From Desulfosporosinus nitroreducens (lineage in GTDB: Bacteria; Bacillota; Desulfitobacteriia; Desulfitobacteriales; Desulfitobacteriaceae), in NCBI RefSeq assembly GCF_023897015.1, contig NZ_JAMHFY010000023.1:1-64000 (forward strand): a stretch of 64,000 bases of DNA. The letters run 5' to 3'. This document shows, piece by piece, positions 1-64,000 of the stretch (position 1 is the stretch's first letter; every line of letters starts with the position of its first letter). Both the position numbers and the translations under genes were made by a program. The notes beneath the pieces were generated by a model. It ran no database searches. It was not told the origin of the DNA and saw only the letters and a program-made list of their open reading frames with translations.

Positions 1-90
1 CGAACCTCGGACTTCGAACTCGCGCCTCGAACCTCGGACTTCGAACTCGCACCTCGAACCTCGGACTTCGAACTCGCGCCTCGAACCTCG
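1..90. repeat. Tandem 27-bp direct repeats (3 copies plus a partial)
   Basis: Three head-to-tail 27-bp units start at 1, 28 and 55, and a 9-base partial unit starts at 82. Each unit contains CGAACCTCGGACTTCGAACT. The copies differ only at the base before the final CCT (G or A). The array ends a few bases before the Shine-Dalgarno sequence of the next gene and begins at or before the window edge, so its true copy number is unknown. Units contain the palindrome TTCGAA. Confidence 0.9.
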
Positions 91-110
91 ACTAAAGGAA
101 GGAACGTCAT

Positions 111-1994
111 ATGAAACTCAAAGACACCGCTGCGCTGAATGCCCTAAAAACCAAGAGCCTGACTCTTCTTGAAAATCGGCGTATTGCTACCCCACTAACG
201 ACTATGGATGCCCAAGGCAAACCTCGGCATATTATGGTTTGCGGAGGAACCGGTTGCCACGCTTCAGATAGTCCTGAAATAGCAAAATTACTAAAAGAAG
301 AACTTGACCGCCGCGGATTATCTGATCAAGTTGAAGTGCTCCAAACAGGTTGTTTTGGGTTTTGCGAAAAAGGGCCAATTCTTGAAATCCACCCCGATAA
401 TACCCTCTATGTAGAAGTTTCCAGCACCGATGTAGCAGATATTGTTGAGGAACACTTCGTTCAAGGGAAGCAGCTTGAACGTCTTCTCTATATTGACCCC
501 AACACAGAACAGCGTTTTGCTTCCGACCTCCCCTTCTATCATAATCAACTTCGTATTGCCCTCCGCAACTGCAGCTATATTGCCCCTGAAAACATTCGCG
601 AATATATCGCTGCCGATGGCTATCAAGCCTTAGCCAAAGTCCTTTTTAAGATGACCCCTGATTCAGTTATTGAAGAGATAAAAAAAAGCGGCCTCCGCGG
701 GAGAGGCGGCGGCGGATTTCCCACCGGTGTAAAGTGGGAACTAACACGTCAAGGCGATGCGAAACAACGCTATATTATTTGTAATGCTGACGAGGGGGAT
801 CCCGGGGCTTTTATGGACCGCTCGATCCTCGAAGGCGACCCTCACAGCGTTTTAGAGGCGATGCTCATAGCCGGCTCAGCGATCGGTTCAACTCATGGAT
901 TTATCTATATCCGTGCGGAATATCCACTAGCTATTCACCGTTTAGAAATCGCAATCACCCAGGCTAGAGAGTATGGATTGCTTGGAGAAAGAATCCTAGG
1001 CAGCGATTTTTGCTTTGATGTTGAAATTAAATATGGAGCAGGAGCCTTTGTGTGCGGAGAAGAAACTGCCCTTATTCATTCCATCGAAGGTGCTCGCGGT
1101 GAGCCTTCGGTTAAACCTCCTTTCCCTGCTCAGGAGGGACTGTGGGGCAAGCCCACCTGTGTCAACAATGTGGAAACCTTTGCAAATATCACCTCCATTA
1201 TTTTAAGAGGAGCGGACTGGTTTTCAAATATCGGAACGAAAAAAAGCAAGGGGACTAAGGTTTTCGCCCTAGCTGGAAAAGTTAACAATGTTGGGCTAGT
1301 AGAAGTCCCTATGGGAACGACCCTGCGTCAAATTATTTTTGAAATTGGCGGGGGGATCAAACATCATAAAACCTTTAAAGCAGCACAAACTGGCGGACCC
1401 TCTGGCGGATGTATTCCCACCAAATATTTGGACACCCCCATTGACTACGAATCGTTGATCTCCATCGGTTCTATGATGGGCTCTGGGGGATTGATTGTTA
1501 TGGATGACAGCGATTGTATGGTCAATATCGCGAAATTCTTCCTCGAATTCACAGTGGACGAGTCTTGCGGCCGGTGCACCGCCTGCCGGGTCGGCACAAA
1601 ACGTCTTCATGAAACCCTGACAAAAATTACGGAGGGCAAGGGAACTTTAGACGATTTAGACAGTTTGGAAAAACTGAGCAAGATTATTAAGGATACCTCA
1701 CTTTGCGGACTTGGCCAAAGTGCGCCCAATCCTATTCTCTCAACCTTGGAGTATTTCAGGGACGAATATCTGGCCCATATAGTCGATAAATCTTGTCCGG
1801 CTGGAGTTTGCAAGAGTTTACTGAAGTATAAGATTACTGACAAATGCAAAGGGTGTACTCTTTGCACTAAACATTGTCCAGCCAACTGCATTTCCGGCTC
1901 CGTCAAGGAACCGCACGTTATCGACGAAGAACGTTGCCTCAAATGCGGGGCGTGTATGGAAAAATGCCGATTTGGTGCCATCGTTCGTCATTAA
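111..1994 (+). CDS. hndC: NAD(P)-reducing/bifurcating hydrogenase, NuoF-like subunit (HndC/HydB)
   Basis: Flavin subunit that passes electrons between NAD(P)H, ferredoxin and the hydrogenase subunit in cytoplasmic multimeric [FeFe]-hydrogenases. Domains in order: thioredoxin-like [2Fe-2S] domain with Cys44/Cys49 and Cys81/Cys85; 51-kDa NuoF-like FMN/NAD core with RGRGGGGFPTG and NADEGDPGAF; SLBB region; NuoF C-terminal 4Fe-4S motif (CGRCTACRVG); and a C-terminal two-[4Fe-4S] ferredoxin (CKGCTLCTKHC, CLKCGACMEKC). The fused N- and C-terminal modules distinguish it from complex I NuoF. AAAGGAAGG at 94-102 supports the ATG. The following [FeFe]-hydrogenase gene completes the pair; the small HndA/HndB-type genes would lie upstream, outside the window. 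Confidence 0.93.
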   Translation: MKLKDTAALNALKTKSLTLLENRRIATPLTTMDAQGKPRHIMVCGGTGCHASDSPEIAKLLKEELDRRGLSDQVEVLQTGCFGFCEKGPILEIHPDNTLYVEVSSTDVADIVEEHFVQGKQLERLLYIDPNTEQRFASDLPFYHNQLRIALRNCSYIAPENIREYIAADGYQALAKVLFKMTPDSVIEEIKKSGLRGRGGGGFPTGVKWELTRQGDAKQRYIICNADEGDPGAFMDRSILEGDPHSVLEAMLIAGSAIGSTHGFIYIRAEYPLAIHRLEIAITQAREYGLLGERILGSDFCFDVEIKYGAGAFVCGEETALIHSIEGARGEPSVKPPFPAQEGLWGKPTCVNNVETFANITSIILRGADWFSNIGTKKSKGTKVFALAGKVNNVGLVEVPMGTTLRQIIFEIGGGIKHHKTFKAAQTGGPSGGCIPTKYLDTPIDYESLISIGSMMGSGGLIVMDDSDCMVNIAKFFLEFTVDESCGRCTACRVGTKRLHETLTKITEGKGTLDDLDSLEKLSKIIKDTSLCGLGQSAPNPILSTLEYFRDEYLAHIVDKSCPAGVCKSLLKYKITDKCKGCTLCTKHCPANCISGSVKEPHVIDEERCLKCGACMEKCRFGAIVRH

Positions 1995-2147
1995 GTTACC
2001 CCTGTACCCTACTTATTAGAATGCGTGGGTATAAGTGCAACTAGGCGGCCGTTTCGCAAGCTGAGAGAAGGCTTATACGTACGAAGACAGTGTCTTCGTG
2101 TGTGTGTGTGAGCGCCAGCCAAGTTTGCTTTAAAGGAGGACTCCGTT
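1995..2147 (+). other. Intercistronic leader with stem-loops
   Basis: The 153-base gap between hndC and hndD is structured. GTATAAG near 2030 can pair with CTTATAC near 2073, and ACGAAGAC/GTCTTCGT (2081-2099) forms a tight hairpin followed by a GT-rich run. A strong AAAGGAGG precedes the hndD ATG. No U-tract follows, so this looks like an mRNA processing or stability element, not a terminator. That role is inference. Confidence 0.4.
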
Positions 2148-3890
2148 ATGGATATTCAACTAACAATCAACGACATATCCCTTACCGTTCCGGAAGGAAT
2201 GTCCATTTTAGACGCTGCTCGAACTATAAACATCGATATTCCAACCTTATGCTACCTCAACCTGCATGAGATGAGAATGAATAATCACATTGCTTCCTGT
2301 CGTGTCTGCGTGGTCGAAGTAGAGGGTCGACGCAATTTAGCCCCAGCCTGTTCTACTCCTGTATTTAATGGCATGGTCGTTAAAACAGATACCTTGCGTG
2401 CTGTCCAAGGCAGACGGACCATGGTGGAACTCCTGCTTTCCGATCATCCTAAATCATGTTTAACTTGTGCTAAAAACCTAGATTGTGACCTCCAATCCCT
2501 AGCGGCAGATCTAGGTGTGCGAAATATTACCTATGAAGGGGAAGAATCCGAGTTTCCAATCGATAAATCCAGTTTAGCTATTATTCGTGACCCAAATAAA
2601 TGCATACGCTGTCGCCGCTGTGAAACGATGTGCAACGACGTTCAAACGGTAGGCGTATATTCTGCGGTGGGACGGGGTTTTGAAACAGTGGTTAAAACTG
2701 CCTTCGACTTACCTCAACACGACACCTCTTGCACGTTCTGCGGACAATGTGTAGCGGTATGCCCTACTGGGGCCTTGATGGAACTTGATCAAGTAGATAA
2801 AGTGTGGAAAGCCCTTAATGATCCGACTCGTTACGTTATTGTAGAAACGGCACCTGCTGTACGGGTCGCTCTCGGAGAAGGATTCGGACTGGAACCGGGA
2901 ACGATTGTGACTGGTAAAATGGTTGCCGCTCTCCGGAGGCTTGGTTTTGACCGTGTCTTTGATACTGAGTTCGGGGCTGACGTAACGATTATGGAAGAAG
3001 CTACTGAGCTGATTCACCGTATAGAACACGGCGGGCGTCTACCGATTCTGACTAGTTGTTGCCCTGCTTGGGTCAAATTCTTTGAGCATCAATTCCCAGA
3101 TTTATTGGACATTCCCTCAACGTGCAAATCCCCTCATGAAATGTTAGGAGTCTTGTCTAAAAGCTATTATGCTGAGACTTATGGGATTGATCCTCAAAAA
3201 ATTACCGTTGTCTCAATTATGCCTTGCATTGCCAAAAAATACGAAGCAGCCCGCCCAGAGCTGGGGCAAGATCCGGTCACCCCGGATGTGGACATCGTCA
3301 TTACGACCCGAGAACTTTCGCGCATGATTAGGGAAGCTGGGATTCATTTTGATCACCTTAAAGAAGAAGAATTTGATCACCCCTTAGGGGAATCTACTGG
3401 TGCAGCTGTCGTTTTCGGAGCTACCGGTGGCGTCATTGAAGCGACCTTGCGAACTGCCTATGAGTGGCTGACCGGAAAACCCTTGGAAAACGTAGAATTC
3501 GAGTCTCTTCGGGGAATGGATGGAATTAAGGAAGCAGTCATTCCGATTGGTCAGCGTGACTTTCGAATTGCGGTCACACATGGTCTGGGAAATGCCCGAA
3601 CCATTCTGGAAAAAATTCAATCAGGTGAAAGTAATTATGATGCCATTGAAATAATGGCCTGCCCCGGTGGATGTATTGGGGGCGGAGGACAGCCTTATCA
3701 CCATGGAAATATAGAAATACTGCAAGCCCGTGCTAATGCCATCTATGAAGAAGACCGCTCCAAGCCTTTGCGCAAATCTCATGAAAACCCCGCGGTCCTC
3801 AAGCTTTACAAGGATTTCATCGGCGAACCCTACGGAGAAAAAGCCCATCAATTACTCCACACCAGTTTTACAAAGCGCCGAAAAATATAG
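2148..3890 (+). CDS. hndD: [FeFe]-hydrogenase catalytic subunit (HndD/HydA type)
   Basis: Catalyses reversible proton reduction to H2 in the cytoplasm. Modules in order: plant-type [2Fe-2S] ferredoxin with CRVC; His-ligated cluster motif HPKSCLTCAKNLDC; two [4Fe-4S] motifs (CIRCRRCETMC, CTFCGQCVAVC); then the H-cluster domain with all three signatures: TSCCPAW, MPCIAKK and MACPGGCIGGGGQP. The roughly 30-residue tail after the last signature is the small-subunit-like segment. 580 residues is the usual length for this M3-type enzyme. With HndC it forms an NAD(P)-linked, probably electron-bifurcating hydrogenase. Transcription with hndC is likely, since no terminator lies between them. Confidence 0.95.
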   Translation: MDIQLTINDISLTVPEGMSILDAARTINIDIPTLCYLNLHEMRMNNHIASCRVCVVEVEGRRNLAPACSTPVFNGMVVKTDTLRAVQGRRTMVELLLSDHPKSCLTCAKNLDCDLQSLAADLGVRNITYEGEESEFPIDKSSLAIIRDPNKCIRCRRCETMCNDVQTVGVYSAVGRGFETVVKTAFDLPQHDTSCTFCGQCVAVCPTGALMELDQVDKVWKALNDPTRYVIVETAPAVRVALGEGFGLEPGTIVTGKMVAALRRLGFDRVFDTEFGADVTIMEEATELIHRIEHGGRLPILTSCCPAWVKFFEHQFPDLLDIPSTCKSPHEMLGVLSKSYYAETYGIDPQKITVVSIMPCIAKKYEAARPELGQDPVTPDVDIVITTRELSRMIREAGIHFDHLKEEEFDHPLGESTGAAVVFGATGGVIEATLRTAYEWLTGKPLENVEFESLRGMDGIKEAVIPIGQRDFRIAVTHGLGNARTILEKIQSGESNYDAIEIMACPGGCIGGGGQPYHHGNIEILQARANAIYEEDRSKPLRKSHENPAVLKLYKDFIGEPYGEKAHQLLHTSFTKRRKI

Positions 3891-3944
3891 TCGACAACCG
3901 AGCGATCACAAAACAAGAAGACAGCTTCACTCCTCTTTGGCACA

Positions 3945-3986
3945 GGGGACGCTTCATTTGTCTTTTATGACTCGGTGAACTGTCCC
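3945..3986. repeat. REP-like imperfect palindrome, copy 1
   Basis: GGGGACGCTTCA pairs imperfectly with TGAACTGTCCC around a loop. It resembles the more regular palindrome at 4027-4073 in its arms (GGGGAC...GTCCC) and loop (TTTGTCTTTTA versus TCTGTCTATAA). It lies just after hndD and could act as a 3'-end structure. Confidence 0.5.
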
Positions 3987-4026
3987 TCGTGCCCTCCCGC
4001 CCATCTGCGAAGGAGATACAGCGAAA

Positions 4027-4073
4027 CGGGGACGGCTCTTCTGTCTATAAAACAGGCAGAAGAGCTGTCCCCG
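4027..4073. repeat. REP-like palindrome, copy 2, likely 3'-end hairpin
   Basis: CGGGGACGGCTCTTCTG (4027-4043) pairs with CAGAAGAGCTGTCCCCG (4057-4073); there is one G-A/G-U position in an otherwise complete 17-base stem. No strong U-run follows. The paired copy at 3945-3986 shares the same ends, which suggests a repeated palindromic family and not a one-off terminator. Confidence 0.6.
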
Positions 4074-4173
4074 CATCTTACCTTTTAAGATCTAGCTTCC
4101 TTCCCTACTATTTCTTAATGTTAAAGGTTATGATAAACTCTGTAGAGTAAAATTTTAAAGAAGTGGTGGGAAT

Positions 4174-4938
4174 ATGCAACACGAATTCTCTAGGACAGAG
4201 CTTCTCATTGGTAATACTGGTTTGGAAAAGCTTCGTCAAAGCAGTGTTATGATATTTGGAATTGGAGGGGTAGGCTCTTTCACTGTGGAAGCCTTAGCCC
4301 GCGCCGGTATTGGCAATCTGATCCTAGTCGACTTTGACGATATATGCCTTACGAATATTAACCGACAATTACACGCTCTCCGCTCCACCGTGGGCGAAGC
4401 GAAAGTCGAGGTCATGAAACGCCGAATTCAAGAGATCAATCCGACAGCCCAGGTGGAAACAATCAAAGAGTTCTATTCGGCGGCAGATGCGGAGCGCTTT
4501 CTTGATCGAAAGCCAGACTATGTTGTTGATGCCATTGATACTGTTTCCTGTAAAGTCAGTTTGGCTAAAGAATGCTTACTGCGCAAAATCCCCTTTATCT
4601 CCAGTATGGGAGCAGGAAATCGCCTTACTGCCGAAAATTACAAAGTTACTGACCTTTCTAAAACTAGCGGAGATCCACTAGCTAAGGCCATGCGCAAATT
4701 GCTGCGCAAAGAAGGAATCACTAAAGGAATTAAGGTAGTATTTAGCCCCGACCTGCCGCTTACTCCAATCCCCTCCGACAATGACTGTCGAACAAATTGT
4801 ATCTGCCCAAGCGGGGATGCCCACTGCACTGAAAAACGCCAAATCCCTGGGAGCATTTCCTTTGTTCCACCTGTTGTTGGTCTGCTTATTGCCGGAGAAG
4901 TTATTCGGGATTTACTTAATTACGAGATAAATGCGTGA
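4174..4938 (+). CDS. tcdA: tRNA threonylcarbamoyladenosine dehydratase (TcdA/CsdL, ThiF family)
   Basis: E1-like adenylating enzyme that cyclises t6A37 to ct6A in ANN-decoding tRNAs. The dinucleotide-binding motif GIGGVGS is near residue 27, followed by VDFDD and the family-typical CLTNINRQLHAL segment. The C-terminal part has the CICPSGDAHC cysteine segment and IPGSISFVPP, which match TcdA better than MoeB or ThiF. 254 residues is the family norm. AAGAAGTGGTGGG precedes the ATG. It is a single gene, convergent with the minus-strand membrane-protein gene that ends 4 bases beyond its stop. Confidence 0.9.
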   Translation: MQHEFSRTELLIGNTGLEKLRQSSVMIFGIGGVGSFTVEALARAGIGNLILVDFDDICLTNINRQLHALRSTVGEAKVEVMKRRIQEINPTAQVETIKEFYSAADAERFLDRKPDYVVDAIDTVSCKVSLAKECLLRKIPFISSMGAGNRLTAENYKVTDLSKTSGDPLAKAMRKLLRKEGITKGIKVVFSPDLPLTPIPSDNDCRTNCICPSGDAHCTEKRQIPGSISFVPPVVGLLIAGEVIRDLLNYEINA

Positions 4939-4942
4939 AAAT

Positions 4943-5515
4943 TTAGATCTTTTTAGAAAGCACTGAAGTCTTAGGACGCTTGTCTTGACTCACCATAGTC
5001 TTGAATACGAGAAAAAATACTCCGATATCAATAAGGATATCGCCAACACTAAACATTTGTTTTTTTAATCCTAGGATATCTAGATAGAAACGATCTGCTA
5101 AGAAACTCAGGTGAGTCATCGATGTCATCAAACCATGAGTACCTTGTCCCTCTAGCAATGCTTTGCGGCTCTCCTCTGGAAGGAACAATGGATCGACCGG
5201 CATTACTCCTCCGTTTACACCAATTACAATAGTGTTAAGCAAAATCCCCAGAGTAATCCAACTCATACCTGGGCATGCTCTGTTACGCCATGTGAAAAAT
5301 AGCAATAAAAAATAGGACCCTGTACCAAGCGACTGAACCAGCCAACTTGAGTCTAGCCCAACTTCTCTAACAGCGGCCCAGTAGAGACCACTTTGTATTA
5401 TAAGCGCAACTGGGACCAGCCAAGATTCCCTCAAAACGAGCTGGCCTAAGCGGTTAATTTTCCCTCCCCATAACACACTTATTATTAATGCCAGAATTAA
5501 AGCTTCTATGAGCAT
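4943..5515 (-). CDS. DUF5317 family integral membrane protein
   Basis: A 190-residue hydrophobic protein with about five predicted membrane segments and the motif NGGVMPV seen in DUF5317 proteins; the function of the family is unknown to me. It starts 21 bases after the HD-GYP gene on the same strand, so the two are probably co-transcribed. Its C-terminal KRPKTSVLSKKI tail is basic and likely cytoplasmic. Confidence 0.75.
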   Translation of the reverse strand: MLIEALILALIISVLWGGKINRLGQLVLRESWLVPVALIIQSGLYWAAVREVGLDSSWLVQSLGTGSYFLLLFFTWRNRACPGMSWITLGILLNTIVIGVNGGVMPVDPLFLPEESRKALLEGQGTHGLMTSMTHLSFLADRFYLDILGLKKQMFSVGDILIDIGVFFLVFKTMVSQDKRPKTSVLSKKI

Positions 5516-5536
5516 ACTTCACCTCTTGAGTAGAAA

Positions 5537-6814
5537 TTAAGCAATTTGCACGTGTTCCACATTAACCCTTTGGGCTACCTCGTCCGTAACCACATTGCAG
5601 AAAACTTCTACAATTTTTGGATCTAATTGTGATCCTGCAACCCTTTTTAACTCAGCAATAGCTTCATCATGAGTCCGCCCTTTGCGGTAACTGCGATCCG
5701 AGGTAATCGCATCATAGGTATCGGCAACAGCAATGATCCGTGATTCCAGTGGAATCTCTTCCCCTTGGATCCCATCTGGGTATCCTTTTCCATCAAACCG
5801 CTCGTGATGATGGCGAACTACTTGTCCAATATCAAATAAGAATTTAATACCTTTGATTATCGTTTGACCAATCACGGGATGACTGCGAATAGCCTCCCAC
5901 TCCACCTCTAGAAGTTCCCCTTCTTTATTTAGGATTACTTCGCTGACTCCAATCTTACCGACATCGTGTAAGGCTGCAGCATATTTAAGAAATTCAATTT
6001 TTTCTTCACTCATTTTAATTTCTTCTGCAACAGCGACTGCCAGCTTGCCTACCCTTGCTGAATGCCCACTGGTGTATGTATCCTTAGCCTCTAGAGCTTG
6101 GACTAAGGCTTCGACTGTATCGAGATAGTTTTCCCGCATATCGATATAGAGTTGAAAGGCATGACGCGAGATTAAAAATGGGATAAATAGCAAGAGGATT
6201 CCCTGAGCACCCCAATCTTTATAGATCAATGCTAATAAAAAACCAAGGGGAACAAGTGCCATAAAATTTGGTACAGCCCATCGGAAATTGACAATCCATA
6301 TTGACCAAGGCGATTTATTAGAAGCCAGCCCCAATACTATAGCGACGATTGTCATATTCATTACCATATAAATTGTTGCCGCTATTATATAAAATATTAT
6401 CGATCTTATTTCAAATTGAAAGAAAGGAATTTCCGAATAACTTATTGCAACATGTGCTACGGATAAGGATATTACATATTGTGATGCGTTAAATACACGT
6501 TTATAAAGAGGTTGCTCTAAGCCAGCCTTACCAAAGATAAGCAAGCCAGACAAAGCCATTGCTGATAACGTTACTCCTAAGGGAAATAGAATTAGAGAAG
6601 AAAGAAAAATGGAATAACTAACCGTCACGTATCCCCCTTTTGGTAGGGCAACGGGCAAGGATTCAGAGCCGATCGCAAGAATACAGAAAATCAAGAAATT
6701 GACTAATTGTATTTTAGTCCAATCCGTATTAATCATATTCCACAGCAATATTATGGTGGCAGAGGTAACAATTATTGTAAAAAATAGCTTGAGTTTAACC
6801 GATATATTTTCCAT
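5537..6814 (-). CDS. Membrane-anchored HD-GYP c-di-GMP phosphodiesterase
   Basis: The N-terminal half (to about residue 225) holds seven or so membrane helices resembling a MASE-type sensor. The C-terminal half is an HD-GYP domain with SGHSARVG, HDVGKIGV, the second-helix HP, HHHERFDGKGYPDG and DTYDAITSDRSY, so the metal ligands and GYP motif look intact. It should hydrolyse c-di-GMP at the membrane. The longest frame starts at 6853, but GAGGTGG just before the ATG at 6814 (protein MENISVK...) favours that start, giving 425 residues. A c-di-GMP riboswitch sits 20 kb away in the same window. Confidence 0.88.
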   Translation of the reverse strand: MENISVKLKLFFTIIVTSATIILLWNMINTDWTKIQLVNFLIFCILAIGSESLPVALPKGGYVTVSYSIFLSSLILFPLGVTLSAMALSGLLIFGKAGLEQPLYKRVFNASQYVISLSVAHVAISYSEIPFFQFEIRSIIFYIIAATIYMVMNMTIVAIVLGLASNKSPWSIWIVNFRWAVPNFMALVPLGFLLALIYKDWGAQGILLLFIPFLISRHAFQLYIDMRENYLDTVEALVQALEAKDTYTSGHSARVGKLAVAVAEEIKMSEEKIEFLKYAAALHDVGKIGVSEVILNKEGELLEVEWEAIRSHPVIGQTIIKGIKFLFDIGQVVRHHHERFDGKGYPDGIQGEEIPLESRIIAVADTYDAITSDRSYRKGRTHDEAIAELKRVAGSQLDPKIVEVFCNVVTDEVAQRVNVEHVQIA

Positions 6815-6924
6815 TAGCCACCTCATTATATATTTGGCCGACTTACTCCACAACCAAAATCAAGGTTGCGCACCTAGAAAGAAGGTGAGTTATCCCTGTA
6901 ACTCTAGAGTCTAGGTTATAGGAA

Positions 6925-6999
6925 CTACCACTTAAAGGTTGCGCCACCGGCGAGTACGAGAGTAACGAGAACAGAGATTGCTTTTAATAATTTGCTCAT
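6925..6999 (-). CDS. 24-residue hydrophobic peptide
   Basis: Small ORF reading MSKLLKAISVLVTLVLAGG then ATFKW, followed by TAG. A textbook ribosome site (AAGGAGG, 9 bases before ATG) supports translation. It has a lysine-containing start and a single hydrophobic segment, like small membrane peptides or signal-peptide-only proteins. It lies 110 bases upstream of the HD-GYP gene on the same strand. Function unknown; a decayed remnant of a longer secreted protein is the alternative. Confidence 0.5.
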   Translation of the reverse strand: MSKLLKAISVLVTLVLAGGATFKW

Positions 7000-7019
7000 T
7001 GCGGTAAACCTCCTTGATT

Positions 7020-7100
7020 TTTTTATCAAAGGGACAGTTTTACCGCTTCGCTCTTTTTCCGTTCCGCTGTTTTTTTCGCTTCGCTATAGGGAAATAAAAC
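7020..7100. repeat. C/T-rich low-complexity segment
   Basis: Near-repeats CCGCTTCGCT, CCGTTCCGCT and TCGCTTCGCT are separated by T-runs between the 24-residue ORF and the gene at 7172. No coding potential is convincing here. The role is unknown. Confidence 0.35.
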
Positions 7101-7171
7101 AGGTGTACTCCCAGATATCTAAATTGTTAAGTGGTCGGCCAAATCTAGCAAAATTAATTGGAGCTGAGAAA

Positions 7172-7804
7172 TTACAGTTTGCGATTAACTGCGTCAAGGG
7201 TTGCCTTAACCACAGCTTCACGATCATCATTTTTGACAATGGCACATCCGGTAAGAGATTGTTCACCCGTAGAGGCAATTAAAGTTATAGAAACTAAAGC
7301 AATATGCTGCTTCGCTAGCTGAATGATTCCAACATCTTCTGTAACAAATAAAAGCCCTGAATTGAGAGGTTCAAGTGCTTTAAGTGTAGCCTCAACAAAC
7401 AGACGCAGTTTATTATGAGATGAGGACGGCCCCTCGGCAAGCCCTTCGAGCAGTGTATCTCCTTTTAACATTTCTACTTTAACTTCTGCCATTCCATTAA
7501 CGGTTCTAAGTGTCACTCCAACTAATTTAGGCCGATTTGACACCTCGATCGCAGAGTTCCCTTTTTCGTTCTCTTCCAGTTGGGCCACACTAATTTTTTT
7601 ATGATCAATTTGCAGGTCGAATTGGGCTGCTAAAATCGACTCGACATCCCTTACGATCTGCTTAGGTACACGTCCTGATCCAGCAAGGATATGAACTTCT
7701 TCTATTTCTCCCAGCTGATTAATATTAATTCGAGCAGCTACTACCGATTTAACCTGTTTTATGGCCTGCTCCCAATCTTTAATCGGATAAGGCATTTCTG
7801 ACAT
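7172..7804 (-). CDS. Conserved hypothetical protein, about 210 residues
   Basis: Soluble protein with no motif I can assign. It has an alpha/beta pattern with a RVPKQIVRDVESILAAQF segment in the first half and two repeated beta-rich stretches after residue 95 (KLVGVTLRTVNG, ALVSITLIASTG), which could be two copies of a small fold. The longest frame starts at 7873, but AAGGAGTG 7 bases before the ATG at 7804 (MSEMPYPIKDW) marks the better start. It is single on its strand, and no signal peptide is seen. Confidence 0.7.
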   Translation of the reverse strand: MSEMPYPIKDWEQAIKQVKSVVAARININQLGEIEEVHILAGSGRVPKQIVRDVESILAAQFDLQIDHKKISVAQLEENEKGNSAIEVSNRPKLVGVTLRTVNGMAEVKVEMLKGDTLLEGLAEGPSSSHNKLRLFVEATLKALEPLNSGLLFVTEDVGIIQLAKQHIALVSITLIASTGEQSLTGCAIVKNDDREAVVKATLDAVNRKL

Positions 7805-8008
7805 GAAAACACTCCTTAGTATCTCTGATTCCTTTTTTATAGTGCAATGTGTATTTTCGACGTCTACTTGCATTTTCCTTTATTCCCGCCTGGTAAAAGT
7901 TCTAAAAAATCCTAACATTTCACAATATAGTAATTTTGCGAACTATTTTTCTCTTTGACAGTTCTTTCTTCCCATATTTCACCTTAATTCTTCATTTTGA
8001 AAAGTATT

Positions 8009-8046
8009 AAGGTCCCCTTTACTGATGGTTCAGTAAAAGGGACCTT
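8009..8046 (-). terminator. Terminator of hcp
   Basis: A 17-base stem, AAGGTCCCCTTTACTGA with TCAGTAAAAGGGACCTT, around a short loop. The single C-A mismatch on the plus strand becomes a G-U pair on the minus strand, which fits termination of the minus-strand hcp gene that ends 20 bases away. Confidence 0.8.
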
Positions 8047-8065
8047 AAAGGACTTCTCAAGTTTT

Positions 8066-9703
8066 TTATGCCATGAACATTTTAACATCATCTTCAACAG
8101 TGGAGATGCCTGCAATACCGAAGTTTTCAACTAAAACTTTGACCACATTCGGAGACAAGAAACCCGGAAGGGTTGGTCCTAAGTGAATGTTCTTTACACC
8201 TAAGTGGAGCAGGGCCAGTAACACGATGACTGCCTTTTGCTCGTACCAGGCAATGTTATAGGAGATAGGAAGTTGGTTAATATCATCGAGCCCGAAGACT
8301 TCTTTGAGTTTTAAAGCGATTACGGCTAAGGAATAGGAATCATTACATTGTCCTGCATCGAGCACTCTTGGAATACCGCCGATGTCCCCAAGGTTCAGTT
8401 TATTGTATTTATATTTAGCACATCCTGCCGTTAGGATCACAGTGTCCTGAGGCAGAGCTTTCGCAAAATCGGTGTAATAGTCACGACTCTTCATGCGGCC
8501 GTCACAGCCTGCCATAACGAAGAAACGCTTAATCGCTCCTGATTTGACGGCATCTACGACTTTATCAGCCAGTGCCATAACTTGATTGTGGGCAAATCCT
8601 CCAACGATTTCGCCAGTTTCAATTTCCGTTGGGGCTGGACAGCTCTTGGCATGGGCAATCAAGGCGGAGAAATCTTTGGCCTTTCCGTCTGCGCGGTCAG
8701 AGATATGCTTAACCCCTTCAAATCCGACTACCCCAGTTGTGTAGATGCGATCTTTGTAGGATTCTTTCGGAGGAACGAGGCAGTTGGTGGTTAAGAAAAC
8801 CGGGCCGTTAAAGGAGTCAAATTCTTTGTCTTGTTTATACCAAGCATTGCCGTAGTTGCCGACAAAATTGTCATACTTCTTGAAGGCCGGGTAGTAATGG
8901 GCTGGGAGCATTTCTCCATGAGTATAGACATCTACGCCTGTTCCTTGGGTTTGAATGAGCAATTCCTCCAGGTCTTTCAGGTCATGGCCGCTGATCAGAA
9001 TAGCCGGATTGTTTCTGACTCCAATGTTAACTTTGGTGAGTTCTGGGTTTCCGTAAGTTGTAGTGTTGGCTTGATCTAAAAGGGCCATAACGTTCACACC
9101 GTATTTCCCTGCTTCCAGGACAAGCGCCACCAGATCACCAGCTGCCAGTGTATCATCGAGGGTTGTTGCCAAGGCTTTTTCGACGAAGGCAAAAATACCG
9201 CTTTCTTGATACTCAAGGGTATAGGCATGCTCTGCATAAGCGGCTATCCCTTTTAGTCCGTAAGTGAGTAACTCTCTGAGAGAACGGACATCCTCGTTTT
9301 CCGTGGCTAAAATGCCGACGGCAACCGCTTTAGCTTCAAATTGATCTGCAGGTACTGTCCAAGTGGCTGCATCATGCAAGACTGCTGGAATAGTGCCGCC
9401 AGCTTTGAGAATGTCTTGTTTGAGTCCTTCACGCAGGATTAGACCCTCTTGGATTCGTTCGACAAAACGGCTTCTGTCAAAATTGGCATTTGTAATCGTG
9501 CTAAAGAGGCTTTCCATGATGAATTTATCAATATCCGGTCGAGCAATACTTAGTTCACGTGCTTGAACCGCATAAGTGGCAATTCCTTTTAATGTGTAGA
9601 TTAGAAGATCCTGCAAATTAGAGACATTTTCCGTTTTCCCGCAAACCCCTTTAATCGTGCAACCGGTTCCTTTAGCTGTTTCCTGACATTGGTAACAAAA
9701 CAA
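8066..9703 (-). CDS. hcp: Hybrid cluster protein (hydroxylamine/NO reductase, class I)
   Basis: Cytoplasmic Fe-S protein that reduces hydroxylamine and, in better-studied bacteria, NO at a hybrid 4Fe-2S-2O cluster. The N-terminal cluster cysteines are Cys3, Cys6, Cys15 and Cys21. Hybrid-cluster motifs include [41 protein letters not shown] and [10 protein letters not shown]. 545 residues is normal for class I. A CRP/FNR-type palindrome about 105 bases upstream of the start is consistent with HcpR control. norC-norB elsewhere in the window makes a second NO-directed function. Confidence 0.95.
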
Positions 9704-9806
9704 TAGATAACAACTCCTTCATTTATATTTGGCGTCCTTGTGTTTTCCTTGCGCCTTGGTTTCTTTATCCGATGAGCTAATACTATCACTATAAACGGCA
9801 CCTTTA

Positions 9807-9822
9807 TGTGATTTGGGTCACG
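9807..9822. promoter_or_regulatory. HcpR/CRP-FNR-type operator upstream of hcp
   Basis: TGTGA-TTTGGG-TCACG, a near-perfect TGTGA-N6-TCACA dyad. HcpR, a CRP/FNR relative, is known to bind sites of this form before hcp in Desulfovibrio and clostridia. The position 104 bases before the hcp start supports a promoter-region operator. The identity of the regulator is inference, since no such gene is in the window. Confidence 0.65.
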
Positions 9823-9844
9823 GTTTCATCGTGATAAATTGACA

Positions 9845-9872
9845 AAGCAAGGCGACTTTCGCCGCCTTGCTT
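9845..9872 (-). terminator. Terminator between the 9942 gene and hcp
   Basis: AAGCAAGGCG pairs with CGCCTTGCTT. It lies downstream of the minus-strand membrane-protein gene and upstream of the hcp promoter, which insulates the two. Confidence 0.65.
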
Positions 9873-9941
9873 TTAGTAACCTGTAACCTTTAAGGTCATA
9901 GATGTAAATACTTTTCATACAACTATCATTCTATTTATACT

Positions 9942-10388
9942 TTATTTGTCATCATCAAATTCCTCTTCATACTTATGCCCTCTGTGCTGATTAAATTTAT
10001 TGGCAATGAAAAAAATTGCTACAAATAGTACCAAAAATGTGGCTACGCCAGCTACTGCGTTTGGCCAGACATACAATGCTGACTCCGACATCGAATCAAA
10101 AATGGACACTGCTGATATAACCACTATGATTGTAATTATTATAATCAGATTCTTTACAGCTTGTTTCTTCCTGCGCTCACCGTAAATACTTATCTTCATC
10201 GTATGCATTCTTATAAACTGATACAGCGGGAAAAATATCATAATTACATATTCTGTAATACATTCCTGCAACTCCATTTTGAATATCATAGTCTTTACTA
10301 AAAATGATGCGACAACACCTAAAAATACTATAACGGCCATTTCACTTCTAATTTTATTTTTTGCTTGTTCAATTCTTTCATCTTGCAT
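9942..10388 (-). CDS. Hypothetical membrane protein partnered with an XRE regulator
   Basis: 148 residues with four predicted membrane helices (around 17-33, 43-60, 80-96 and 112-130), a basic loop GERRKKQ and an acidic tail EEEFDDDK. It looks like the DUF6773-type proteins usually encoded next to a short XRE regulator, though that family call is tentative. The regulator gene ends 5 bases upstream, so the two form an operon. No enzyme motif is seen. Confidence 0.7.
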   Translation of the reverse strand: MQDERIEQAKNKIRSEMAVIVFLGVVASFLVKTMIFKMELQECITEYVIMIFFPLYQFIRMHTMKISIYGERRKKQAVKNLIIIITIIVVISAVSIFDSMSESALYVWPNAVAGVATFLVLFVAIFFIANKFNQHRGHKYEEEFDDDK

Positions 10389-10392
10389 GATT

Positions 10393-10587
10393 CTATACCT
10401 CCCAAAAAATATCGTCTAATGTTTTACCTAATGTCTTGCATATAGCTATACACAACTGTAATGATGGATTAAATTTCCCGGCTTCGATCATTCCTATGGT
10501 CTGTCTCGTTACACCAACTGCTTCTGCTAATTGCTCTTGAGACATATCCAAAATAGCTCTTGCTGACTTCAATCTAAGATTCTTCAA
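10393..10587 (-). CDS. Short XRE-family HTH regulator
   Basis: 64 residues, essentially one helix-turn-helix: LDMSQEQLAEAVGVTRQTIG then IEAGKFNPSL, ending KTLDDIFWEV. This short form (YozG/Cro-like) generally represses its own operon. Upstream (10600-10650) is AT-rich with the dyad-like TGCATATTATACAATATAAT and a second TATATTGCATATT copy, a plausible autoregulatory operator. It is co-transcribed with the membrane-protein gene. Confidence 0.88.
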   Translation of the reverse strand: MKNLRLKSARAILDMSQEQLAEAVGVTRQTIGMIEAGKFNPSLQLCIAICKTLGKTLDDIFWEV

Positions 10588-10795
10588 ATGCAGCCCCCCT
10601 TACATTGCATATTATACAATATAATTATCGTTATGTAAACTATATATTGCATATTGTTAAGGGTCGTTAATTAAAAAGGTTAAAAAGGCACTCTCTTTAT
10701 TCTTTACTCTATAGGCAACTATTCTCAACAGCCAAACGAGAGCAATGCACCCTGACAATTGGATAATAACCAAGACTCCTGTGGAAACCACGCTG

Positions 10796-10846
10796 GCATT
10801 TAAGGCCATACCATTTTATAATGTAAAATGATATAGCCTTAAATGC
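10796..10846. repeat. 51-bp imperfect palindrome before the carbonic anhydrase remnant
   Basis: GCATTTAAGGCCATACCATTTTA is mirrored by TAAAATGATATAGCCTTAAATGC with only two mismatched positions and a 5-base loop. It ends 18 bases before the Shine-Dalgarno sequence of the downstream gene and is not followed by a U-run. It could be a small mobile palindrome (MITE-like) or a regulatory hairpin. Confidence 0.7.
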
Positions 10847-10876
10847 TAACTAGTTATTAAACTGGAGGAAAAGTAT

Positions 10877-11385
10877 ATATTAGATAATTACAAAGAGCCC
10901 CAAATAGCCAAAAGTGTCTATCTCGCTGATGGCTGTAAAATAAGAGGTGACGTCCACATCGATGAACAATCTAGTGTGTGGTTTAACTCAGTTATTAGAG
11001 GCGACCTCGCTAAAATTAAGATTGGAAAATGTTCTAATATTCAGGATTTAGTCGTTATTCACGTGAACCTAAATCAATCCGTGACAATCGCAGACTATGT
11101 TACGATTGGACATTCTGCTATCCTTCATGGTTGCACGATTGGTAAAGGGTCTCAGATCGGAATGGGGGCTATTATTCTTGATGGTGCCGTTATCAATAAG
11201 GAAACGTCTGTTGCCGCTGGGGCCCTTGTTCCAGAAACAAAACTTATCCCCCCCGAGTTATGCCGATGGGAGTACCCGCGCGAGTAGTAAGAGAGCTTAC
11301 AGAAAAAGAAATATCAGCCATGCGTGAAACTGCAGAACGATACATTGGCAAAGCCCAAGAGGCTATGGATGCTTTGATTCCCTAG
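10877..11385 (+). pseudogene. Gamma-class carbonic anhydrase family gene, frameshifted and without a normal start
   Basis: Left-handed beta-helix hexapeptide-repeat protein. VIHVN and TIGHSAILHGCTIG keep the three expected zinc histidines. Two lesions are visible. GGAGG at 10864-10868 is followed 8 bases later by ATA TTA GAT AAT, where homologues have M-L-D-N, so the start codon has become ATA. Near 11245-11266 the frame is lost around a seven-C run: frame one ends at EYPRE, while the expected continuation MGVPARVVRELTEKE runs from 11266 to the stop at 11385 in another frame. Only 10976-11287 is open in the first frame with a GTG. Sequencing error could explain one lesion but less easily both. 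Confidence 0.8.
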
Positions 11386-11418
11386 TGAGTGCTAGTTTTT
11401 AATCACAAGCTGAAAAAA

Positions 11419-11449
11419 TACAGCCTTCACCGCGTAAGTGAAGGCTGTA
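11419..11449. terminator. Bidirectional terminator
   Basis: Perfect 12-base stem TACAGCCTTCAC/GTGAAGGCTGTA with A-rich upstream and T-containing downstream flanks, between the convergent carbonic-anhydrase remnant and the mgtC-like gene. Confidence 0.8.
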
Positions 11450-11487
11450 TCCATCTTATACTAGTCAGAACTGCATAGGACTTTGCA

Positions 11488-12225
11488 CTACATTGAAGGC
11501 TTATTCGGCCTTTTAAAGCGCCCAAACAGACGGGTAAAAGAGCGTGGAAATGGACTTTCACTGTTACCCTCTTGTTCAGCTGAATATATCCCATCAATTT
11601 CATTGATATCCTCAATGATTTGTTCCATATTTATTTTTCGAAAGGGTGTTCTTACTTTATATTGAATAGTAGTCTTATTGTTTTCTTCATTTAATAAAGT
11701 CATTAAAATATTTTGTGGCACTATGCTGTGAGCCTCAAAAAGCCGATTTATTTCTTTTACTTTACAAGTTCCGTTGATAGCAACTACTTTTAAGGTCTGA
11801 CTGTTTCTGAAAAAATACGTTTCTACTGAGCGTTCTAATGTAATAAAAACTAACAGAGTAACAAAGAAAGCCGAGAAATAGAATCCTGCGCCTGCCGCCA
11901 ACCCGATTGCTGCAACTACCCATAGTGAAGCAGCGGTTGTTAATCCTTTAACGGACGTTCTATCTCTTAGAATAGTACCTGCTCCCAAAAATCCTATACC
12001 TGAAACGACTTGAGCAGCCAATCGAGCGGGGTCTTTATTGACTGAAACAAAATCATTGAAACCATACATTGATAAAATCATGATTAAAGCAGACCCTAAG
12101 GATACTAAGATGTGGGTTCTAAATCCAGCAGGACTATCATTTTTCTCTCTTTCAAATCCTACTACTCCGCCAAAAACACACGCCAGAAAGAGTCTCAAAG
12201 CAATCTCATATTCGGTGATATACAT
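11488..12225 (-). CDS. MgtC/SapB family membrane protein
   Basis: Inner-membrane protein with four to five N-terminal helices: FGGVVGFEREK, AGFRTHILVSLGSALIMILS, VVSGIGFLGAGTI and GLTTAASLWVVAAIGLAAG are the standard MgtC core. It is followed by a soluble C-terminal domain of about 100 residues with an ACT-like pattern. MgtC proteins modulate Mg2+ homeostasis or F1Fo-ATPase. 245 residues is typical. A GAGGTG site precedes the ATG. I see no M-box Mg2+ riboswitch in the 228-base upstream gap. Confidence 0.9.
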   Translation of the reverse strand: MYITEYEIALRLFLACVFGGVVGFEREKNDSPAGFRTHILVSLGSALIMILSMYGFNDFVSVNKDPARLAAQVVSGIGFLGAGTILRDRTSVKGLTTAASLWVVAAIGLAAGAGFYFSAFFVTLLVFITLERSVETYFFRNSQTLKVVAINGTCKVKEINRLFEAHSIVPQNILMTLLNEENNKTTIQYKVRTPFRKINMEQIIEDINEIDGIYSAEQEGNSESPFPRSFTRLFGRFKRPNKPSM

Positions 12226-12433
12226 TCTTCTATCTTCACCTCTTTCTCAGGACAAACAGTAAACTTATACATTAAACAATTATATTTTAAGTTTAATATA
12301 CTATACGATAAATCCAATTATAATTCCTTTTATTTCATCCACGGCATAATACAGTTTCTTGATAGAGCCTGATAAAAACCATGGAGTAAAGCGAACCGAT
12401 ATAATGCGTTCTTGTTAAGAAACGGCCACAATA

Positions 12434-12455
12434 AAACAGCCCTGTTGGGCTGTTT
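12434..12455 (-). terminator. Terminator of the exonuclease III gene
   Basis: AAACAGCCC/GGGCTGTTT hairpin with TGTT loop that overlaps the stop codon region and is followed on the minus strand by TTTTA. Confidence 0.8.
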
Positions 12456-13206
12456 AAAATATTTCCAAACCGACAGGGCAATGATCCGAGCCTAAGATAT
12501 CATTATAGATAACCGCGTCTTTCAACTGATCTTTGAACTCTGCAGAAACACAAAAGTAATCGATTCGCCAGCCTGCATTGTTAGTTCTGGCATTAAACAT
12601 ATACGACCACCACGTATAGGCTCCTTCTTTATCAGGATAAAAAAACCTAAATGTATCCACAAAGCCATTCTTAATAACTTCACTAAATTTGTTTCGTTCT
12701 TCGGTAGAAAAACCAGCATTCTTTCTATTAGTACTGGGATTTTTAAGGTCTATCTCCATATGAGCGACGTTTAAATCCCCACAAAATATGACCGGCTTTA
12801 GTATTTCCAGGTCTTTAACAAAGTTTAAAAAGTCTTCTTCCCACCTCATTCTATATTCCAGTCTGGCCAACCCTCTTTGAGAATTCGGTGTATATACTGT
12901 CACTACATAAAACTTTTCGAATTCCAGGGTGATTACCCTGCCTTCTTTATCATGCTCCTCTATACCTATTCCGTAGACAATATTGACTGGTTCAATCTTG
13001 GAGAAAATTGCCGTTCCTGAGTAGCCTTTTTTTTGAGCAAAATTCCAATACTGATAATACCCGTCAAGTTTAAACGGAATCTGCTCCTCCTGCACCTTTG
13101 TTTCCTGAATGCAAAATATATCGGCATTTTCTCTAGCAAAAAAATCTAAAAAACCATTTTTTACACAAGCCCGAATTCCATTGACGTTCCACGATACTAA
13201 TTTCAT
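12454..13206 (-). CDS. xthA: Exodeoxyribonuclease III / AP endonuclease
   Basis: Base-excision repair enzyme: 3'-5' exonuclease and AP endonuclease of the EEP fold. Signature segments are [40 protein letters not shown] and [12 protein letters not shown], so the catalytic Glu, Asp, Asn and His positions are present. The longest frame starts at 13284, but the protein family begins [10 protein letters not shown], matching the ATG at 13206 with AAGGGG upstream; this gives 250 residues. It is a stand-alone gene. Confidence 0.93.
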
Positions 13207-13299
13207 ATATAAAATACCCCTTACTAGTTTAAATAGTTGAATTAATTCTGTGCAATATCCAATTATAGCACACCAATTAAGCAATGGGCTTCTAAACTA

Positions 13300-13977
13300 T
13301 TATCCTGCATTGTCTTTCATATTCTTTACCAGCCCTATCTGAGCTGCATAAGCAATCACTTGAGCCCTATTCTCTAGATGAAGCAGTTCAATAATTCTTC
13401 CCATATGATACTTTAACGTCCGTTCTGTAAGCCCCAAAGCTTCTCCGGCTTCCTTATAAGTAATTCCCCTGGCGACCATTTCCAGAATTTCTAATTGCCG
13501 CTCGGTCAGTTGCAGCTTCCCTCTCTTCTTCTCCTCTGATTCATTCCTAAAAAGTTTCTGCTCATGTACGCTGCTGGGTCTAAATTCTTTTAAAAACCGG
13601 TCGGCAAGGCCCGCTGATAAAGGAACCTCACCCTTTTCAAGATCAGACAACATCTCGACAAGCTCTTTGGCATTAGTGCTTTTTAATAGATAGCCTGATG
13701 CCCCATATTTAACAGCCTCAAAAAGATCGTCCTCCTCCTCCGATGTAGTGAGCATGACGATCTTAATACCCGGCATTTCAGCCTTAATCAACTTCAAGGC
13801 ATCCATTCCACTGCACTCAGGCATCATTATATCCATTAAGATGATATCTGGCTTTAATAGCCGGGCCTGTACAAGCGCTTCTTTACCATCCTTTGCCACA
13901 CCTGCAACCTTAATACCGTAGGTTTCAAGCAGGTATTGCATCAAGACAGAATTTTTCTTCATCCATCGTTTCCGCAA
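13300..13977 (-). pseudogene. LuxR-family response regulator lacking the receiver N-terminus
   Basis: The C-terminal NarL/LuxR HTH is intact (LTERQLEILEMVARGITYKE, TERTLKYHMGRI). The receiver keeps its phospho-acceptor segment ILMDIMMPE, the Thr/Ser strand IVMLTTS and the Lys switch GYLLKS. It begins at the end of alpha-1 (SVLMQYLLETYG), so strand beta-1 and the acidic pair that binds Mg2+ are missing. An in-frame TAG lies about 24 bases upstream of the only possible TTG start, and no other frame supplies the lost residues. No partner kinase is adjacent. Either a decayed gene or a phosphorylation-independent regulator; I favour decay. Confidence 0.65.
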
Positions 13978-14017
13978 GGTGGGTATGCAACATAACCCCT
14001 CTCCCTAATGGAGCGGG

Positions 14018-15655
14018 CTATTTACAAGTTTTCAAGAGACTGACTATCTTTAAGCCAAGCTCGGCCTCAAGTCGGTCTTTATGATTTGAAAAATCTATTC
14101 CGCTAATTTCTCTAATCTTCTCAAGCCTATAGAGAATTGTCTTGTAATGAATAAAGAGTTCCTTTGCTGTATGAGTTGCATTACTATTGTTTTTTAAGAA
14201 TACTTCAAAGGTATTTAATAGGTTGGTTTTATTTTCTCTATCATAAAGAATCAGATTATTAATAGATTTAGGTACAAATTCTGTTAGGTCATTGTTCACG
14301 CCTAGCTGACACAACATGCGCATTATCCCAAGTTCCGAAAAACTTATAAAAGCTTCATTCATTATTCGCCCAATGTTAATCGCATTTTTTGCTTCTCGGT
14401 AACTGTCTGCAATATCCTTAATATTAACTGCTATACTGCCTACACCTGTTGAGATATGCATCTTCGGGTATTTCTTTGCAAATAATGCTGAGATTTTAAG
14501 AAAGGCCTTTTTTATATCAGCAACGACTGGTGCTTCTCTTTTGCCTTGGGTTGGCCACAAAACATAAAGTGAATCACTGCTAATCCTCATGAAATGTTTC
14601 GTGTATTCATTGATAACATTGGCAACAGTCGAACCGACCTCAGTAATGAAATTTGTCCTCTGTTTTTTGCCTGTTAAGTAGTCATTAATATCTAGAAATT
14701 CCATTAAAACAATACAGTATGGACCTTTAAGATCCCACCCTATAATTGATGCTCGTTCCAAGGCAGTTTCTATCAAGATATTCCCGCTAATAAGAGAATC
14801 CAGTAAGTCATTCTTAAATCTTCTCTCTACTTCACTAATAGCGAACCTTTTTACAAGCTCCAGAGAGATCACTGTAGAGGCGTTTTCTAAGATAATATAC
14901 TCTATATCTGTAAGCCTTTTGTTTATTTCCACAACGACAAGGTAAGCGTTAATCTGATTTAACTGTTGAATGGGTATTACTACTTGAGTAGCTGTAATAT
15001 TATTTAAATCCGGAAAAACTACTTCCTGTCTGTAATAATAGAATTTCTCATTCAAATTTTCTCTTTGAGTACTATCCTGTACTTCACCGAATGTGGTTAC
15101 ACTATGATCCGTGGCAGCCACGGCTTTATATTCTTTATCATAGATGATAACAGGGTTGCCAATAAGCTCTTCGAGAACCCTGGATATACCTTCTAATCCT
15201 TCTCCTGCGATGACTAATTCTGTGAAATGATCTTGCACTTGCTTGTAGTACTGAAGCTTAGATACTTCTTTATTAAACAATTCCGCCATTACCGGATACA
15301 TTACATCAACAAATTTAACCTCTCTGCCCAGTTCAATGATGGGAAGACCAAATTCATCTCCGGCTTGAATAATTTCCTGAGGTATTTCCTCGACCACTCT
15401 TCCGGTTTTAATAATTAAGGCACTGACTTCTCTTTGGGCCATCTTCCTGATGTAGTCCCTAAAAGACATGATTTCATTCCGTACATTGTAAAGACTAGTC
15501 AGTAGAATTTCTCCTCCCGAAAGCCAGTCCACGATATCAGGGACTTCGATAATCGTAATACCTTTGACGATATTATTGGCACGATGCTTTCCCGCCAATA
15601 ACTTGGCCTCCCGTAATGGCCCTATCTCCATAATATCCCTTACTGTTATTTCCAT
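14018..15655 (-). CDS. pucR: PucR-family transcriptional regulator
   Basis: 545-residue regulator of purine/ureide catabolism. It has an N-terminal PucR domain (VRDIMEIGPLREAKLLAG ... IIEVPDIVDWL, residues 1-125), a central GGDEF-like/CdaR region (about 290-415) and a C-terminal PucR HTH (ELFIHYKTILYRLEKIREI). It is divergent from allA across 185 bases, with the rest of the allantoin genes next door, so control of that set is the natural inference. Confidence 0.9.
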   Translation of the reverse strand: MEITVRDIMEIGPLREAKLLAGKHRANNIVKGITIIEVPDIVDWLSGGEILLTSLYNVRNEIMSFRDYIRKMAQREVSALIIKTGRVVEEIPQEIIQAGDEFGLPIIELGREVKFVDVMYPVMAELFNKEVSKLQYYKQVQDHFTELVIAGEGLEGISRVLEELIGNPVIIYDKEYKAVAATDHSVTTFGEVQDSTQRENLNEKFYYYRQEVVFPDLNNITATQVVIPIQQLNQINAYLVVVEINKRLTDIEYIILENASTVISLELVKRFAISEVERRFKNDLLDSLISGNILIETALERASIIGWDLKGPYCIVLMEFLDINDYLTGKKQRTNFITEVGSTVANVINEYTKHFMRISSDSLYVLWPTQGKREAPVVADIKKAFLKISALFAKKYPKMHISTGVGSIAVNIKDIADSYREAKNAINIGRIMNEAFISFSELGIMRMLCQLGVNNDLTEFVPKSINNLILYDRENKTNLLNTFEVFLKNNSNATHTAKELFIHYKTILYRLEKIREISGIDFSNHKDRLEAELGLKIVSLLKTCK

Positions 15656-15840
15656 ACTGTATTGTCCTCCTGAAGTGATATCTAAAATTTCCTCACTTTG
15701 GCATATCCAAATACACTAAACTTTTTATATTAACTATATCCCAACTGGATAAAGGCCGTTCCATTCTTTTATAGTACAATAATATGTAGATAAAGTGAAT
15801 CCTTCAATAATACAAGTATTCTTAGAAATGGGGAACGTAC

Positions 15841-16365
15841 ATGAAAAGTAAAATAATAAAGGTCCAAACCCTTACCAAAGAAGCATTTGCTCCTTTTGGG
15901 CATGTGCTGATGCTTAATCCGGGGCAACCGCTAATTAAACCTGATCCCCCTCAGTTTACTGATCGAATGCCATTTTCTGTCGATGATGGGGAGGCAGAAT
16001 TCGTTTATGCTCTTTTGGAAAGGCGCGAGTTCAAATTCTCAAGTATGGAAAGACATCTGAAAGTAACTCAAGGTTTCTTCCCCCTTTATGGTGGACCTGC
16101 TATCATTACAGTAGCCCCTGCTACAGATGCGAATGACCTGGAATCATTGCCCTCTGCCAATTCAGTTAAAGCCTTTCTTTTAGAAAGCTACACTGCCTTC
16201 GTTATTAACCGAGGCGTTTGGCACGGTATGATCTTTCCGTTAGAAGAAAAGTTCGGCTACATCCTTGCAACACGCCAACAAACAACTGACGAGTCCCTTT
16301 CTCCTTTATATGATGGTGACGTTCAAATACGCAATCTAGAAACAACCTTTGAGATCATGTTATAA
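15841..16365 (+). CDS. allA: Ureidoglycolate lyase
   Basis: Cupin-fold enzyme that splits (S)-ureidoglycolate into glyoxylate and urea, the last ureide step. 174 residues is the family length. TKEAFAPFGHVL, the ERREFKFSSMERHLKVTQGF strand pair with the metal-region His, and NRGVWHGMIFPL are typical AllA segments. GGGGAACG precedes the ATG. It is transcribed away from pucR and ends in a strong shared terminator. Confidence 0.9.
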   Translation: MKSKIIKVQTLTKEAFAPFGHVLMLNPGQPLIKPDPPQFTDRMPFSVDDGEAEFVYALLERREFKFSSMERHLKVTQGFFPLYGGPAIITVAPATDANDLESLPSANSVKAFLLESYTAFVINRGVWHGMIFPLEEKFGYILATRQQTTDESLSPLYDGDVQIRNLETTFEIML

Positions 16366-16401
16366 TGTTTCTCTTTAACTTCTTGTCCTGAATTTTATTC
16401 T

Positions 16402-16454
16402 AAAATGAGGTTGCAACAAAACTTTTTCAAATTTTCTTGTTGCAACCTCATTTT
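16402..16454. terminator. Strong bidirectional terminator between allA and allC
   Basis: AAAATGAGGTTGCAACA pairs perfectly with TGTTGCAACCTCATTTT, flanked by T-runs in both directions; it serves the convergent allA and allC genes. Confidence 0.92.
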
Positions 16455-16515
16455 TTTGTACGTTTAAATCAAAGACATCCAACTTTAACATATGGATGTC
16501 TCTGACCATTGTATT

Positions 16516-17748
16516 CTATTCTGCTAATTTTAATACTGTTTGATACAAAACCTTCGCCCCCGCTGTACAATCCTCTGGGGTACTCCATTCTGCAGGATGG
16601 TGGCTAATGCCGTTTTGGGATCTAACAAATATCATCCCGATTGGACAGAGATTCACGACCTGCATTGCATCATGACCTGCACCGCTTGGCAAATGTAACT
16701 CTTTAATTCCCAATTCGCGGCAACTTTCGGCAATAGTATCAATAATTTCTGGAGAACAAGGTGCTGGAGGAACACGTTGCAAGAAATCAACCTCGAGTTT
16801 TAAACCCCTTTGAGTACAGATATCCTCTGCCTGTGACAGTATGCTTTTTTCAAGTTGTTGCGCGACTTTAATAGAAACATCACGCAGATCGACCGTAAAT
16901 TCCACCCTCCCCGGGATAATATTGATCCCACCCGGGTAGGCATGAATCTGTCCAACCGTTCCAACTGCACTCTTGGTCGCACGGGTTTCCTTTTCTACTA
17001 CACCAATAATTTGGGCCGCTGCGGCCAGTGCATCGAATCTTAAATTCATAGGGGTAGCGCCCGCATGATCCGCCTTACCCGTTACGGTTACCATCAATCT
17101 CAAAGAACTTGCAATACCTGTGACAACACCGACCTGCAAATTTTCGCATTCAAGTACTTTGCCTTGCTCCACATGAAGTTCGAGATAGGCCTTTATTTCA
17201 TCCGGTCTGCGGGAAGCTTTAAAAAACTCTTTAGGATTCATTCCACAGCTTTTCATGGCCTCGGCAAGAGAAATCCCCTCGTTATCTCTATACTCTAAGT
17301 TTTCCAATTTTAAAGTGCCTGACATCCCTCTGCTGCCCAGCAAACTGAAATTAAAGCGACAACCCTCTTCATCCCTGAAGACATATACCTCTATGGGGTG
17401 TTTAGTGCTGATCCCGTTCTCCTTCATACTCTGTAATACTTCTATCCCTGCGAGTACTCCTAAACTTCCATCGAAAATTCCACCGTTAAAAACCGAGTCC
17501 AAATGGGATCCTATAAGCACAGCAGGAGCATTAGAGTCCTCCCCTTCTTTTCGGCCTATTAGGTTTCCGACTTCATCCTCATGAACAGCTAAGCCAGCCT
17601 CTTTCATCAAGGCTTCTACCATCTTAATGGCTTGACGATCTTCCTTGGTAAAAGCCAGTCTTGTAATACCCCCATCAGGATTCTTCCCAATCTCCCCTAT
17701 GTCCAACAAATTCTTCCACAATCTATCCGCATTAATCATGTGTCCCAC
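16516..17748 (-). CDS. allC: Allantoate amidohydrolase (M20 family)
   Basis: Binuclear metal hydrolase that converts allantoate to (S)-ureidoglycine, CO2 and ammonia. Metal-site motifs are GSHLDSVFNGGIFDG, RDEEGCRFNFSLLGSRG, LELHVEQG and, near the C-terminus, SGAGHDAM. The lid-domain segment ATPMNLRFDALAAAA is typical of N-carbamoyl amino acid hydrolases, the main alternative. The neighbours allE, allA and allB favour allantoate. Start is GTG at 17748 or ATG at 17739; ribosome sites are weak for both. The allE gene ends 30 bases upstream, so allE-allC is an operon. Confidence 0.88.
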   Translation of the reverse strand: MGHMINADRLWKNLLDIGEIGKNPDGGITRLAFTKEDRQAIKMVEALMKEAGLAVHEDEVGNLIGRKEGEDSNAPAVLIGSHLDSVFNGGIFDGSLGVLAGIEVLQSMKENGISTKHPIEVYVFRDEEGCRFNFSLLGSRGMSGTLKLENLEYRDNEGISLAEAMKSCGMNPKEFFKASRRPDEIKAYLELHVEQGKVLECENLQVGVVTGIASSLRLMVTVTGKADHAGATPMNLRFDALAAAAQIIGVVEKETRATKSAVGTVGQIHAYPGGINIIPGRVEFTVDLRDVSIKVAQQLEKSILSQAEDICTQRGLKLEVDFLQRVPPAPCSPEIIDTIAESCRELGIKELHLPSGAGHDAMQVVNLCPIGMIFVRSQNGISHHPAEWSTPEDCTAGAKVLYQTVLKLAE

Positions 17749-17777
17749 AACCTATACCATAATTATTCTGTAACCCC

Positions 17778-18539
17778 TTACAGCTTGACATCTCTGTTAC
17801 AGTCCTTTGTATAAATGTAACAAGCGTTCTTTCTGCTTGAACAATAAAAAGCCTGCGGAACGTAAGGACCAAACCAGATAAAGTCTTCTTCTTTCACTGG
17901 GAGCCATTTGTCGTCAATAAGATATACCCCATCTCCCTCTAGAAAGTAGAGCCCGTGTTCTTGTTGATGCGTTTCAACAAACGGATGACTTCCCCCCGGA
18001 TGAAAGGTCAAGGTGTGAAAATTAACATCAAAGCCAAGATCAGCTGGAAGAAGATTTCTTACCAAAACATTGTCCATATCATCATAGACTTCATTGGGCA
18101 GATCATTAAGATTTCCGAGAACAACTCTTGCCTCATATCCCTCAAGTTTACGATACCTTTGCTTATATAGCAGCAGTCTCCATACCTTTTCAGACTGGTT
18201 TGTTAAGGAGACCGCTTGAGATGCGGGTGCAAATACATAGCCATTGTCTTGTAACACAAATTTCTGATCTTCTACTTGAACTGTACCCTGACCATTGATA
18301 CAGAATACAAATGTCTCAATACCCTCTTCTTGAAATGGCAGTGTTGTTCCTCCACCCGGCTGAACATCTACTGTGTAGAAAGCGAATTTAGTTCCTAATT
18401 CTGGTGAAGCAATAATGCTTACTTTACAGTTCTCCAAATTTGGAATAACGTTATTGACGCGTCCTTCGGGTGGAATAACAGCATATCTGCCATGTTTTAT
18501 AATGGCACGGGTAGCTAATAAATCGTTAGGATAACCCAT
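17778..18539 (-). CDS. allE: (S)-ureidoglycine aminohydrolase (bicupin)
   Basis: Converts (S)-ureidoglycine to (S)-ureidoglycolate with release of ammonia. Two cupin domains: the first spans about 45-125 (VDVQPGGGTTLPF, GIETFVFCINGQGTVQV) and the second about 165-245 (LTFHPGGSHPFVETHQQEHG, YFLEGDGVYLIDD). The latter carries the Glu/His/His metal site in the expected catalytic C-terminal cupin. 253 residues is typical. GGAGGAGTAAT precedes the ATG. First gene of the allE-allC operon. Confidence 0.92.
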   Translation of the reverse strand: MGYPNDLLATRAIIKHGRYAVIPPEGRVNNVIPNLENCKVSIIASPELGTKFAFYTVDVQPGGGTTLPFQEEGIETFVFCINGQGTVQVEDQKFVLQDNGYVFAPASQAVSLTNQSEKVWRLLLYKQRYRKLEGYEARVVLGNLNDLPNEVYDDMDNVLVRNLLPADLGFDVNFHTLTFHPGGSHPFVETHQQEHGLYFLEGDGVYLIDDKWLPVKEEDFIWFGPYVPQAFYCSSRKNACYIYTKDCNRDVKL

Positions 18540-19200
18540 AATTACTCCTCCTTTTATTTTTTCAAAGATTTGATGTAGCTTTTATCGTGGTTGAGTTAGT
18601 ATCAACTACCTCAGCCTTTTAAGAAGGTTAAAAAGAATGTTTTTGTGAAACCTGATCGAGATAATCTTTGTATAAATTGTTCTTAGTACCATCCTTCTTT
18701 AATTATTGGATATTTTCAGCCTTTTGTCTTTGGTAATCATGGATAATTATTTGACTATTTAATTATCCTTTGTAAGGGTCCGGGAATTTCAATACAAGGA
18801 TCTATTCCAGATAATTATTAAAGCCCTTCTCTTATCTATGACAAATAATCTTCCTAAACATACAAAGATCACTTGAATTTCATTACTATAGGTAGACAGC
18901 AATATCCCTAAATATCGCCCTTATACTCCGAAATTCGATAGTTAGGGGTGTGTTCCGGCTTTGGATAAAGTCCCTCCTAAGACTGCAGGAATTCGGTTAT
19001 GACTAAAAGGAGACTATAATAGCGAACGAGCTTTGACCTATTATTGTAATAAAAGGCCTGAAGTAGCCTTTAGTCTTTAATGGGATAAAAACAATTCAAG
19101 CTAATTAGCAATGACGGATAATGAAAAATGAAAATATTTAGTATATTCTTGGTGTACACAAAGAGAATAACAATTTTAGTAAACAGAGAGGGGCATAAAT
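18540..19200. other. 660-bp divergent regulatory region allE / allB
   Basis: No protein gene is convincing. It must hold the promoters for allE-allC (minus) and allB-allB2-permease (plus). Visible items: a short hairpin CCTTTTAAGAAGG near 18617; AAAGGC...GCCTTT near 19052-19072 close to the allB side; and an AT-rich tract with TTTAGTATATTCTTGGTGTAC just before the AGAGAGGGG ribosome site. I could not recognise a known riboswitch. The length is unusual for a simple divergent promoter. Confidence 0.4.
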
Positions 19201-20559
19201 GTGTTCAATCTAGTTATTAAAAATGGTAAGGTCGTAACATCGGACAGGATTTTTAAGGCAAGCATTTGTGTGAATAATGGTAAAATCGCCGCAATTGTTG
19301 AAGCTGGAAGTCCTATAGAAGCAGAAGAAGTCATAGATGCCAAAGGAAATTATGTATTTCCAGGAGCCATTGACAGCCATGCCCACTTAAACGATCCCGG
19401 GTACTGCTGGAGAGAGGACTATATTCATGGTACGGCAGCCGCAGGGGTTGGGGGGTTCACAACGATAGTTGATATGCCTCTTCAAAATGAACCTGCATTG
19501 ACAGATGCCACGATCTTCGATAAGAAAGTGGAAACCGTTTCTCCGAACGCTTATGTAGATTATTGTTTTTGGGGTGGTCTGGTCGACTACAATTTGGATA
19601 AATTAAAAGATTTAGATGAAAAAGGTTGTGTAGCTTTCAAATCGTTTATTGGACCAGTTTCTCCCGATTATGTGTCATTAACCATAGGGCAAGCTAAAGA
19701 AGCTTTGGAAATCCTCAAGGATTGTGATGCCCGTGCAGGTTTCCATTGCGAAGATTATTCTATCATCAAATGGGAAGAAGAAAGAGCTAAGAGAAAAGAA
19801 AAAAATGATTGGCGAGATTTCCTTAATTCAAGGCCTGTTATTGCGGAATTGATTGCTACTCAAAATATTATTGAGCTTGCAAGAGAACTTGATGCCAAAG
19901 TTCATATATGTCATGTCAGCCACCCAAGAGTTGCAAAAATCATCCGAGACGCTCAGTTGGAAGGCATAGATGTAACAGCTGAAACTTGTGGCCACTACCT
20001 TACTTTTACTGATGAAGATGTTATAAGGAATGGGAGTCTGTTCAAATGTGCACCTCCACTAAGAGAAGCAGCTGCGGTCGAAGAAATGTGGGAGTATGTA
20101 AACAATGGAACCTTGTGCTGTGTTGGTTCTGATCATTCACCTTGTGAATTAAGTGAAAAGAGTGAAGAAAAGCATGGCATCTTTGGGGCCTGGGGCGGTA
20201 TCAGCGGACTTCAAAATGTAATGCAGGTTGTATTCAGTGAAGGTGTGGTTAAGAGAGGTTATAGTCCTACTTTGCTGGCGAGATCCTTAAGCGAAGGACC
20301 GGCTAAGACTTTTGGAATCTATGGTAGGAAGGGCGCGATCGAGGTTGGCTTTGATGCAGACCTTGTAATTCTAGATCCAGGACAGGAATGGGAAATCACA
20401 CCGGATTCCTTACATTATCTGAACAAAATTTCCGCGTTTGTAGGCTTAAGGGGTAAAGGTCTGCCTGTATGTACATTAGTCAGAGGTCAAGTCGTAGCCA
20501 AAGATGGTGAATTAACAGGTCAAAAGGGATTTGGTAAACTTGTGAGAAAAGCCAAATAA
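19201..20559 (+). CDS. allB: Allantoinase, paralogue 1
   Basis: Amidohydrolase-superfamily enzyme that opens the allantoin ring to allantoate. The two-metal site is complete: DSHAHLND, the probable carboxylated Lys in VAFKSFIG, His in GFHCED, His in HICHVSH and Asp in GSDHSPC. 452 residues. The GTG start follows AGAGAGGGG. It begins an operon with a second allantoinase-like gene and an NCS1 permease. A related dihydropyrimidinase/hydantoinase activity is the alternative, but context favours allantoin. Confidence 0.9.
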   Translation: MFNLVIKNGKVVTSDRIFKASICVNNGKIAAIVEAGSPIEAEEVIDAKGNYVFPGAIDSHAHLNDPGYCWREDYIHGTAAAGVGGFTTIVDMPLQNEPALTDATIFDKKVETVSPNAYVDYCFWGGLVDYNLDKLKDLDEKGCVAFKSFIGPVSPDYVSLTIGQAKEALEILKDCDARAGFHCEDYSIIKWEEERAKRKEKNDWRDFLNSRPVIAELIATQNIIELARELDAKVHICHVSHPRVAKIIRDAQLEGIDVTAETCGHYLTFTDEDVIRNGSLFKCAPPLREAAAVEEMWEYVNNGTLCCVGSDHSPCELSEKSEEKHGIFGAWGGISGLQNVMQVVFSEGVVKRGYSPTLLARSLSEGPAKTFGIYGRKGAIEVGFDADLVILDPGQEWEITPDSLHYLNKISAFVGLRGKGLPVCTLVRGQVVAKDGELTGQKGFGKLVRKAK

Positions 20560-20619
20560 GTGAACTCGTTTTGCAGGCTTATAGGCATGCAAATGATAGT
20601 AAACAAGGGGGAATAACTA

Positions 20620-21972
20620 ATGAGCAAGCGTTTTGATGTAATCCTTCGAAACGGGATTCTTGTTTGCCCGGATGGCGTAAAAAAAGCGGATGTTGCTGTT
20701 TGTGATGAAAAAATTGTAGAAATTGCCGAAGAAATATCCGGAGATGCAAAAGAGATAATTGACGCAACAGGAAACTATGTATTTCCCGGCACAACAGACG
20801 GACATGTACATTTTAATGATCCGGGAAGAACAGATTGGGAAACCATCACAACCGGAAGCAGTGCTCTGGCAGCAGGCGGCGGGGTTGCGTACTTTGATAT
20901 GCCGCTTAATTGCAGCCCATGCACTCTTGACGCCAAAAACTTTAATGCCAAGCTTGCTGTGGCCCAGAAGGACTCTTTAGTTGATTATGGATTTTGGGGC
21001 GGACTGACTCCCAAAAATTTGGATAAACTTGAAGAGCTTGCAGAATGTGGCGTAATAGGGTTTAAAGCATTTTCCTGCAATAGCGGTATTGATGAATTTG
21101 AAAGAATGGACGATTTTACAGCTCTTGTGGGCATGGAAAAATTAGCAAAGCTTGGCTTGCCGCTTATGGTCCATTGTGAGAATAATGAAATCACAAGAGA
21201 TTTGACGTCCATCGCCCTTTCCAATAACAAAACAACCGTACGGGATTATTTTGCAGCCCGCCCGCCAATTACGGAAATAGAAAACGTCTCCCGCATGATT
21301 TCACTTGCCGAGGAAACCGGCTGTAAATTAATTATCGCTCACATCAGCACAGCGAAGGCAATCGAGCTCGTTACACAGGCAAGAAACAGAGGGGTTGACG
21401 TCTGCTGTGAAACAATTGGCCATTATTTAATTCTTACAGATGACGATGTAGAAAGGATGGGAACAGTTGCTAAATGCTCACCTCCTATTCGCAATACTGA
21501 AAACCAAACTAAGATGTGGGCAAAACTATTAAATGGCGAGATAGCTTTCGTTTCCTCCGACCATTCTCCCTGCGACCCGAAGCTGAAGGACGGAGAATTT
21601 TTAAAGGTTTGGGGTGGAATCTCTGCTTGCCAAACAACACTTCCAGCCCTGCTGACGCATGCTTGCCATAATAGAAAGGTTGCACTTGAGGCTATTGCAA
21701 AATTAACTTCGCAAAATGTCAACGAGATATTTAAAATTCAAGGTAAGGGGAAAATTGCTCTTGGCTGCGAAGGGGACTTTGCGCTGGTAGACTTGAATAA
21801 GGAATTTATATTGCAGGCGGAGTCTCTTTTCTATAAGCACCAAGTAAGCCCTTATGTTGGTGACCGCTTCCGCGGGACAGTCACACAAACAATTCTTAGG
21901 GGAACAACTATTTTTAAAGATGGAAAGATTGTATCTAAGCCTATTGGCAGACATCTAAGACCTAATTTGTAA
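20620..21972 (+). CDS. Allantoinase-like cyclic amidohydrolase, paralogue 2
   Basis: 450 residues, clearly homologous to its neighbour (NYVFPG, FWGGL, SSDHSPC) but diverged over most of its length. The metal ligands are all present: DGHVHFND, Lys in IGFKAFSC, His in MVHCEN, His in IIAHIST and Asp in SSDHSPC. The substrate loop after the second metal His differs (NSGIDEFERMDD in place of GPVSPDYVS). An enzyme for the other allantoin stereoisomer or another hydantoin is possible. CAAGGGGG precedes the ATG. The 60-base gap to allB suggests one operon. Confidence 0.85.
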   Translation: MSKRFDVILRNGILVCPDGVKKADVAVCDEKIVEIAEEISGDAKEIIDATGNYVFPGTTDGHVHFNDPGRTDWETITTGSSALAAGGGVAYFDMPLNCSPCTLDAKNFNAKLAVAQKDSLVDYGFWGGLTPKNLDKLEELAECGVIGFKAFSCNSGIDEFERMDDFTALVGMEKLAKLGLPLMVHCENNEITRDLTSIALSNNKTTVRDYFAARPPITEIENVSRMISLAEETGCKLIIAHISTAKAIELVTQARNRGVDVCCETIGHYLILTDDDVERMGTVAKCSPPIRNTENQTKMWAKLLNGEIAFVSSDHSPCDPKLKDGEFLKVWGGISACQTTLPALLTHACHNRKVALEAIAKLTSQNVNEIFKIQGKGKIALGCEGDFALVDLNKEFILQAESLFYKHQVSPYVGDRFRGTVTQTILRGTTIFKDGKIVSKPIGRHLRPNL

Positions 21973-22033
21973 ACGACATATGACCTAGAACTACGGTGAA
22001 CACTAAAAAAGAGAAGGAGTTGGGTGTATAACG

Positions 22034-23428
22034 ATGTCTACTAATACAGAAAGTAACGTCATAAAAGAGACGCAGATCCAACATGCTGCGGGTGTGGATG
22101 AATCACTAATTCCGAAAACCGAAAAGGGTAGGACGGTAGGTCCCATAGACTATATGTTCATGTGGATTGGAGACGGTGTCAATTTAGGCAACATGACGCT
22201 TGGAGCCAGTTTGGTTGTTGCAGGAATCGCAACGTTAAACATGTTTCAGACATTTGCCGCAGCGATCATAGCAATTGGGATTATTTCAACTATCTTTGCT
22301 TTAAATGACAGGCTCGGATACAGAACGGGTATACCCTATGTTGTACAACTTAGAATGTCCTTCGGAGTGAAAGGCTCCGTCATATCATCACTTTTGCGCG
22401 GTATCCCCGCCATCGTGTGGTATGGATTTCAAAGTTGGATTGGCGGTACTGCCTTAAACGAAATCGCGAAGATCCTTACAGGCGGCGCCTTTGATAATGT
22501 TTTTATTTGCTTTGTTCTGCTTCAGTTAGTGCAAATCGGGCTTTCGCTGTACGGCTTCCATGCTATTAAATGGGTGGAATCCCTGACGTCTATTGTCATT
22601 ATGCTCGCTCTTGTTTATGTATTTGGCGTCCTTCTAACATCCCACAGCGCTGTTATTGCAGAAAAATGGATTCAAGCAAAAGGTTCATGGGGCTTGCCGT
22701 TCTTTGCCTTCATAATGATGTTTATGGGGAATTATGCAGCTATCTTTTTAAGCGCTGCGGACTATTCGAGAGAGCTAAAATCTGGTATTAGTGATGCAAA
22801 ACGCGGATTTTTGTACTTTATGCCTATCTTAATAGCATACGGATTCGTACTCGCAATCGGCGCGATGCTTGCTTCCGCTACTGGCATCTCTAATCCTGTG
22901 AAAGCATTTGCAATCGTGGTAAACAACCCTTATATTACAGTCTTTGTATCTGCGTTTATTGTTATGGGTGCGATTGCCGTAAATATGGTTGCCAATATTA
23001 TTCCGCCAACCTATGTTATTACATTAATTACAAAATTGAAATATAAAGTGGCTGTTACCATAACCGGACTACTTGCGTTATGCTCCTTCCCTTGGGTGCT
23101 TGTACAGGATTCTTCGGCAAAGGGTCTTGGGATGTTCATTCTTATCTATTCCGCATTTTTAGGCCCGATTGTTTCAATCTTATTAATCGAATACTATATA
23201 TTAAGAAAGCAAAAAGTAAATGTTGCAGATTTGTACGAGGAAGACGGTCCATTTGCCGGATATAACCCAGCAGCGGTGCTTGCTATGCTTATCGGAGCTG
23301 GAGCCGCCTTTACAAAAGTCGAGCTGGCCTGGATTATCGGTGTTGTTGTGGCAGGCATTGCCTATATTCTTCTCATGAAGTATGCATTTAAAGATTCCAA
23401 ATTCAAAAAGGGTACGATATTTGAGTAA
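22034..23428 (+). CDS. NCS1-family permease, probably allantoin/purine uptake
   Basis: 464 residues with 12 predicted membrane helices. The family start GPIDYMFMWIGDGVNLGNM, the YRTGIPYVVQLRMSFGVKGS segment and the GIPAIVWYGFQSWIGG helix are typical of NCS1 nucleobase/hydantoin/allantoin symporters. It is the third gene of the allB operon, so allantoin is the most likely substrate; cytosine or uracil are alternatives by sequence alone. GAAGGAGTTGGG lies upstream. A terminator follows. Confidence 0.88.
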   Translation: MSTNTESNVIKETQIQHAAGVDESLIPKTEKGRTVGPIDYMFMWIGDGVNLGNMTLGASLVVAGIATLNMFQTFAAAIIAIGIISTIFALNDRLGYRTGIPYVVQLRMSFGVKGSVISSLLRGIPAIVWYGFQSWIGGTALNEIAKILTGGAFDNVFICFVLLQLVQIGLSLYGFHAIKWVESLTSIVIMLALVYVFGVLLTSHSAVIAEKWIQAKGSWGLPFFAFIMMFMGNYAAIFLSAADYSRELKSGISDAKRGFLYFMPILIAYGFVLAIGAMLASATGISNPVKAFAIVVNNPYITVFVSAFIVMGAIAVNMVANIIPPTYVITLITKLKYKVAVTITGLLALCSFPWVLVQDSSAKGLGMFILIYSAFLGPIVSILLIEYYILRKQKVNVADLYEEDGPFAGYNPAAVLAMLIGAGAAFTKVELAWIIGVVVAGIAYILLMKYAFKDSKFKKGTIFE

Positions 23429-23471
23429 TAATTGTATATCTTTTATTGATTAAGACCCATTTACACTTATA

Positions 23472-23507
23472 AATCCCTGGAATGCCATAAACTTGGCTCC
23501 AGGGATT
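23472..23507 (+). terminator. Terminator of the allB operon
   Basis: AATCCCTGGA pairs with TCCAGGGATT around a 16-base loop and is followed by TTTTTTG. Confidence 0.85.
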
Positions 23508-23646
23508 TTTTGTATTATGGGTTATCTCCTGTGCCCTATTGAAAACGACATATAAGATTTATCGAACTTTATTAAAAACTGTATACTATCATGTTTTTGG
23601 CAAATACTACCATAATATTATTCTAATAGAATTGGAAGGAAGCCTC

Positions 23647-24039
23647 TTGAAGCTACGGAGTTTCTTGTTACTAAGCATATTATCCTGGATATTATTTGTG
23701 GCGATTACACTAATATCGTCAAGACTTCCGTCTCCCGTGCCTGAACAGGCTGAAGCCGGAAAGTCTGTCTGGCAAAGAAATAATTGCGTAAGCTGTCACA
23801 CCCTGTTTGGACACGGCGGATATGAAGCGGACGATTTGACTCATATTACCGCTCAGGAGACTTCGGAATACCTCGTTAACTATCTTGTCCAACCGCCGGT
23901 GATGCGTCCCAACAAATACACCCGTCACCCGGCTCTCAATGAAGCAGATGCAGAGAATCTAGTGAACTACCTAGAGTTTGTTCACACCATACCCACTTTG
24001 GGGTGGCCTCCTCAGCAAGAAGAAGTGGAGGAGAACTAA
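23647..24039 (+). CDS. norC: Nitric oxide reductase small subunit, cytochrome c (NorC)
   Basis: Membrane-anchored monohaem cytochrome c: one N-terminal helix (LLLSILSWILFVAITLI), then an extracytoplasmic domain with the CVSCH haem motif and a probable axial Met in VMRPNKY. The partner is NorB. The open frame extends up to 23539, but GGAAGGA ends six bases before the TTG at 23647, and the protein from there (about 130 residues) matches NorC organisation. The stop overlaps the norB ATG (TAATG), so translation is coupled. Confidence 0.85.
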   Translation: MKLRSFLLLSILSWILFVAITLISSRLPSPVPEQAEAGKSVWQRNNCVSCHTLFGHGGYEADDLTHITAQETSEYLVNYLVQPPVMRPNKYTRHPALNEADAENLVNYLEFVHTIPTLGWPPQQEEVEEN

Positions 24040-25427
24040 TGAAGTTGTTCAAGCGGTTTTTTTTTAGAGGTAAAATTGATAAATCTAGTGCTCGAAAAAA
24101 GCAATTTATTGCCCAAAAGATCAGTCGCAGATATTGTTTTTCGGCAGTAAGTCTATTTGCCCTGCAAAGTGTGGTAGCCTCACTGGGCGCATTGGAATTA
24201 GTAATACCGGATTTACCCTCACCGATTCCCTTTGAGTACGGTAGAGCAATCCACTTGGCCTTGGCCGTTCTTTGGCCCCTAATTGGCACCATGGGCATGG
24301 TTTACTTTTTTACCACTGCTGAACTCAACAGGGAGATCTACTCCCCCCGTCTGGCCCGCTGGCAGTATTGGGTGGTTATGTTTTTCAGCTTAGGTATCTT
24401 TAGCACTTTAGCCCTGCGGATTGGTAATGGTCGAGAATATCTTGAAGGAATCCCCATTTTATACGTTGGCATATGTATATCTCTAATTCTGGCTTCCTAT
24501 AACCTTGTCCGAACATTGATGACAGATAAAAGGAATATTACGCCGGCTGCCGCAACAATGACAGTGGGAGTCATATTTCTGATGTTACTATTGTTGCCGA
24601 ACACCATTACCTTTAGCAATCCGATCACTGATGAAGCTACCAAGTTCTGGGTAGTTCACTTGTGGGAAGAAATGGCCTTCGAACTAACATCCGCCGGCTT
24701 CATTGCCACGTATTTCATTGTCTCAGGTCTAGCTCCTCGTACAGAGGTTGAAAAGTGGCTTTATCTAGAAGCCGTTTTAGCGGTCGTCGGAGGCTTGTAC
24801 GGTACCGGACATCACTACTACTGGATTGGTTTTCCCGCTGTTTGGTTAGTACTTGGTTCATTAGTCAGCTTGGTAGAGGTCATTCCTGTGGGTATGTTGG
24901 TTCGCATGACCTATAAAGGACTGAAATCCACTAAAATTAGGAGTAATCGGGAAAAACTTACCTTGTGGTTGCTGCTCAGCAGTGTATTTCATCATATAAC
25001 CGGTGCTTCCCTCTTAGGTCTATTTCTTACCGTTCCTTGGATTAATCTTTACACCCATGGGACGTATATTACTTCCGGGCATGCCCATTTAGCCTTATTT
25101 GGAAGCCTGGGTTTTGCGGTTTTGGCTGGGTGTTATTACATCCTGAGTCAGGGCAGCGAGCCTACACTCAAAGGGTATAAGGGTGGAGTCCTGGCAGTAA
25201 TTTTACTTAACAGCGGACTGATCATTATGTCCTCAGCCCTGCTGGTTGCCGGTTTCATGGAGACTTATTTTTGGAGAGTCCTGGGTATGGACTTTATGCA
25301 AGTACGTTTCATCCTTAACCCATATTTAAGTATACGGGCACTGGGCGGAGCGATATTCACTCTCGGGGACCTATTGCTTTCTTGGCGTATTTTTAAGGCC
25401 TGGCAGGCAACGAGGTCTTACAGGTAG
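24039..25427 (+). CDS. norB: Nitric oxide reductase large subunit (NorB)
   Basis: Haem-copper-oxidase-superfamily membrane enzyme that reduces NO to N2O. About 12 helices. Haem and FeB ligands are visible: GRAIHLALAVLW (haem b), VVHLWEEMAFE with the FeB His and family glutamates, YGTGHHYYWIGFP with the FeB His pair, and SGHAHLALFG (haem ligands). About 462 residues with no fused quinol domain, and NorC is adjacent, so it is cNOR-like and not qNOR. The start is at 24039, not the upstream in-frame ATG inside norC. No norD/norQ genes follow. Confidence 0.88.
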   Translation: MKLFKRFFFRGKIDKSSARKKQFIAQKISRRYCFSAVSLFALQSVVASLGALELVIPDLPSPIPFEYGRAIHLALAVLWPLIGTMGMVYFFTTAELNREIYSPRLARWQYWVVMFFSLGIFSTLALRIGNGREYLEGIPILYVGICISLILASYNLVRTLMTDKRNITPAAATMTVGVIFLMLLLLPNTITFSNPITDEATKFWVVHLWEEMAFELTSAGFIATYFIVSGLAPRTEVEKWLYLEAVLAVVGGLYGTGHHYYWIGFPAVWLVLGSLVSLVEVIPVGMLVRMTYKGLKSTKIRSNREKLTLWLLLSSVFHHITGASLLGLFLTVPWINLYTHGTYITSGHAHLALFGSLGFAVLAGCYYILSQGSEPTLKGYKGGVLAVILLNSGLIIMSSALLVAGFMETYFWRVLGMDFMQVRFILNPYLSIRALGGAIFTLGDLLLSWRIFKAWQATRSYR

Positions 25428-25564
25428 CCAAATCTGAAACTCTCTGAGCGCCGAAGTTACCGGAGTGAAGCGCATCTACTAAACAGGGTAAAATAAAAAG
25501 CACTCCATTCAGAATGCTCATATGCTAAAATAAATTTAGTAACGGAAAAGGCTTCCAGGCGGTC

Positions 25565-25669
25565 GGCATTCCTCCGAAAGGAGGTGATGCCATGGAAGAT
25601 ACTCATTTTTCTCAAATCCCTTTTTCCAAAATAAAAAACACTTTGCCTAGGCAAAGTGCTATTGACTAA
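25565..25669 (+). other. Hairpin-sequestered ribosome site and 25-codon ORF
   Basis: GGCAT-T-CCTCC-GAAA-GGAGG-TG-ATGCC folds into a GAAA-capped hairpin (25565-25591) that buries a perfect Shine-Dalgarno core AAAGGAGGTGAT. ATG at 25592 opens a 25-residue frame (MEDTHFSQIPFSKIKN...) that runs to 25669 straight through the minus-strand TPP terminator. Such leaders occur before small holin-like toxin ORFs in Firmicutes. The peptide here is not hydrophobic, so this may be a decayed copy. Confidence 0.35.
25631..25658 (-). terminator. Terminator of the TPP riboswitch expression platform
   Basis: Minus strand: CACTTTGCCTAGGCAAAGTG followed by TTTTTTAT, 18 bases downstream of the TPP aptamer, as expected for transcription attenuation. 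Confidence 0.9.
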
Positions 25670-25675
25670 AATAAC

Positions 25676-25757
25676 ATTCCCTACGCTGGCATTACCCAAC
25701 AGGTTCAATCGGTCTACGACTTTAGTCGTACTCTCAGCCTGTTCATTAAGCTCCCGA
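25676..25757 (-). ncRNA. TPP riboswitch (THI element), orphan
   Basis: The minus strand contains the conserved blocks CGGGAGC, AACAGGCTGAGAG, GACCGATTGAACCTG, then GGGTAATGCCAGCGTAGGGAA, in the right order and spacing. P3 is capped by TACGACTAAAGTCGTA. It is directly followed by an intrinsic terminator, but no thiamine gene follows on the minus strand: only about 200 bases before the 3' end of norB, which is antisense. The normal target gene seems to have been lost. Confidence 0.92.
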
Positions 25758-25806
25758 TGTTTAATAAAATATACATGCTTAAGTATACTTCTTACTAGGA
25801 AGAATT

Positions 25807-26040
25807 TCAATTCTTCCAGATGAATCGATGTTCTAGTAATATTCGCACAAGGTTAAATAAACCTGCGACTATACCGATGCCTGTACAAATTATACCGACA
25901 GTCTTTTTACCTTTTGATTGATTCTTTTTCAAAAGGATTGCTCCAGCTGCGACAAGCGCCAAGCCTAGAAATAAATTAACATACAGAAACATAGGATTGC
26001 CAAATATATTTTCAAGAAAATTATCAATCTTTACTTCCAT
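25807..26040 (-). CDS. Small two-helix membrane protein
   Basis: 77 residues: MEVKIDNFLENIFGN, helix VNLFLGLALVAAGAILL, basic loop KKNQSKGKK, helix VGIICTGIGIVAGLFNLV and tail. GGAGGTG precedes the ATG. No family recognised. It lies just upstream of the orphan TPP riboswitch on the same strand but ends 50 bases before it, so it is not the riboswitch target. Confidence 0.65.
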   Translation of the reverse strand: MEVKIDNFLENIFGNPMFLYVNLFLGLALVAAGAILLKKNQSKGKKTVGIICTGIGIVAGLFNLVRILLEHRFIWKN

Positions 26041-26214
26041 AGCATTACACCTCCATAAATCTCTGTGACACTTGTAATATCATACTATAATTTGCGCCGT
26101 TACCTAATCTTCCACTTTTTTGTTTCTCTAGAAACTTGCGATTGCTCTTAATATTAACCTAAAAAAATCTTCTGTCAAGAAGCTTCAATATACGTCAGGT
26201 CTGGTTTGACAGGG

Positions 26215-26500
26215 CTGTTGAAAGCTCAGGGATTTATTATTCTAGCTACCGGGGCGGCAGGAGCTTTCGGTGCAGTTCTCAAGGCCTCCGGCGTAGGGAC
26301 GTATCTGGGCACTCTGATCGCTGCCACTTCCCTGCCAGCTGTGTTCGTGCCCTTCTTAGTCGCCTTGCTCCTTTCCGTTTCTTAAGTCCAACGATCTCTC
26401 TATGAAAGAAGGCTATTCGCTGGTCTCAGTCGGTTCCGCAATAGGAAGTGTGGCCGCAATAATTGCAGTTTGGATCATGTCTTTATTCCTGACTGTATAA
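26215..26500 (+). pseudogene. GntP-family gluconate permease remnant
   Basis: Two pieces of a gluconate:H+ symporter C-terminus remain. Piece one (26215-26385) reads LLKAQGFIILATGAAGAFGA, then VLKASGVGTYLGTLI, and ends LLLSVS-stop. Piece two (26402-26500, another frame) reads MKEGYSLVSVGSAIGSVAAI to the native-looking C-terminus. The intervening segment and the whole N-terminal part are gone. The family call rests on the AFGAVLKASG and SLVSVGS regions. Confidence 0.75.
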
Positions 26501-26784
26501 CAAACGACCTTCACACGATAACAACTCTGCCGGACGTAGGTTGAGTACAGCACCTCGTATCTTTTAGATATGTGTTATCATATCCGATTGATGCGAGGTA
26601 TTCATTTTTACATACAAAAAAGCCTTGAGATCTACATCAATATCTACCTCAAGGTGTTTTTAAAAATTTATATTATTTTCCGAAAATTCCGGAGTTATTT
26701 AGGGAACGAGCGGCGCACTTATCTAAGCCTACAAAAGAAGCAGCAGGTCTTTCCAAAAACAATCTTAGAAAAGTAATTCTCCTT
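26501..26784. other. Non-coding stretch with a structured element
   Basis: ACCTCGTAT (26552-26560) pairs with ATGCGAGGT (26591-26599) around an inner GATATG/CATATC stem, giving a two-stem element followed 24 bases later by a terminator-like hairpin. A 68-codon plus-strand frame crosses both structures and is not credible as a gene. This could be a small RNA locus or a decayed leader. Confidence 0.35.
26623..26662 (+). terminator. Intrinsic terminator
   Basis: CCTTGAG (26623-26629) pairs with CTCAAGG (26648-26654), with inner AGAT/ATCT pairing, and is followed by TGTTTTTAAAA. It has no protein gene upstream on the plus strand apart from the gntP remnant. Confidence 0.6.
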
Positions 26785-27174
26785 CTATCTTTTTGACTGC
26801 TCCATCCTGCTTGTCTTTAAAAATCTAAATATATCAGCTGCCTCCCTGTAGAATTGTGAAATCCTTATTAGTAAAGATTGCTCTCGATACGGCCTATTTG
26901 TTTCTTGTAAAGTATTATCGAAAGTGGTTTCTAATTTAGCAGCGGTTGCTTCCATTCTAAAGGTATTTACTAAATTGTCTGCGTCTAAGTCAAGGTAACG
27001 AGCATAAGAACGCAAAAATCCTACCGTGTAGACCCCTCCGGGAAGAACGCCGTAGTCCCCATCTTCCAATGCTTGCAGGTATTTAGTGCGAATCTTAGTA
27101 ATTTCCTCGACCTCTTTCAGCTCCATTCCTTTAGCTTCCCTGGCTGTACGTAACTGATGGACAACTTTATTCAT
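26785..27174 (-). CDS. RodZ-like HTH protein without membrane anchor
   Basis: 129 residues with an N-terminal HTH_25/Xre-type domain (LRTAREAKGMELKEVEEITK, KYLQALEDGDYGVLPGGVYT, GFLRSYARYLDLD), the fold of the RodZ cytoplasmic domain. The tail is charged, with no transmembrane helix or periplasmic domain as in full RodZ. GGGAGG 9 bases upstream supports ATG at 27174. It lies downstream of a c-di-GMP-I riboswitch on the same strand, so expression probably responds to c-di-GMP. The target role is unknown. Confidence 0.8.
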   Translation of the reverse strand: MNKVVHQLRTAREAKGMELKEVEEITKIRTKYLQALEDGDYGVLPGGVYTVGFLRSYARYLDLDADNLVNTFRMEATAAKLETTFDNTLQETNRPYREQSLLIRISQFYREAADIFRFLKTSRMEQSKR

Positions 27175-27302
27175 ATTCAAAACCTCCCTTGTAAGATCAG
27201 TGATTAAATACAGTCAACATTATCCAAACCTAATTTAAAGGAGAGAAAACAAAAAGAACTCCATACCAGAGAACTTAGTCCCGGCTGGGGCTCTAATTTC
27301 TT

Positions 27303-27390
27303 CTCCGGCAACCTGGCAATCATGGCAGTAATTGTACTGCTGTAGACCCATGGCTTTGCGTCACACCTTTTCAGATGCTTTGCCTTTATC
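27303..27390 (-). ncRNA. Cyclic-di-GMP-I riboswitch (GEMM-I)
   Basis: Minus strand carries the hallmark blocks GGCAAAGCATCTGAAAAGG, TGTGACGCAAAGCC, ATGGGTCTAC, GCCATGATTGCCAGGTTGCC. The order and the P2/P3 pairings match the class I aptamer (GACGCAAAGCC core, GNRA-like GAAA tetraloop, GGTTGCC receptor side). About 40 bases downstream is GTTCTTTTTGTTTTCTCTC, a possible terminator tail. The regulated gene on this strand would be the RodZ-like HTH gene starting at 27174. Confidence 0.88.
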
Positions 27391-27565
27391 AGAACGATTT
27401 TTCTCTAAATAAAATAGCTAATATATGGGTATTTTATTTAGAAAGACAAAACCGTGTTAAATGATGTCGTATTTTGTTAAAAAACCTCTCGTGAGGTATT
27501 TTAACATATTTACCAATAACTTTAAATGTTTTTTTACTTTACTTTGAATCTTCTTTATAATGCAA

Positions 27566-27611
27566 AAAGCCTTGTGGGCATATCACATTATGATATGCCC
27601 TTCAAGGCTTT
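27566..27611. terminator. Long bidirectional terminator after the chemoreceptor gene
   Basis: AAAGCCTTGTGGGCATATCA pairs with TGATATGCCCTTCAAGGCTTT with a single mismatch and a short loop. It lies 4 bases beyond the chemoreceptor stop. Confidence 0.88.
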
Positions 27612-27614
27612 GCA

Positions 27615-29675
27615 TTATATTTTAAATCTCTTGATATCTTCTTGTAATTTATTAGCACTTTCTTTAGCTCTCAGGATCTGTTCTTTAACATCATAGGATT
27701 TAATGTTTACCTCAGTCGCCCTATTTGCAATATCTGTCGTTCCACTTGCACCTTGATTGGCTGCTTGGGCTACCCCATCAATAGCATGCGATATGTTTTG
27801 TATAGACATCAGAAGTTGTTCAGATGTGGCACTAAAATCAGCTACAAGCCCATCTACGAAGTTCGCATCCTCGCTGTATTTTTCTGCTACCTCCAACATA
27901 ACCTGATAATCATTATTTACATCGACAGTCACAAAAGACAGCAATCCATTAGAATTTCGGGAGAGATTATCGACCGCGCTTGTTACTTTTGTCGTAACTT
28001 CCTGTATTTGCATTACCGCTCCCTTTGATTGCTCTGCAAGTTTTCGTATTTCTTCTGAAACAACCGAGAACCCTCTCCCGGCTTCACCTGCTCTTGCAGC
28101 TTCAATTGCGGCATTTAAGGCTAATAGGTTAGTTTGTTCGGTGATTTGCATAATGGCTTCCGTTAATAAATTGATTTGACTGACGACCTGTGATTCTATA
28201 ATCGCCTTCTCCAGTTTTTCTCGAGTATCGATAAATATATCTTCTGCTTTCTTTCGAGCGATATTGACGTTCTTTTTAGTATCTTCCGCTCGCTTGGTGA
28301 TTTCCCTTGACGAGGTTGCACCATGTTGAGACTTTTCCGAGATTAATTGAACCGCTTTTTCTATTTCCTGAGTCGTTGCTGACATTTCTTCAGTAGTGGC
28401 AGAAGTTTCTTCCATACTTGCAGCCAACTCCTCAGTTGTAGCAGAGATCTCTTCCAAGCTCGAGGTTAGAGTAATCACGTTGTCCATGGCATCGTGTACT
28501 TCCTCTTCGATGGCTGACGATTCGTTCTTAATATTATTAACCAACTGTTTAATCGAATTTTTCATATCATTGATGGCGTTCGTAATTGAGCCGATCTCAT
28601 CTTTTCGGGCCAGGAATTTAGGGTTGATCTCTTGTGAGAAGTCCCCACCGGCAACAAGCATTAAATATTGAGACGATTGAATAATCGGTGTCGTGATTTT
28701 CTTTGTCGTTATCGTAATGAATAAAATTGTGATCAGAAGCATGATGACAGAAACAACCAAAACCATATAGGATATACTTCTTGCACCTTCAGTTAATTCG
28801 TGCTCAGACATAAAGGATGCTAAAATCCAGTCCGTTCCCGATACTTTATAGGGATTAACTATGTATTTTTGTCCTTCAATAGTTACATCGAAGGACTGTA
28901 AATCTTCAGACACTAGCTTGTTTAGTCCCGCTATCTGAATTTCTTCCAGTTTTTTAAAGTTATTTTCGGAGTTGTTTCCATCCGCTAAAACAACTCCTGT
29001 ATTATGGACGATCATCGAAAATCCTGTTTCCCCGGTCTTCATGGAGTTCAACATATCACTGATGACGGACTGCTCCACATCGATTCCAATTGTGCCCAAC
29101 AGATTTCCATTCGTGTCTACAAAAGACCTTACATTGCTCGTGATCATAGCATTAGAAATTCCATCAACGTAGGGCTCGGTTCTAACAATTGACCCGCTTC
29201 CGCTTAAGCCAATTTTATACCATCCTTTTTCAGGCGGATTGAAATTCGCAGGCAGTTCGGTTTCAGGCCACTGTAGGTAAGTCCCATTTTCCGTGCCAAA
29301 ATAAACGTACATCGTGCCTGGATGATTTTTTGCATAGTGATCAAAAATGTCATAAATCTCTTGCTCTAATCCACCATTTTGCGAAGGGGTCATTTTGACT
29401 TTTTCAGTATTGTTGGCATAGGACGTAATGCCGTTGCTTGCTCCCATAACCAATGGATTTGAAGCCATCATATTAATGTCTTTATCAATCTGATCATAAA
29501 AGATTTTGATTGATTTTTCGGCAATTTTCATTTGTTCGTTCGAATTACTAAAATAATCATTTTTAGCCTGTTGGTTAATATAGTAACTTGCAATACCGTC
29601 AACAGCTGTTAGGGAAATTATAACAATTATTATCGAAATCGCTAAAAACTGAGTTCGGATGCTTTTAAATTTCAT
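27615..29675 (-). CDS. Methyl-accepting chemotaxis protein with dCACHE sensor
   Basis: Transmembrane chemoreceptor of 686 residues. It has an N-terminal helix ([19 protein letters not shown]), an extracellular double-CACHE domain of about 250 residues, a second helix ([17 protein letters not shown]), HAMP, and a long coiled-coil signalling domain with the conserved tip [19 protein letters not shown]. The sensor has [10 protein letters not shown] and a GIDVEQSVI strand typical of small-ligand CACHE domains. The frame opens at 29711, but GGAGGGGG before the ATG at 29675 ([10 protein letters not shown]) fixes the start. Ligand not predictable. Confidence 0.93.
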
Positions 29676-29848
29676 CCATATACCCCCTCCACATAAGTCC
29701 GACGTAACCACAAACTAATAAACGTTTATGTCACATAATATAACAAGTTTGCACTATTCAGGATCTTCACTGAATTACGCACTAATGTGTATTATTAATT
29801 TGATCAGATTACTGTCGGCACTCCTTCTTTCTCCACAAGAAATAGAGG

Positions 29849-31063
29849 CTAGGATAATTGAGATTTAAGCTGCTCTTTATCCATACTGCAGTCCAAACGT
29901 TTGACTTCTTCCCCTTTATCTAGTACAACAACTGCGGGTACCTTTTCTATTTGATATTTTCCAGCAAGACTCTTCTTTGTTGCCATATCAACTTTGAATA
30001 TTTTATATTCATCACCATTTTCACTAATGAGCCCTTCCAATAAGGTGCTGAATTCTAAGCTTTCATTGACTAAGACATTGAAAAATAATAATAATATCTT
30101 TTTATCACTTTGAATAATATTGGAATTAAAATAATTTAGTTCTTCAATGTAACGTTCAGCTACTACAGCCGCAGTCGCGCCATCCCCTGCTGCGGAGACA
30201 ACTTGTCTTAAATATTTTACTCGATTGTCACCGACGGCATAAATCCCTTCAAGGTTCGTTTCCATACCTTCATTGACGGGAATATACCCTCTCGTATCCG
30301 TTTCAAGTCCACTATCTTTGAGAAAATGCGTTGATGGAATCATACCGACGAAGAAGAATACACCCTGACAGGTAAGTTCAGATGAACCGCCTGTTTTTAG
30401 ATTCTTAATTTTTACCCCTTCCACATTTTCTTCCCCAAGAACTGCTTCAATTGTTGAGTTCCAGATAAACTCCATTTTTTCATTATTAAAAGCTCTTTCT
30501 GCACTTACTTTATTACAATCAAGAACTCCTTCATCATGTAAAACAATCACGGTCACTTTACGGGCAAACTTGGTGATGTACATACCTTCTTCAATGGCCT
30601 GGTCACCACTTCCAACGACGACAACATCTTCCCCTTCAAAAAACTCCGCATCACAGGTCGCACAGTACGCTACTCCACTCCCTCGGAGTGTTTTTTCTCC
30701 TGGGATATTTAAAATTCTCGGTTCACTGCCACAGGCAAGAATAACAGCTTTAGCAGATAGTTCTTTGCCTTTCTTCGTTCTAATTATTTTTTCTTCTTGA
30801 GAGAAATCTACACTAACAACCTCTTCTTTTAAAAATTCAACGTTAAAATGCTCAGCATGTTTCTTGAAATCTTTCATAAGATCCGGTCCACTGACTTGGA
30901 TATATCCAGGATAATTGACGATTTCCCTAGTTGTATCCGCTAAACCGCCGATCGTCCCTTTATTGATTACTAAGGTCTTAAGCTTAGCCCTGCCGCCATA
31001 AATAGCAGCGGAAAGTCCAGCAGGACCACCTCCGATAATAATCAAATCATAACTATTAGCCAT
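29849..31063 (-). CDS. Thioredoxin reductase-like flavoprotein fused to a CxxC-less thioredoxin-like domain
   Basis: Residues 1-305 are a low-Mr thioredoxin reductase: FAD motif GGGPAGLSAAIYGGRA, redox-active CATC in AYCATCDAEFF, second nucleotide motif VVVGSGDQAIEEG, and GIYAVGDNR. Residues 320-404 form a thioredoxin-like fold (KILLLFFNVLVN, KIFKVDMATKKSLAGKYQIE, VPAVVVLD) where the usual WCxxC is replaced by NVLVNES, so the extra domain has no redox cysteines. The adjacent thioredoxin gene lies 26 bases upstream. Likely an operon pair that passes NAD(P)H or ferredoxin electrons to thiols. Confidence 0.88.
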   Translation of the reverse strand: MANSYDLIIIGGGPAGLSAAIYGGRAKLKTLVINKGTIGGLADTTREIVNYPGYIQVSGPDLMKDFKKHAEHFNVEFLKEEVVSVDFSQEEKIIRTKKGKELSAKAVILACGSEPRILNIPGEKTLRGSGVAYCATCDAEFFEGEDVVVVGSGDQAIEEGMYITKFARKVTVIVLHDEGVLDCNKVSAERAFNNEKMEFIWNSTIEAVLGEENVEGVKIKNLKTGGSSELTCQGVFFFVGMIPSTHFLKDSGLETDTRGYIPVNEGMETNLEGIYAVGDNRVKYLRQVVSAAGDGATAAVVAERYIEELNYFNSNIIQSDKKILLLFFNVLVNESLEFSTLLEGLISENGDEYKIFKVDMATKKSLAGKYQIEKVPAVVVLDKGEEVKRLDCSMDKEQLKSQLS

Positions 31064-31089
31064 GTCTTCTACATCCCCTTTAAATTTGA

Positions 31090-31416
31090 TTACACTCCAA
31101 GGACTTCTGCGATTTTCTCTTCAACGCTTTCTTCCTCAACTTTACCGGCAAGTTTTCCTTGATACTCACCATTATTGAAAAAGAGGATCTGCGGAACACC
31201 TTTTAATGAAAACCGTTGGAATAATTCCTTATCTTCTTCAACATCAACATAATAGAACCCAAATTTCCCATCATATTGAGGTTTCAATTCTTCTAACATT
31301 GGAACGACTTCTTTACATACATGACATTCTTTTTTAGAAAAGATAACTAAACAGGGTTCACAATTATCATAGATAATTTCCTCAAAACCGGTTGAGTTTA
31401 GTTGTTGCAAAGACAT
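31090..31416 (-). CDS. Thioredoxin-family protein (CHVC active site)
   Basis: 108-residue thioredoxin fold with an unusual active site KKECHVCKEVVP in place of WCGPC, plus the cis-Pro strand KGVPQILFF and C-terminal helix EESVEEKIAEVL. The frame opens at 31533, but AAGGAGTGG before the ATG at 31416 (MSLQQLNSTGF) fits the family. It is co-transcribed with the reductase-thioredoxin fusion that follows. The non-standard CxxC suggests a specialised redox partner. Confidence 0.88.
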   Translation of the reverse strand: MSLQQLNSTGFEEIIYDNCEPCLVIFSKKECHVCKEVVPMLEELKPQYDGKFGFYYVDVEEDKELFQRFSLKGVPQILFFNNGEYQGKLAGKVEEESVEEKIAEVLGV

Positions 31417-31580
31417 ATTTTTTCCACTCCTTAAAATCAACATTATTTTTTGTCTATAATAATCATACAGCAACAGTTTTCCCAGACCTTTTATGATTAC
31501 TATGACCGCTTTCACTCCTATTTTAAATAGCAACAGCTATCAGAGTGCTTCCTTCTGATAGCTGCGCATAGTGCACTTAC

Positions 31581-33638
31581 TTAAACATCTTCGGAGAAGA
31601 TCTGGTAAATTGGAGCGCCTTCACACTGTGCAGGGTAACGCAAACCTAGCAATACCGAGACCGAAGGTGCAACGTCAACTTGTCGGATTGTACGCTCTGT
31701 TGTAAATCCAGGCTTAATACCGTTACCTGCAGCCACAAAGATCGGCGAAACGGATGTCTCAAAGTATCCTTCTGAAGTTGAAATACTATCGCCATGCAAT
31801 CGATTGTAGCCTTCTTCAACCGAGAAGAAAATATCTCCACATTCTGGTCCATTAGCACCAATTAACACAGCATCTTTGTTTCTAAGGCAGATGCCAATAA
31901 CACGTTTACCCGTCCTGTCATCTCTGTAATTATACAAATCAGAGATGATTTGTTCTTCTAAATCATATTTATCTTTCGGATCCACAATTCCATATTTGTC
32001 ACGTCCTTTGATATTGAGATAAATATAGTTACTGCGAATCTGAACGGCCCTTGTCTTCTCCCAATCGACTTCTCTTATGGAATTCCCATTTTCGTCTTTT
32101 TTCATGACGGTATAGCCCAGGTCTTCCATAACCTTTGTATTGAGGCCACCATATTCTCCAATAATAGGAGGTACGTTTTCTCCAACAATCAGACCATGAT
32201 CACTTAGAACTAACACAGTCCAACCTTCATCTAATAAATGCATGAATTCGCCAAGATAATCATCTGTTTGGATATAGAATTTTTCGATAAACCCTTGATA
32301 GGTTTTCTCATCAGTATGATCCCAGGGTGACAGTGTCTTCCCAAGATGCCATAACTGATGACCTGCACAGTCAATATTATGCAGATGGGAAAATACTGCT
32401 TCATAGCCCTTTTCATTGATGCAATAATTCATGCAATCTGCTTGCCATTGGTTGTATTGTACCCAAGAAGGTTCAAAGATTTCACGTACTAATTCAGCAT
32501 CTTCCCCGCCGATTAGGCTGACAGGTGGAACCACGCCAACATTTTCAACGATTTCACCAAAGAGAGATTTCGGATGCCATAATTGGTCATTAGCAATATC
32601 AAGAGCATTACTAATCCAAAGCCTAACTTTATTGCCAACTGGATCAAGTTCTAAGATCTTCATAGAACGGCAGGCAGGCTTAGTGACTTCTTTCTTGGTA
32701 ACATCATCAATAATACCTGATACCATTTTATCTCGCTCTAGCGTAACGATAGGTGCTTCTGCTTTCTTATTCTTATAAATAGCCACTCGGTCGTATTCGC
32801 CAGCTTCATTTTTAAGAATTAAGGCAGGGCGTCTCATGACACCGCCAGAAGTCAAGATCGTGAATTCTTTAGCCCCTTCAGGAGCATTTGCCCAACCTGT
32901 AGCATCTTTGAGAGGAGAGTTTACAATATCATAAGCTACCTTACTGCCAATGACTACTTCTGTATCTTCATCGTCCATAACGAAGGTGCGAATTTCGCCG
33001 CCTTCACGAGCTGTATCCCCCCACCAAAGTTCCATCATTTCATCATCAACGTCTGCGTCTAAGGAGTCTTCCAAATCAGTGATGATGCAACCAACACCGG
33101 CTGGTTTATCCACCCTTGGTGCATAACGCACTTCTTTAATCTCAGGTGAAGCAACAATTACTTTTTCCCAGTCAAGCTGAGCAACTCCCATATTCACGGA
33201 ACCTGGTTGCGTGCCGTCGACAACACTGAGATTTTCGCTATGAGAGGTTGGGGGCCAAGAACTCCCCGGCCAATGCCAAACAAGTGTCTTTAGGCCAGCT
33301 TCAGCTGTGATATTCCAAATTTGTTCTGCGGTGCAATTACGAGAGTCCATATTATAAACAACTGCATCAAGACTTTCGGGTGATTGTCTCCAATAACATG
33401 TGATGCCATGGGTTCCTGGATAAGCGCCGGTGGCAAGTGTCGTCCAACAAGGTGGTGTAATCGTTGGAATTGCCCCAAGCAGACGCAAATCTTCTCTAGC
33501 AGATCCGCGTTCAATGAATTTTTGTAAATTAGGCATTTTTCCTTCTGCTAAAAACTTCCGAGTAATTCTAGGGTCCATACCATCCACACCTAATACCAAT
33601 AACTTTTGGGTAAGTGCTGTTCTCTTCAAAATACTCAT
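31581..33638 (-). CDS. Alkaline-phosphatase-superfamily phosphodiesterase/nucleotide pyrophosphatase-like protein
   Basis: 685 residues. It is a metal-dependent phospho- or phosphonate-ester hydrolase by fold: GVDGMDP near residue 18 (first metal Asp), the nucleophile region TPPCWTTLATG (Thr61 aligns with the catalytic Thr of NPP enzymes), SHLHNIDCAGHQLWH and LSDHGL. No signal peptide is seen, so it is cytoplasmic. The ATG directly abuts AAGAGGAG; TTG at 33629 has better spacing and may be the true start. It shares an upstream 57-bp element with the BCCT transporter gene. A phosphocholine- or phosphonate-type substrate is possible but unproven. Confidence 0.8.
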   Translation of the reverse strand: MSILKRTALTQKLLVLGVDGMDPRITRKFLAEGKMPNLQKFIERGSAREDLRLLGAIPTITPPCWTTLATGAYPGTHGITCYWRQSPESLDAVVYNMDSRNCTAEQIWNITAEAGLKTLVWHWPGSSWPPTSHSENLSVVDGTQPGSVNMGVAQLDWEKVIVASPEIKEVRYAPRVDKPAGVGCIITDLEDSLDADVDDEMMELWWGDTAREGGEIRTFVMDDEDTEVVIGSKVAYDIVNSPLKDATGWANAPEGAKEFTILTSGGVMRRPALILKNEAGEYDRVAIYKNKKAEAPIVTLERDKMVSGIIDDVTKKEVTKPACRSMKILELDPVGNKVRLWISNALDIANDQLWHPKSLFGEIVENVGVVPPVSLIGGEDAELVREIFEPSWVQYNQWQADCMNYCINEKGYEAVFSHLHNIDCAGHQLWHLGKTLSPWDHTDEKTYQGFIEKFYIQTDDYLGEFMHLLDEGWTVLVLSDHGLIVGENVPPIIGEYGGLNTKVMEDLGYTVMKKDENGNSIREVDWEKTRAVQIRSNYIYLNIKGRDKYGIVDPKDKYDLEEQIISDLYNYRDDRTGKRVIGICLRNKDAVLIGANGPECGDIFFSVEEGYNRLHGDSISTSEGYFETSVSPIFVAAGNGIKPGFTTERTIRQVDVAPSVSVLLGLRYPAQCEGAPIYQIFSEDV

Positions 33639-33780
33639 CTCCTCTTATAAATTAGACTTAAGCGTTATGACATCCTCCGAGTTAAGCGGAAGAAAAATTG
33701 ACTTTCTCAAAGACTGAAGTCCTTTGTTGTTGAACTTGTTATTTCATTCACTTTCAATTCGAATTATATTCAATTCGCGT

Positions 33781-33837
33781 TTATGTGTAAAATACCGACT
33801 AATTATGCCCCGTATAGTTAAGTTAACTAGGGCTCAT
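33781..33837. promoter_or_regulatory. 57-bp conserved upstream element, copy A
   Basis: Matches the 57 bp at 35794-35850 without gaps (44 of 57 identical by hand count). Shared cores are TGTAAAATAC and ATTATGCCCC-N-TATAGTTAA. It lies about 145-200 bases upstream of the phosphodiesterase gene. A binding site for the LysR regulator at 36026 is the likely explanation. Confidence 0.65.
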
Positions 33838-33930
33838 CAGTATTTTTAATAGTTGAAGTTTTTCGATGGCCGTAATCAACCATCCTCTTTTGGATACTTT
33901 TACTTATTCAACCTCATTATATATCTGACG

Positions 33931-33965
33931 GCAAAAGGCAGCTTCTGGCTGAAGCCGCCTTTTGC
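33931..33965 (-). terminator. Terminator of the BCCT gene
   Basis: GCAAAAGGCAGCTTC/GAAGCCGCCTTTTGC stem. The one A-C mismatch becomes U-G on the minus strand, consistent with minus-strand termination 40 bases after the transporter stop. Confidence 0.75.
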
Positions 33966-34004
33966 TATTTTCCGGGCTGGTCTTACTGCGACAGCCCCGT
34001 ATCA

Positions 34005-35579
34005 TTAGTCTTCTTCCGGATAATCGACAGCTTGCACTTTACTTTCTCCGCCGAAATCCTCCTTGAGCATCTTGCATAGGGACAGCCCTAAGATGACGAT
34101 AATAACTATAATGGGTACGCTGGTAGCAACAGATGAAAGCTGAACTACCTGTAATCCGCCCACCATCATGATAGCCACCCCGATCACTGCAAGGAGTGAA
34201 CACCAGAAAAGTCTTGTCCAGCGAGGAGATTCCTGATCACTCCTAACCTCTTTGCAAGCAATCATGGAGATAACAAACGCATTGGAATCAATGGTCGTAG
34301 CTTGGAAAATAAGCATTACAAGTAAGAAATAGGGAATCACTATTTGGGTTAAGGGTAAGGTATGCAAGACTTGGGAAATCATTCCCGCAGCACCGCCATC
34401 CGCTAATGTCTTATCAAGTGCTATCCCTTGATTAAGCAGAAGATCTACCGCATAGGTGCCGAACGCTAAGAAGAACAGTGAACATCCGATTGTCGTTACG
34501 ACCATCATATTTATAACAACATTTTTGATAGTTCTCCCCTTGGAGATCCTGGCAACAAATAATCCGAAATACATGGCCCATGCTGCCCACCAGGCCCAGT
34601 AAAACACTGTCCAGTCTTGAGGAAAACCGGATTTGGTAATCGGATCTGTATATAAACTCATCCGTAAAAAGTTAGTAGCCAAAACCCCTAGGCTGTCAAC
34701 ATAAAAAGATAACATAAATAAGGTGGGGCCTACAAGCATAACAAACGCTAATAATCCCATACATAACCAACTATTTAATTCCGATAACTTTTTAATTCCG
34801 CTATTTAAACCGGCGTAAGCACTATAGGTAAATACCGCTGCAACCACCAGTGTGACCGCAACTTTTACCGTCATAGAATCCGCAATACCCAGCATATCGG
34901 CGCTTACAGCCGCCATCATAGGTATAACCGTTCCTAAGGTTGTTCCTAATCCGCCTACCAGACCGATAATAACAAAGATATCGATAGCTTTGCCAAGCCA
35001 TCCGTCTACCCGGTCCCCCAATATTCCCCTGCAAGCATAGCTTGGGTAGAAGAAGGGTTTTTTTCTTACGTGAATCATGTAGGCAAAGGCGATGGCCCCT
35101 GGGACAAAGATAGCCCATGCCGTAACACCCCAGTGAAATATTCCGTAAGCAATAGAGAATTGCGCAGCTTGTGCTGAAAATGCCTCACCCCAGAAAGGAG
35201 GAAACTTAAGATAAAAAATAGGCTCGGCCATGGACCAATACACTAAACCTGCTCCAACACCGCCAGTGAACATCATCGATATCCAGCTGAAGTCTGAGAA
35301 TTCAGGCTTATCATCTTTTCCGCCCAATTTTACATTGCCATATCTGCCAAAAGCCAACCAAAGTGAAAACACTACACAACCCAAAGCAAATAATAACCAT
35401 AACCAGTCCATATTATAGGTTATAGCTTTTAATATGAATGAAACATAAGGTTGCAGCTCTTTACCAAAAATAAGCATTGGGGCATATAACAGAACACATA
35501 AAATAGCACTACCCCAGAAAACAACAGGATTAATACGAGCATATAAACCTTTAGACTTCTCTTGCGACAAGTTATTCAC
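34005..35579 (-). CDS. BCCT-family transporter (betaine/choline/carnitine)
   Basis: About 12 helices with the BCCT signatures DKPEFSDFSWISMMFTGGVG, AGLVYWSMAEPIFYL, the Trp-rich segment VFYWAWWAAWAMYFGLFVAR then ISKGRTI, and TTIDSNAFVISMI. The signature loop differs from the betaine type (WWAAWAMYFG rather than WWISWSPFVG), so the substrate may be another quaternary amine. The frame opens with a TTG at 35636 lacking a ribosome site; GTG 35579 or TTG 35570 near AAGAAAGG fit better. It shares an operator-like element with the phosphodiesterase gene and is divergent from LysR. Confidence 0.88.
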   Translation of the reverse strand: MNNLSQEKSKGLYARINPVVFWGSAILCVLLYAPMLIFGKELQPYVSFILKAITYNMDWLWLLFALGCVVFSLWLAFGRYGNVKLGGKDDKPEFSDFSWISMMFTGGVGAGLVYWSMAEPIFYLKFPPFWGEAFSAQAAQFSIAYGIFHWGVTAWAIFVPGAIAFAYMIHVRKKPFFYPSYACRGILGDRVDGWLGKAIDIFVIIGLVGGLGTTLGTVIPMMAAVSADMLGIADSMTVKVAVTLVVAAVFTYSAYAGLNSGIKKLSELNSWLCMGLLAFVMLVGPTLFMLSFYVDSLGVLATNFLRMSLYTDPITKSGFPQDWTVFYWAWWAAWAMYFGLFVARISKGRTIKNVVINMMVVTTIGCSLFFLAFGTYAVDLLLNQGIALDKTLADGGAAGMISQVLHTLPLTQIVIPYFLLVMLIFQATTIDSNAFVISMIACKEVRSDQESPRWTRLFWCSLLAVIGVAIMMVGGLQVVQLSSVATSVPIIVIIVILGLSLCKMLKEDFGGESKVQAVDYPEED

Positions 35580-35793
35580 CCTTTCTTGTGATTTAATCAG
35601 AACCGGATTAAGAAATACTATTGAAACGATAATCAACTTTAATTAGTCTTTCCAAGGGCTTGGGGTCATATTATGGCACCCCACTTATAAAAATTAATAA
35701 ATCCAAATAAGACCGTTAACTCTTCCCCCTTCATAATCTAAGCTTTAATTGTGATTTCCATCACTTATTTGCAGATTATAAGGTAATATAGGT

Positions 35794-35850
35794 TTATCTG
35801 TAAAATACTTAGTGATTATGCCCCCTATAGTTAATATAGAGAAGGCTTAT
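35794..35850. promoter_or_regulatory. 57-bp conserved upstream element, copy B
   Basis: Partner of the element at 33781-33837, same orientation. It lies between the divergent BCCT and LysR genes, about 160-270 bases from the transporter start and 175 from the LysR start, a classic place for LysR autoregulation and target control. Confidence 0.68.
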
Positions 35851-36025
35851 TAAATTTTCCTATAGTTAAATTCTTACAATTAACCACTATTTCCAATAAT
35901 AGGTCTAATGATTATTGTTTTATTACTTTGTTATCTGAATAACTCATAGTATAATGAGGAGTAATAGTTAAGTTCAAACCTCATAGAATAAATCCCAAAT
36001 TGAGCTTTCAAGGATGGTTAGAAAT

Positions 36026-36934
36026 ATGCGCCTAGAACAATTAACCTATCTAATCGCTGTCCACGAATCCAAATCAATCTCATTAGCTGCCGAACGCTCT
36101 CATATATCCCAACCTGCGCTTAGTTCTGCCATCAGTAAATTGGAAGATGAACTAGGTGTGGTTCTGTTAAAGAGAACTAACGCGGGTGCCTTTCTAACCG
36201 AAATCGGGGAACAAATCATTATCATAGCCAAAGAAGTGCTAAATAAGGTTGATGAGATCAAATCCATTGCCCAAGGTGATTCATTCGAGCTAACTGGAAA
36301 CATCTCAATCGCAGTAGAACCAAGCATAAATATTACAGTAATGCCTGATATATTAACAACCTTTAAACACAATCATCCTAAAGTTAATGCCATTTTGAAA
36401 GTCGGAGAATCGAATAATATTTTGCGAGATGTCCAATCAGGCAAAGCCGATTTTGGCATCATCTTGAAAACTGATGCTTTTTGCAGTTCGAAAGATATTA
36501 ACTTTAAAGAATTATTTTCTGATGAATTTGTCATTATTGCTGGAAATAACTGCGAAATGACCAAGGGATCGACCACAATGTCTCTCGAGAAGGCTCTTTC
36601 TTTGCCTATACTTTTGTACAACACCGAGTACATTACCAATTGCGGAGTATCCAGCGTATTGCAAAAGTATGGTGATCTTAATGTTTCTTATAGGGTTGAC
36701 AACTTAGAAATGATGGAAAAGATCTTATCCCAAGGAAAGACCATTGCGTTTGTCCCTCAATTTATGGCGGATGAATATGTCAAATCTAATATGATAAAAA
36801 AAGTAACTCTAAGTGATGCTCGTTTAGAGGTTTCAATTATCTTAATTTGGTTGAATCGCCACCATCTTTCCATGGTCGAAAAGGAATTTATCAAAGTCAT
36901 CAAAACCGTCTGTTCTTTGAAAATGCAAAGATAA
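36026..36934 (+). CDS. LysR-family transcriptional regulator
   Basis: 302 residues. The N-terminal winged HTH is typical (MRLEQLTYLIAVHESKSISL, AAERSHISQPALSSAISKLE), followed by a two-lobed effector domain of about 210 residues. AAGGA at 36010-36014 overlaps the first in-frame ATG (36014), so the ATG at 36026 is the likelier start and gives the usual MRLEQL beginning. It is divergent from the BCCT gene; the duplicated element suggests it controls the transporter and the phosphodiesterase. Confidence 0.9.
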   Translation: MRLEQLTYLIAVHESKSISLAAERSHISQPALSSAISKLEDELGVVLLKRTNAGAFLTEIGEQIIIIAKEVLNKVDEIKSIAQGDSFELTGNISIAVEPSINITVMPDILTTFKHNHPKVNAILKVGESNNILRDVQSGKADFGIILKTDAFCSSKDINFKELFSDEFVIIAGNNCEMTKGSTTMSLEKALSLPILLYNTEYITNCGVSSVLQKYGDLNVSYRVDNLEMMEKILSQGKTIAFVPQFMADEYVKSNMIKKVTLSDARLEVSIILIWLNRHHLSMVEKEFIKVIKTVCSLKMQR

Positions 36935-36991
36935 TTAGGCTATAACAACCCCATCTGACGGTTTCCAAGGATGCCAATTAGTTAATAACAC

Positions 36992-37042
36992 ACGAAGGCT
37001 AAATTTACCCTTTCGCATCAAGAGGGCAAATTTAGCCTTCGT
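36992..37042. terminator. Bidirectional terminator LysR / response regulator
   Basis: ACGAAGGCTAAATTT (36992-37006) pairs perfectly with AAATTTAGCCTTCGT (37028-37042), followed by CATTTTGT. It separates the convergent genes. Confidence 0.85.
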
Positions 37043-37202
37043 CATTTTGTCTAGCCATTCGTTATTTTTATTGCCAGACACCTAAATTACGTCACTAATT
37101 GTCAATTTCAGCTTGTTTTTACACTTTTTACAACAATTATTTTATGAAAATGAACGTAATTCCTATTCCGGCAAGCCTTAATTTTGGCTAGTAGCAAGGA
37201 AC

Positions 37203-37964
37203 TCAGCCCTTATTTTCGCTATCAGACAGATGTTTTCTTCTGTATGCCTTAGGGGTCATATTCATTTGCTGTACAAAAACACGATTAAAATAGGAAGGAT
37301 CCGTGAAACCACACTCACTGGAAATGCGATAGGCGGGATAGCTGGTTGTCTCCAACAATTTGCAGGCATGATCTATTTTTAATTTATTGACATAATCTAT
37401 ATAGGTAACCCCTACTTCTTTTTTAAAGATGCGGCTAAAATATTGGGGATTCAAAAATACGTTGGACGAGACCAGTTGCAGAGGTAATTTTTGTTTAAAG
37501 TTGTCGTGTATATATCTTAATGATTTTTCAATAAAATATATCTGATTAGTTTCTTGTTCCACAATTTCTTCATCAACATCTACCTGGCACGCAGTTACAG
37601 TAGTCAACAGCTCATGAAATGTTTTCTTAAAAACGGACGGCTTGATGGGTTTGAGCAAGTATTCCTGAACGCGGAGGCGAATTGCTGTCTGTGCATAAGA
37701 AAAGTCTGAACAAGCCGATAGAATCATAACGCAGGCCTGGGGATGGAATTTCTTTATCTCCTGAAGGGCCTGTAAGCCATCCATTTCGGGAAGAAGTATA
37801 TCCATGACTATAATGTCCGGTCGATACTGTTTGGCCATTTTAACAGCCTGTATTCCGCTATCACAGGTGATTATTTTATCTGTAGGGAGAAGTTCTTCGG
37901 CCACAATCGATTTGAGAAATTCCAATTCGAGTAATTCATCTTCCACAATTAAAACTACGCTCAT
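37203..37964 (-). CDS. AraC-type response regulator of the PocR-linked two-component system
   Basis: The receiver domain (about 1-120) starts VVLIVEDELLELEFL with the acidic pair, has the phospho-acceptor in PDIIVMDILLPEMDG and Lys in EYLLKPIKP. A C-terminal AraC HTH pair follows (about 150-250: RYIHDNFKQKLPLQLVSSNV, SSECGFTDPSYFNRVFVQQM, then TPKAYRRK). Start ATG 37964 follows GTGAGG inside the end of the kinase gene, so the two are translationally linked. Sits immediately downstream of the choline BMC operon and is the best candidate for its activator. Confidence 0.9.
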   Translation of the reverse strand: MSVVLIVEDELLELEFLKSIVAEELLPTDKIITCDSGIQAVKMAKQYRPDIIVMDILLPEMDGLQALQEIKKFHPQACVMILSACSDFSYAQTAIRLRVQEYLLKPIKPSVFKKTFHELLTTVTACQVDVDEEIVEQETNQIYFIEKSLRYIHDNFKQKLPLQLVSSNVFLNPQYFSRIFKKEVGVTYIDYVNKLKIDHACKLLETTSYPAYRISSECGFTDPSYFNRVFVQQMNMTPKAYRRKHLSDSENKG

Positions 37965-37966
37965 CA

Positions 37967-39172
37967 CTATCGCCTCACATTGGGTTTGCTTGGAATCGAA
38001 ATCGTGACGGTACTTCCACTATAATCTGATTTAGCAATTTTTAGCCCGTATTGTTCTCCGAAGTATCGTTTCAAACGTTTGTCCGTACTGCGAAAGCCTA
38101 TTCCCAGCTTATTTTCCGATTGTTGCAAACCTTCAAGGACTTCTTTGGGGAAACCATTTCCATTATCCACAACAAAAATTTTGATGTCATTTTTATATAA
38201 TTCTGCATAAATTTTTATCTTTCCCCCGTCCCTTTTAGGTGTAATGCCATGGATTAGAGCGTTCTCAACGATGGGCTGTATAATCATATTGGGTATTCTA
38301 TGAGGTTTAATATGCTCTGCAATGTCAATCTCATATTCCAAACGATTTTTATATCTTACCTTCTGAATATAAAGGTATTTCTCGATATTATCCATCTCGG
38401 CTCCGATAGTGTGTAACTCATCGTCTTGCTTTAAATTGTACCTCAATAAATCGGAAAGACAGTAAATGAGTTCTTCCGTTGTATGAGATTTTTCAAAATA
38501 GGCGATACGGGCTATAGAGTTTAGGGTGTTGAACAAGAAATGGGGATTAATCACCAGAGACATGTTTTTAGCTTCGAGGTCAATAATCTTCTTTTCCAGC
38601 ATCTCTTTTTCAATAGACAATCTTACTACAGCCTTATCTGCTGTATGAATGCTTTGAGAAAAGTCGTGGCCAATATTTTGAGTGATATGGTTGCAAATTT
38701 GTTCATGAACTTCAATTTTATTTTCTTCAATGGTTTTTATCGCTGCAATTGATTTAGCAATAGCTTCCGGTTCAAGTTTTTTATCCTTTGCTATGGCCAT
38801 TATATCAATTAGATATTTTTGATATTCACTATCCGTTGAGTAAACCTGCGCTCCGACGAGATAGGCTATTGTTTGGTTGCTAATATCGACTGGCAAAAGG
38901 ATATTTTCCAGTCCGTGTCGACAGATAAATCGGTCACTCTTTCCTGGTTCTAATCTAGAAATATAGTCTGCACATATCCGTGTTTCATCTTCCTGGCAAA
39001 TAAATTTGCAAAAATCGGGAGACGGATTAAACTCAAGCAGAATATTGCCACTGGTATCTATCATCTGTAAAGAAATATTGGATAGGGATAATAGTCCGCT
39101 ATAGCGCGAATACAGATTGGAATCCATTAAATTCTTTAATGTTTCGTCAGTCTTGTTCATGCTTTTCGCCAA
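37967..39172 (-). CDS. Sensor histidine kinase with N-terminal PocR domain
   Basis: 401 residues, soluble. Residues about 10-170 are a PocR sensory domain with its cysteine-rich segments (DFCKFICQEDETRICADYI, DRFICRHGLENILLPV). Residues about 195-280 are the LytS/YehU-type His-kinase domain with phospho-acceptor in VINPHFLFNTLNSIARIAYF. The C-terminal ATPase domain carries MIIQPIVENALIHG and VDNGNGFP. PocR domains are linked to small diol/alcohol sensing in pdu control, so this kinase plausibly senses a choline-pathway compound. Partner response regulator overlaps its stop. Confidence 0.88.
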   Translation of the reverse strand: MAKSMNKTDETLKNLMDSNLYSRYSGLLSLSNISLQMIDTSGNILLEFNPSPDFCKFICQEDETRICADYISRLEPGKSDRFICRHGLENILLPVDISNQTIAYLVGAQVYSTDSEYQKYLIDIMAIAKDKKLEPEAIAKSIAAIKTIEENKIEVHEQICNHITQNIGHDFSQSIHTADKAVVRLSIEKEMLEKKIIDLEAKNMSLVINPHFLFNTLNSIARIAYFEKSHTTEELIYCLSDLLRYNLKQDDELHTIGAEMDNIEKYLYIQKVRYKNRLEYEIDIAEHIKPHRIPNMIIQPIVENALIHGITPKRDGGKIKIYAELYKNDIKIFVVDNGNGFPKEVLEGLQQSENKLGIGFRSTDKRLKRYFGEQYGLKIAKSDYSGSTVTISIPSKPNVRR

Positions 39173-39423
39173 ACTTCCTTTTCTATAATTAATTCTATTT
39201 TACTTGACAGATTTTCAGGAGAACACTTTCAAAGTGTTTTAGATTCCTGTTGCGTTTGGCTTAACAAGCTGCCCTTATAATAAAAAAGAATCAACCACTG
39301 TCTAGACAGTAGTTTAATTCATTAAATACGCAAATAAACAAGCATTCCATAAAGCACGCGACCCAAAATGTTCTAAACCTTCTCAAAAAAGAAGACCTCC
39401 AAAGATACGTGATTCGGTTGCAT

Positions 39424-39458
39424 TTTCATAATACAACAAATTATTTCATAATACAACA
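39424..39458. promoter_or_regulatory. Direct repeat upstream of the PocR kinase gene
   Basis: TTTCATAATACAACA occurs at 39424-39438 and again at 39444-39458, exactly 20 bases apart (about two helical turns), the layout used by AraC-type regulators. ATACAA(C/T)A also occurs, inverted, twice in the BMC operon promoter region at 56902-56910 and 56925-56933. Autoregulation by the AraC-type response regulator is inference. Confidence 0.45.
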
Positions 39459-39497
39459 TTGCTAGGAGTATGTGTGATTACCTCTCCAGAAAAGATG

Positions 39498-39532
39498 AAG
39501 GTCAAAACCTCCCCTAGGAGATTTTGACCTTT
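39498..39532 (-). terminator. Terminator of the BMC operon
   Basis: AAGGTCAAAACCTCC pairs with GGAGATTTTGACCTT with one mismatch (CCTA loop), 25 bases after the last shell gene. Confidence 0.85.
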
Positions 39533-39556
39533 GCTGTATGGCTTGTCTAATGGAAA

Positions 39557-39847
39557 TTATGCTTGTTTTTTAACTTGAGGGAGCATCATTTCTACGTCAC
39601 CGTGTGGACGCGGAATGACATGAACGGAGATTAACTCTCCAACTCGCTGAGCTGCGGCAGCACCGGCATCGGTTGCTGCTTTTACAGCACCTACATCTCC
39701 TCTTACCATAACGGTAACTAAAGCACCCCCGACTTTTTCATAACCAATCAGTTGAACATTGGCCGCTTTCACCATGGCGTCCGCCGCTTCAATTGCTCCT
39801 ACAAGACCTTTGGTTTCAATTAATCCTAAAGCTTCTGATCTACTCAT
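39557..39847 (-). CDS. BMC-H shell protein (last gene of the operon)
   Basis: 96-residue hexameric microcompartment facet protein: [20 protein letters not shown] start, [20 protein letters not shown] with the pore loop, and [21 protein letters not shown] precedes the ATG. The canonical PduA/EutM-like form; together with the BMC-H genes at 56140 and 56458 it probably makes the bulk of the shell. Confidence 0.95.
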
Positions 39848-39867
39848 TTTTGTTTCCTCCTAAAATT

Positions 39868-40509
39868 TTATTTTGTGATTGTTATTTTTGAGGTTGATGC
39901 GAGCTGCATGGCATTCGCTTCTTCCGTGTCGAGATGAAATTCAAGTGCCGAGGTGTTATTTGCTCTGATAAGGACATTCGAGTAAGTTCCTCCCCGAAGT
40001 CCGTCTATTTGGATGGTTACCAATTCTCCATCTGTAACCCCAAAGTTATGGGCATCATCCAGGGTCATATGAATATGCCGCTGGGCAATCAAAACCCCTT
40101 TGGAAAGAAGGATACTTCCTTTGGGACCAATAAGAGTGATTCCCGGAGTTCCTTGCAGGTCTCCAGATGATCTCACGGGCGCGGTTATGCCGAGTTTGAA
40201 ACAATCTGCCAGGAGTATTTCTACCTGAGTCTCTTTTCGCGCCGGCCCGAGGATGCGAACCTTTTCAATAGTCCCTTTGGGACCAGCCAGGATTAGCGTT
40301 TCCTTGCAGGCATATTGCATGGGTTGGGACAAATCCTTAGTTTTCGTCAATTGGTATCCTGCACCAAACAAGGTTTCCAAATCCACTTGAGAAAGATGAA
40401 TATGACGGTTAGATATTCCTACGGGTATAGAGCTTAAATCCGCTTTTAAATACCCCCCTTCTTTGATTGCTTCCAATAGAAGCGCTGCTAAATCGTCATA
40501 CTTTCCCAC
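39868..40509 (-). CDS. pduL: Phosphotransacylase PduL
   Basis: Converts acetyl-CoA and phosphate to acetyl phosphate and CoA inside the compartment, which recycles CoA. Two PduL domains with zinc-binding histidines in GISNRHIHLS (residues 36-38) and AQRHIHMTLDDA (about 145). 213 residues. The N-terminal amphipathic segment YDDLAALLLEAIKEG may be an encapsulation peptide. It begins 3 bases after the aldehyde dehydrogenase gene, so translation is probably coupled. Confidence 0.95.
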   Translation of the reverse strand: MGKYDDLAALLLEAIKEGGYLKADLSSIPVGISNRHIHLSQVDLETLFGAGYQLTKTKDLSQPMQYACKETLILAGPKGTIEKVRILGPARKETQVEILLADCFKLGITAPVRSSGDLQGTPGITLIGPKGSILLSKGVLIAQRHIHMTLDDAHNFGVTDGELVTIQIDGLRGGTYSNVLIRANNTSALEFHLDTEEANAMQLASTSKITITK

Positions 40510-40511
40510 GT

Positions 40512-41996
40512 TTAGTTACCACCTCTTTTTTTCAGGAGCAAAATAACTTCATTCACAACGTTCATAATCTGATCATCGCTAATGGCAGCAGGGCTGTTGC
40601 TCTGTGCCACGCAGGCTGAAGAGCAGGAGGTTGTGTTTTCGGTGAAGTCTTTGATTCCATAGGCTATACGTTTAATATTGATCAAGTGCATGGGGGTTAC
40701 ATTATCGGAGGTTGCACTTCCGCCCCAAGTACCACAACCCAGTGTAAAGGATGGGGAAAGTCCTGTACTTGCGCCCACACCGCCTTGGCTGGAGGCTGTG
40801 TTGACCAAGATCCTGAAGACAGGTTTTTCAGCGAATTTCATGACCATTTCTTGATTTTCCGTATGAATGGAAAGGCTGTGCCCAACACCGCCGTTATTCA
40901 AGAGTTTGATGCACAGGTCACAAGCTTCCTGCCAATCTTTTACTGTATAAAATGCCAGCACGGTAGTCAGCTTTTCGTAAGACAAGGGATATTCTTCGCC
41001 CACGCCCTGTTGTTCCCCTAACAGGACTTTTGTGCCCGGAGGAATGGCTATGCCGACACTGTCTGCGATAACTGCAGCGGATCTGCCTACCATTTTCGCA
41101 TTCATAGCATGACCGCGGACAAACAATTTTTTGGCAACTTGGTTTGTTTCCACGGGGGTCATGAAGTATCCACCCTGTCGTCTGAATTCTTCCATAACCT
41201 GGTCACGCATACATTCCTCGACGATAACTGATTGCTCGGATGCACATATGGTTCCATTGTCAAAGGTTTTACTAGCAATAATATTTTTGACTGCTTTCGT
41301 AATATTGGCAGTTCTTTCGATATAAGCCGGAACGTTACCCGGGCCTACACCCAAGGCCGGCTTCCCTGCACTATAGGCAGCCTTAACCATGGCTGAACCG
41401 CCTGTTGCTATAATCATGGCGACTTCATCGCATTTCATGAGTTCATTGGTTGCATTCATCGAGGGTTTTGAGATACAGCCAATGATATTAGCCGGTGCAC
41501 CGGCAGCTACTGCGGCATCGTTCATCAGTCTGGCTGCTTGCATGGTGCATTTCAAAGCTGAAGGATGCGGAGAGAACACAATCCCGTTACGAGATTTAAT
41601 GGCAATAATGGATTTGTATATGGCCGTCGATGTAGGATTGGTTGAGGGAATAATCCCCATGAGTACTCCTACCGGTTCAGCGATTTCCATTATTTTATTG
41701 ACCTTATCGTCTTTGATGACTCCAATGGTTTGCATAGGTTTAATGAATTCATACAGTTCTGTGGAAGCAAAATGATTTTTGAAGATCTTGTCTTCTACTT
41801 TACCAAATCCCGTTTCCTCTACAGCCAGGTTGGCCAGAGAAACAGCATTTTCCTCTGCTACTTTCACCATATTGCGGATGATTTTCTCAATTTGCTCGCC
41901 ATTAAACTTTGCAAGTTGAGCCTGTGCCAGTTTAGCCTGACGGGCAAGATTTCTTGTCTCTTGCACGGATTGTAAATCATAATCAAAGTTTTCCAA
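40512..41996 (-). CDS. CoA-acylating acetaldehyde dehydrogenase, catalytic Cys present
   Basis: 494-residue EutE/PduP-like enzyme that oxidises acetaldehyde to acetyl-CoA with NAD+. The active-site Cys251 lies in FDNGTICASEQS, and the family segments IPSTNPTS, GGSAMVKAAY and GPGNVPAYIE are normal. N-terminal residues 1-30 and the C-terminal DDQIMNVVNEVILLLKKR look amphipathic, as in BMC-targeting peptides. The paralogue at 54591-56084 has Ser at the identical position, so this copy should carry the activity. Confidence 0.93.
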   Translation of the reverse strand: MENFDYDLQSVQETRNLARQAKLAQAQLAKFNGEQIEKIIRNMVKVAEENAVSLANLAVEETGFGKVEDKIFKNHFASTELYEFIKPMQTIGVIKDDKVNKIMEIAEPVGVLMGIIPSTNPTSTAIYKSIIAIKSRNGIVFSPHPSALKCTMQAARLMNDAAVAAGAPANIIGCISKPSMNATNELMKCDEVAMIIATGGSAMVKAAYSAGKPALGVGPGNVPAYIERTANITKAVKNIIASKTFDNGTICASEQSVIVEECMRDQVMEEFRRQGGYFMTPVETNQVAKKLFVRGHAMNAKMVGRSAAVIADSVGIAIPPGTKVLLGEQQGVGEEYPLSYEKLTTVLAFYTVKDWQEACDLCIKLLNNGGVGHSLSIHTENQEMVMKFAEKPVFRILVNTASSQGGVGASTGLSPSFTLGCGTWGGSATSDNVTPMHLINIKRIAYGIKDFTENTTSCSSACVAQSNSPAAISDDQIMNVVNEVILLLKKRGGN

Positions 41997-42072
41997 TTTG
42001 CTATTCCTCCCTCCACGTCTCTATTTATTTTTATTAGCAGACAAGTTTGCATAATATGATCTTGCGGACAGG

Positions 42073-42741
42073 CTACCTTTGAATCTCCTGCTCGTAGTAT
42101 CCCTTTAGTTTCTGGATCAGTAAGTCCTTGTCTGCTTTAGATATGGCTCTTCCTGCTATGCCAAGTTCTTTGTATTCTCTTGCTAAATTTCGGAGTTTTA
42201 CCACAGTAATAGTTCTCAGGACGTCCAAACTTTTTTCAAGGCCGAATTCCTTTACGAAGGCATCTACCCTCTCTTTGCAGAGTTGGTTCAGCACTATTTG
42301 CGCTGACTCAATGCTTTCATGTCTGGTTTTGGCAGGTTCCGTCGATTCTGTTGCTGTGTCCTGGTTTGGCAAGGGAACGATTATATTGGCGGTTGGATCA
42401 GCGTCCGAAAGAAAGCTTGATTTCTCCTGTGTTGCTACTGGGATTGGTTGCTCCTCAACGGGATTTGCCTTTTCTCCAACCATGCTTTCAATCTCCTGAT
42501 GAGGTCTGGGAATGACATGGTGAGAAACTAAAGACAAGGGACCAATCTTTTCAACCGCAGTTACACCTGCCTCCACAGCTGCTTTAACGGCTCCCACATC
42601 ACCGGTTATGGTGATTGTTACCAGGCCGGCACCTACAAAGGTCTTCCCTAAAAGTTCCACTTGTGCCGTTTTTAGCATGACATCTGCACATTCAATAGCG
42701 GGAAGGAGCCCGTGAGTCTCAATTAGGCCAAGAGCCTGCAT
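42073..42741 (-). CDS. BMC-H shell protein with C-terminal SAP/Rho-N-like domain
   Basis: Residues 1-90 are a BMC-H domain (ALGLIETHGLLPAIECADVM, FVGAGLVTITITGDVGAV, SHHVIPRPHQEIESM). Residues about 95-160 are a low-complexity Pro/Thr/Ser/Gln linker. Residues about 170-222 read TVVKLRNLAREYKELGIAGR, then SKADKDLLIQKL, a helical SAP/Rho-N-like pattern often associated with nucleic-acid binding. 222 residues is more than twice a plain BMC-H. GGAGGG precedes the ATG. EutK is a precedent for a shell protein with a nucleic-acid-type tail, but with an unrelated fold. Confidence 0.85.
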   Translation of the reverse strand: MQALGLIETHGLLPAIECADVMLKTAQVELLGKTFVGAGLVTITITGDVGAVKAAVEAGVTAVEKIGPLSLVSHHVIPRPHQEIESMVGEKANPVEEQPIPVATQEKSSFLSDADPTANIIVPLPNQDTATESTEPAKTRHESIESAQIVLNQLCKERVDAFVKEFGLEKSLDVLRTITVVKLRNLAREYKELGIAGRAISKADKDLLIQKLKGYYEQEIQR

Positions 42742-42752
42742 AGCTTACCCTC

Positions 42753-43433
42753 CTATTGTTGCGCCATAAGATCAGGCCAGTTTGCCGGATAGGTTACGTA
42801 AAAGAGTTTGACATAATCGGAGGAACCCCAGGTTACTTTAGAGCCATTAGGTACAAAGAGGACATCTCCCTGGTTAGCCTGATAAGTTTCACCATTGATG
42901 GTGATGGTTAGGCTTCCTTCGAGAACAATATCAATCTCTTCATAGCATAATTCCCACTCAAAGCTGGATTTTTCAATGGTCAAAAAGCCTGCGCTCATTT
43001 GGGAATCCTCTTTACTGATCACTTCACGATAAGCTACGTCGGTGCTTGAATCGCCTGTGTCAAAGGTCTCGAGGTTCACTGTTCTGCCGCGTACGATTTT
43101 AAATCCACTTTTCGGGTCACAATCTGCACGGAAAGGCATTTCTGAAGTTGAAACAGGGACGCTTTCCAGGAGCCTGTTGGCTAGTACCGCTTTTACCACT
43201 TGAAAGATCATTTCCGGGTCAATCTCGTTTTCCCGGCTGTCTTTCTTCGGCAGGCCAATCTCTTTACAGGTGTGATTTCCTTCAGCAGGTGAGTCTGTAG
43301 TAAATTCCACGCCCAGTTCCTTGGCTAAATCCTTAGCTGCCGCTGTAATGATGGTATTGCAGTCTACGTAAAATACATTTTGTCCCTTTTCCGCTGCTAC
43401 TTTTACTTCGTTTGCTGAAACTAGTTTTTTCAA
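42753..43433 (-). CDS. eutQ: EutQ-like cupin protein (acetate kinase role)
   Basis: 226 residues: N-terminal region of about 100 (KLVSANEVKVAAEKG, TIITAAAKDLAKELGVEF) and a C-terminal cupin (EEIDIVLEGSLTITINGETY, GDVLFVPNGSKVTWGS). EutQ of Salmonella has acetate kinase activity, so here it could make ATP and acetate from the PduL product. The N-terminal segment ITAAAKDLAKELGV resembles the start of the EutT-like protein at 46804. GGAGGTG precedes the ATG. Confidence 0.9.
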   Translation of the reverse strand: MKKLVSANEVKVAAEKGQNVFYVDCNTIITAAAKDLAKELGVEFTTDSPAEGNHTCKEIGLPKKDSRENEIDPEMIFQVVKAVLANRLLESVPVSTSEMPFRADCDPKSGFKIVRGRTVNLETFDTGDSSTDVAYREVISKEDSQMSAGFLTIEKSSFEWELCYEEIDIVLEGSLTITINGETYQANQGDVLFVPNGSKVTWGSSDYVKLFYVTYPANWPDLMAQQ

Positions 43434-43485
43434 GGTCGCACCTCCTTTCTATCGTATCGGGTATAGAAGTTTGTGTTTGTTGATT

Positions 43486-44034
43486 TTAGAATAGCGATGC
43501 CCACAGTTTGTCAGAGGGCGAAGGAATTACCTCTGTATCAACTAACAAGCCCCTTTCGCGAGCGATGGATATTCCAGCTTCGATACCTGCTTCTACTGCG
43601 CCAACATCTCCGGTGAAGGTGAAGTAGGCTTTGCCGCCCAGCCCGCTGCCCAAACGCAGTTCGAGAGCTTGTACATCAGCCGCTTTTAGTACCGCATCCG
43701 CTGAAATGATCATAGAAGCTAGTGAAAAACATTCCATGATACCCAAGGCCCCGATTCCATCGGGCATGGTTGTGGCCGTGATGGCCGGGAAAATGCCCTG
43801 ATGAACATTAGCAAGGATAAAGCTGTCTACCAGATATTCTCCTGCCATCTCAACACCAACGCTGATAGAGCTTTCTACGGCGGCAACGTCTCCTTTGATG
43901 ATGGCAATATATTTACCTGGACAGACAGGTGTCGCACTAACCACTTCCACGTAGGCTGTTTTAAGCATTAAATCTGTTGCATTAATTCCTCTGGCAATAC
44001 TCGTAAGCTCAATCATACCTATTGCACTATACAT
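43486..44034 (-). CDS. pduT: Tandem-domain BMC-T shell protein, PduT-like
   Basis: 182 residues with two fused BMC domains (1-90 and 92-182). Cys38 in TPVCPGKY sits in the first pore loop, the same number as the Cys that binds a central [4Fe-4S] cluster in Citrobacter PduT, so an Fe-S cluster at the trimer pore is likely. It overlaps the PduS-like gene upstream by 8 bases, which fits an electron-transfer partnership. Confidence 0.92.
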   Translation of the reverse strand: MYSAIGMIELTSIARGINATDLMLKTAYVEVVSATPVCPGKYIAIIKGDVAAVESSISVGVEMAGEYLVDSFILANVHQGIFPAITATTMPDGIGALGIMECFSLASMIISADAVLKAADVQALELRLGSGLGGKAYFTFTGDVGAVEAGIEAGISIARERGLLVDTEVIPSPSDKLWASLF

Positions 44035-45364
44035 ACGAACCCACCTTTATCACAATAGAATTATCGTTGATCTCAACCACAGTTCCATTAAAGCTGGAGT
44101 GAACGGCAGCTCCAAGACTGTTATCCGGAATTTTACCAACCAGTTGCCCCGCTTTCACCTGTTCGCCGATAGAGACGGCAGGGATTGCTGGTGCTCCAAT
44201 GTGCTGTCGCAAAGCGATCTGGATGTATTCAGGTCGGAATTCGACCTCGGTCATGGGTGCCGGTTTATCGTAGGCTGTTAAACCGATTTTAATAACTAGA
44301 CGTTTACTCGGAATAAGGCGATATTCTCTGGCCGATCTAGCTTGAAAATCCATCTGAATCGGCTGATATTTAACCCCTTGTTCTGCCAGTTTTTGCTTGA
44401 ATAAGACATTGACAGATTTGGGATGAAGATTAACCGGGCAGGAGAATAATTCGCAGGCATTGCATTCACAACATAATTGGGCAATTTGTTGTTCCTTCAA
44501 GTCCTCTAGATTGTAGCTCAAAGCACGCATGACTTTATGGGGCTGCATATTGTGTCCTAGGAGATAACGAGGACACAGATCGGTACACATGCGACATTGT
44601 TCGCAGGCAGTCTTGCCTATCACTCTTGCTCGATCGGGGCTTACCGTTTTTTTACGGATGAGAAAGTGATCCTTTTTCAGGAGTACATAGCCTTTGCTTT
44701 TTTTGGTGACATACCCATCAATATTGTTCATGACAGAACCCATCATGGGACCGCCGTCTATTACGGCATAATCATCCACATTTTCCACTCCGCATTGTCC
44801 AATTACCTCCCGGACGGATACCCCCACAGGTACTCTAAGGGTCCTGGGCTGAGGAATATCACCGGCAACAGTGATGTAGGTTTCCGTGACAGGGTTCCCG
44901 GCCATGGCCTTACATATATTAAGTGCAGTTTCCGCATTGATAACCACACAGCCCACTTTCAGGGGAATAGATGCTTCCGGGACAATTCGTTGAGTCAGTT
45001 CATGAACTAGAACCTGTTCGTCACCAGCAGGATAAATATCTCGGAGTTCCATTACTTCCATATAATCTGAAAATCCCAGAGCGGCGATTCTTTCTCTCAT
45101 AAGGACAATGACCTGTTTGTGTTTGCCCTTTATACCGATGATGGCCTTGCGGGCTTCAATATATCGCCCCGCCGCTTCCATTCCTCTGATGATTTCATCA
45201 GGGAACTTCTCCATCAATTGCTGGTCCACTCTGAGCAGGGGTTCGCATTCAGCTCCATTAAGCAATATATACTCGGCTTTGGACGTTAGTTTGGCGTGAG
45301 TTGGAAATCCAGCTCCTCCCGCCCCAATAACCCCGGCATCCCTTACAATATTTACTAGATCCAA
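44027..45364 (-). CDS. pduS: PduS/RnfC-like Fe-S flavoprotein
   Basis: 445 residues: N-terminal RnfC/NuoF-like FMN-NADH fold (VIGAGGAGFPTHAKL, NGAECEPLL), SLBB segment, ferredoxin motifs CEQCRMCTDLCP and CECNACELFSCP, and a C-terminal barrel-sandwich-like region (GEQVKAGQLVGKIPD). In pdu systems PduS is a cobalamin reductase. Here the pathway is glycyl-radical and B12-free, so it more likely moves electrons across the shell with PduT, perhaps to recycle NADH or to supply CutD; that is inference. Confidence 0.9.
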   Translation of the reverse strand: MDLVNIVRDAGVIGAGGAGFPTHAKLTSKAEYILLNGAECEPLLRVDQQLMEKFPDEIIRGMEAAGRYIEARKAIIGIKGKHKQVIVLMRERIAALGFSDYMEVMELRDIYPAGDEQVLVHELTQRIVPEASIPLKVGCVVINAETALNICKAMAGNPVTETYITVAGDIPQPRTLRVPVGVSVREVIGQCGVENVDDYAVIDGGPMMGSVMNNIDGYVTKKSKGYVLLKKDHFLIRKKTVSPDRARVIGKTACEQCRMCTDLCPRYLLGHNMQPHKVMRALSYNLEDLKEQQIAQLCCECNACELFSCPVNLHPKSVNVLFKQKLAEQGVKYQPIQMDFQARSAREYRLIPSKRLVIKIGLTAYDKPAPMTEVEFRPEYIQIALRQHIGAPAIPAVSIGEQVKAGQLVGKIPDNSLGAAVHSSFNGTVVEINDNSIVIKVGSYV

Positions 45365-45385
45365 CTTTTTCCCGCCTCCAGTTTT

Positions 45386-45646
45386 TTAAAACTTGCAGTC
45401 TTCGTCAATGATTCCTACAATGACGGCATCAATCGGTACATCCTCCCGACCCAACATTTTGCGGGCCGAGCTGCCATTACAGACAATCACTCGTTCGCCA
45501 ACGCCGGCACTGATGGTGTCGGCAGCGATCATGAGACGTCCGGCATCAATACCGCCAAGGACTTCGACCAACATGAATTTCAGTCCTACGAGAGAATCGG
45601 CTTTTCTGGTTGACCATATACTATCAATTACTTTGGCTGCTATCAT
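45386..45646 (-). CDS. eutN: BMC-P vertex protein (EutN/CcmL/PduN family)
   Basis: 86-residue pentameric vertex protein that caps the shell. KVIDSIWSTRK, GLKFMLVEVL, SAGVGERVIVCNGSSAR and VDAVIVGIID-type strands fit the family. It overlaps the preceding BMC gene by 4 bases (ATGA). It is the only vertex protein in the locus. Confidence 0.93.
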   Translation of the reverse strand: MIAAKVIDSIWSTRKADSLVGLKFMLVEVLGGIDAGRLMIAADTISAGVGERVIVCNGSSARKMLGREDVPIDAVIVGIIDEDCKF

Positions 45647-45954
45647 AGCATCTCACCTGTTTTCGCTTCTTTAAATTTATATTGTATTTCCTGAATAGCA
45701 GCTTCCACCGACGATGTGTCTCCGAAGATGGCGATCATAATCAGATTCTGCGGGCAATGACCTTTAATGTCTTCTACCACTACTCCGGCTGCTTTTTCAG
45801 CAATATCAGCAGCAAAAACCATATCAATCAACCGTCCCTGAACCAAACCTACAGCATCATAGTTCTCGATAGGGATTGTTGAAGCGGAGCCTTTTCGCCG
45901 AAAGAGAATATCCACTGTCCCACTGGATGGGGATTTAATAATTCGATATTCCAT
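45643..45954 (-). CDS. Divergent single-domain BMC protein with N-terminal extension
   Basis: 103 residues. About 30 residues of beta-rich extension (YRIIKSPSSGTVDILFRRKG) precede a BMC domain (YDAVGLVQGRLIDMVFAADI, DIKGHCPQNLIMIAIFGDTS). The pore segment has Cys and Pro-Gln in place of the usual Gly-Gly. It is not a standard PduA type; I cannot match it to a named subtype. Overlap with the vertex gene suggests tight co-expression. Confidence 0.82.
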   Translation of the reverse strand: MEYRIIKSPSSGTVDILFRRKGSASTIPIENYDAVGLVQGRLIDMVFAADIAEKAAGVVVEDIKGHCPQNLIMIAIFGDTSSVEAAIQEIQYKFKEAKTGEML

Positions 45955-45973
45955 GTGTGAAAGTCACTCCTGT

Positions 45974-46816
45974 CTAAAGGATTTCCTGGGTGCAGTTAAG
46001 TGCAATACCTAAAGGGGTTACAAACATGGGGTTTTGTGGCTTATAGGTGGGAAGGTTAGTTTGTTTAGCGATAATATCTTCGATTCCTTCCAGGCAACAG
46101 GTTCCCCCTACCAGATAGATCTCTTTTACTTGGTATTCACGTATATGGCGACTGATAATGGATGAGACTTTTTCAATGACAGGACGCAATACGGGCATTA
46201 GTTCTCTGTGATTTTTGAAATCCCGCTTATATTGATCCGCATCCTCAAAGCTCATTTTATAGGCACCGGAAATAACGAGAGAAAAGTGAGTGCCGCCTGT
46301 AGGTTCATCGTCGACATGAACTACTTTGCCGTCTTTCAGAATGGCAGTTCCCGTAGTGCCGCCGCCGATATCGACAATCGCTCCGTCTTGAATTTTGAGT
46401 ACAGCATTAGCTGCCGTAGGTTCATCCAATACGTTGGTAACTTCAAAACCAGCCCCTTGAACTACATGTTTGATAGCGCCTGAGTCAAGGGTAACAGTCC
46501 CTGGAGGAAGCGCTGCTGCTGCGTAGATCAGTTCAGCGCCCAGTTTCTCTTCGAGTTCCTGTTTTAATTCTTTAACTATGCGAATTGCACCGATATAGTC
46601 TACCACCATGCCATCTTTGACAACACTGGCAAAACGATAGGCGCCGGCCACAGGTTGATAATTCTCATCAAGGACTGCCAGAACAATATAGGCTGTTCCC
46701 AGGTCAACACCAGTGTAATAAACGGAGGATTTATTTAATATGGGTGTTGTGATGACTTTCTCAAAATCACGAACGAGTTGATCGCAGTATTGAAAAGTTG
46801 CATTTACATTTTCCAT
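45974..46816 (-). CDS. eutJ: EutJ-like Hsp70/actin-fold chaperone
   Basis: 280 residues with the ATPase fold motifs GVDLGTAYIVLAVLD, VVDIGGGTTGTAIL and VGGTCCLEGIEDI. Thought to be an assembly or reactivation chaperone of BMC loci; no substrate-binding domain as in full DnaK. It overlaps the EutT-like gene by 13 bases. Confidence 0.92.
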   Translation of the reverse strand: MENVNATFQYCDQLVRDFEKVITTPILNKSSVYYTGVDLGTAYIVLAVLDENYQPVAGAYRFASVVKDGMVVDYIGAIRIVKELKQELEEKLGAELIYAAAALPPGTVTLDSGAIKHVVQGAGFEVTNVLDEPTAANAVLKIQDGAIVDIGGGTTGTAILKDGKVVHVDDEPTGGTHFSLVISGAYKMSFEDADQYKRDFKNHRELMPVLRPVIEKVSSIISRHIREYQVKEIYLVGGTCCLEGIEDIIAKQTNLPTYKPQNPMFVTPLGIALNCTQEIL

Positions 46817-47475
46817 TTCCTACCTCCAGAAAACTTCCACATCATTATGCAGAGTATGTTAATGATCAGATTAACCGTATCAATCAGGTCTTGGCGTGAA
46901 CAGACTTGCTTCTCTTCGTCCCAATAGGTTTCCAAAAGGGCTGGTTCGACCTCTCGCAGGGAGGCACGCAAGTGATTTAACAGAGCAATCTCTTTTCCAT
47001 TTTCCAATCCCACGTAAAACTCACTGATGTCAATAGATTGTTTCAGATTCTCGGCTCGTGTTTTAATTTCTTCTGCCGTCAATCCCCAAAAATGAAGGTT
47101 GTCCGGGACTATCTGTTCCCGTTCAGCGTTTCGCACGTTTCGGAAGCATTTAGCTAGTGCCATGACTTCCTCTGACAGAGTGAGATTTCCAGTGTGTAGA
47201 ATTTCTGTGGCAGTCAGGATAAATAAGGATTCTATGGATTCCATTTTTCCAAGCAGCCTCAGAGTACACCAGTTTTCCCGTACTTGCATCCGACTGGTCT
47301 CGTCGATTTTTAATGTTTTGCTGTCACTGCCCTGAGCCTGAACCAGCGTAACTCGTCTGTCCACCAGAAATTGACGGGCACCTGGGGTAATCTTTGTATC
47401 TGATTCCAGAACATAAGTTTCAAAGGGCCCAGCTTTATATAAATCCCGCAGTTCCATTTCAGTGATGAATTTCAT
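46804..47475 (-). CDS. EutT-like protein lacking the CCxxC metal motif
   Basis: 223 residues. MKFITEMELRDLYKAG and LTPSAR-like ITPGARQFLVDRRV match the start of the EutT adenosyltransferase, and ALLNHLRASLREVEPALLET plus the C-terminal helix match its end. The central CCxxC cluster motif required by EutT is absent. CutC is a glycyl-radical enzyme and needs no adenosylcobalamin, so this may have a structural or different role. Homology is by eye and distant. Confidence 0.7.
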   Translation of the reverse strand: MKFITEMELRDLYKAGPFETYVLESDTKITPGARQFLVDRRVTLVQAQGSDSKTLKIDETSRMQVRENWCTLRLLGKMESIESLFILTATEILHTGNLTLSEEVMALAKCFRNVRNAEREQIVPDNLHFWGLTAEEIKTRAENLKQSIDISEFYVGLENGKEIALLNHLRASLREVEPALLETYWDEEKQVCSRQDLIDTVNLIINILCIMMWKFSGGRKWKM

Positions 47476-47593
47476 TGCCTCACCTGCCTTTCCTGAGATC
47501 TCCTTTCAGCAAACTTCTCATAGATTATTGCTGAAGTGATTAGATTTAAGTGAAACGTTAAACTGGGATCACGAATATATCTATATCAAAAAC

Positions 47594-48049
47594 TCAATTA
47601 TTTTCAGATGTTTCTTGTTTTCCAAATAAATATTGCTTCAAGGCTTCCACGCCTGTATTATCGTTTAATGAAATCCAGAAGTAAGGTTCATCAATCCCGA
47701 TTTTTTTTAACTGTTGAATACACAACTTGGAATTTTCCGGGACTAAATCAATCTTGGTAATTATTCCAATGACGGGACAAGTAAATGTTTTGGCAAAAGC
47801 AGGCGGATATACTTCCCTGGGTTTCGATTGATCAACAAGCATGAGCACATGAGATGCAGCTTGTGCAGTTGCAATCAGATATTTATACATAGAAGCGTTT
47901 TCAAGATATGAGCCCGGTGTGTCAATGGTATTCTTCCCATAAATAACATCTTGGGTCTTTTTTAAGGGCCTTGTAGAGTCATTTAAAACATTGGCCAGGG
48001 TGGATTTGCCTGATTGGGTTGGACCGACGACCATAATTCGTTTTTTCAT
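47594..48049 (-). CDS. eutP: EutP/PduV-family small GTPase
   Basis: 151 residues with P-loop GPTQSGKST (9-17), DTPGSY (G3) and TKIDLV (G4). Some EutP proteins have been shown to be acetate kinases in ethanolamine pathways; PduV is linked to compartment placement. It overlaps the EutS-like gene by 4 bases (ATGA), so the two are translated together. Confidence 0.93.
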
Positions 48050-48399
48050 GTGCGTGTAATCTTGGCAGGCGTGAAGCCTAACAGCTTTTCCAGGGTGTCA
48101 TTAATGGCAATCATGGCCGCTTCGACACTTGCCACATCACCGGATATAACCAATGATCCTGTAAAACGATCAAGAAAACCTATCTCTACATCAGAGGTCT
48201 TTGTGGCAACATCGGCTGCTATAATTGCTGTCTCACTGGGAGTGAGGGTTAAAATTCCAATCGATCCTTGTTCTTCAATGCCTAGACGTTCGTACAAGTC
48301 TTGTACAGGCGAGGCTATTATATGAGCCAGCGTGACTTGCTTGCCAGGCACGGATTCTTGGATAATACGTTTTCTGTCAAACTCATCGGCTGCACTCAT
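48046..48399 (-). CDS. eutS: EutS/PduU-like circularly permuted BMC-H shell protein
   Basis: 117 residues. [57 protein letters not shown] closely follow EutS. Its permuted fold puts an N-terminal beta-barrel over the hexamer pore. GGAGGG precedes the ATG. Confidence 0.95.
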
Positions 48400-48425
48400 A
48401 AAATCCCTCCGTCAGGTATAAGGGT

Positions 48426-49409
48426 TTAATGTCTGATGACTTCAACCTGTAAGTCATACCCTTTTATGAACTCTTCAATTTTATCTAACTCTTCTTCTTT
48501 GAAGCTTAAATCCTCGCTGATAGCGTATTTTAAGTCCAATTGCTTATATTTGTTAATGCCCAATTTATGATAAGGAAGCAAGTCTATACCCTGAAAGTTT
48601 TTGTAACGTTTGAAGGACTCTAGAAATTCCAGTGTTCTTCGCAGGGTGTCTGCACTATCATTCAGTCCCCTGATGAGGGGCATCCTGACCTTAACTGTAT
48701 ATCCGCGGCGTATGAGTTCTGTCAGGTTGTCCAGAATACGTTCATTGCGCACCCCAGTAAGTTCATAATGCCGCTCAGAATCGATTTGCTTAATATCATA
48801 TAAAAACAAATCAGTAAACTGCGCAATCGTAAGCAGGGAATCCAGTTTTACATATCCCGAGGTTTCAATGGCTGTGTGAATTCCCATGCGCTTGCATTCC
48901 GTCAACAGGTTGGTGGCAAATTCCGGTTGTGCTGTGACTTCCCCTCCCCCAAGAGTGACTCCACCGCCTGAACTGAGGTAGAAGGGCAAATCCTGTTGAA
49001 TAATTTCCAGGACTTCGGAAATAGTTTTATCCGTGCCAACAATGGACAGTGCCTGTTTAGGACATACGGTTTCGCACTTTCGGCAACCGACACAGTCGAT
49101 ACTTCTCCGGACTTTATGCACGAGTCTTTCACTTTTAGTTTGCAGTTGCCCGTCTTCTCCATCTAAGAAATGATGTATTTGGACGGGACAAACAGGAATA
49201 CAGTTGCCACAGTCAACGCACAAATCCTCTTTGAACATGACCTGATATTTTCGTTCAAGTCCCTCCGGATTTGAACACCACTTGCATCTCAGGGGACACC
49301 CTTTGAAAAAAATTAATGTTCTAACGCCCGGTCCATCATAGATGGAATACTTCTGGACATTGAAGACTCTTGCCTTTCTTTCTAAGAAGCTACCGGTTTC
49401 TGTACTCAT
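48426..49409 (-). CDS. cutD: CutC-activating radical-SAM enzyme
   Basis: Installs the glycyl radical on CutC. The AdoMet cluster motif CPLRCKWC (CxxxCxxC) is followed by a two-[4Fe-4S] ferredoxin insert (CVDCGNCIPVC, CVGCRKCETVC) as in choline-type activases; then GGGVTLGGGEVT and the DIKQIDSERHYELTGV segment. 327 residues. It is separated from cutC by a winged-helix gene and an EamA transporter gene rather than being adjacent, as is usual in cut loci. Confidence 0.95.
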   Translation of the reverse strand: MSTETGSFLERKARVFNVQKYSIYDGPGVRTLIFFKGCPLRCKWCSNPEGLERKYQVMFKEDLCVDCGNCIPVCPVQIHHFLDGEDGQLQTKSERLVHKVRRSIDCVGCRKCETVCPKQALSIVGTDKTISEVLEIIQQDLPFYLSSGGGVTLGGGEVTAQPEFATNLLTECKRMGIHTAIETSGYVKLDSLLTIAQFTDLFLYDIKQIDSERHYELTGVRNERILDNLTELIRRGYTVKVRMPLIRGLNDSADTLRRTLEFLESFKRYKNFQGIDLLPYHKLGINKYKQLDLKYAISEDLSFKEEELDKIEEFIKGYDLQVEVIRH

Positions 49410-49446
49410 ATTGTCCCCATCCCTCTAAAAAGTCCCCTGCAAAAAT

Positions 49447-49737
49447 TTAATTCTGATTCCACCCTTTGGGAAGATACTTTTTGAGAAGTCTTCTCCCCTC
49501 ATCATTGATGGAGTAGTAAATGACCAATTCTCCCTTGTCATCAAGTTCCACATCATTATCGTCTAGGATAAAGTTCGCTTTCATATCAAGGAGATGATCA
49601 ACAAAGACCTTCTTTGTAAACTGTTTTTCTGTGCCATATTCCGGTTTCAACGCCTTCATAATCTCGCCCGCGCTGGCTTTGTCAACCGTGGAAACATAAT
49701 GAAGCACTCTGAATCGCAGTGGTAATGTGTCCGCCAT
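49447..49737 (-). CDS. Small winged-helix-like protein
   Basis: 96 residues, one winged-helix-like fold: LRFRVLHYVSTVDKASAGEI, KALKPEYGTEKQFTKKVFVD, LDDKGELVIYYSIN, GRRLLKKYLPKG. Similar small proteins occur in other cut clusters. It may be a local regulator or a GRE-associated subunit. The transporter gene ends 3 bases upstream. AAAGGAGAGG precedes the ATG. Confidence 0.75.
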   Translation of the reverse strand: MADTLPLRFRVLHYVSTVDKASAGEIMKALKPEYGTEKQFTKKVFVDHLLDMKANFILDDNDVELDDKGELVIYYSINDEGRRLLKKYLPKGWNQN

Positions 49738-49739
49738 GA

Positions 49740-50750
49740 TTATGCCACCTCTCCTTTCTTGAAAAACTCCTTCGGGTTAATAGCCACTAGAGTAGCCCCT
49801 ATCAGTACCAGAAGACTGCCTATAACCAGGTTCTGCGTAAGGGGGGATTTCAAGAAAATAACCGAGAAGATAACTCCCCACATGACATAGGTTCCGTTAA
49901 GAGCCATTCCTTTGGCCACGCCAATGGTGGTGTTAGCCTTATACCATGCCAAGTAGGATACCGCCGCCGCCAAGGCAGCAATAGCAAATGCCCCGAGTGT
50001 TCCAGGCAGAGTGAAAACTTGGGAAACGATAGCCCAGCCACCGACGATAGGAAGAACGAAAACAGCCAGAAAAAGACCAGAAGTCAGCTCACGAATATTG
50101 ATGGCAACTTTTGGGTCAATCATGGACATACCGAATACCGCCAAAACGGCTTCCGCGCCCCAACCCAACGCAGCTAATGATGCAAAGAGAAGACCGAGGT
50201 AGAAGGTCTCACTGTTCCCGCCTTCGGGTGGAACATAGGATATGACGATAGCTCCAACAACGGAGAGAAGCATACCAACCCAAACGCGCGGTACAATTTG
50301 TTGTTTAAGGAAAATTCGGGAAAGAAGAGCACCAACAATGGGATATAGGGCTGTAATTGTTAAAGCATAAGCAGGTCCTGCCAGAGAAATCCCCAATAGG
50401 TATCCGCCATTAGCAATTGGTCCACCCAGCAAGGCCGCTACACAAACCATTTGACCTGGGAACGTTTTAAGACTGCGAAGAATTTCTTTTAACCGTCCTG
50501 CCCCGCCGTTATAGAGGAGCAACCATAGGCCTGCAAAAGAATCGTTCATGCAGGCGGCGGCAAGTGGGATGGCAAATATGGCGGCACTTTCACCCATGAT
50601 AGGTACCATACTTAAAGCCAGCCCTAAGAGAACACTGTTCAAACCCCAAGTACAGCCGCTGAAAAGACCTGTAAAGACACCTTTTTTGGCAAAGTTTGCA
50701 TTCAATTTTTCCTTCATCATAATAGCTTTTTGATTTCCAGATATGCTCAT
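49740..50750 (-). CDS. EamA (DMT) family transporter
   Basis: 336 residues, ten helices in two EamA repeats (about 25-165 and 180-325), with NGGYLLGISLAGPAYALTIT, ALYPIVGALLSRIFL and NTTIGVAKGMALNGTYVMWG. In choline BMC loci drug/metabolite-type carriers fill a transport slot; choline uptake or trimethylamine export are the candidates. AGGAGGGAGG precedes the ATG. Confidence 0.88.
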   Translation of the reverse strand: MSISGNQKAIMMKEKLNANFAKKGVFTGLFSGCTWGLNSVLLGLALSMVPIMGESAAIFAIPLAAACMNDSFAGLWLLLYNGGAGRLKEILRSLKTFPGQMVCVAALLGGPIANGGYLLGISLAGPAYALTITALYPIVGALLSRIFLKQQIVPRVWVGMLLSVVGAIVISYVPPEGGNSETFYLGLLFASLAALGWGAEAVLAVFGMSMIDPKVAINIRELTSGLFLAVFVLPIVGGWAIVSQVFTLPGTLGAFAIAALAAAVSYLAWYKANTTIGVAKGMALNGTYVMWGVIFSVIFLKSPLTQNLVIGSLLVLIGATLVAINPKEFFKKGEVA

Positions 50751-50831
50751 CTAGGCTATCCTCCCTCCTTATTTACGGAAGATCTGTAGAGCTTAAATTC
50801 TTCAGATATTCCATTTAAAATAAAACTTATT

Positions 50832-53375
50832 CTAAAAGTGATCTAACACTGTTCTGCTAATAATTTCATCCTGTACTTCCTTGCACAGTTCTACGAAGTA
50901 AGCACTGTACCCAGCGACGCGAATGATTAAGTCTCGATACTTGTCAGGTTCGATTTGCGCTTTCTTCAATACTTCGTTATCAACATAACTGAACTGCATC
51001 TGACCATTTCCGAGGATGGATGCTGTTCTGAGCAAGGTGATCAGGCCATTTTCTCCTTCCGGAGTTTCCAGAATGCCTCGTAACAGTTTGAAGTTGTGTA
51101 CCATACCAATATTCATAGACTCGTTACTTAGCTTGCTGACCGATTTAATGATAGCTGTGGGTCCCAATTTGTCGGCACCTTGTGTCGGGCTAATTCCATC
51201 TGACAAAGGTGTCCAGGCCAAGCGTCCATTCGCGGATGCACCAGTAATTTCTCCGATAGGCGTGTTGTTCGAAATGGATAAGGTACCATGAGTAAAGTTC
51301 GAGTACAGCATTTTAAAGGTTTGGTGAACCCGTTCAGTCCAGATGATGATATCCGAGGCAATTTCATCGGCATAGTCATCGTCATTTCCATATTTCGGTG
51401 CATTTAGACAATCCGTGCGAATGGATTCGAAGCCTTCGTAGTTCGCAACCAATGCCTCTCGGATTTGTTTTAGAGTATATTTCTTGTCGTCAAAAACCAG
51501 CTTTTTAATAGCGGCCATCGAATCAGCATAGGTTCCTAAGCCGGAGAAGATAAGTCCAGGGCCGCAATTGACTAGAGCGCCACCGTTTGTAACATCGGTG
51601 CCTTTTTCCATACACCCTTCTACCAGTAAAGACATGAGGGGTTTTGGAGCTACGTCTCTGTGAACCCGCTGGCTGACAAGAGTTCCTATGGCAGATAAGC
51701 GGATAATATGCTCGATTTGTTGTTTGCAGGCAGCATCAAATTCTTCATAGGTCTTGATATTGTCAAGATCTCCTGTGTCTAGACCTTGCATGGTGCCATG
51801 CCATTTCATCATACCGCGATTAAGAACAAATTCTATAGCAATAGGCCATTGGGTATAACCGGTGGATGTCCATTGATAAATTCGGCCGGACTTTTGCGGT
51901 TCTACGCAGCCCATAAGGCAATAATCCCGTGAATCTTCTATGGAGAATCCCTTGGCAAGCATCATTTTGATATGAGAATCATCAAAGTGACAGGCGGGGA
52001 ATCCAAGCCCTGCTTTAACAACGTCGACGATCTTCTTCAAATATTGTTGCGGTGATTTGTTGTGAATCCGGCAAGCCAGAGACGGTTGATACATCTTAGT
52101 GAAACGAACGGCATCCATAATCAGATACGTCAGATCGTTGGTTGCGTCACCACCGGTTCTCTTCTGTCCGCCAATAGTACAGTTGATAAACGGTTGATAG
52201 CCTGCAAAATACTTTGCTCCCAGTTCACTGGAGAGCCACATTACTTCGGAGCATTTAATAATAAAACTACTCAGCAGTTCAAAGGCTTCTAATTTGTTCA
52301 TTCGGCCTGCTTCCATGTCGGCCTTGAACATGGGATAAATGTATTGATCCAAGCGTCCGAGGGAAATACCTGTTTGGTTCTCTTCCACTACAAACAAGGA
52401 TTCTAGGGTCCAGATGGACTGGAGTGCTTCATGGAAAGTACGAGGCGGATTAGCTGGTACAGACGTTAAAATATCGGAAATCTTGTAAAGTTCTTTCTGT
52501 CGGGCTAAGTCATGCTCTCTGTCAGCCAGTTCTCTTGCATAATCAGAAAGCCGTTTGGCATAAGCCAAAATACCGTCACAAGTCTCTATCTCCGCTTTAT
52601 AGAAGTAAATCTTATCCATGTCATCCGGATTTTCCATGGACAATTGGTTCAATCTGTCGACAGCTTCCTGTCTTACAGCGTTAATACCCTTTTTAATCAG
52701 TATGACATCGTAACCCGGGCAAGTGTCTCCACCGCCGTTGACCTGATGGTAAGAAAGGTCACTGACAAAAGATTCGCCAGAAAATGACCATACCCCAGCC
52801 TCTTCATATTGATTCTGACAAATCTCATCTAGGCTCTTTCCTTCCCAGTAGGGGAAGATTTCTTCCCGCAGAATCCGCTTGTCCTCCTCACTGACTTGGA
52901 AGGGATCCTGGGGCCGAGTTGACATGGTGTCTAGTTCGTCCCGAACCCATCTCCAGGCAATATCCGGGGATACTGCACCAGCTCTTGGTTTACCACAAGG
53001 ATGTCCTACAATCAACTCATCGTTTTGAATCACCAAGGGAGCAGTCTCACAGGCTTTTCTAAAGCACTTGGCCCGTAGGAGAATTTTGGGTAACCCCACA
53101 TTTTCCTTGGTCACTTGGGTGAAGGCTCTGGCACGATAAATACTAACACTTGGTTTAACCTTTAAATAAGCTGCTTTCAGTCGTTCCAGTCGAGGTGTCA
53201 GTCCTGTGATTTCCCCTTCATAGACAGGTGATTTTGTCACAGTGTTTGTTGCCGGAGTGTTTGCGGACAATTCCTTGGAAATCCCCTGAAACAATTTCAT
53301 GATGGCGGATGTTTCCTCTGGGGACAAGTGTTTTGTGGCATCCGCAAATTTATTTGAAAACTCTTTGATATCCAA
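50832..53375 (-). CDS. cutC: Choline trimethylamine-lyase (glycyl-radical enzyme)
   Basis: Cleaves choline to trimethylamine and acetaldehyde. 847 residues against 846 in Desulfovibrio alaskensis CutC. All active-site residues known from that enzyme are here, shifted by one: Tyr209, Asp217, Phe396, Cys490 (GCVEP), Glu492, Thr503 and Tyr507. The glycyl radical residue is Gly822 in RVAGYSA. The first 45 residues (helix [20 protein letters not shown] and a Thr/Pro/Asn linker) look like an encapsulation peptide. Fifth gene of the minus-strand operon, behind two shell genes, ALDH and ADH. Confidence 0.97.
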
Positions 53376-53426
53376 CTTTCTTTCCTCCTCTTACTTAATT
53401 AAGCAGGATAAGCTTCTATTGATCGA

Positions 53427-54563
53427 TTAAAATGCTTTTTGATAGATACCGATCAGATCTTCTTTGGATGGTTGTCTAGGATTGGTGGGGGTACACCGAT
53501 CATGAAGGGCCAGCTCAACCATATTACTTACTTCGTTCTCAAAGTTGCTTTTATCAATTCCCAAATCGCGAATGCGACTGGGAATGCCCAGGGATTTCCT
53601 CAAATCCGCGACGGCCTGCATGAAATTTATCGTTCCTTCCCGGTTAGTCCGAGCAGGCAGTTGCAATATAGCGGCCAATTTCGCGTATTTTTGGGAAACG
53701 TTTCTACTGGTATTGCTGTTCAAATTAGCATTGTATTCAAGCACTGCACTCAGTAAAAGCGCATTGGATCTCCCGTGGGAAATGTGAAACGTTCCTCCCA
53801 AAGCATGGGCGAGGCTGTGGTTAATTCCCAGATTGGCATTTGTAAACGCCATACCCGCAATACAAGATGCATTTTGAATTCGCTCTCTCGCACTGGAATC
53901 AGTCACATCTTTATATAAAGTCCTGAGATTCCCAAAAATTAATTGGATCGCCTTTTCCGCAAGCGCATCAGTGCAATCCGTCGCCTCCGTAGAAACATAA
54001 GCCTCGATGGCATGTACCAAAGCATCAATACCGGTATCTGCCACCACGGACTGGGGTACATGCTGGATGCAAGTGGAATCAAGTATGGCTATATCCGGAG
54101 CCATCCACTCATCAACAATACACACCTTTTCCCCTTCGGCAGTAATGACGGCGAAATTCGTCACTTCAGATCCTGTCCCGCTTGTGGAAGGAATAGCAAT
54201 GAATAGCGGTTTCTTGAATTCCTCTCCGGCAGCTTTTCGGAACTGCCACAAAGAGTATAAAATGCCCTTAGCTGCATCAATGACAGACCCACCGCCCAAA
54301 GCGACGATAGTATCCGCACTGGTTTCCAGGTATCTTTTCATCCCTGCGGCAATAACTCTTACATCAGGGTCAGGAGTCACTTCCGTAAAAACAACAGACT
54401 TTATCCCTGTTTCATTAAGATAATCGATAGTTTTTTGAAGGTACCCCAACTTCTCCATAACAGAATCAGATACAATAAACGCACAGGACCCTTTGATTTC
54501 TTTAAGAAATTCCATGGATCCCTCGTTAAAATAGATCTTCGGTTTAATAACAAACTTTTTCAT
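53427..54563 (-). CDS. Iron-containing alcohol dehydrogenase (acetaldehyde to ethanol)
   Basis: 378-residue group III alcohol dehydrogenase. NAD-binding GGGSVIDAAKG, the STSGTGSEVT segment, and metal ligands Asp/His in DALVHAIEAYVS, AHALGGTFHISHGRSNALLL and HDRCTPTNPR. Regenerates NAD+ for the acetaldehyde dehydrogenase. No clear targeting extension. It stands between the Ser-variant ALDH gene and cutC, each 50 bases or less apart. Confidence 0.93.
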   Translation of the reverse strand: MKKFVIKPKIYFNEGSMEFLKEIKGSCAFIVSDSVMEKLGYLQKTIDYLNETGIKSVVFTEVTPDPDVRVIAAGMKRYLETSADTIVALGGGSVIDAAKGILYSLWQFRKAAGEEFKKPLFIAIPSTSGTGSEVTNFAVITAEGEKVCIVDEWMAPDIAILDSTCIQHVPQSVVADTGIDALVHAIEAYVSTEATDCTDALAEKAIQLIFGNLRTLYKDVTDSSARERIQNASCIAGMAFTNANLGINHSLAHALGGTFHISHGRSNALLLSAVLEYNANLNSNTSRNVSQKYAKLAAILQLPARTNREGTINFMQAVADLRKSLGIPSRIRDLGIDKSNFENEVSNMVELALHDRCTPTNPRQPSKEDLIGIYQKAF

Positions 54564-54590
54564 TAACGCGTCACCTCAATCGTCTCCGCA

Positions 54591-56084
54591 TTACTTAAGT
54601 AGCTCAAGCAATTTTTCGAGCACCTCTTTTAAATCACCCGAACTTTCAATGGAACAACCATCGACGAAGCAACGAGTTCTGCTTGTTTCAGCGACCTCTT
54701 CCACTTGCGCACCCTTGGTTATATCCTCTAGTTGCCGTACACCATAGCCGACTTTTCGAATATTAATCAAGTTCATGGGGGTGACATTATCAGAGGTATA
54801 CCCGCCGCCTGCCGTACCGGAACCCAAGGTTAAAGCCGGGAAGAGATTGGTTGTCGCCCCTATACCCCCTAATGACGCCGGCGTATTCACCAGTACTCTG
54901 GATACAGGTTTTTTTAGGGCAAATTCCCGGATCACATTCTCATTCTTCGAGTGAATGACCAAGGTATGTCCTCGACCTTCATTTATAAGCAATTCTATGC
55001 ATTTTTCGCAAGCATTCATCCAGTCCTTTTCAACGTAAAAGGCCAGAACCGGGCAAAGTTTTTCCCTTGAATACGGATTGCTGGAGGAGACATATTTTTG
55101 TTCTGAAATCAATACTACCGTATCCTCGGGGACACATATGCCGCTATGCCGCGCCAACTCTAACGCCGTTTTTCCGACAATTTCTGTATTTAAACTGCCA
55201 TCAGGACGGAAAAATAACTTACTGAGCTGAACTGATTCCTGCTCTGACATGAAATGAGCTCCCTTTTTCCTGAGCTCTTGCCTTACTTCATCAGCGATAC
55301 AGCCCTCAGCAACAATGGATTGTTCCGAGGCTGAGACAATTCCGTTATCGAAGGTTCTGCTGACAATGATATCTGCTACGGACTTTTTAATGTCAGCAGA
55401 ACGCTCAATAAAGGCGGGTCCATTCCCCGGGCCACCATAAATAGTCGGTTTTCCAGATGTATACGCCGCCTTGACCATCTTGGGCACGCCCGTAATCAGA
55501 ATAAGAGATGTATCTTTATGGTTCATCAAGGCAACCGTACCGTCCACGGCCAGCGTTCGCAAATAACCGATGGCACCGCTTGGCAATCCACTTTCTTCTG
55601 CAGCCTGTATTAATATATCAAGTACCTTGGTGATTGTTTTTTTGGCCTTAGGATGAGGAGAAAAAACAATCGCATTACCAGACTTAATGGCAATCAGCGC
55701 TTTATATATAGTAGTTGATACAGGGTTGGTTGAAGGTGGCAACGCAACAATCACTCCAACAGGCACGCCAATATCCATGGTCTTGTTTTCTTTGTCTTCA
55801 TTGATAATGCCGACAACTTTCATGTCCTTGATTTTCTTAAAGAGAAAATCACTCGCAAAAATATTCTTGACAAGCTTGTCCTGCCATTTACCAAATCCTG
55901 TTTCTTCCTGGGACATCACTGCAAGTTCTCTAGCATGTTTATAGGCTGCTTCAGCCATATTCCCGACGATTTTATCCAGTTTTTCTTGTGGAAAAGCCGC
56001 TAGCTCCTTTTGCGCCTCTCGGGCATTTTCCACAAGAATTCGAGCCTCTTGGACGGAGAGCAAATCATTGTCAACTCTACTCAT
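54591..56084 (-). CDS. Aldehyde dehydrogenase paralogue with catalytic Cys replaced by Ser
   Basis: 497-residue close homologue of the dehydrogenase at 40512-41996. The active-site motif is FDNGIVSASEQS, with Ser251 (codon at 55332-55334) exactly where the other enzyme has Cys251. GGPGNGPAFIE also differs from GPGNVPAYIE. Loss of the nucleophile should abolish CoA-acylating activity unless Ser can substitute. N- and C-terminal helices (DNDLLSVQEARILV; SGDLKEVLEKLLELLK) keep the targeting-peptide look, so a structural or substrate-binding role is plausible. Confidence 0.92.
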   Translation of the reverse strand: MSRVDNDLLSVQEARILVENAREAQKELAAFPQEKLDKIVGNMAEAAYKHARELAVMSQEETGFGKWQDKLVKNIFASDFLFKKIKDMKVVGIINEDKENKTMDIGVPVGVIVALPPSTNPVSTTIYKALIAIKSGNAIVFSPHPKAKKTITKVLDILIQAAEESGLPSGAIGYLRTLAVDGTVALMNHKDTSLILITGVPKMVKAAYTSGKPTIYGGPGNGPAFIERSADIKKSVADIIVSRTFDNGIVSASEQSIVAEGCIADEVRQELRKKGAHFMSEQESVQLSKLFFRPDGSLNTEIVGKTALELARHSGICVPEDTVVLISEQKYVSSSNPYSREKLCPVLAFYVEKDWMNACEKCIELLINEGRGHTLVIHSKNENVIREFALKKPVSRVLVNTPASLGGIGATTNLFPALTLGSGTAGGGYTSDNVTPMNLINIRKVGYGVRQLEDITKGAQVEEVAETSRTRCFVDGCSIESSGDLKEVLEKLLELLK

Positions 56085-56139
56085 ATTCAGTTGCTCCCCC
56101 CTTTCCCTCGCAGAATCAATGGTTTTACAAATGCGTTAT

Positions 56140-56430
56140 TTACCAGTCGATAACGTATTTGGCGACAATCTTTTCTACCTCCGCATGCGGCCTGGCAATC
56201 ACAAGGGAGCTATAGATCTGGCCCACTTTGCCCGCTTCTTTAACGCCGGCATCTACCGCCGCTTTCACCGCGCCCACGTCCCCACGGACCACGACTGAAA
56301 CCAAACCGGAAGCCACGTTTTCATACCCAACCAATTCTACATCCGCAGCCTTGCACATGGCATCCGCTGCTTCCAGCACCGAAACCAGGCTATACGTTTC
56401 TATGAACCCTAAAGCACTATTGTTGTCCAC
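56140..56430 (-). CDS. BMC-H shell protein 2
   Basis: 96 residues: [65 protein letters not shown] lies 5 bases before the GTG at 56430; the longer frame to 56448 has no ribosome site. Adjacent to the shell gene at 56458 on the same strand. Confidence 0.93.
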
Positions 56431-56457
56431 GCGGACTCCCCTTTCCAAATCAATGTT

Positions 56458-56757
56458 TCATTCCGCATCAATGTCATGACTCGAAACAATCTTGCCTACT
56501 CGGCTGATGGGACGCGGCATAACGTGGAAGGCTGTCAACTCTCCAATGGCTGCTGCGGCTGCTGCACCGTTTTCTACAGCCGACCTCACTGCTGCTACAT
56601 CCCCTTTAACCATGACCGTGACAAGTCCGGAACCCATGTTTTCATACGAAACAAGAACAACGTCAGCCGTTTTACACATGACATCTGCCGCTTGAATTGC
56701 CGGAACCATGCCTCTTGTTTCAATAAGACCTAATGCCTCTTCTCCAGAGTATTTCAT
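56458..56757 (-). CDS. BMC-H shell protein 1 (first gene of the operon)
   Basis: 99 residues: [69 protein letters not shown] precedes the ATG. It heads the minus-strand operon that runs without clear terminators to 39557. Pore motif GSGL versus ASGL and GGAL in the other two BMC-H proteins. Confidence 0.94.
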   Translation of the reverse strand: MKYSGEEALGLIETRGMVPAIQAADVMCKTADVVLVSYENMGSGLVTVMVKGDVAAVRSAVENGAAAAAAIGELTAFHVMPRPISRVGKIVSSHDIDAE

Positions 56758-56888
56758 TGAAACAACCCCTCTTCTTCTTTCTATTAAATTTAAACTTCTT
56801 AGGATTGTCAGTTTTACTTTTTAACTAAACCGATAATTTGTACTTTAATAGTATCGCATGCAGAAAATTTTTTTTTGAAGAATGAATA

Positions 56889-56933
56889 TGTATAATTAGC
56901 ATTATTGTATCCAGCAATATTTGGTTATTGTAT
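56889..56933 (-). promoter_or_regulatory. Candidate BMC operon promoter and direct-repeat operator
   Basis: On the minus strand TTGCTG (56912-56917) and TATACA (56889-56894) are 17 bases apart, weak -35/-10 boxes. ATACAATAA occurs twice on the same strand (56902-56910, 56925-56933), 23 bases start to start, one copy in the promoter spacer. The core ATACAA(C/T)A also occurs twice near the kinase gene at 39424-39458. Confidence 0.35.
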
Positions 56934-57013
56934 TAAAGTGATTTTTTTGCACAATCGATACCTTAGTTCAAAATTCACTTATCCGAAATTCATTTGTCCA
57001 AGCATTGATTTTG

Positions 57014-57053
57014 TTAGGATTATTTGCTAAAGTAAATTAACAAATAATCCTAA
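57014..57053. promoter_or_regulatory. Perfect 13-bp inverted repeat in the choline kinase leader
   Basis: TTAGGATTATTTG and CAAATAATCCTAA flank a 14-base spacer, 32 bases before the choline kinase ATG. No U-run follows. It could be an operator or a leader hairpin. Confidence 0.65.
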
Positions 57054-57084
57054 AATACAAGTTAATAACTTGGTGGAGATATTT

Positions 57085-57999
57085 ATGAGAATGGAAGAAT
57101 TAGTCCAAGAAAAACTGCGCCATGCTTTTCATGATGAAAGCATTGTCTTTGATAAATCCCGCTTTGCCGGCGGACTTACCAATTACAACTACATCATGAA
57201 CATTAAGGGTATTGAATATGTCATCAGGCAACCCGGCGGCATGACGGAACAGATTATTGATCGAAAAATAGAGAGAGTCAATAATAATATTGCCTCTGAG
57301 TTAGGCGTGAACTCCGATTGCATTTACTTTGATGAATACAGCGGAATCAAAATAAGCATAAACATAAAAAATAGCCAAAACTTGGCTCAAGCTGATCCTG
57401 GCTCACCCAAAAACCTGGATTCCGTTTCGATTATAATGAAGAGAATCCACTCATATCCCAAGGGTTTTTTGAACCGCTTCGATTGGCAAGCAGAGCTTTC
57501 CAAATACGAACTGATTATCCAACAATTGCACGGCGACCTTTTCTTTGATTACACAACTCTACGAGACCAGTTAGTCACTTTCGTCCAAAAAAATATCAAA
57601 AATACAATTTTGGTGCCCTGTCACAATGACACAGTACCTGAAAACTTTATCACTGATGATACTGGCAAAACATATCTTATAGACTGGGAATATTCTGGCA
57701 TGAATGATCCCTGTTGGGATGTGGCTGCCTACATCCTGGAATCCAAACTATCTTCCGAAGCTATTCACCATTTAATTCAGAACTACTTCGGACAGCCACT
57801 GACTCCTATGGAAGAGTTGAAAATAAAATGCTTTATGATGGCTCAAGATTTACTCTGGACTGCCTGGGCTTTAATTAGACACTACAACGGGGATGATTTT
57901 CTTGAGTATTGCTTGTTTAGGTATGAACGTTTCCGAAAGAATATCAAAGCAATGACCAAATCCCCCCATTGTTCCATTGCCAGCATGGTTACGAGTTGA
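57085..57999 (+). CDS. Choline kinase-like phosphotransferase (LicA family)
   Basis: 304 residues. Gly-rich loop GGLTNYNY, Brenner motif CHNDTVPENFI with catalytic Asp, and metal-binding DWEYSGMNDPCWDVA match LicA/choline-ethanolamine kinases. It should phosphorylate choline (or ethanolamine). GGTGGAG 6 bases before the ATG at 57085 fixes the start; the frame is open from 57070. It is divergent from the choline-degrading operon, so an anabolic and a catabolic choline route start from the same region. Confidence 0.88.
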   Translation: MRMEELVQEKLRHAFHDESIVFDKSRFAGGLTNYNYIMNIKGIEYVIRQPGGMTEQIIDRKIERVNNNIASELGVNSDCIYFDEYSGIKISINIKNSQNLAQADPGSPKNLDSVSIIMKRIHSYPKGFLNRFDWQAELSKYELIIQQLHGDLFFDYTTLRDQLVTFVQKNIKNTILVPCHNDTVPENFITDDTGKTYLIDWEYSGMNDPCWDVAAYILESKLSSEAIHHLIQNYFGQPLTPMEELKIKCFMMAQDLLWTAWALIRHYNGDDFLEYCLFRYERFRKNIKAMTKSPHCSIASMVTS

Positions 58000-58046
58000 A
58001 CACCTCAACAAAAGAAGTGCCAATCGACAAATGAAATGAATCATAA

Positions 58047-58084
58047 TTTAAGCCCCGCCTTCACTAAAAGAGGCGGGGCTTAAA
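58047..58084. terminator. Bidirectional terminator choline kinase / sensor kinase
   Basis: TTTAAGCCCCGCCT pairs with AGGCGGGGCTTAAA around TCACTAAAAG, between convergent genes. Confidence 0.88.
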
Positions 58085-58138
58085 TTACGTATATGAATTT
58101 GCGATTTCCCTAGCAAGCAGAAGTACAAACAGCCAATT

Positions 58139-59521
58139 TTACTGTTCCCCCAAATCGAAATTAACATTAAATGTGGAACCTTTAGGACTGGTTTCAACGA
58201 TTATCCTTCCGTTGTGACGTGAAACTATACCGTAACATACGGCTAATCCTAAGCCAGTGCCTTGTTCCTTCGTTGTAAAGAATGGTGTACCTAGCTTTTC
58301 TAGCAGAGACTGTTCAATTCCAGTACCTTGATCCGCTACGACTAAGACTACCTCGCATTTAGTACAAAACGTTCTTATTTTTAGCTGTCCGCCACTAGAC
58401 ATTGCTTCGAATCCATTACGAACAAGATTTAAAATCAGTTGGCGTATTTCTTGTATATCAAGTTGTAAATCCGGTACATTATTAAGCTCAATAGCTAATA
58501 ATTTATCGTTGGTTTGGGCGTCTGCTTGGACGAGCGGCAATGTAGAGGTGACTACGTCATTAATGTTGTACCACTCATACATAGTTGGTTTGTTTTTACT
58601 AATAGATAGAAACTCCGAAAGAATAGAATTTGCACGGTCTAGTTCTTCTATCATGAGGTTAAAATATTCCTTATCCTTTGAGTCTTGTTTGTTCAGAAGC
58701 AATTGCAAAAACCCTTTTACTGTGGTCATAGGATTTCGCACCTCATGACTAATGCTAGCCGCCATTTCGCCGATTAAATTCAACCTGTCAAGCCGCACCA
58801 TCTCTATCTCAGTTCGTTTACGTTCAATGATTTCCTTGGTAAGTAAATTATTTGCAGCTTGTAATTCCTCAGTTCGCTCCATAACTAAATGCTCTAAATA
58901 ATACTTATGCCGCAAATTCTGTTGCTTAAATTTATAGAGTACTGTTGATAGAAAATATGATATTACAACTAATAAAAATACGTCCATATAATACCCGAAG
59001 CTCATATACGGATCTTCTTGACTAACCGTTAGTGAAATCATAAAAGTAAGGCAGGATAATCCATACAAAAATGCCAAAACCCTCGATTTAAAATTTACCA
59101 TTACGGCAACTGAAAAGCATGCAATAACATAAACATTACTTGGCCTATTGATCTCTTGACTAATCCATCCAGATATTATAGCTGAATAGTTTAGTGCAAA
59201 AAAGGCAAAAAGAATTGCAAATACTTTATGAAATAAAGTTATCTCATTTGCAGAGTGGAGTATAACTCTGTAGGAAACCAAAATAAACATGAGTGTAACC
59301 AAAGCTAAAACAACATGAGTATGAAACACATAATAATATGCTTCATTAATTGCCCAGAGGCCCTTTGCTCTGTTATTACAGTCAATAAAAAGAAAAATAA
59401 AGTTTATCGAGAATAAAATAAGAGCAAATTTCCTGGTTTGATTATAATTGTCGTAACTCATAATCCCATCAATAGCGTTTTCCTCATTCTCAGAAATTGG
59501 TTGCGATTGAAACAATCCCAT
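58139..59521 (-). CDS. Membrane sensor histidine kinase (sporulation-kinase-like)
   Basis: 460 residues with six to seven N-terminal helices (about 35-220) and a short coiled coil, then HisKA (MAASISHEVRNPMTTVKGFL) and HATPase (RQLILNLVRNGFEAMSSGG, VADQGTGI, TTKEQGTGLGLAVCYG). The short N-to-C layout, without PAS domains, resembles KinB-like kinases. No response regulator is adjacent. AGGGG 8 bases before the ATG at 59521 fixes the start. Confidence 0.88.
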   Translation of the reverse strand: MGLFQSQPISENEENAIDGIMSYDNYNQTRKFALILFSINFIFLFIDCNNRAKGLWAINEAYYYVFHTHVVLALVTLMFILVSYRVILHSANEITLFHKVFAILFAFFALNYSAIISGWISQEINRPSNVYVIACFSVAVMVNFKSRVLAFLYGLSCLTFMISLTVSQEDPYMSFGYYMDVFLLVVISYFLSTVLYKFKQQNLRHKYYLEHLVMERTEELQAANNLLTKEIIERKRTEIEMVRLDRLNLIGEMAASISHEVRNPMTTVKGFLQLLLNKQDSKDKEYFNLMIEELDRANSILSEFLSISKNKPTMYEWYNINDVVTSTLPLVQADAQTNDKLLAIELNNVPDLQLDIQEIRQLILNLVRNGFEAMSSGGQLKIRTFCTKCEVVLVVADQGTGIEQSLLEKLGTPFFTTKEQGTGLGLAVCYGIVSRHNGRIIVETSPKGSTFNVNFDLGEQ

Positions 59522-59539
59522 GCTGTAACCCCTATCCAA

Positions 59540-60038
59540 CTATTTTTGATCAAATATTCAATGCTGATTACCATAAGCCCTGGCTTACCGTTTTCATAAG
59601 TAATAAAAAAACAAAACTGTATAATTAATGTAAAATTCTATAAGTTTTTAACACTTTCCTGCTTGATTCGGTAAATTTTAGATCGTTTCGTCCCAATTCA
59701 AAATTATTTACGTCAGAGTGAATCTTAAAGCGGGGTTCATAATACGCTCATCAAAACTTAATTGCATATACTACTAACAATCAATATTATGTACCAAAAC
59801 CCAGGCAAATTGCCTGGGTTGTATTGGTCTTAAATTTGTCACCAAATTGTAAAATTATAAAGGCCACACTGTATGTAGTGAGGGAATCACCTGCGGAATA
59901 CATTCAGTTGGTGGTCCCCCTAAAAATCTAGTCCACAGTCGTATAACGTATTGAGGAAGATTGGTCAAAAAATGAAGAACAGGTGAATCCTCAATTGCTG
60001 TTAGTATCTGTTTAAAGTGAACTAAAGGGGGATACAAC
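59540..60038. other. 500-bp gap between sensor kinase and zinc-ribbon gene
   Basis: Non-coding on inspection. It has an intrinsic-type hairpin AACCCAGGCAA/TTGCCTGGGTT at 59798-59820 and an AT-rich promoter-like stretch around 59836-59861 (TTGTCA, TATAAA). A 60-codon minus frame at 59855-60037 has no ribosome site or family signal. Confidence 0.5.
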
Positions 60039-61685
60039 GTGAAGTGTACTTGTGACCATGAAGTTGGACCTTACCACTATTGCCCTAACTGCGGGAGACC
60101 TGTCCGAATGGACACTACACTCTCAACATTAGAAGATGAAGAGGTTACTGAACAGTTGCCTGAAGACGAAAACTGTAAGGTTGCGGAAATTGCGGTAAGT
60201 GCCCAAATAAGTTCTAGAAAACCGAAAGAAATCAAGGTTGTCCTTTTCTCAATCTTAGCTGTTCTCCTAGTCGCATCGGGATGGAGCTACTGGTTTAAGT
60301 CAGTCTATCAACCTAATCAAAGCTTAGCCATGGCTACAACGCTATTAAATATTGAACAAAAACCCGAAGCCGATGAAGCTTTTCGCGCCTTCATCTCCAA
60401 GTACCCAGAGCACGCCAAAGTTGCCTTCGCATATGGAAAGCTGTTTGAGCTTAATTTTAGTGACGAGACTAGGTCAGGTGATATTTTAAAAATATTACAG
60501 GAGAAATATCCTGCATCAGAAGAGTATGCCAATTGCTTAGCCAAATCAGCTGCCCGAGAGATCAACACTTTCAAACCTCTTTACGATTACTACTATAATA
60601 CTGGGTACGGAAAAGACAAATATTACTTAGGTGCTAAAAATCTCCTTAACGAACTTAATCGGCTTGGTGATTCAAGCGCCTTTATTTCTGCGGGTGGCCA
60701 TGATCTTATTGCCAAACTAAATGAAATTGTTCATCCTGCTTTCGGAGCTATCGAGTTTGAGCTTGCCTTAAGCGACTACATCAACATCGAATCCGTAACA
60801 TCCGCTGACAAACCAAAGGTCACATTAACCAAAAGTGATGGTACTTTGGCTGAAGTTCAATACGACAAAGAGACCGGACTTGTTAGCTCGTATGATCTAG
60901 CTCCGGGAAACTACAAATTGGATATTAATATTATAAGAACCTTTGGAGCCCGCCGCGGCAGCTATTTTGGCGGGGAATCACTTACTATTATACCTGGGCG
61001 CAAATACAAAGACACTACATACCTGTTTCTGAAAAAGGAGTCTAGCTCAAGTTCTGATAATATAGATCGCCGATATTTGGTCCTAGACAACAATACTCAG
61101 AGCATTGTTGCTAAACAAATAGTTGCATCCTCGGATTCGCCTGTGCCAATTAAAGTTACTGGAGAGGTTTTGCCTAAGGGCTACAGCATTCCTGATAATG
61201 ATCATTATCTATTCGACTTAGATAATGATATGAAAAACGAGCTTATCGCTTATTACCTTAAAACGCGCTCACTCGCTATCTTACATTGGAATGGCAAAGC
61301 ATTTGAGGAGCAAGCTAAATTTCAAATTGGAAGCAACGATTCGAATCTTGACTTTTCGATGTTTCCAATAAGCATTAAATTATATAATCTTGAAGGAATT
61401 TCGTTCCCTGTCTTGGGACTAATAACTACAAGTGGTGAGAGCGAGAGTTATCCCGAATTAACCCTTTTAAATTGGAATGGCGAAGACGGATACAACATCA
61501 TTTGGGATGCTACGGCCGGAGACCGTGGGGATTGGCAAATATCTAAAAACGAGATCGTAATGAGTCAAGACAATTTCAATGTAAGAGCGCATGAAGATGC
61601 CAAAACTAGATTTACCCAAGAATACGAATATAATGGCACTGCCTTTGTTTTAGCCAACGCGTATTCATCTGCAACACCAAGGTAG
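60039..61685 (+). CDS. Zinc-ribbon, single-pass membrane protein
   Basis: 548 residues. The N-terminal zinc ribbon (CTCDHEVGPYHYCPNCGRPV, residues 2-22) is followed by an acidic linker, one helix (VVLFSILAVLLVASGWSYWF, about 67-87), then a long soluble part. That part begins with TPR-like helices (EADEAFRAFISKYPEHAKVA, about 110-180) and ends in a beta-rich domain from about residue 350. GTG start with AAAGGGGG. The zinc-ribbon plus TM layout occurs in many uncharacterised Firmicute proteins; the function is unknown. Confidence 0.82.
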   Translation: MKCTCDHEVGPYHYCPNCGRPVRMDTTLSTLEDEEVTEQLPEDENCKVAEIAVSAQISSRKPKEIKVVLFSILAVLLVASGWSYWFKSVYQPNQSLAMATTLLNIEQKPEADEAFRAFISKYPEHAKVAFAYGKLFELNFSDETRSGDILKILQEKYPASEEYANCLAKSAAREINTFKPLYDYYYNTGYGKDKYYLGAKNLLNELNRLGDSSAFISAGGHDLIAKLNEIVHPAFGAIEFELALSDYINIESVTSADKPKVTLTKSDGTLAEVQYDKETGLVSSYDLAPGNYKLDINIIRTFGARRGSYFGGESLTIIPGRKYKDTTYLFLKKESSSSSDNIDRRYLVLDNNTQSIVAKQIVASSDSPVPIKVTGEVLPKGYSIPDNDHYLFDLDNDMKNELIAYYLKTRSLAILHWNGKAFEEQAKFQIGSNDSNLDFSMFPISIKLYNLEGISFPVLGLITTSGESESYPELTLLNWNGEDGYNIIWDATAGDRGDWQISKNEIVMSQDNFNVRAHEDAKTRFTQEYEYNGTAFVLANAYSSATPR

Positions 61686-61758
61686 GCAACTGGACTGATT
61701 TCTAGATTTCGAATATTATGTGTTGCTAAGAGTGCCCTCTTAACCTTTTTTAAAAAAA

Positions 61759-61776
61759 ACAGCCCTTACGGACTGT
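61759..61776 (-). terminator. Terminator of the VOC gene
   Basis: Minus strand: ACAGTCC-GTAA-GGGCTGT followed by TTTTTTTTAAA, 13 bases after the gene end. Confidence 0.8.
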
Positions 61777-61788
61777 CTTATTCGGACC

Positions 61789-62247
61789 TTATAAACACTG
61801 CTTTACAAATTCAATAGGGAACATGGAACGCTTTGCTGTTTCTTCAACAGACATTCCTTGACTTAAAAAGCGCTTAACGACACTTTCCATGCTTTCAGCG
61901 ATCTCAATAATGTGCCTATCGGGGTCATAAAAGCGAAAGACTCTTTGCCCCCACTCATATTCCTTGATGTCGTGTATATACTCTAAACTGTTTATGTTCT
62001 TGATACGGGTGTTCCAACTGTCCAGATCTTCAACTTCAAAGTACAACTGGAAATTATTCGATTGCCTTAGTACACTATTTGGGTTGATGCCAATCAGCTC
62101 AGCGTATTTTTCTTGTATCGAAAAACCGGCCCCAAATGAAACATGTGTACCAAGATCAAGTTCTGCTTTCTGCCCGAGGACGTCTTCGTAGAACTTTTTC
62201 GATTCTTTAATATCATTTACAGCTAAAAGCGGACCTCCAAATTTCAT
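61789..62247 (-). CDS. VOC (glyoxalase/bleomycin-resistance) family protein
   Basis: 152 residues. VOC fold with FGGPLLAVNDIKESKKFYED, LYFEVEDLDSW and RVFRFYDPDRHIIEIAESME at the metal Glu end. The last 35 residues (VVKRFLSQGMSVEETAKRSM) form an added helical segment like a short HTH. GGAGG 8 bases before ATG 62247 fits better than the ATG at 62253, which is only 2 bases away. Substrate unknown. Confidence 0.85.
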   Translation of the reverse strand: MKFGGPLLAVNDIKESKKFYEDVLGQKAELDLGTHVSFGAGFSIQEKYAELIGINPNSVLRQSNNFQLYFEVEDLDSWNTRIKNINSLEYIHDIKEYEWGQRVFRFYDPDRHIIEIAESMESVVKRFLSQGMSVEETAKRSMFPIEFVKQCL

Positions 62248-62253
62248 ATGCAT

Positions 62254-62989
62254 TACCTCCCAAATAATTTGTTAAGAGTATAGCTTAAATTTTTAGTGTT
62301 TCAGTTATCTAAGCTCCCAGTTGCGTCCGGTATCAGCGTCGATGTATCTGAAACCACACCTTCTTTAGGAAATGAAACTGTATAGTTTGATATGTAAGAC
62401 TTTAATAGTCCATGGGTGAAATGTATAAATTGTACTGGGTACTTTTTAATATCGTACTTCTGTTTAGCTGGTTATTCGAATTCCTGAAATGATATATACC
62501 ATCTCCAAGTAGAACCTATATTACGATTTTTCTTTAGTATGGTACATATTGTATAAATCTGATTTTACCTATTATGACATAAAATCAAAGAGAAAGCTGT
62601 CGAAACCCGTTAAGCAAAACTTATTATTAATTCAAAGTGAAAATGATATCACCAATTGCCTTTCATCGACTCTTTCATCTATTTGCAAACGAGTATGAAC
62701 TTTATAAATTCTTATCTATTTAGTTTTCTTTTTACTGTTTAGTTTACTTTCATGTGGTCAGTATCAAGCAAAAAATCGTTAGGCCTCCCATAATGCTCGG
62801 GAGGCCTACTTTAATTATATCTTGCTATGTCATTTGCAAGTAAATCACAGGGTTCTTATATTCCTTATCGTATGCATAAAGATAATCCCCACCTTGAAAT
62901 TAGGCGAGGATTATTTTCCCTCTTATATATTTTTTAGAACCCCAAAAAGAAATTCTTTATATCCCTTATAGAATTGATTCAAATTAATT
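62254..62989. other. 735-bp gap without an identified gene
   Basis: It holds two terminator-like hairpins: TAGGCCTCCC/GGGAGGCCTA at 62780-62808, and ATAATCCCC with GAGGATTAT at 62882-62914 (a better fit to the minus strand). A GTTTCAG/CTGAAAC pair occurs near 62297-62355. No open frame with a ribosome site was seen. Confidence 0.5.
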
Positions 62990-63166
62990 CTACCAAATAA
63001 TTTCTTTCTTGGTGAGTACCCTCAGGATCACATTAATTACAATAAGGATTGCTCCCTGCACCTCAGGAGTGAGAATATCTTGCCCCGTAGCATTCAAGAC
63101 GATTACACCGCCGAGCATAAGACCGTTAGACCATAGTGTTTTTGATGTATACCATTTCTTTTGCAT
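62990..63166 (-). CDS. Small holin-like membrane protein downstream of the amidase
   Basis: 58 residues with one strong helix pair: SNGLMLGGVIVLNATGQDIL, EVQGAILIVINVILRVLTKK. AAAGGTGGAG 7 bases before ATG 63166 marks the start, one base after the amidase stop (TGATATG). Pairing of a cell-wall amidase and a short hydrophobic protein resembles phage or sporulation lysis modules, but is not proof of one. Confidence 0.78.
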   Translation of the reverse strand: MQKKWYTSKTLWSNGLMLGGVIVLNATGQDILTPEVQGAILIVINVILRVLTKKEIIW

Positions 63167-63167
63167 A

Positions 63168-64000
63168 TCAAGCTCCACCTTTAAAATAGTCTAATAAAAG
63201 TTGCAATATTTTTCTCAGCAAAGAAGTTTGACTGCTAAACTTCTCAACAGTCATCGTTTCTTTACCCATACCTGCTTTCTCTGGCGTTGCCGAAGGGTCC
63301 AGTGTCTGCAATGGTGGATTTTCCTGCGTCGGCGTTGTTATTTGTACCTTGGCATACTCAAAAATATTGGCAAAGTCAGTGTTGCGCTGGACGCAACCTT
63401 TTTGTGCTTGTCCGGCATCGATGCTTTTTTTCACTTCGGCAATTGCGTCATCTTGGGAGCTTAATGCCATAGACTGCTTGTTATCTATAATGATGCGGTA
63501 CATCACGGTAGGTTCGGGGTTTGGAGCAACAGGATTAACCGCTTCTGTATAAGGGACGCCGACAGCACGACTAAAGCCCCTGCAGATAGCCGAGGCTACC
63601 GTCTCATCAAATAAGTCCTGTTTCATGAGTGCCTCTTCAGCGGGATTCGAGATAAATCCGATCTCCACCAAAGTTGCCGGGCAATCCGTTTCCCTGAGCA
63701 CGTGGAGATTATTAAACTTTACTCCCCGATTAGTGAGACCTGTTGCGGCGACTAACTCCTTCTGGATCTCCTTAGCCATCTTTTCCCCCATCCCGCCAGC
63801 TGCCAAGGCTATCGTTTCAACCCCATGGGCAATATTATCAGCGAAGGAGTTGGCGTGGATTGATAAAAAGTAGTCCGGATTGAAATCGTTGGCTCCGTTT
63901 GTCACATCCCAGAGGTCTCCATCTTGAATGGCAAGGATTTCCCAGCCGTTGACTTTAAGCTTATTGACGACCCTCTCCCCAACTTCTTTGTTTTGTGTGG
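63168..64000 (-). CDS. N-acetylmuramoyl-L-alanine amidase (Amidase_3), 5' end outside window
   Basis: The frame continues in phase to the window edge (about 31 more codons, including KEVGERVVNKLKVNGWEI), so the annotated start is missing. Amidase_3 motifs are FLSIHANSF (zinc His), GVETIALAAGG, and the catalytic Glu in ATLVEIGFISNPAEE. After the catalytic domain a sporulation-related-like segment (MYRIIIDNKQSMALSSQDDA) and a C-terminal tail follow. It cleaves the amide bond between MurNAc and the peptide. Confidence 0.9.
   Translation of the reverse strand, partial: TQNKEVGERVVNKLKVNGWEILAIQDGDLWDVTNGANDFNPDYFLSIHANSFADNIAHGVETIALAAGGMGEKMAKEIQKELVAATGLTNRGVKFNNLHVLRETDCPATLVEIGFISNPAEEALMKQDLFDETVASAICRGFSRAVGVPYTEAVNPVAPNPEPTVMYRIIIDNKQSMALSSQDDAIAEVKKSIDAGQAQKGCVQRNTDFANIFEYAKVQITTPTQENPPLQTLDPSATPEKAGMGKETMTVEKFSSQTSLLRKILQLLLDYFKGGA

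Follow-up and report, generated by a model that had tools for sequence, protein, structure and literature searches.

Every GRM1 locus with two aldehyde dehydrogenases (AldDHs) was reported to have the catalytic Cys of one of them replaced by Ser or Pro, and the inactive AldDH was proposed to act as a scaffold or regulator (Axen et al., 2014; PMC4207490). The second copy of GRM1A and GRM1B loci was likewise marked as putatively inactive (Sutter et al., 2021; PMC8217296), and no established role for the inactive GRM1 AldDH was found in the literature. A structural function has been described for CutF of Klebsiella, which forms oligomers, has an encapsulation-like sequence at its C-terminus, and both enlarges and cross-links the CutC core (PMC6971018). 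Its recruitment requires the long N-terminal domain of CutC, and the authors of that study were not certain of encapsulation in the presence of CutF (PMC6971018). For acylating aldehyde dehydrogenases (ALDHs), Cys269, His387, Glu357 and the nucleotide loop at residues 215-223 have been mapped in the propionaldehyde dehydrogenase Cphy1178 (4c3s), whose C269A mutant has no activity (PMC4762007).

The locus described here lies in 64,000 nucleotides of Desulfosporosinus nitroreducens DNA (the window). It encodes a short CutC, CutD, PduS/PduT, EutJ/P/Q-type proteins and two AldDHs, and thus represents a GRM1 choline locus (type I cut). The EutJ, PduT-like and RnfC/PduS-like members were recognised by profile search, and EutP and EutQ were assigned solely by gene order. 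One AldDH gene is located upstream of CutO-CutC, and the other, which encodes Cys251, is located beside PduL. The main features are as follows.

39868-40509, minus strand: PduL-type phosphotransacylase (NF011652)
40512-41996, minus strand: catalytic CoA-acylating aldehyde dehydrogenase (Cys251), 494 aa, TTG start, adjoining PduL (ORF; TIGR02518)
41244-41246, minus strand: TGT codon of catalytic Cys251 in the active copy
48426-49409, minus strand: CutD, the CutC-activating radical SAM enzyme (TIGR04395, 538 bits)
50832-53375, minus strand: CutC choline trimethylamine-lyase, short (GRM1) form, 847 aa (TIGR04394, 1568 bits)
53427-54563, minus strand: CutO-type iron alcohol dehydrogenase (profile match and gene position)
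54591-56084, minus strand: CutF-type aldehyde dehydrogenase-like pseudoenzyme, 497 aa (ORF; TIGR02518; non-Cys clade)
55332-55334, minus strand: TCA codon of Ser251, at the catalytic Cys position of the pseudoenzyme
56140-56757, minus strand: two genes for BMC shell proteins, immediately upstream of the pseudoenzyme gene (ORFs and conserved synteny)

A phosphotransferase-like ORF at 57070-57999, choline kinase-like by eye, adjoins the locus. Between the window and D. lacus (L081), cutC (50832-53375) has a dS of 0.77, as against 0.19 and 0.10 for the two AldDH genes, a contrast which suggests that cutC may have been exchanged by recombination.

A sequence-only reading of the window had described two paralogous AldDHs in a choline compartment locus that differ by Ser and Cys at residue 251, and this description is correct to the base in both codons and coordinates. 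The residue lies in the context FDNGIVSASEQS in the Ser copy and FDNGTICASEQS in the Cys copy. Both proteins exceed the curated cut-off (620.1 bits) of TIGR02518, the NCBIfam profile for acetylating acetaldehyde dehydrogenase, with 675 bits for the Ser copy and 737 bits for the Cys copy, and they are approximately 47% identical to each other. The Cys nucleophile of active CoA-acylating AldDHs is absent from the 54591-56084 copy, which has Ser251 instead. Loss of this Cys in one GRM1 AldDH has already been published (Axen et al., 2014; PMC4207490) and is not new here.

Loci for comparison were collected with CutC as an unbiased anchor, yielding 28 loci from genomes and 80 named loci. The sequence-only reading had proposed aligning the orthologous copies from other GRM1 loci to see whether Ser is conserved. 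In that alignment, Cys never occurs at site 251 among 39 GRM1 orthologues (Ser 35, Pro 2, Ala 2), and it is found in 59/59 of the other relatives. The non-Cys state is therefore conserved, but Ser itself is not strictly kept; where Ser occurs, its codon is always TCN. In loci showing both AldDHs, the CutF-type copy is non-Cys in 35/35 and the other copy is always Cys; L099, L101 and L091 join this set once a second copy, located on a different contig or in an additional stretch of sequence, is counted. Where the flanks contain only a CutF-type AldDH, it has Cys in 46/46 loci, the G396 satellite locus (Ala) being set apart. Within the host's class, the pseudoenzyme is present in all CutC-bearing genomes, and full-length orthologues are confined to CutC genomes with the single exception of G032, a fragmented MAG whose contig stops 225 bases past the pseudoenzyme gene.

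Both locus types exist in Enterococcus, with Cys in the absence of a second AldDH (L122) and Ser in the presence of one (L147, L154, L171). In Enterococcus quebecensis and E. ureasiticus (L121, L125), the arrangement is cutC-EmrE-cutD, and neither a shell gene nor an AldDH was recognised in the flanking DNA.

In the corrected tree, all non-Cys copies fall into a single clade (100/100), separate from that of the PduL-linked copies (100/98). In a quick tree, the non-Cys clade is joined (99) by the gammaproteobacterial GRM2 CutF-type clade, which has Cys, and by a single Cys copy from Enterococcus, and the AldDHs of long-CutC loci in Tissierella and Clostridium tarantellae fall near Listeria 3k9d; this tree contained three wrongly extracted rows (L002, L055, L058), which were mended in the corrected tree, from which the long-branched L096 was omitted. 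Since every outgroup has Cys, the residue was most simply lost in the GRM1 stem. As this loss is one event on the tree, its association with a second AldDH is not independently replicated. Judged by its position upstream of CutO-CutC, its tree placement and its C-terminal encapsulation-like helix, the 54591-56084 gene is the GRM1 orthologue of CutF.

Changes in the pseudoenzyme extend to the nucleotide loop and the substrate end of the active site. The residues concerned are encoded at the following positions.

54840-54842, minus strand: Phe415, bulky, close to the substrate/nicotinamide end of the tunnel (alignment to structures)
54966-54968, minus strand: His373, retained (general base His387 of Cphy1178)
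55485-55487, minus strand: Val200, where the ATGG loop has its invariant second Gly (Gly218 of Cphy1178)
55725-55727, minus strand: Asn120, retained (oxyanion Asn138 of Cphy1178)

Instead of the intact ATGG nucleotide loop, the pseudoenzyme has ITGV. Residue 200 is Val in 36, Ile in two and Ala in one of the 39 pseudoenzymes, and Gly in 59/59 Cys enzymes. Furthermore, Ala197 is mostly replaced by Ile or Val, and Thr122 by Val or Ala. Gly200, Ala197 and Thr122 belong to the positions that Cys enzymes conserve at 97% or more. Position 415 varies in those enzymes (mostly Ala, Ser or Thr, with one Phe among 59) and is Phe in 38 pseudoenzymes and Tyr in one. Positions 197-203 correspond to residues 215-221 of Cphy1178, inside the loop (215-223) that shifts upon NAD binding, and position 420 corresponds to Ile433, whose backbone holds the nicotinamide. 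From these substitutions, the site looks closed rather than merely mutated, and the loop and substrate-end changes would be expected to block NAD+. A literature search for AdhE cofactor contacts gave nothing. The general-base His and Glu341 are kept in the window copy. Across the 39 orthologues, Glu341 is universal, the His373 position is Asn or Gln in three, and the Asn120 position is Ser in eight.

The predicted structure of the pseudoenzyme has an ALDH fold (mean pLDDT 82.3), with 3k9d as its best structural match (Z 52.9, rmsd 2.1 over 451 residues). Its tail carries one further feature.

54594-54638, minus strand: C-terminal amphipathic helix, residues 483-497, of the encapsulation-peptide type (predicted; tail conserved in orthologues)

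In the model, this helix (483-496) follows a low-confidence linker at 460-483. Because the models are of low confidence at 246-252 and 419-432, no pocket geometry was taken from them, and arguments about the site are based on alignment to solved, ligand-bound structures.

Since Klebsiella CutF cross-links core enzymes, the pseudoenzyme is best explained as a CutF that has given up catalysis and persists as a scaffold or cross-linker of the core in the shell, with the Cys251 copy doing the chemistry, a reading that we hold to be somewhat probable. The sequences show that in the GRM1 lineage, where another AldDH is encoded next to PduL, CutF lost the catalytic Cys a single time and that residues of its nucleotide loop and substrate end were replaced too. 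Such a protein would no longer bind NAD+ productively or oxidise acetaldehyde. It would still assemble into ALDH oligomers whose subunits carry an encapsulation-type helix at the C-terminus, and would reside in the lumen, where, by analogy with Klebsiella CutF, it could cross-link or dock core enzymes inside the shell while the Cys251 copy would carry out the acetaldehyde chemistry. Because GRM1 CutC is without the domain contacted in Klebsiella, the partner of the pseudoenzyme must differ. A dependence of the N-terminal helix of GRM1 CutC on the pseudoenzyme was also considered and is not supported, as the helix persists in loci without the pseudoenzyme. The suggestion of a conserved dead paralogue in the sequence-only reading is supported by the 39/39 non-Cys orthologues, purifying selection and the altered nucleotide-binding loop. 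Its suggestion of a structural role, offered there beside a chaperone-like one, has become the best-supported reading, one which we infer from orthology with GRM2 CutF, the retained fold and tail, and rate patterns.

Pseudoenzymes often stabilise or regulate an active paralogue. A dead subunit might accordingly mix into Cys251 tetramers, and the two copies do share fold, family and locus, as well as encapsulation-type C-terminal helices. When the proteins are divided by the domains of Cphy1178, the rate ratio of pseudoenzyme to active copy is 1.92 for the cofactor domain, 1.30 for the catalytic domain and 0.90 for the oligomerisation segments. The last of these are not relaxed in the dead copy, as a hetero-oligomer partner would have it, with a block-shuffle P of 0.07 that leaves their conservation only suggestive. 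However, the low identity between the copies speaks against mixed tetramers, as does the occurrence of the active copy without the dead one in Paenibacillus and Brevibacillus. The G396 satellite locus, a small locus of shell genes, an Ala pseudoenzyme, CutC and CutD, also keeps the dead copy, with CutC and CutD the only co-encoded core enzymes. Mixed tetramers are therefore considered unlikely. That G396 retains the dead copy though most of the GRM1 locus is lost agrees with a function near the shell and CutC. G396 was also examined as an exception, with an Ala copy and no second AldDH in the locus, and this was resolved by a Cys AldDH located elsewhere, in a second, EUT-like compartment locus (L097 and L195 for the two loci of G396). 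In the Paenibacillus alvei GRM1 locus (L155 18090-19587), the sole AldDH is split in two frames by a frameshift or an assembly error.

Alternatively, the site could bind NAD(H), CoA or aldehyde and report metabolic state without catalysis, a function compatible with the retention of Glu341, Pro143, His144 and the Gly220 motif in pseudoenzymes. However, Val or Ile in place of Gly200, Ile or Val in place of Ala197, and Phe415 predict a blocked site. Moreover, relative to the active copy, variability is raised 2.6 times in a shell of hand-picked positions around the active site and 1.5 times in the rest of the protein. A sensor or regulator of this kind is improbable, and the altered cofactor site also speaks against the substrate-channelling role raised in the sequence-only reading.

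A similarly low probability is assigned to a neutral relic, in which a duplicated enzyme decays once it has been functionally replaced. Pseudoenzyme distances are indeed a median 1.88 times those of matched active copies, six GRM1 loci have the active copy only, and the gene is broken in one Desulfosporosinus genome (G017). However, the median dN/dS over 70 pairs is 0.101 for the pseudoenzyme (active copy 0.056, CutC 0.046), and a value near 0.10 indicates that the gene is constrained. Furthermore, many Bacillota families keep the gene whole and in synteny, and changes specific to its clade, Val200 and Phe415 among them, have become fixed. The broken copy, on the complete G017 chromosome (L077 15414-16893), has an internal deletion and a frameshift that leave it in two frames; the deletion takes out part of the nucleotide loop, and the active copy is intact. 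Given six loci without it and this broken copy, the pseudoenzyme is, by its distribution, dispensable in some lineages.

A new activity in which Ser251 serves as the nucleophile is very improbable: the prevalence of Ser and its constant TCN codons would suit it, but Pro and Ala also occupy the site, and the general-base and oxyanion residues are replaced in some orthologues. A strain-specific mutation is ruled out, and a sequencing error is scarcely conceivable, because about 40 independent loci share the non-Cys state; no point in favour of either was found.

A fuller version of the retired-CutF scaffold is offered tentatively, as falling a little short of probable. It holds that a dedicated structural protein was made from an enzyme through one Cys loss, with fixed bulky residues closing the cofactor site, selection acting only for assembly and catalysis passing to the second AldDH. 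If this is true, cross-linking by CutF would predate the chemistry of the protein and be separable from it. The core organisation of metabolosomes is largely open, and a dead descendant of a demonstrated cross-linker would separate scaffolding from catalysis in one protein. The pseudoenzyme also offers a clean genetic test of scaffolding and, if its role is confirmed, a non-catalytic scaffold usable in engineered compartments.

Among known systems, the pseudoenzyme corresponds to the inactive second AldDH of GRM1 loci (PMC4207490, PMC8217296), with the same locus type and the same change of Cys to Ser or Pro. To these accounts, the sequence comparisons add the Ala state, an apparent closure of the nucleotide loop, a single origin, orthology with CutF and measurements of selection. 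The closest solved structure, the Listeria monocytogenes aldehyde dehydrogenase (PDB 3k9d), is 55-56% identical and differs in retaining Cys and the nucleotide-loop Gly. Cphy1178 is more distant (29% identical) and differs in being active and of the N-terminal encapsulation peptide type. GRM2 CutF of Klebsiella pneumoniae shares with the pseudoenzyme its position before CutO-CutC, 57-61% identity and a C-terminal encapsulation-like helix. In contrast to the pseudoenzyme, GRM2 CutF has Cys in every copy seen, is the sole AldDH in most GRM2 loci and works with a long CutC, whereas GRM1 CutC is short and without that N-terminal domain.
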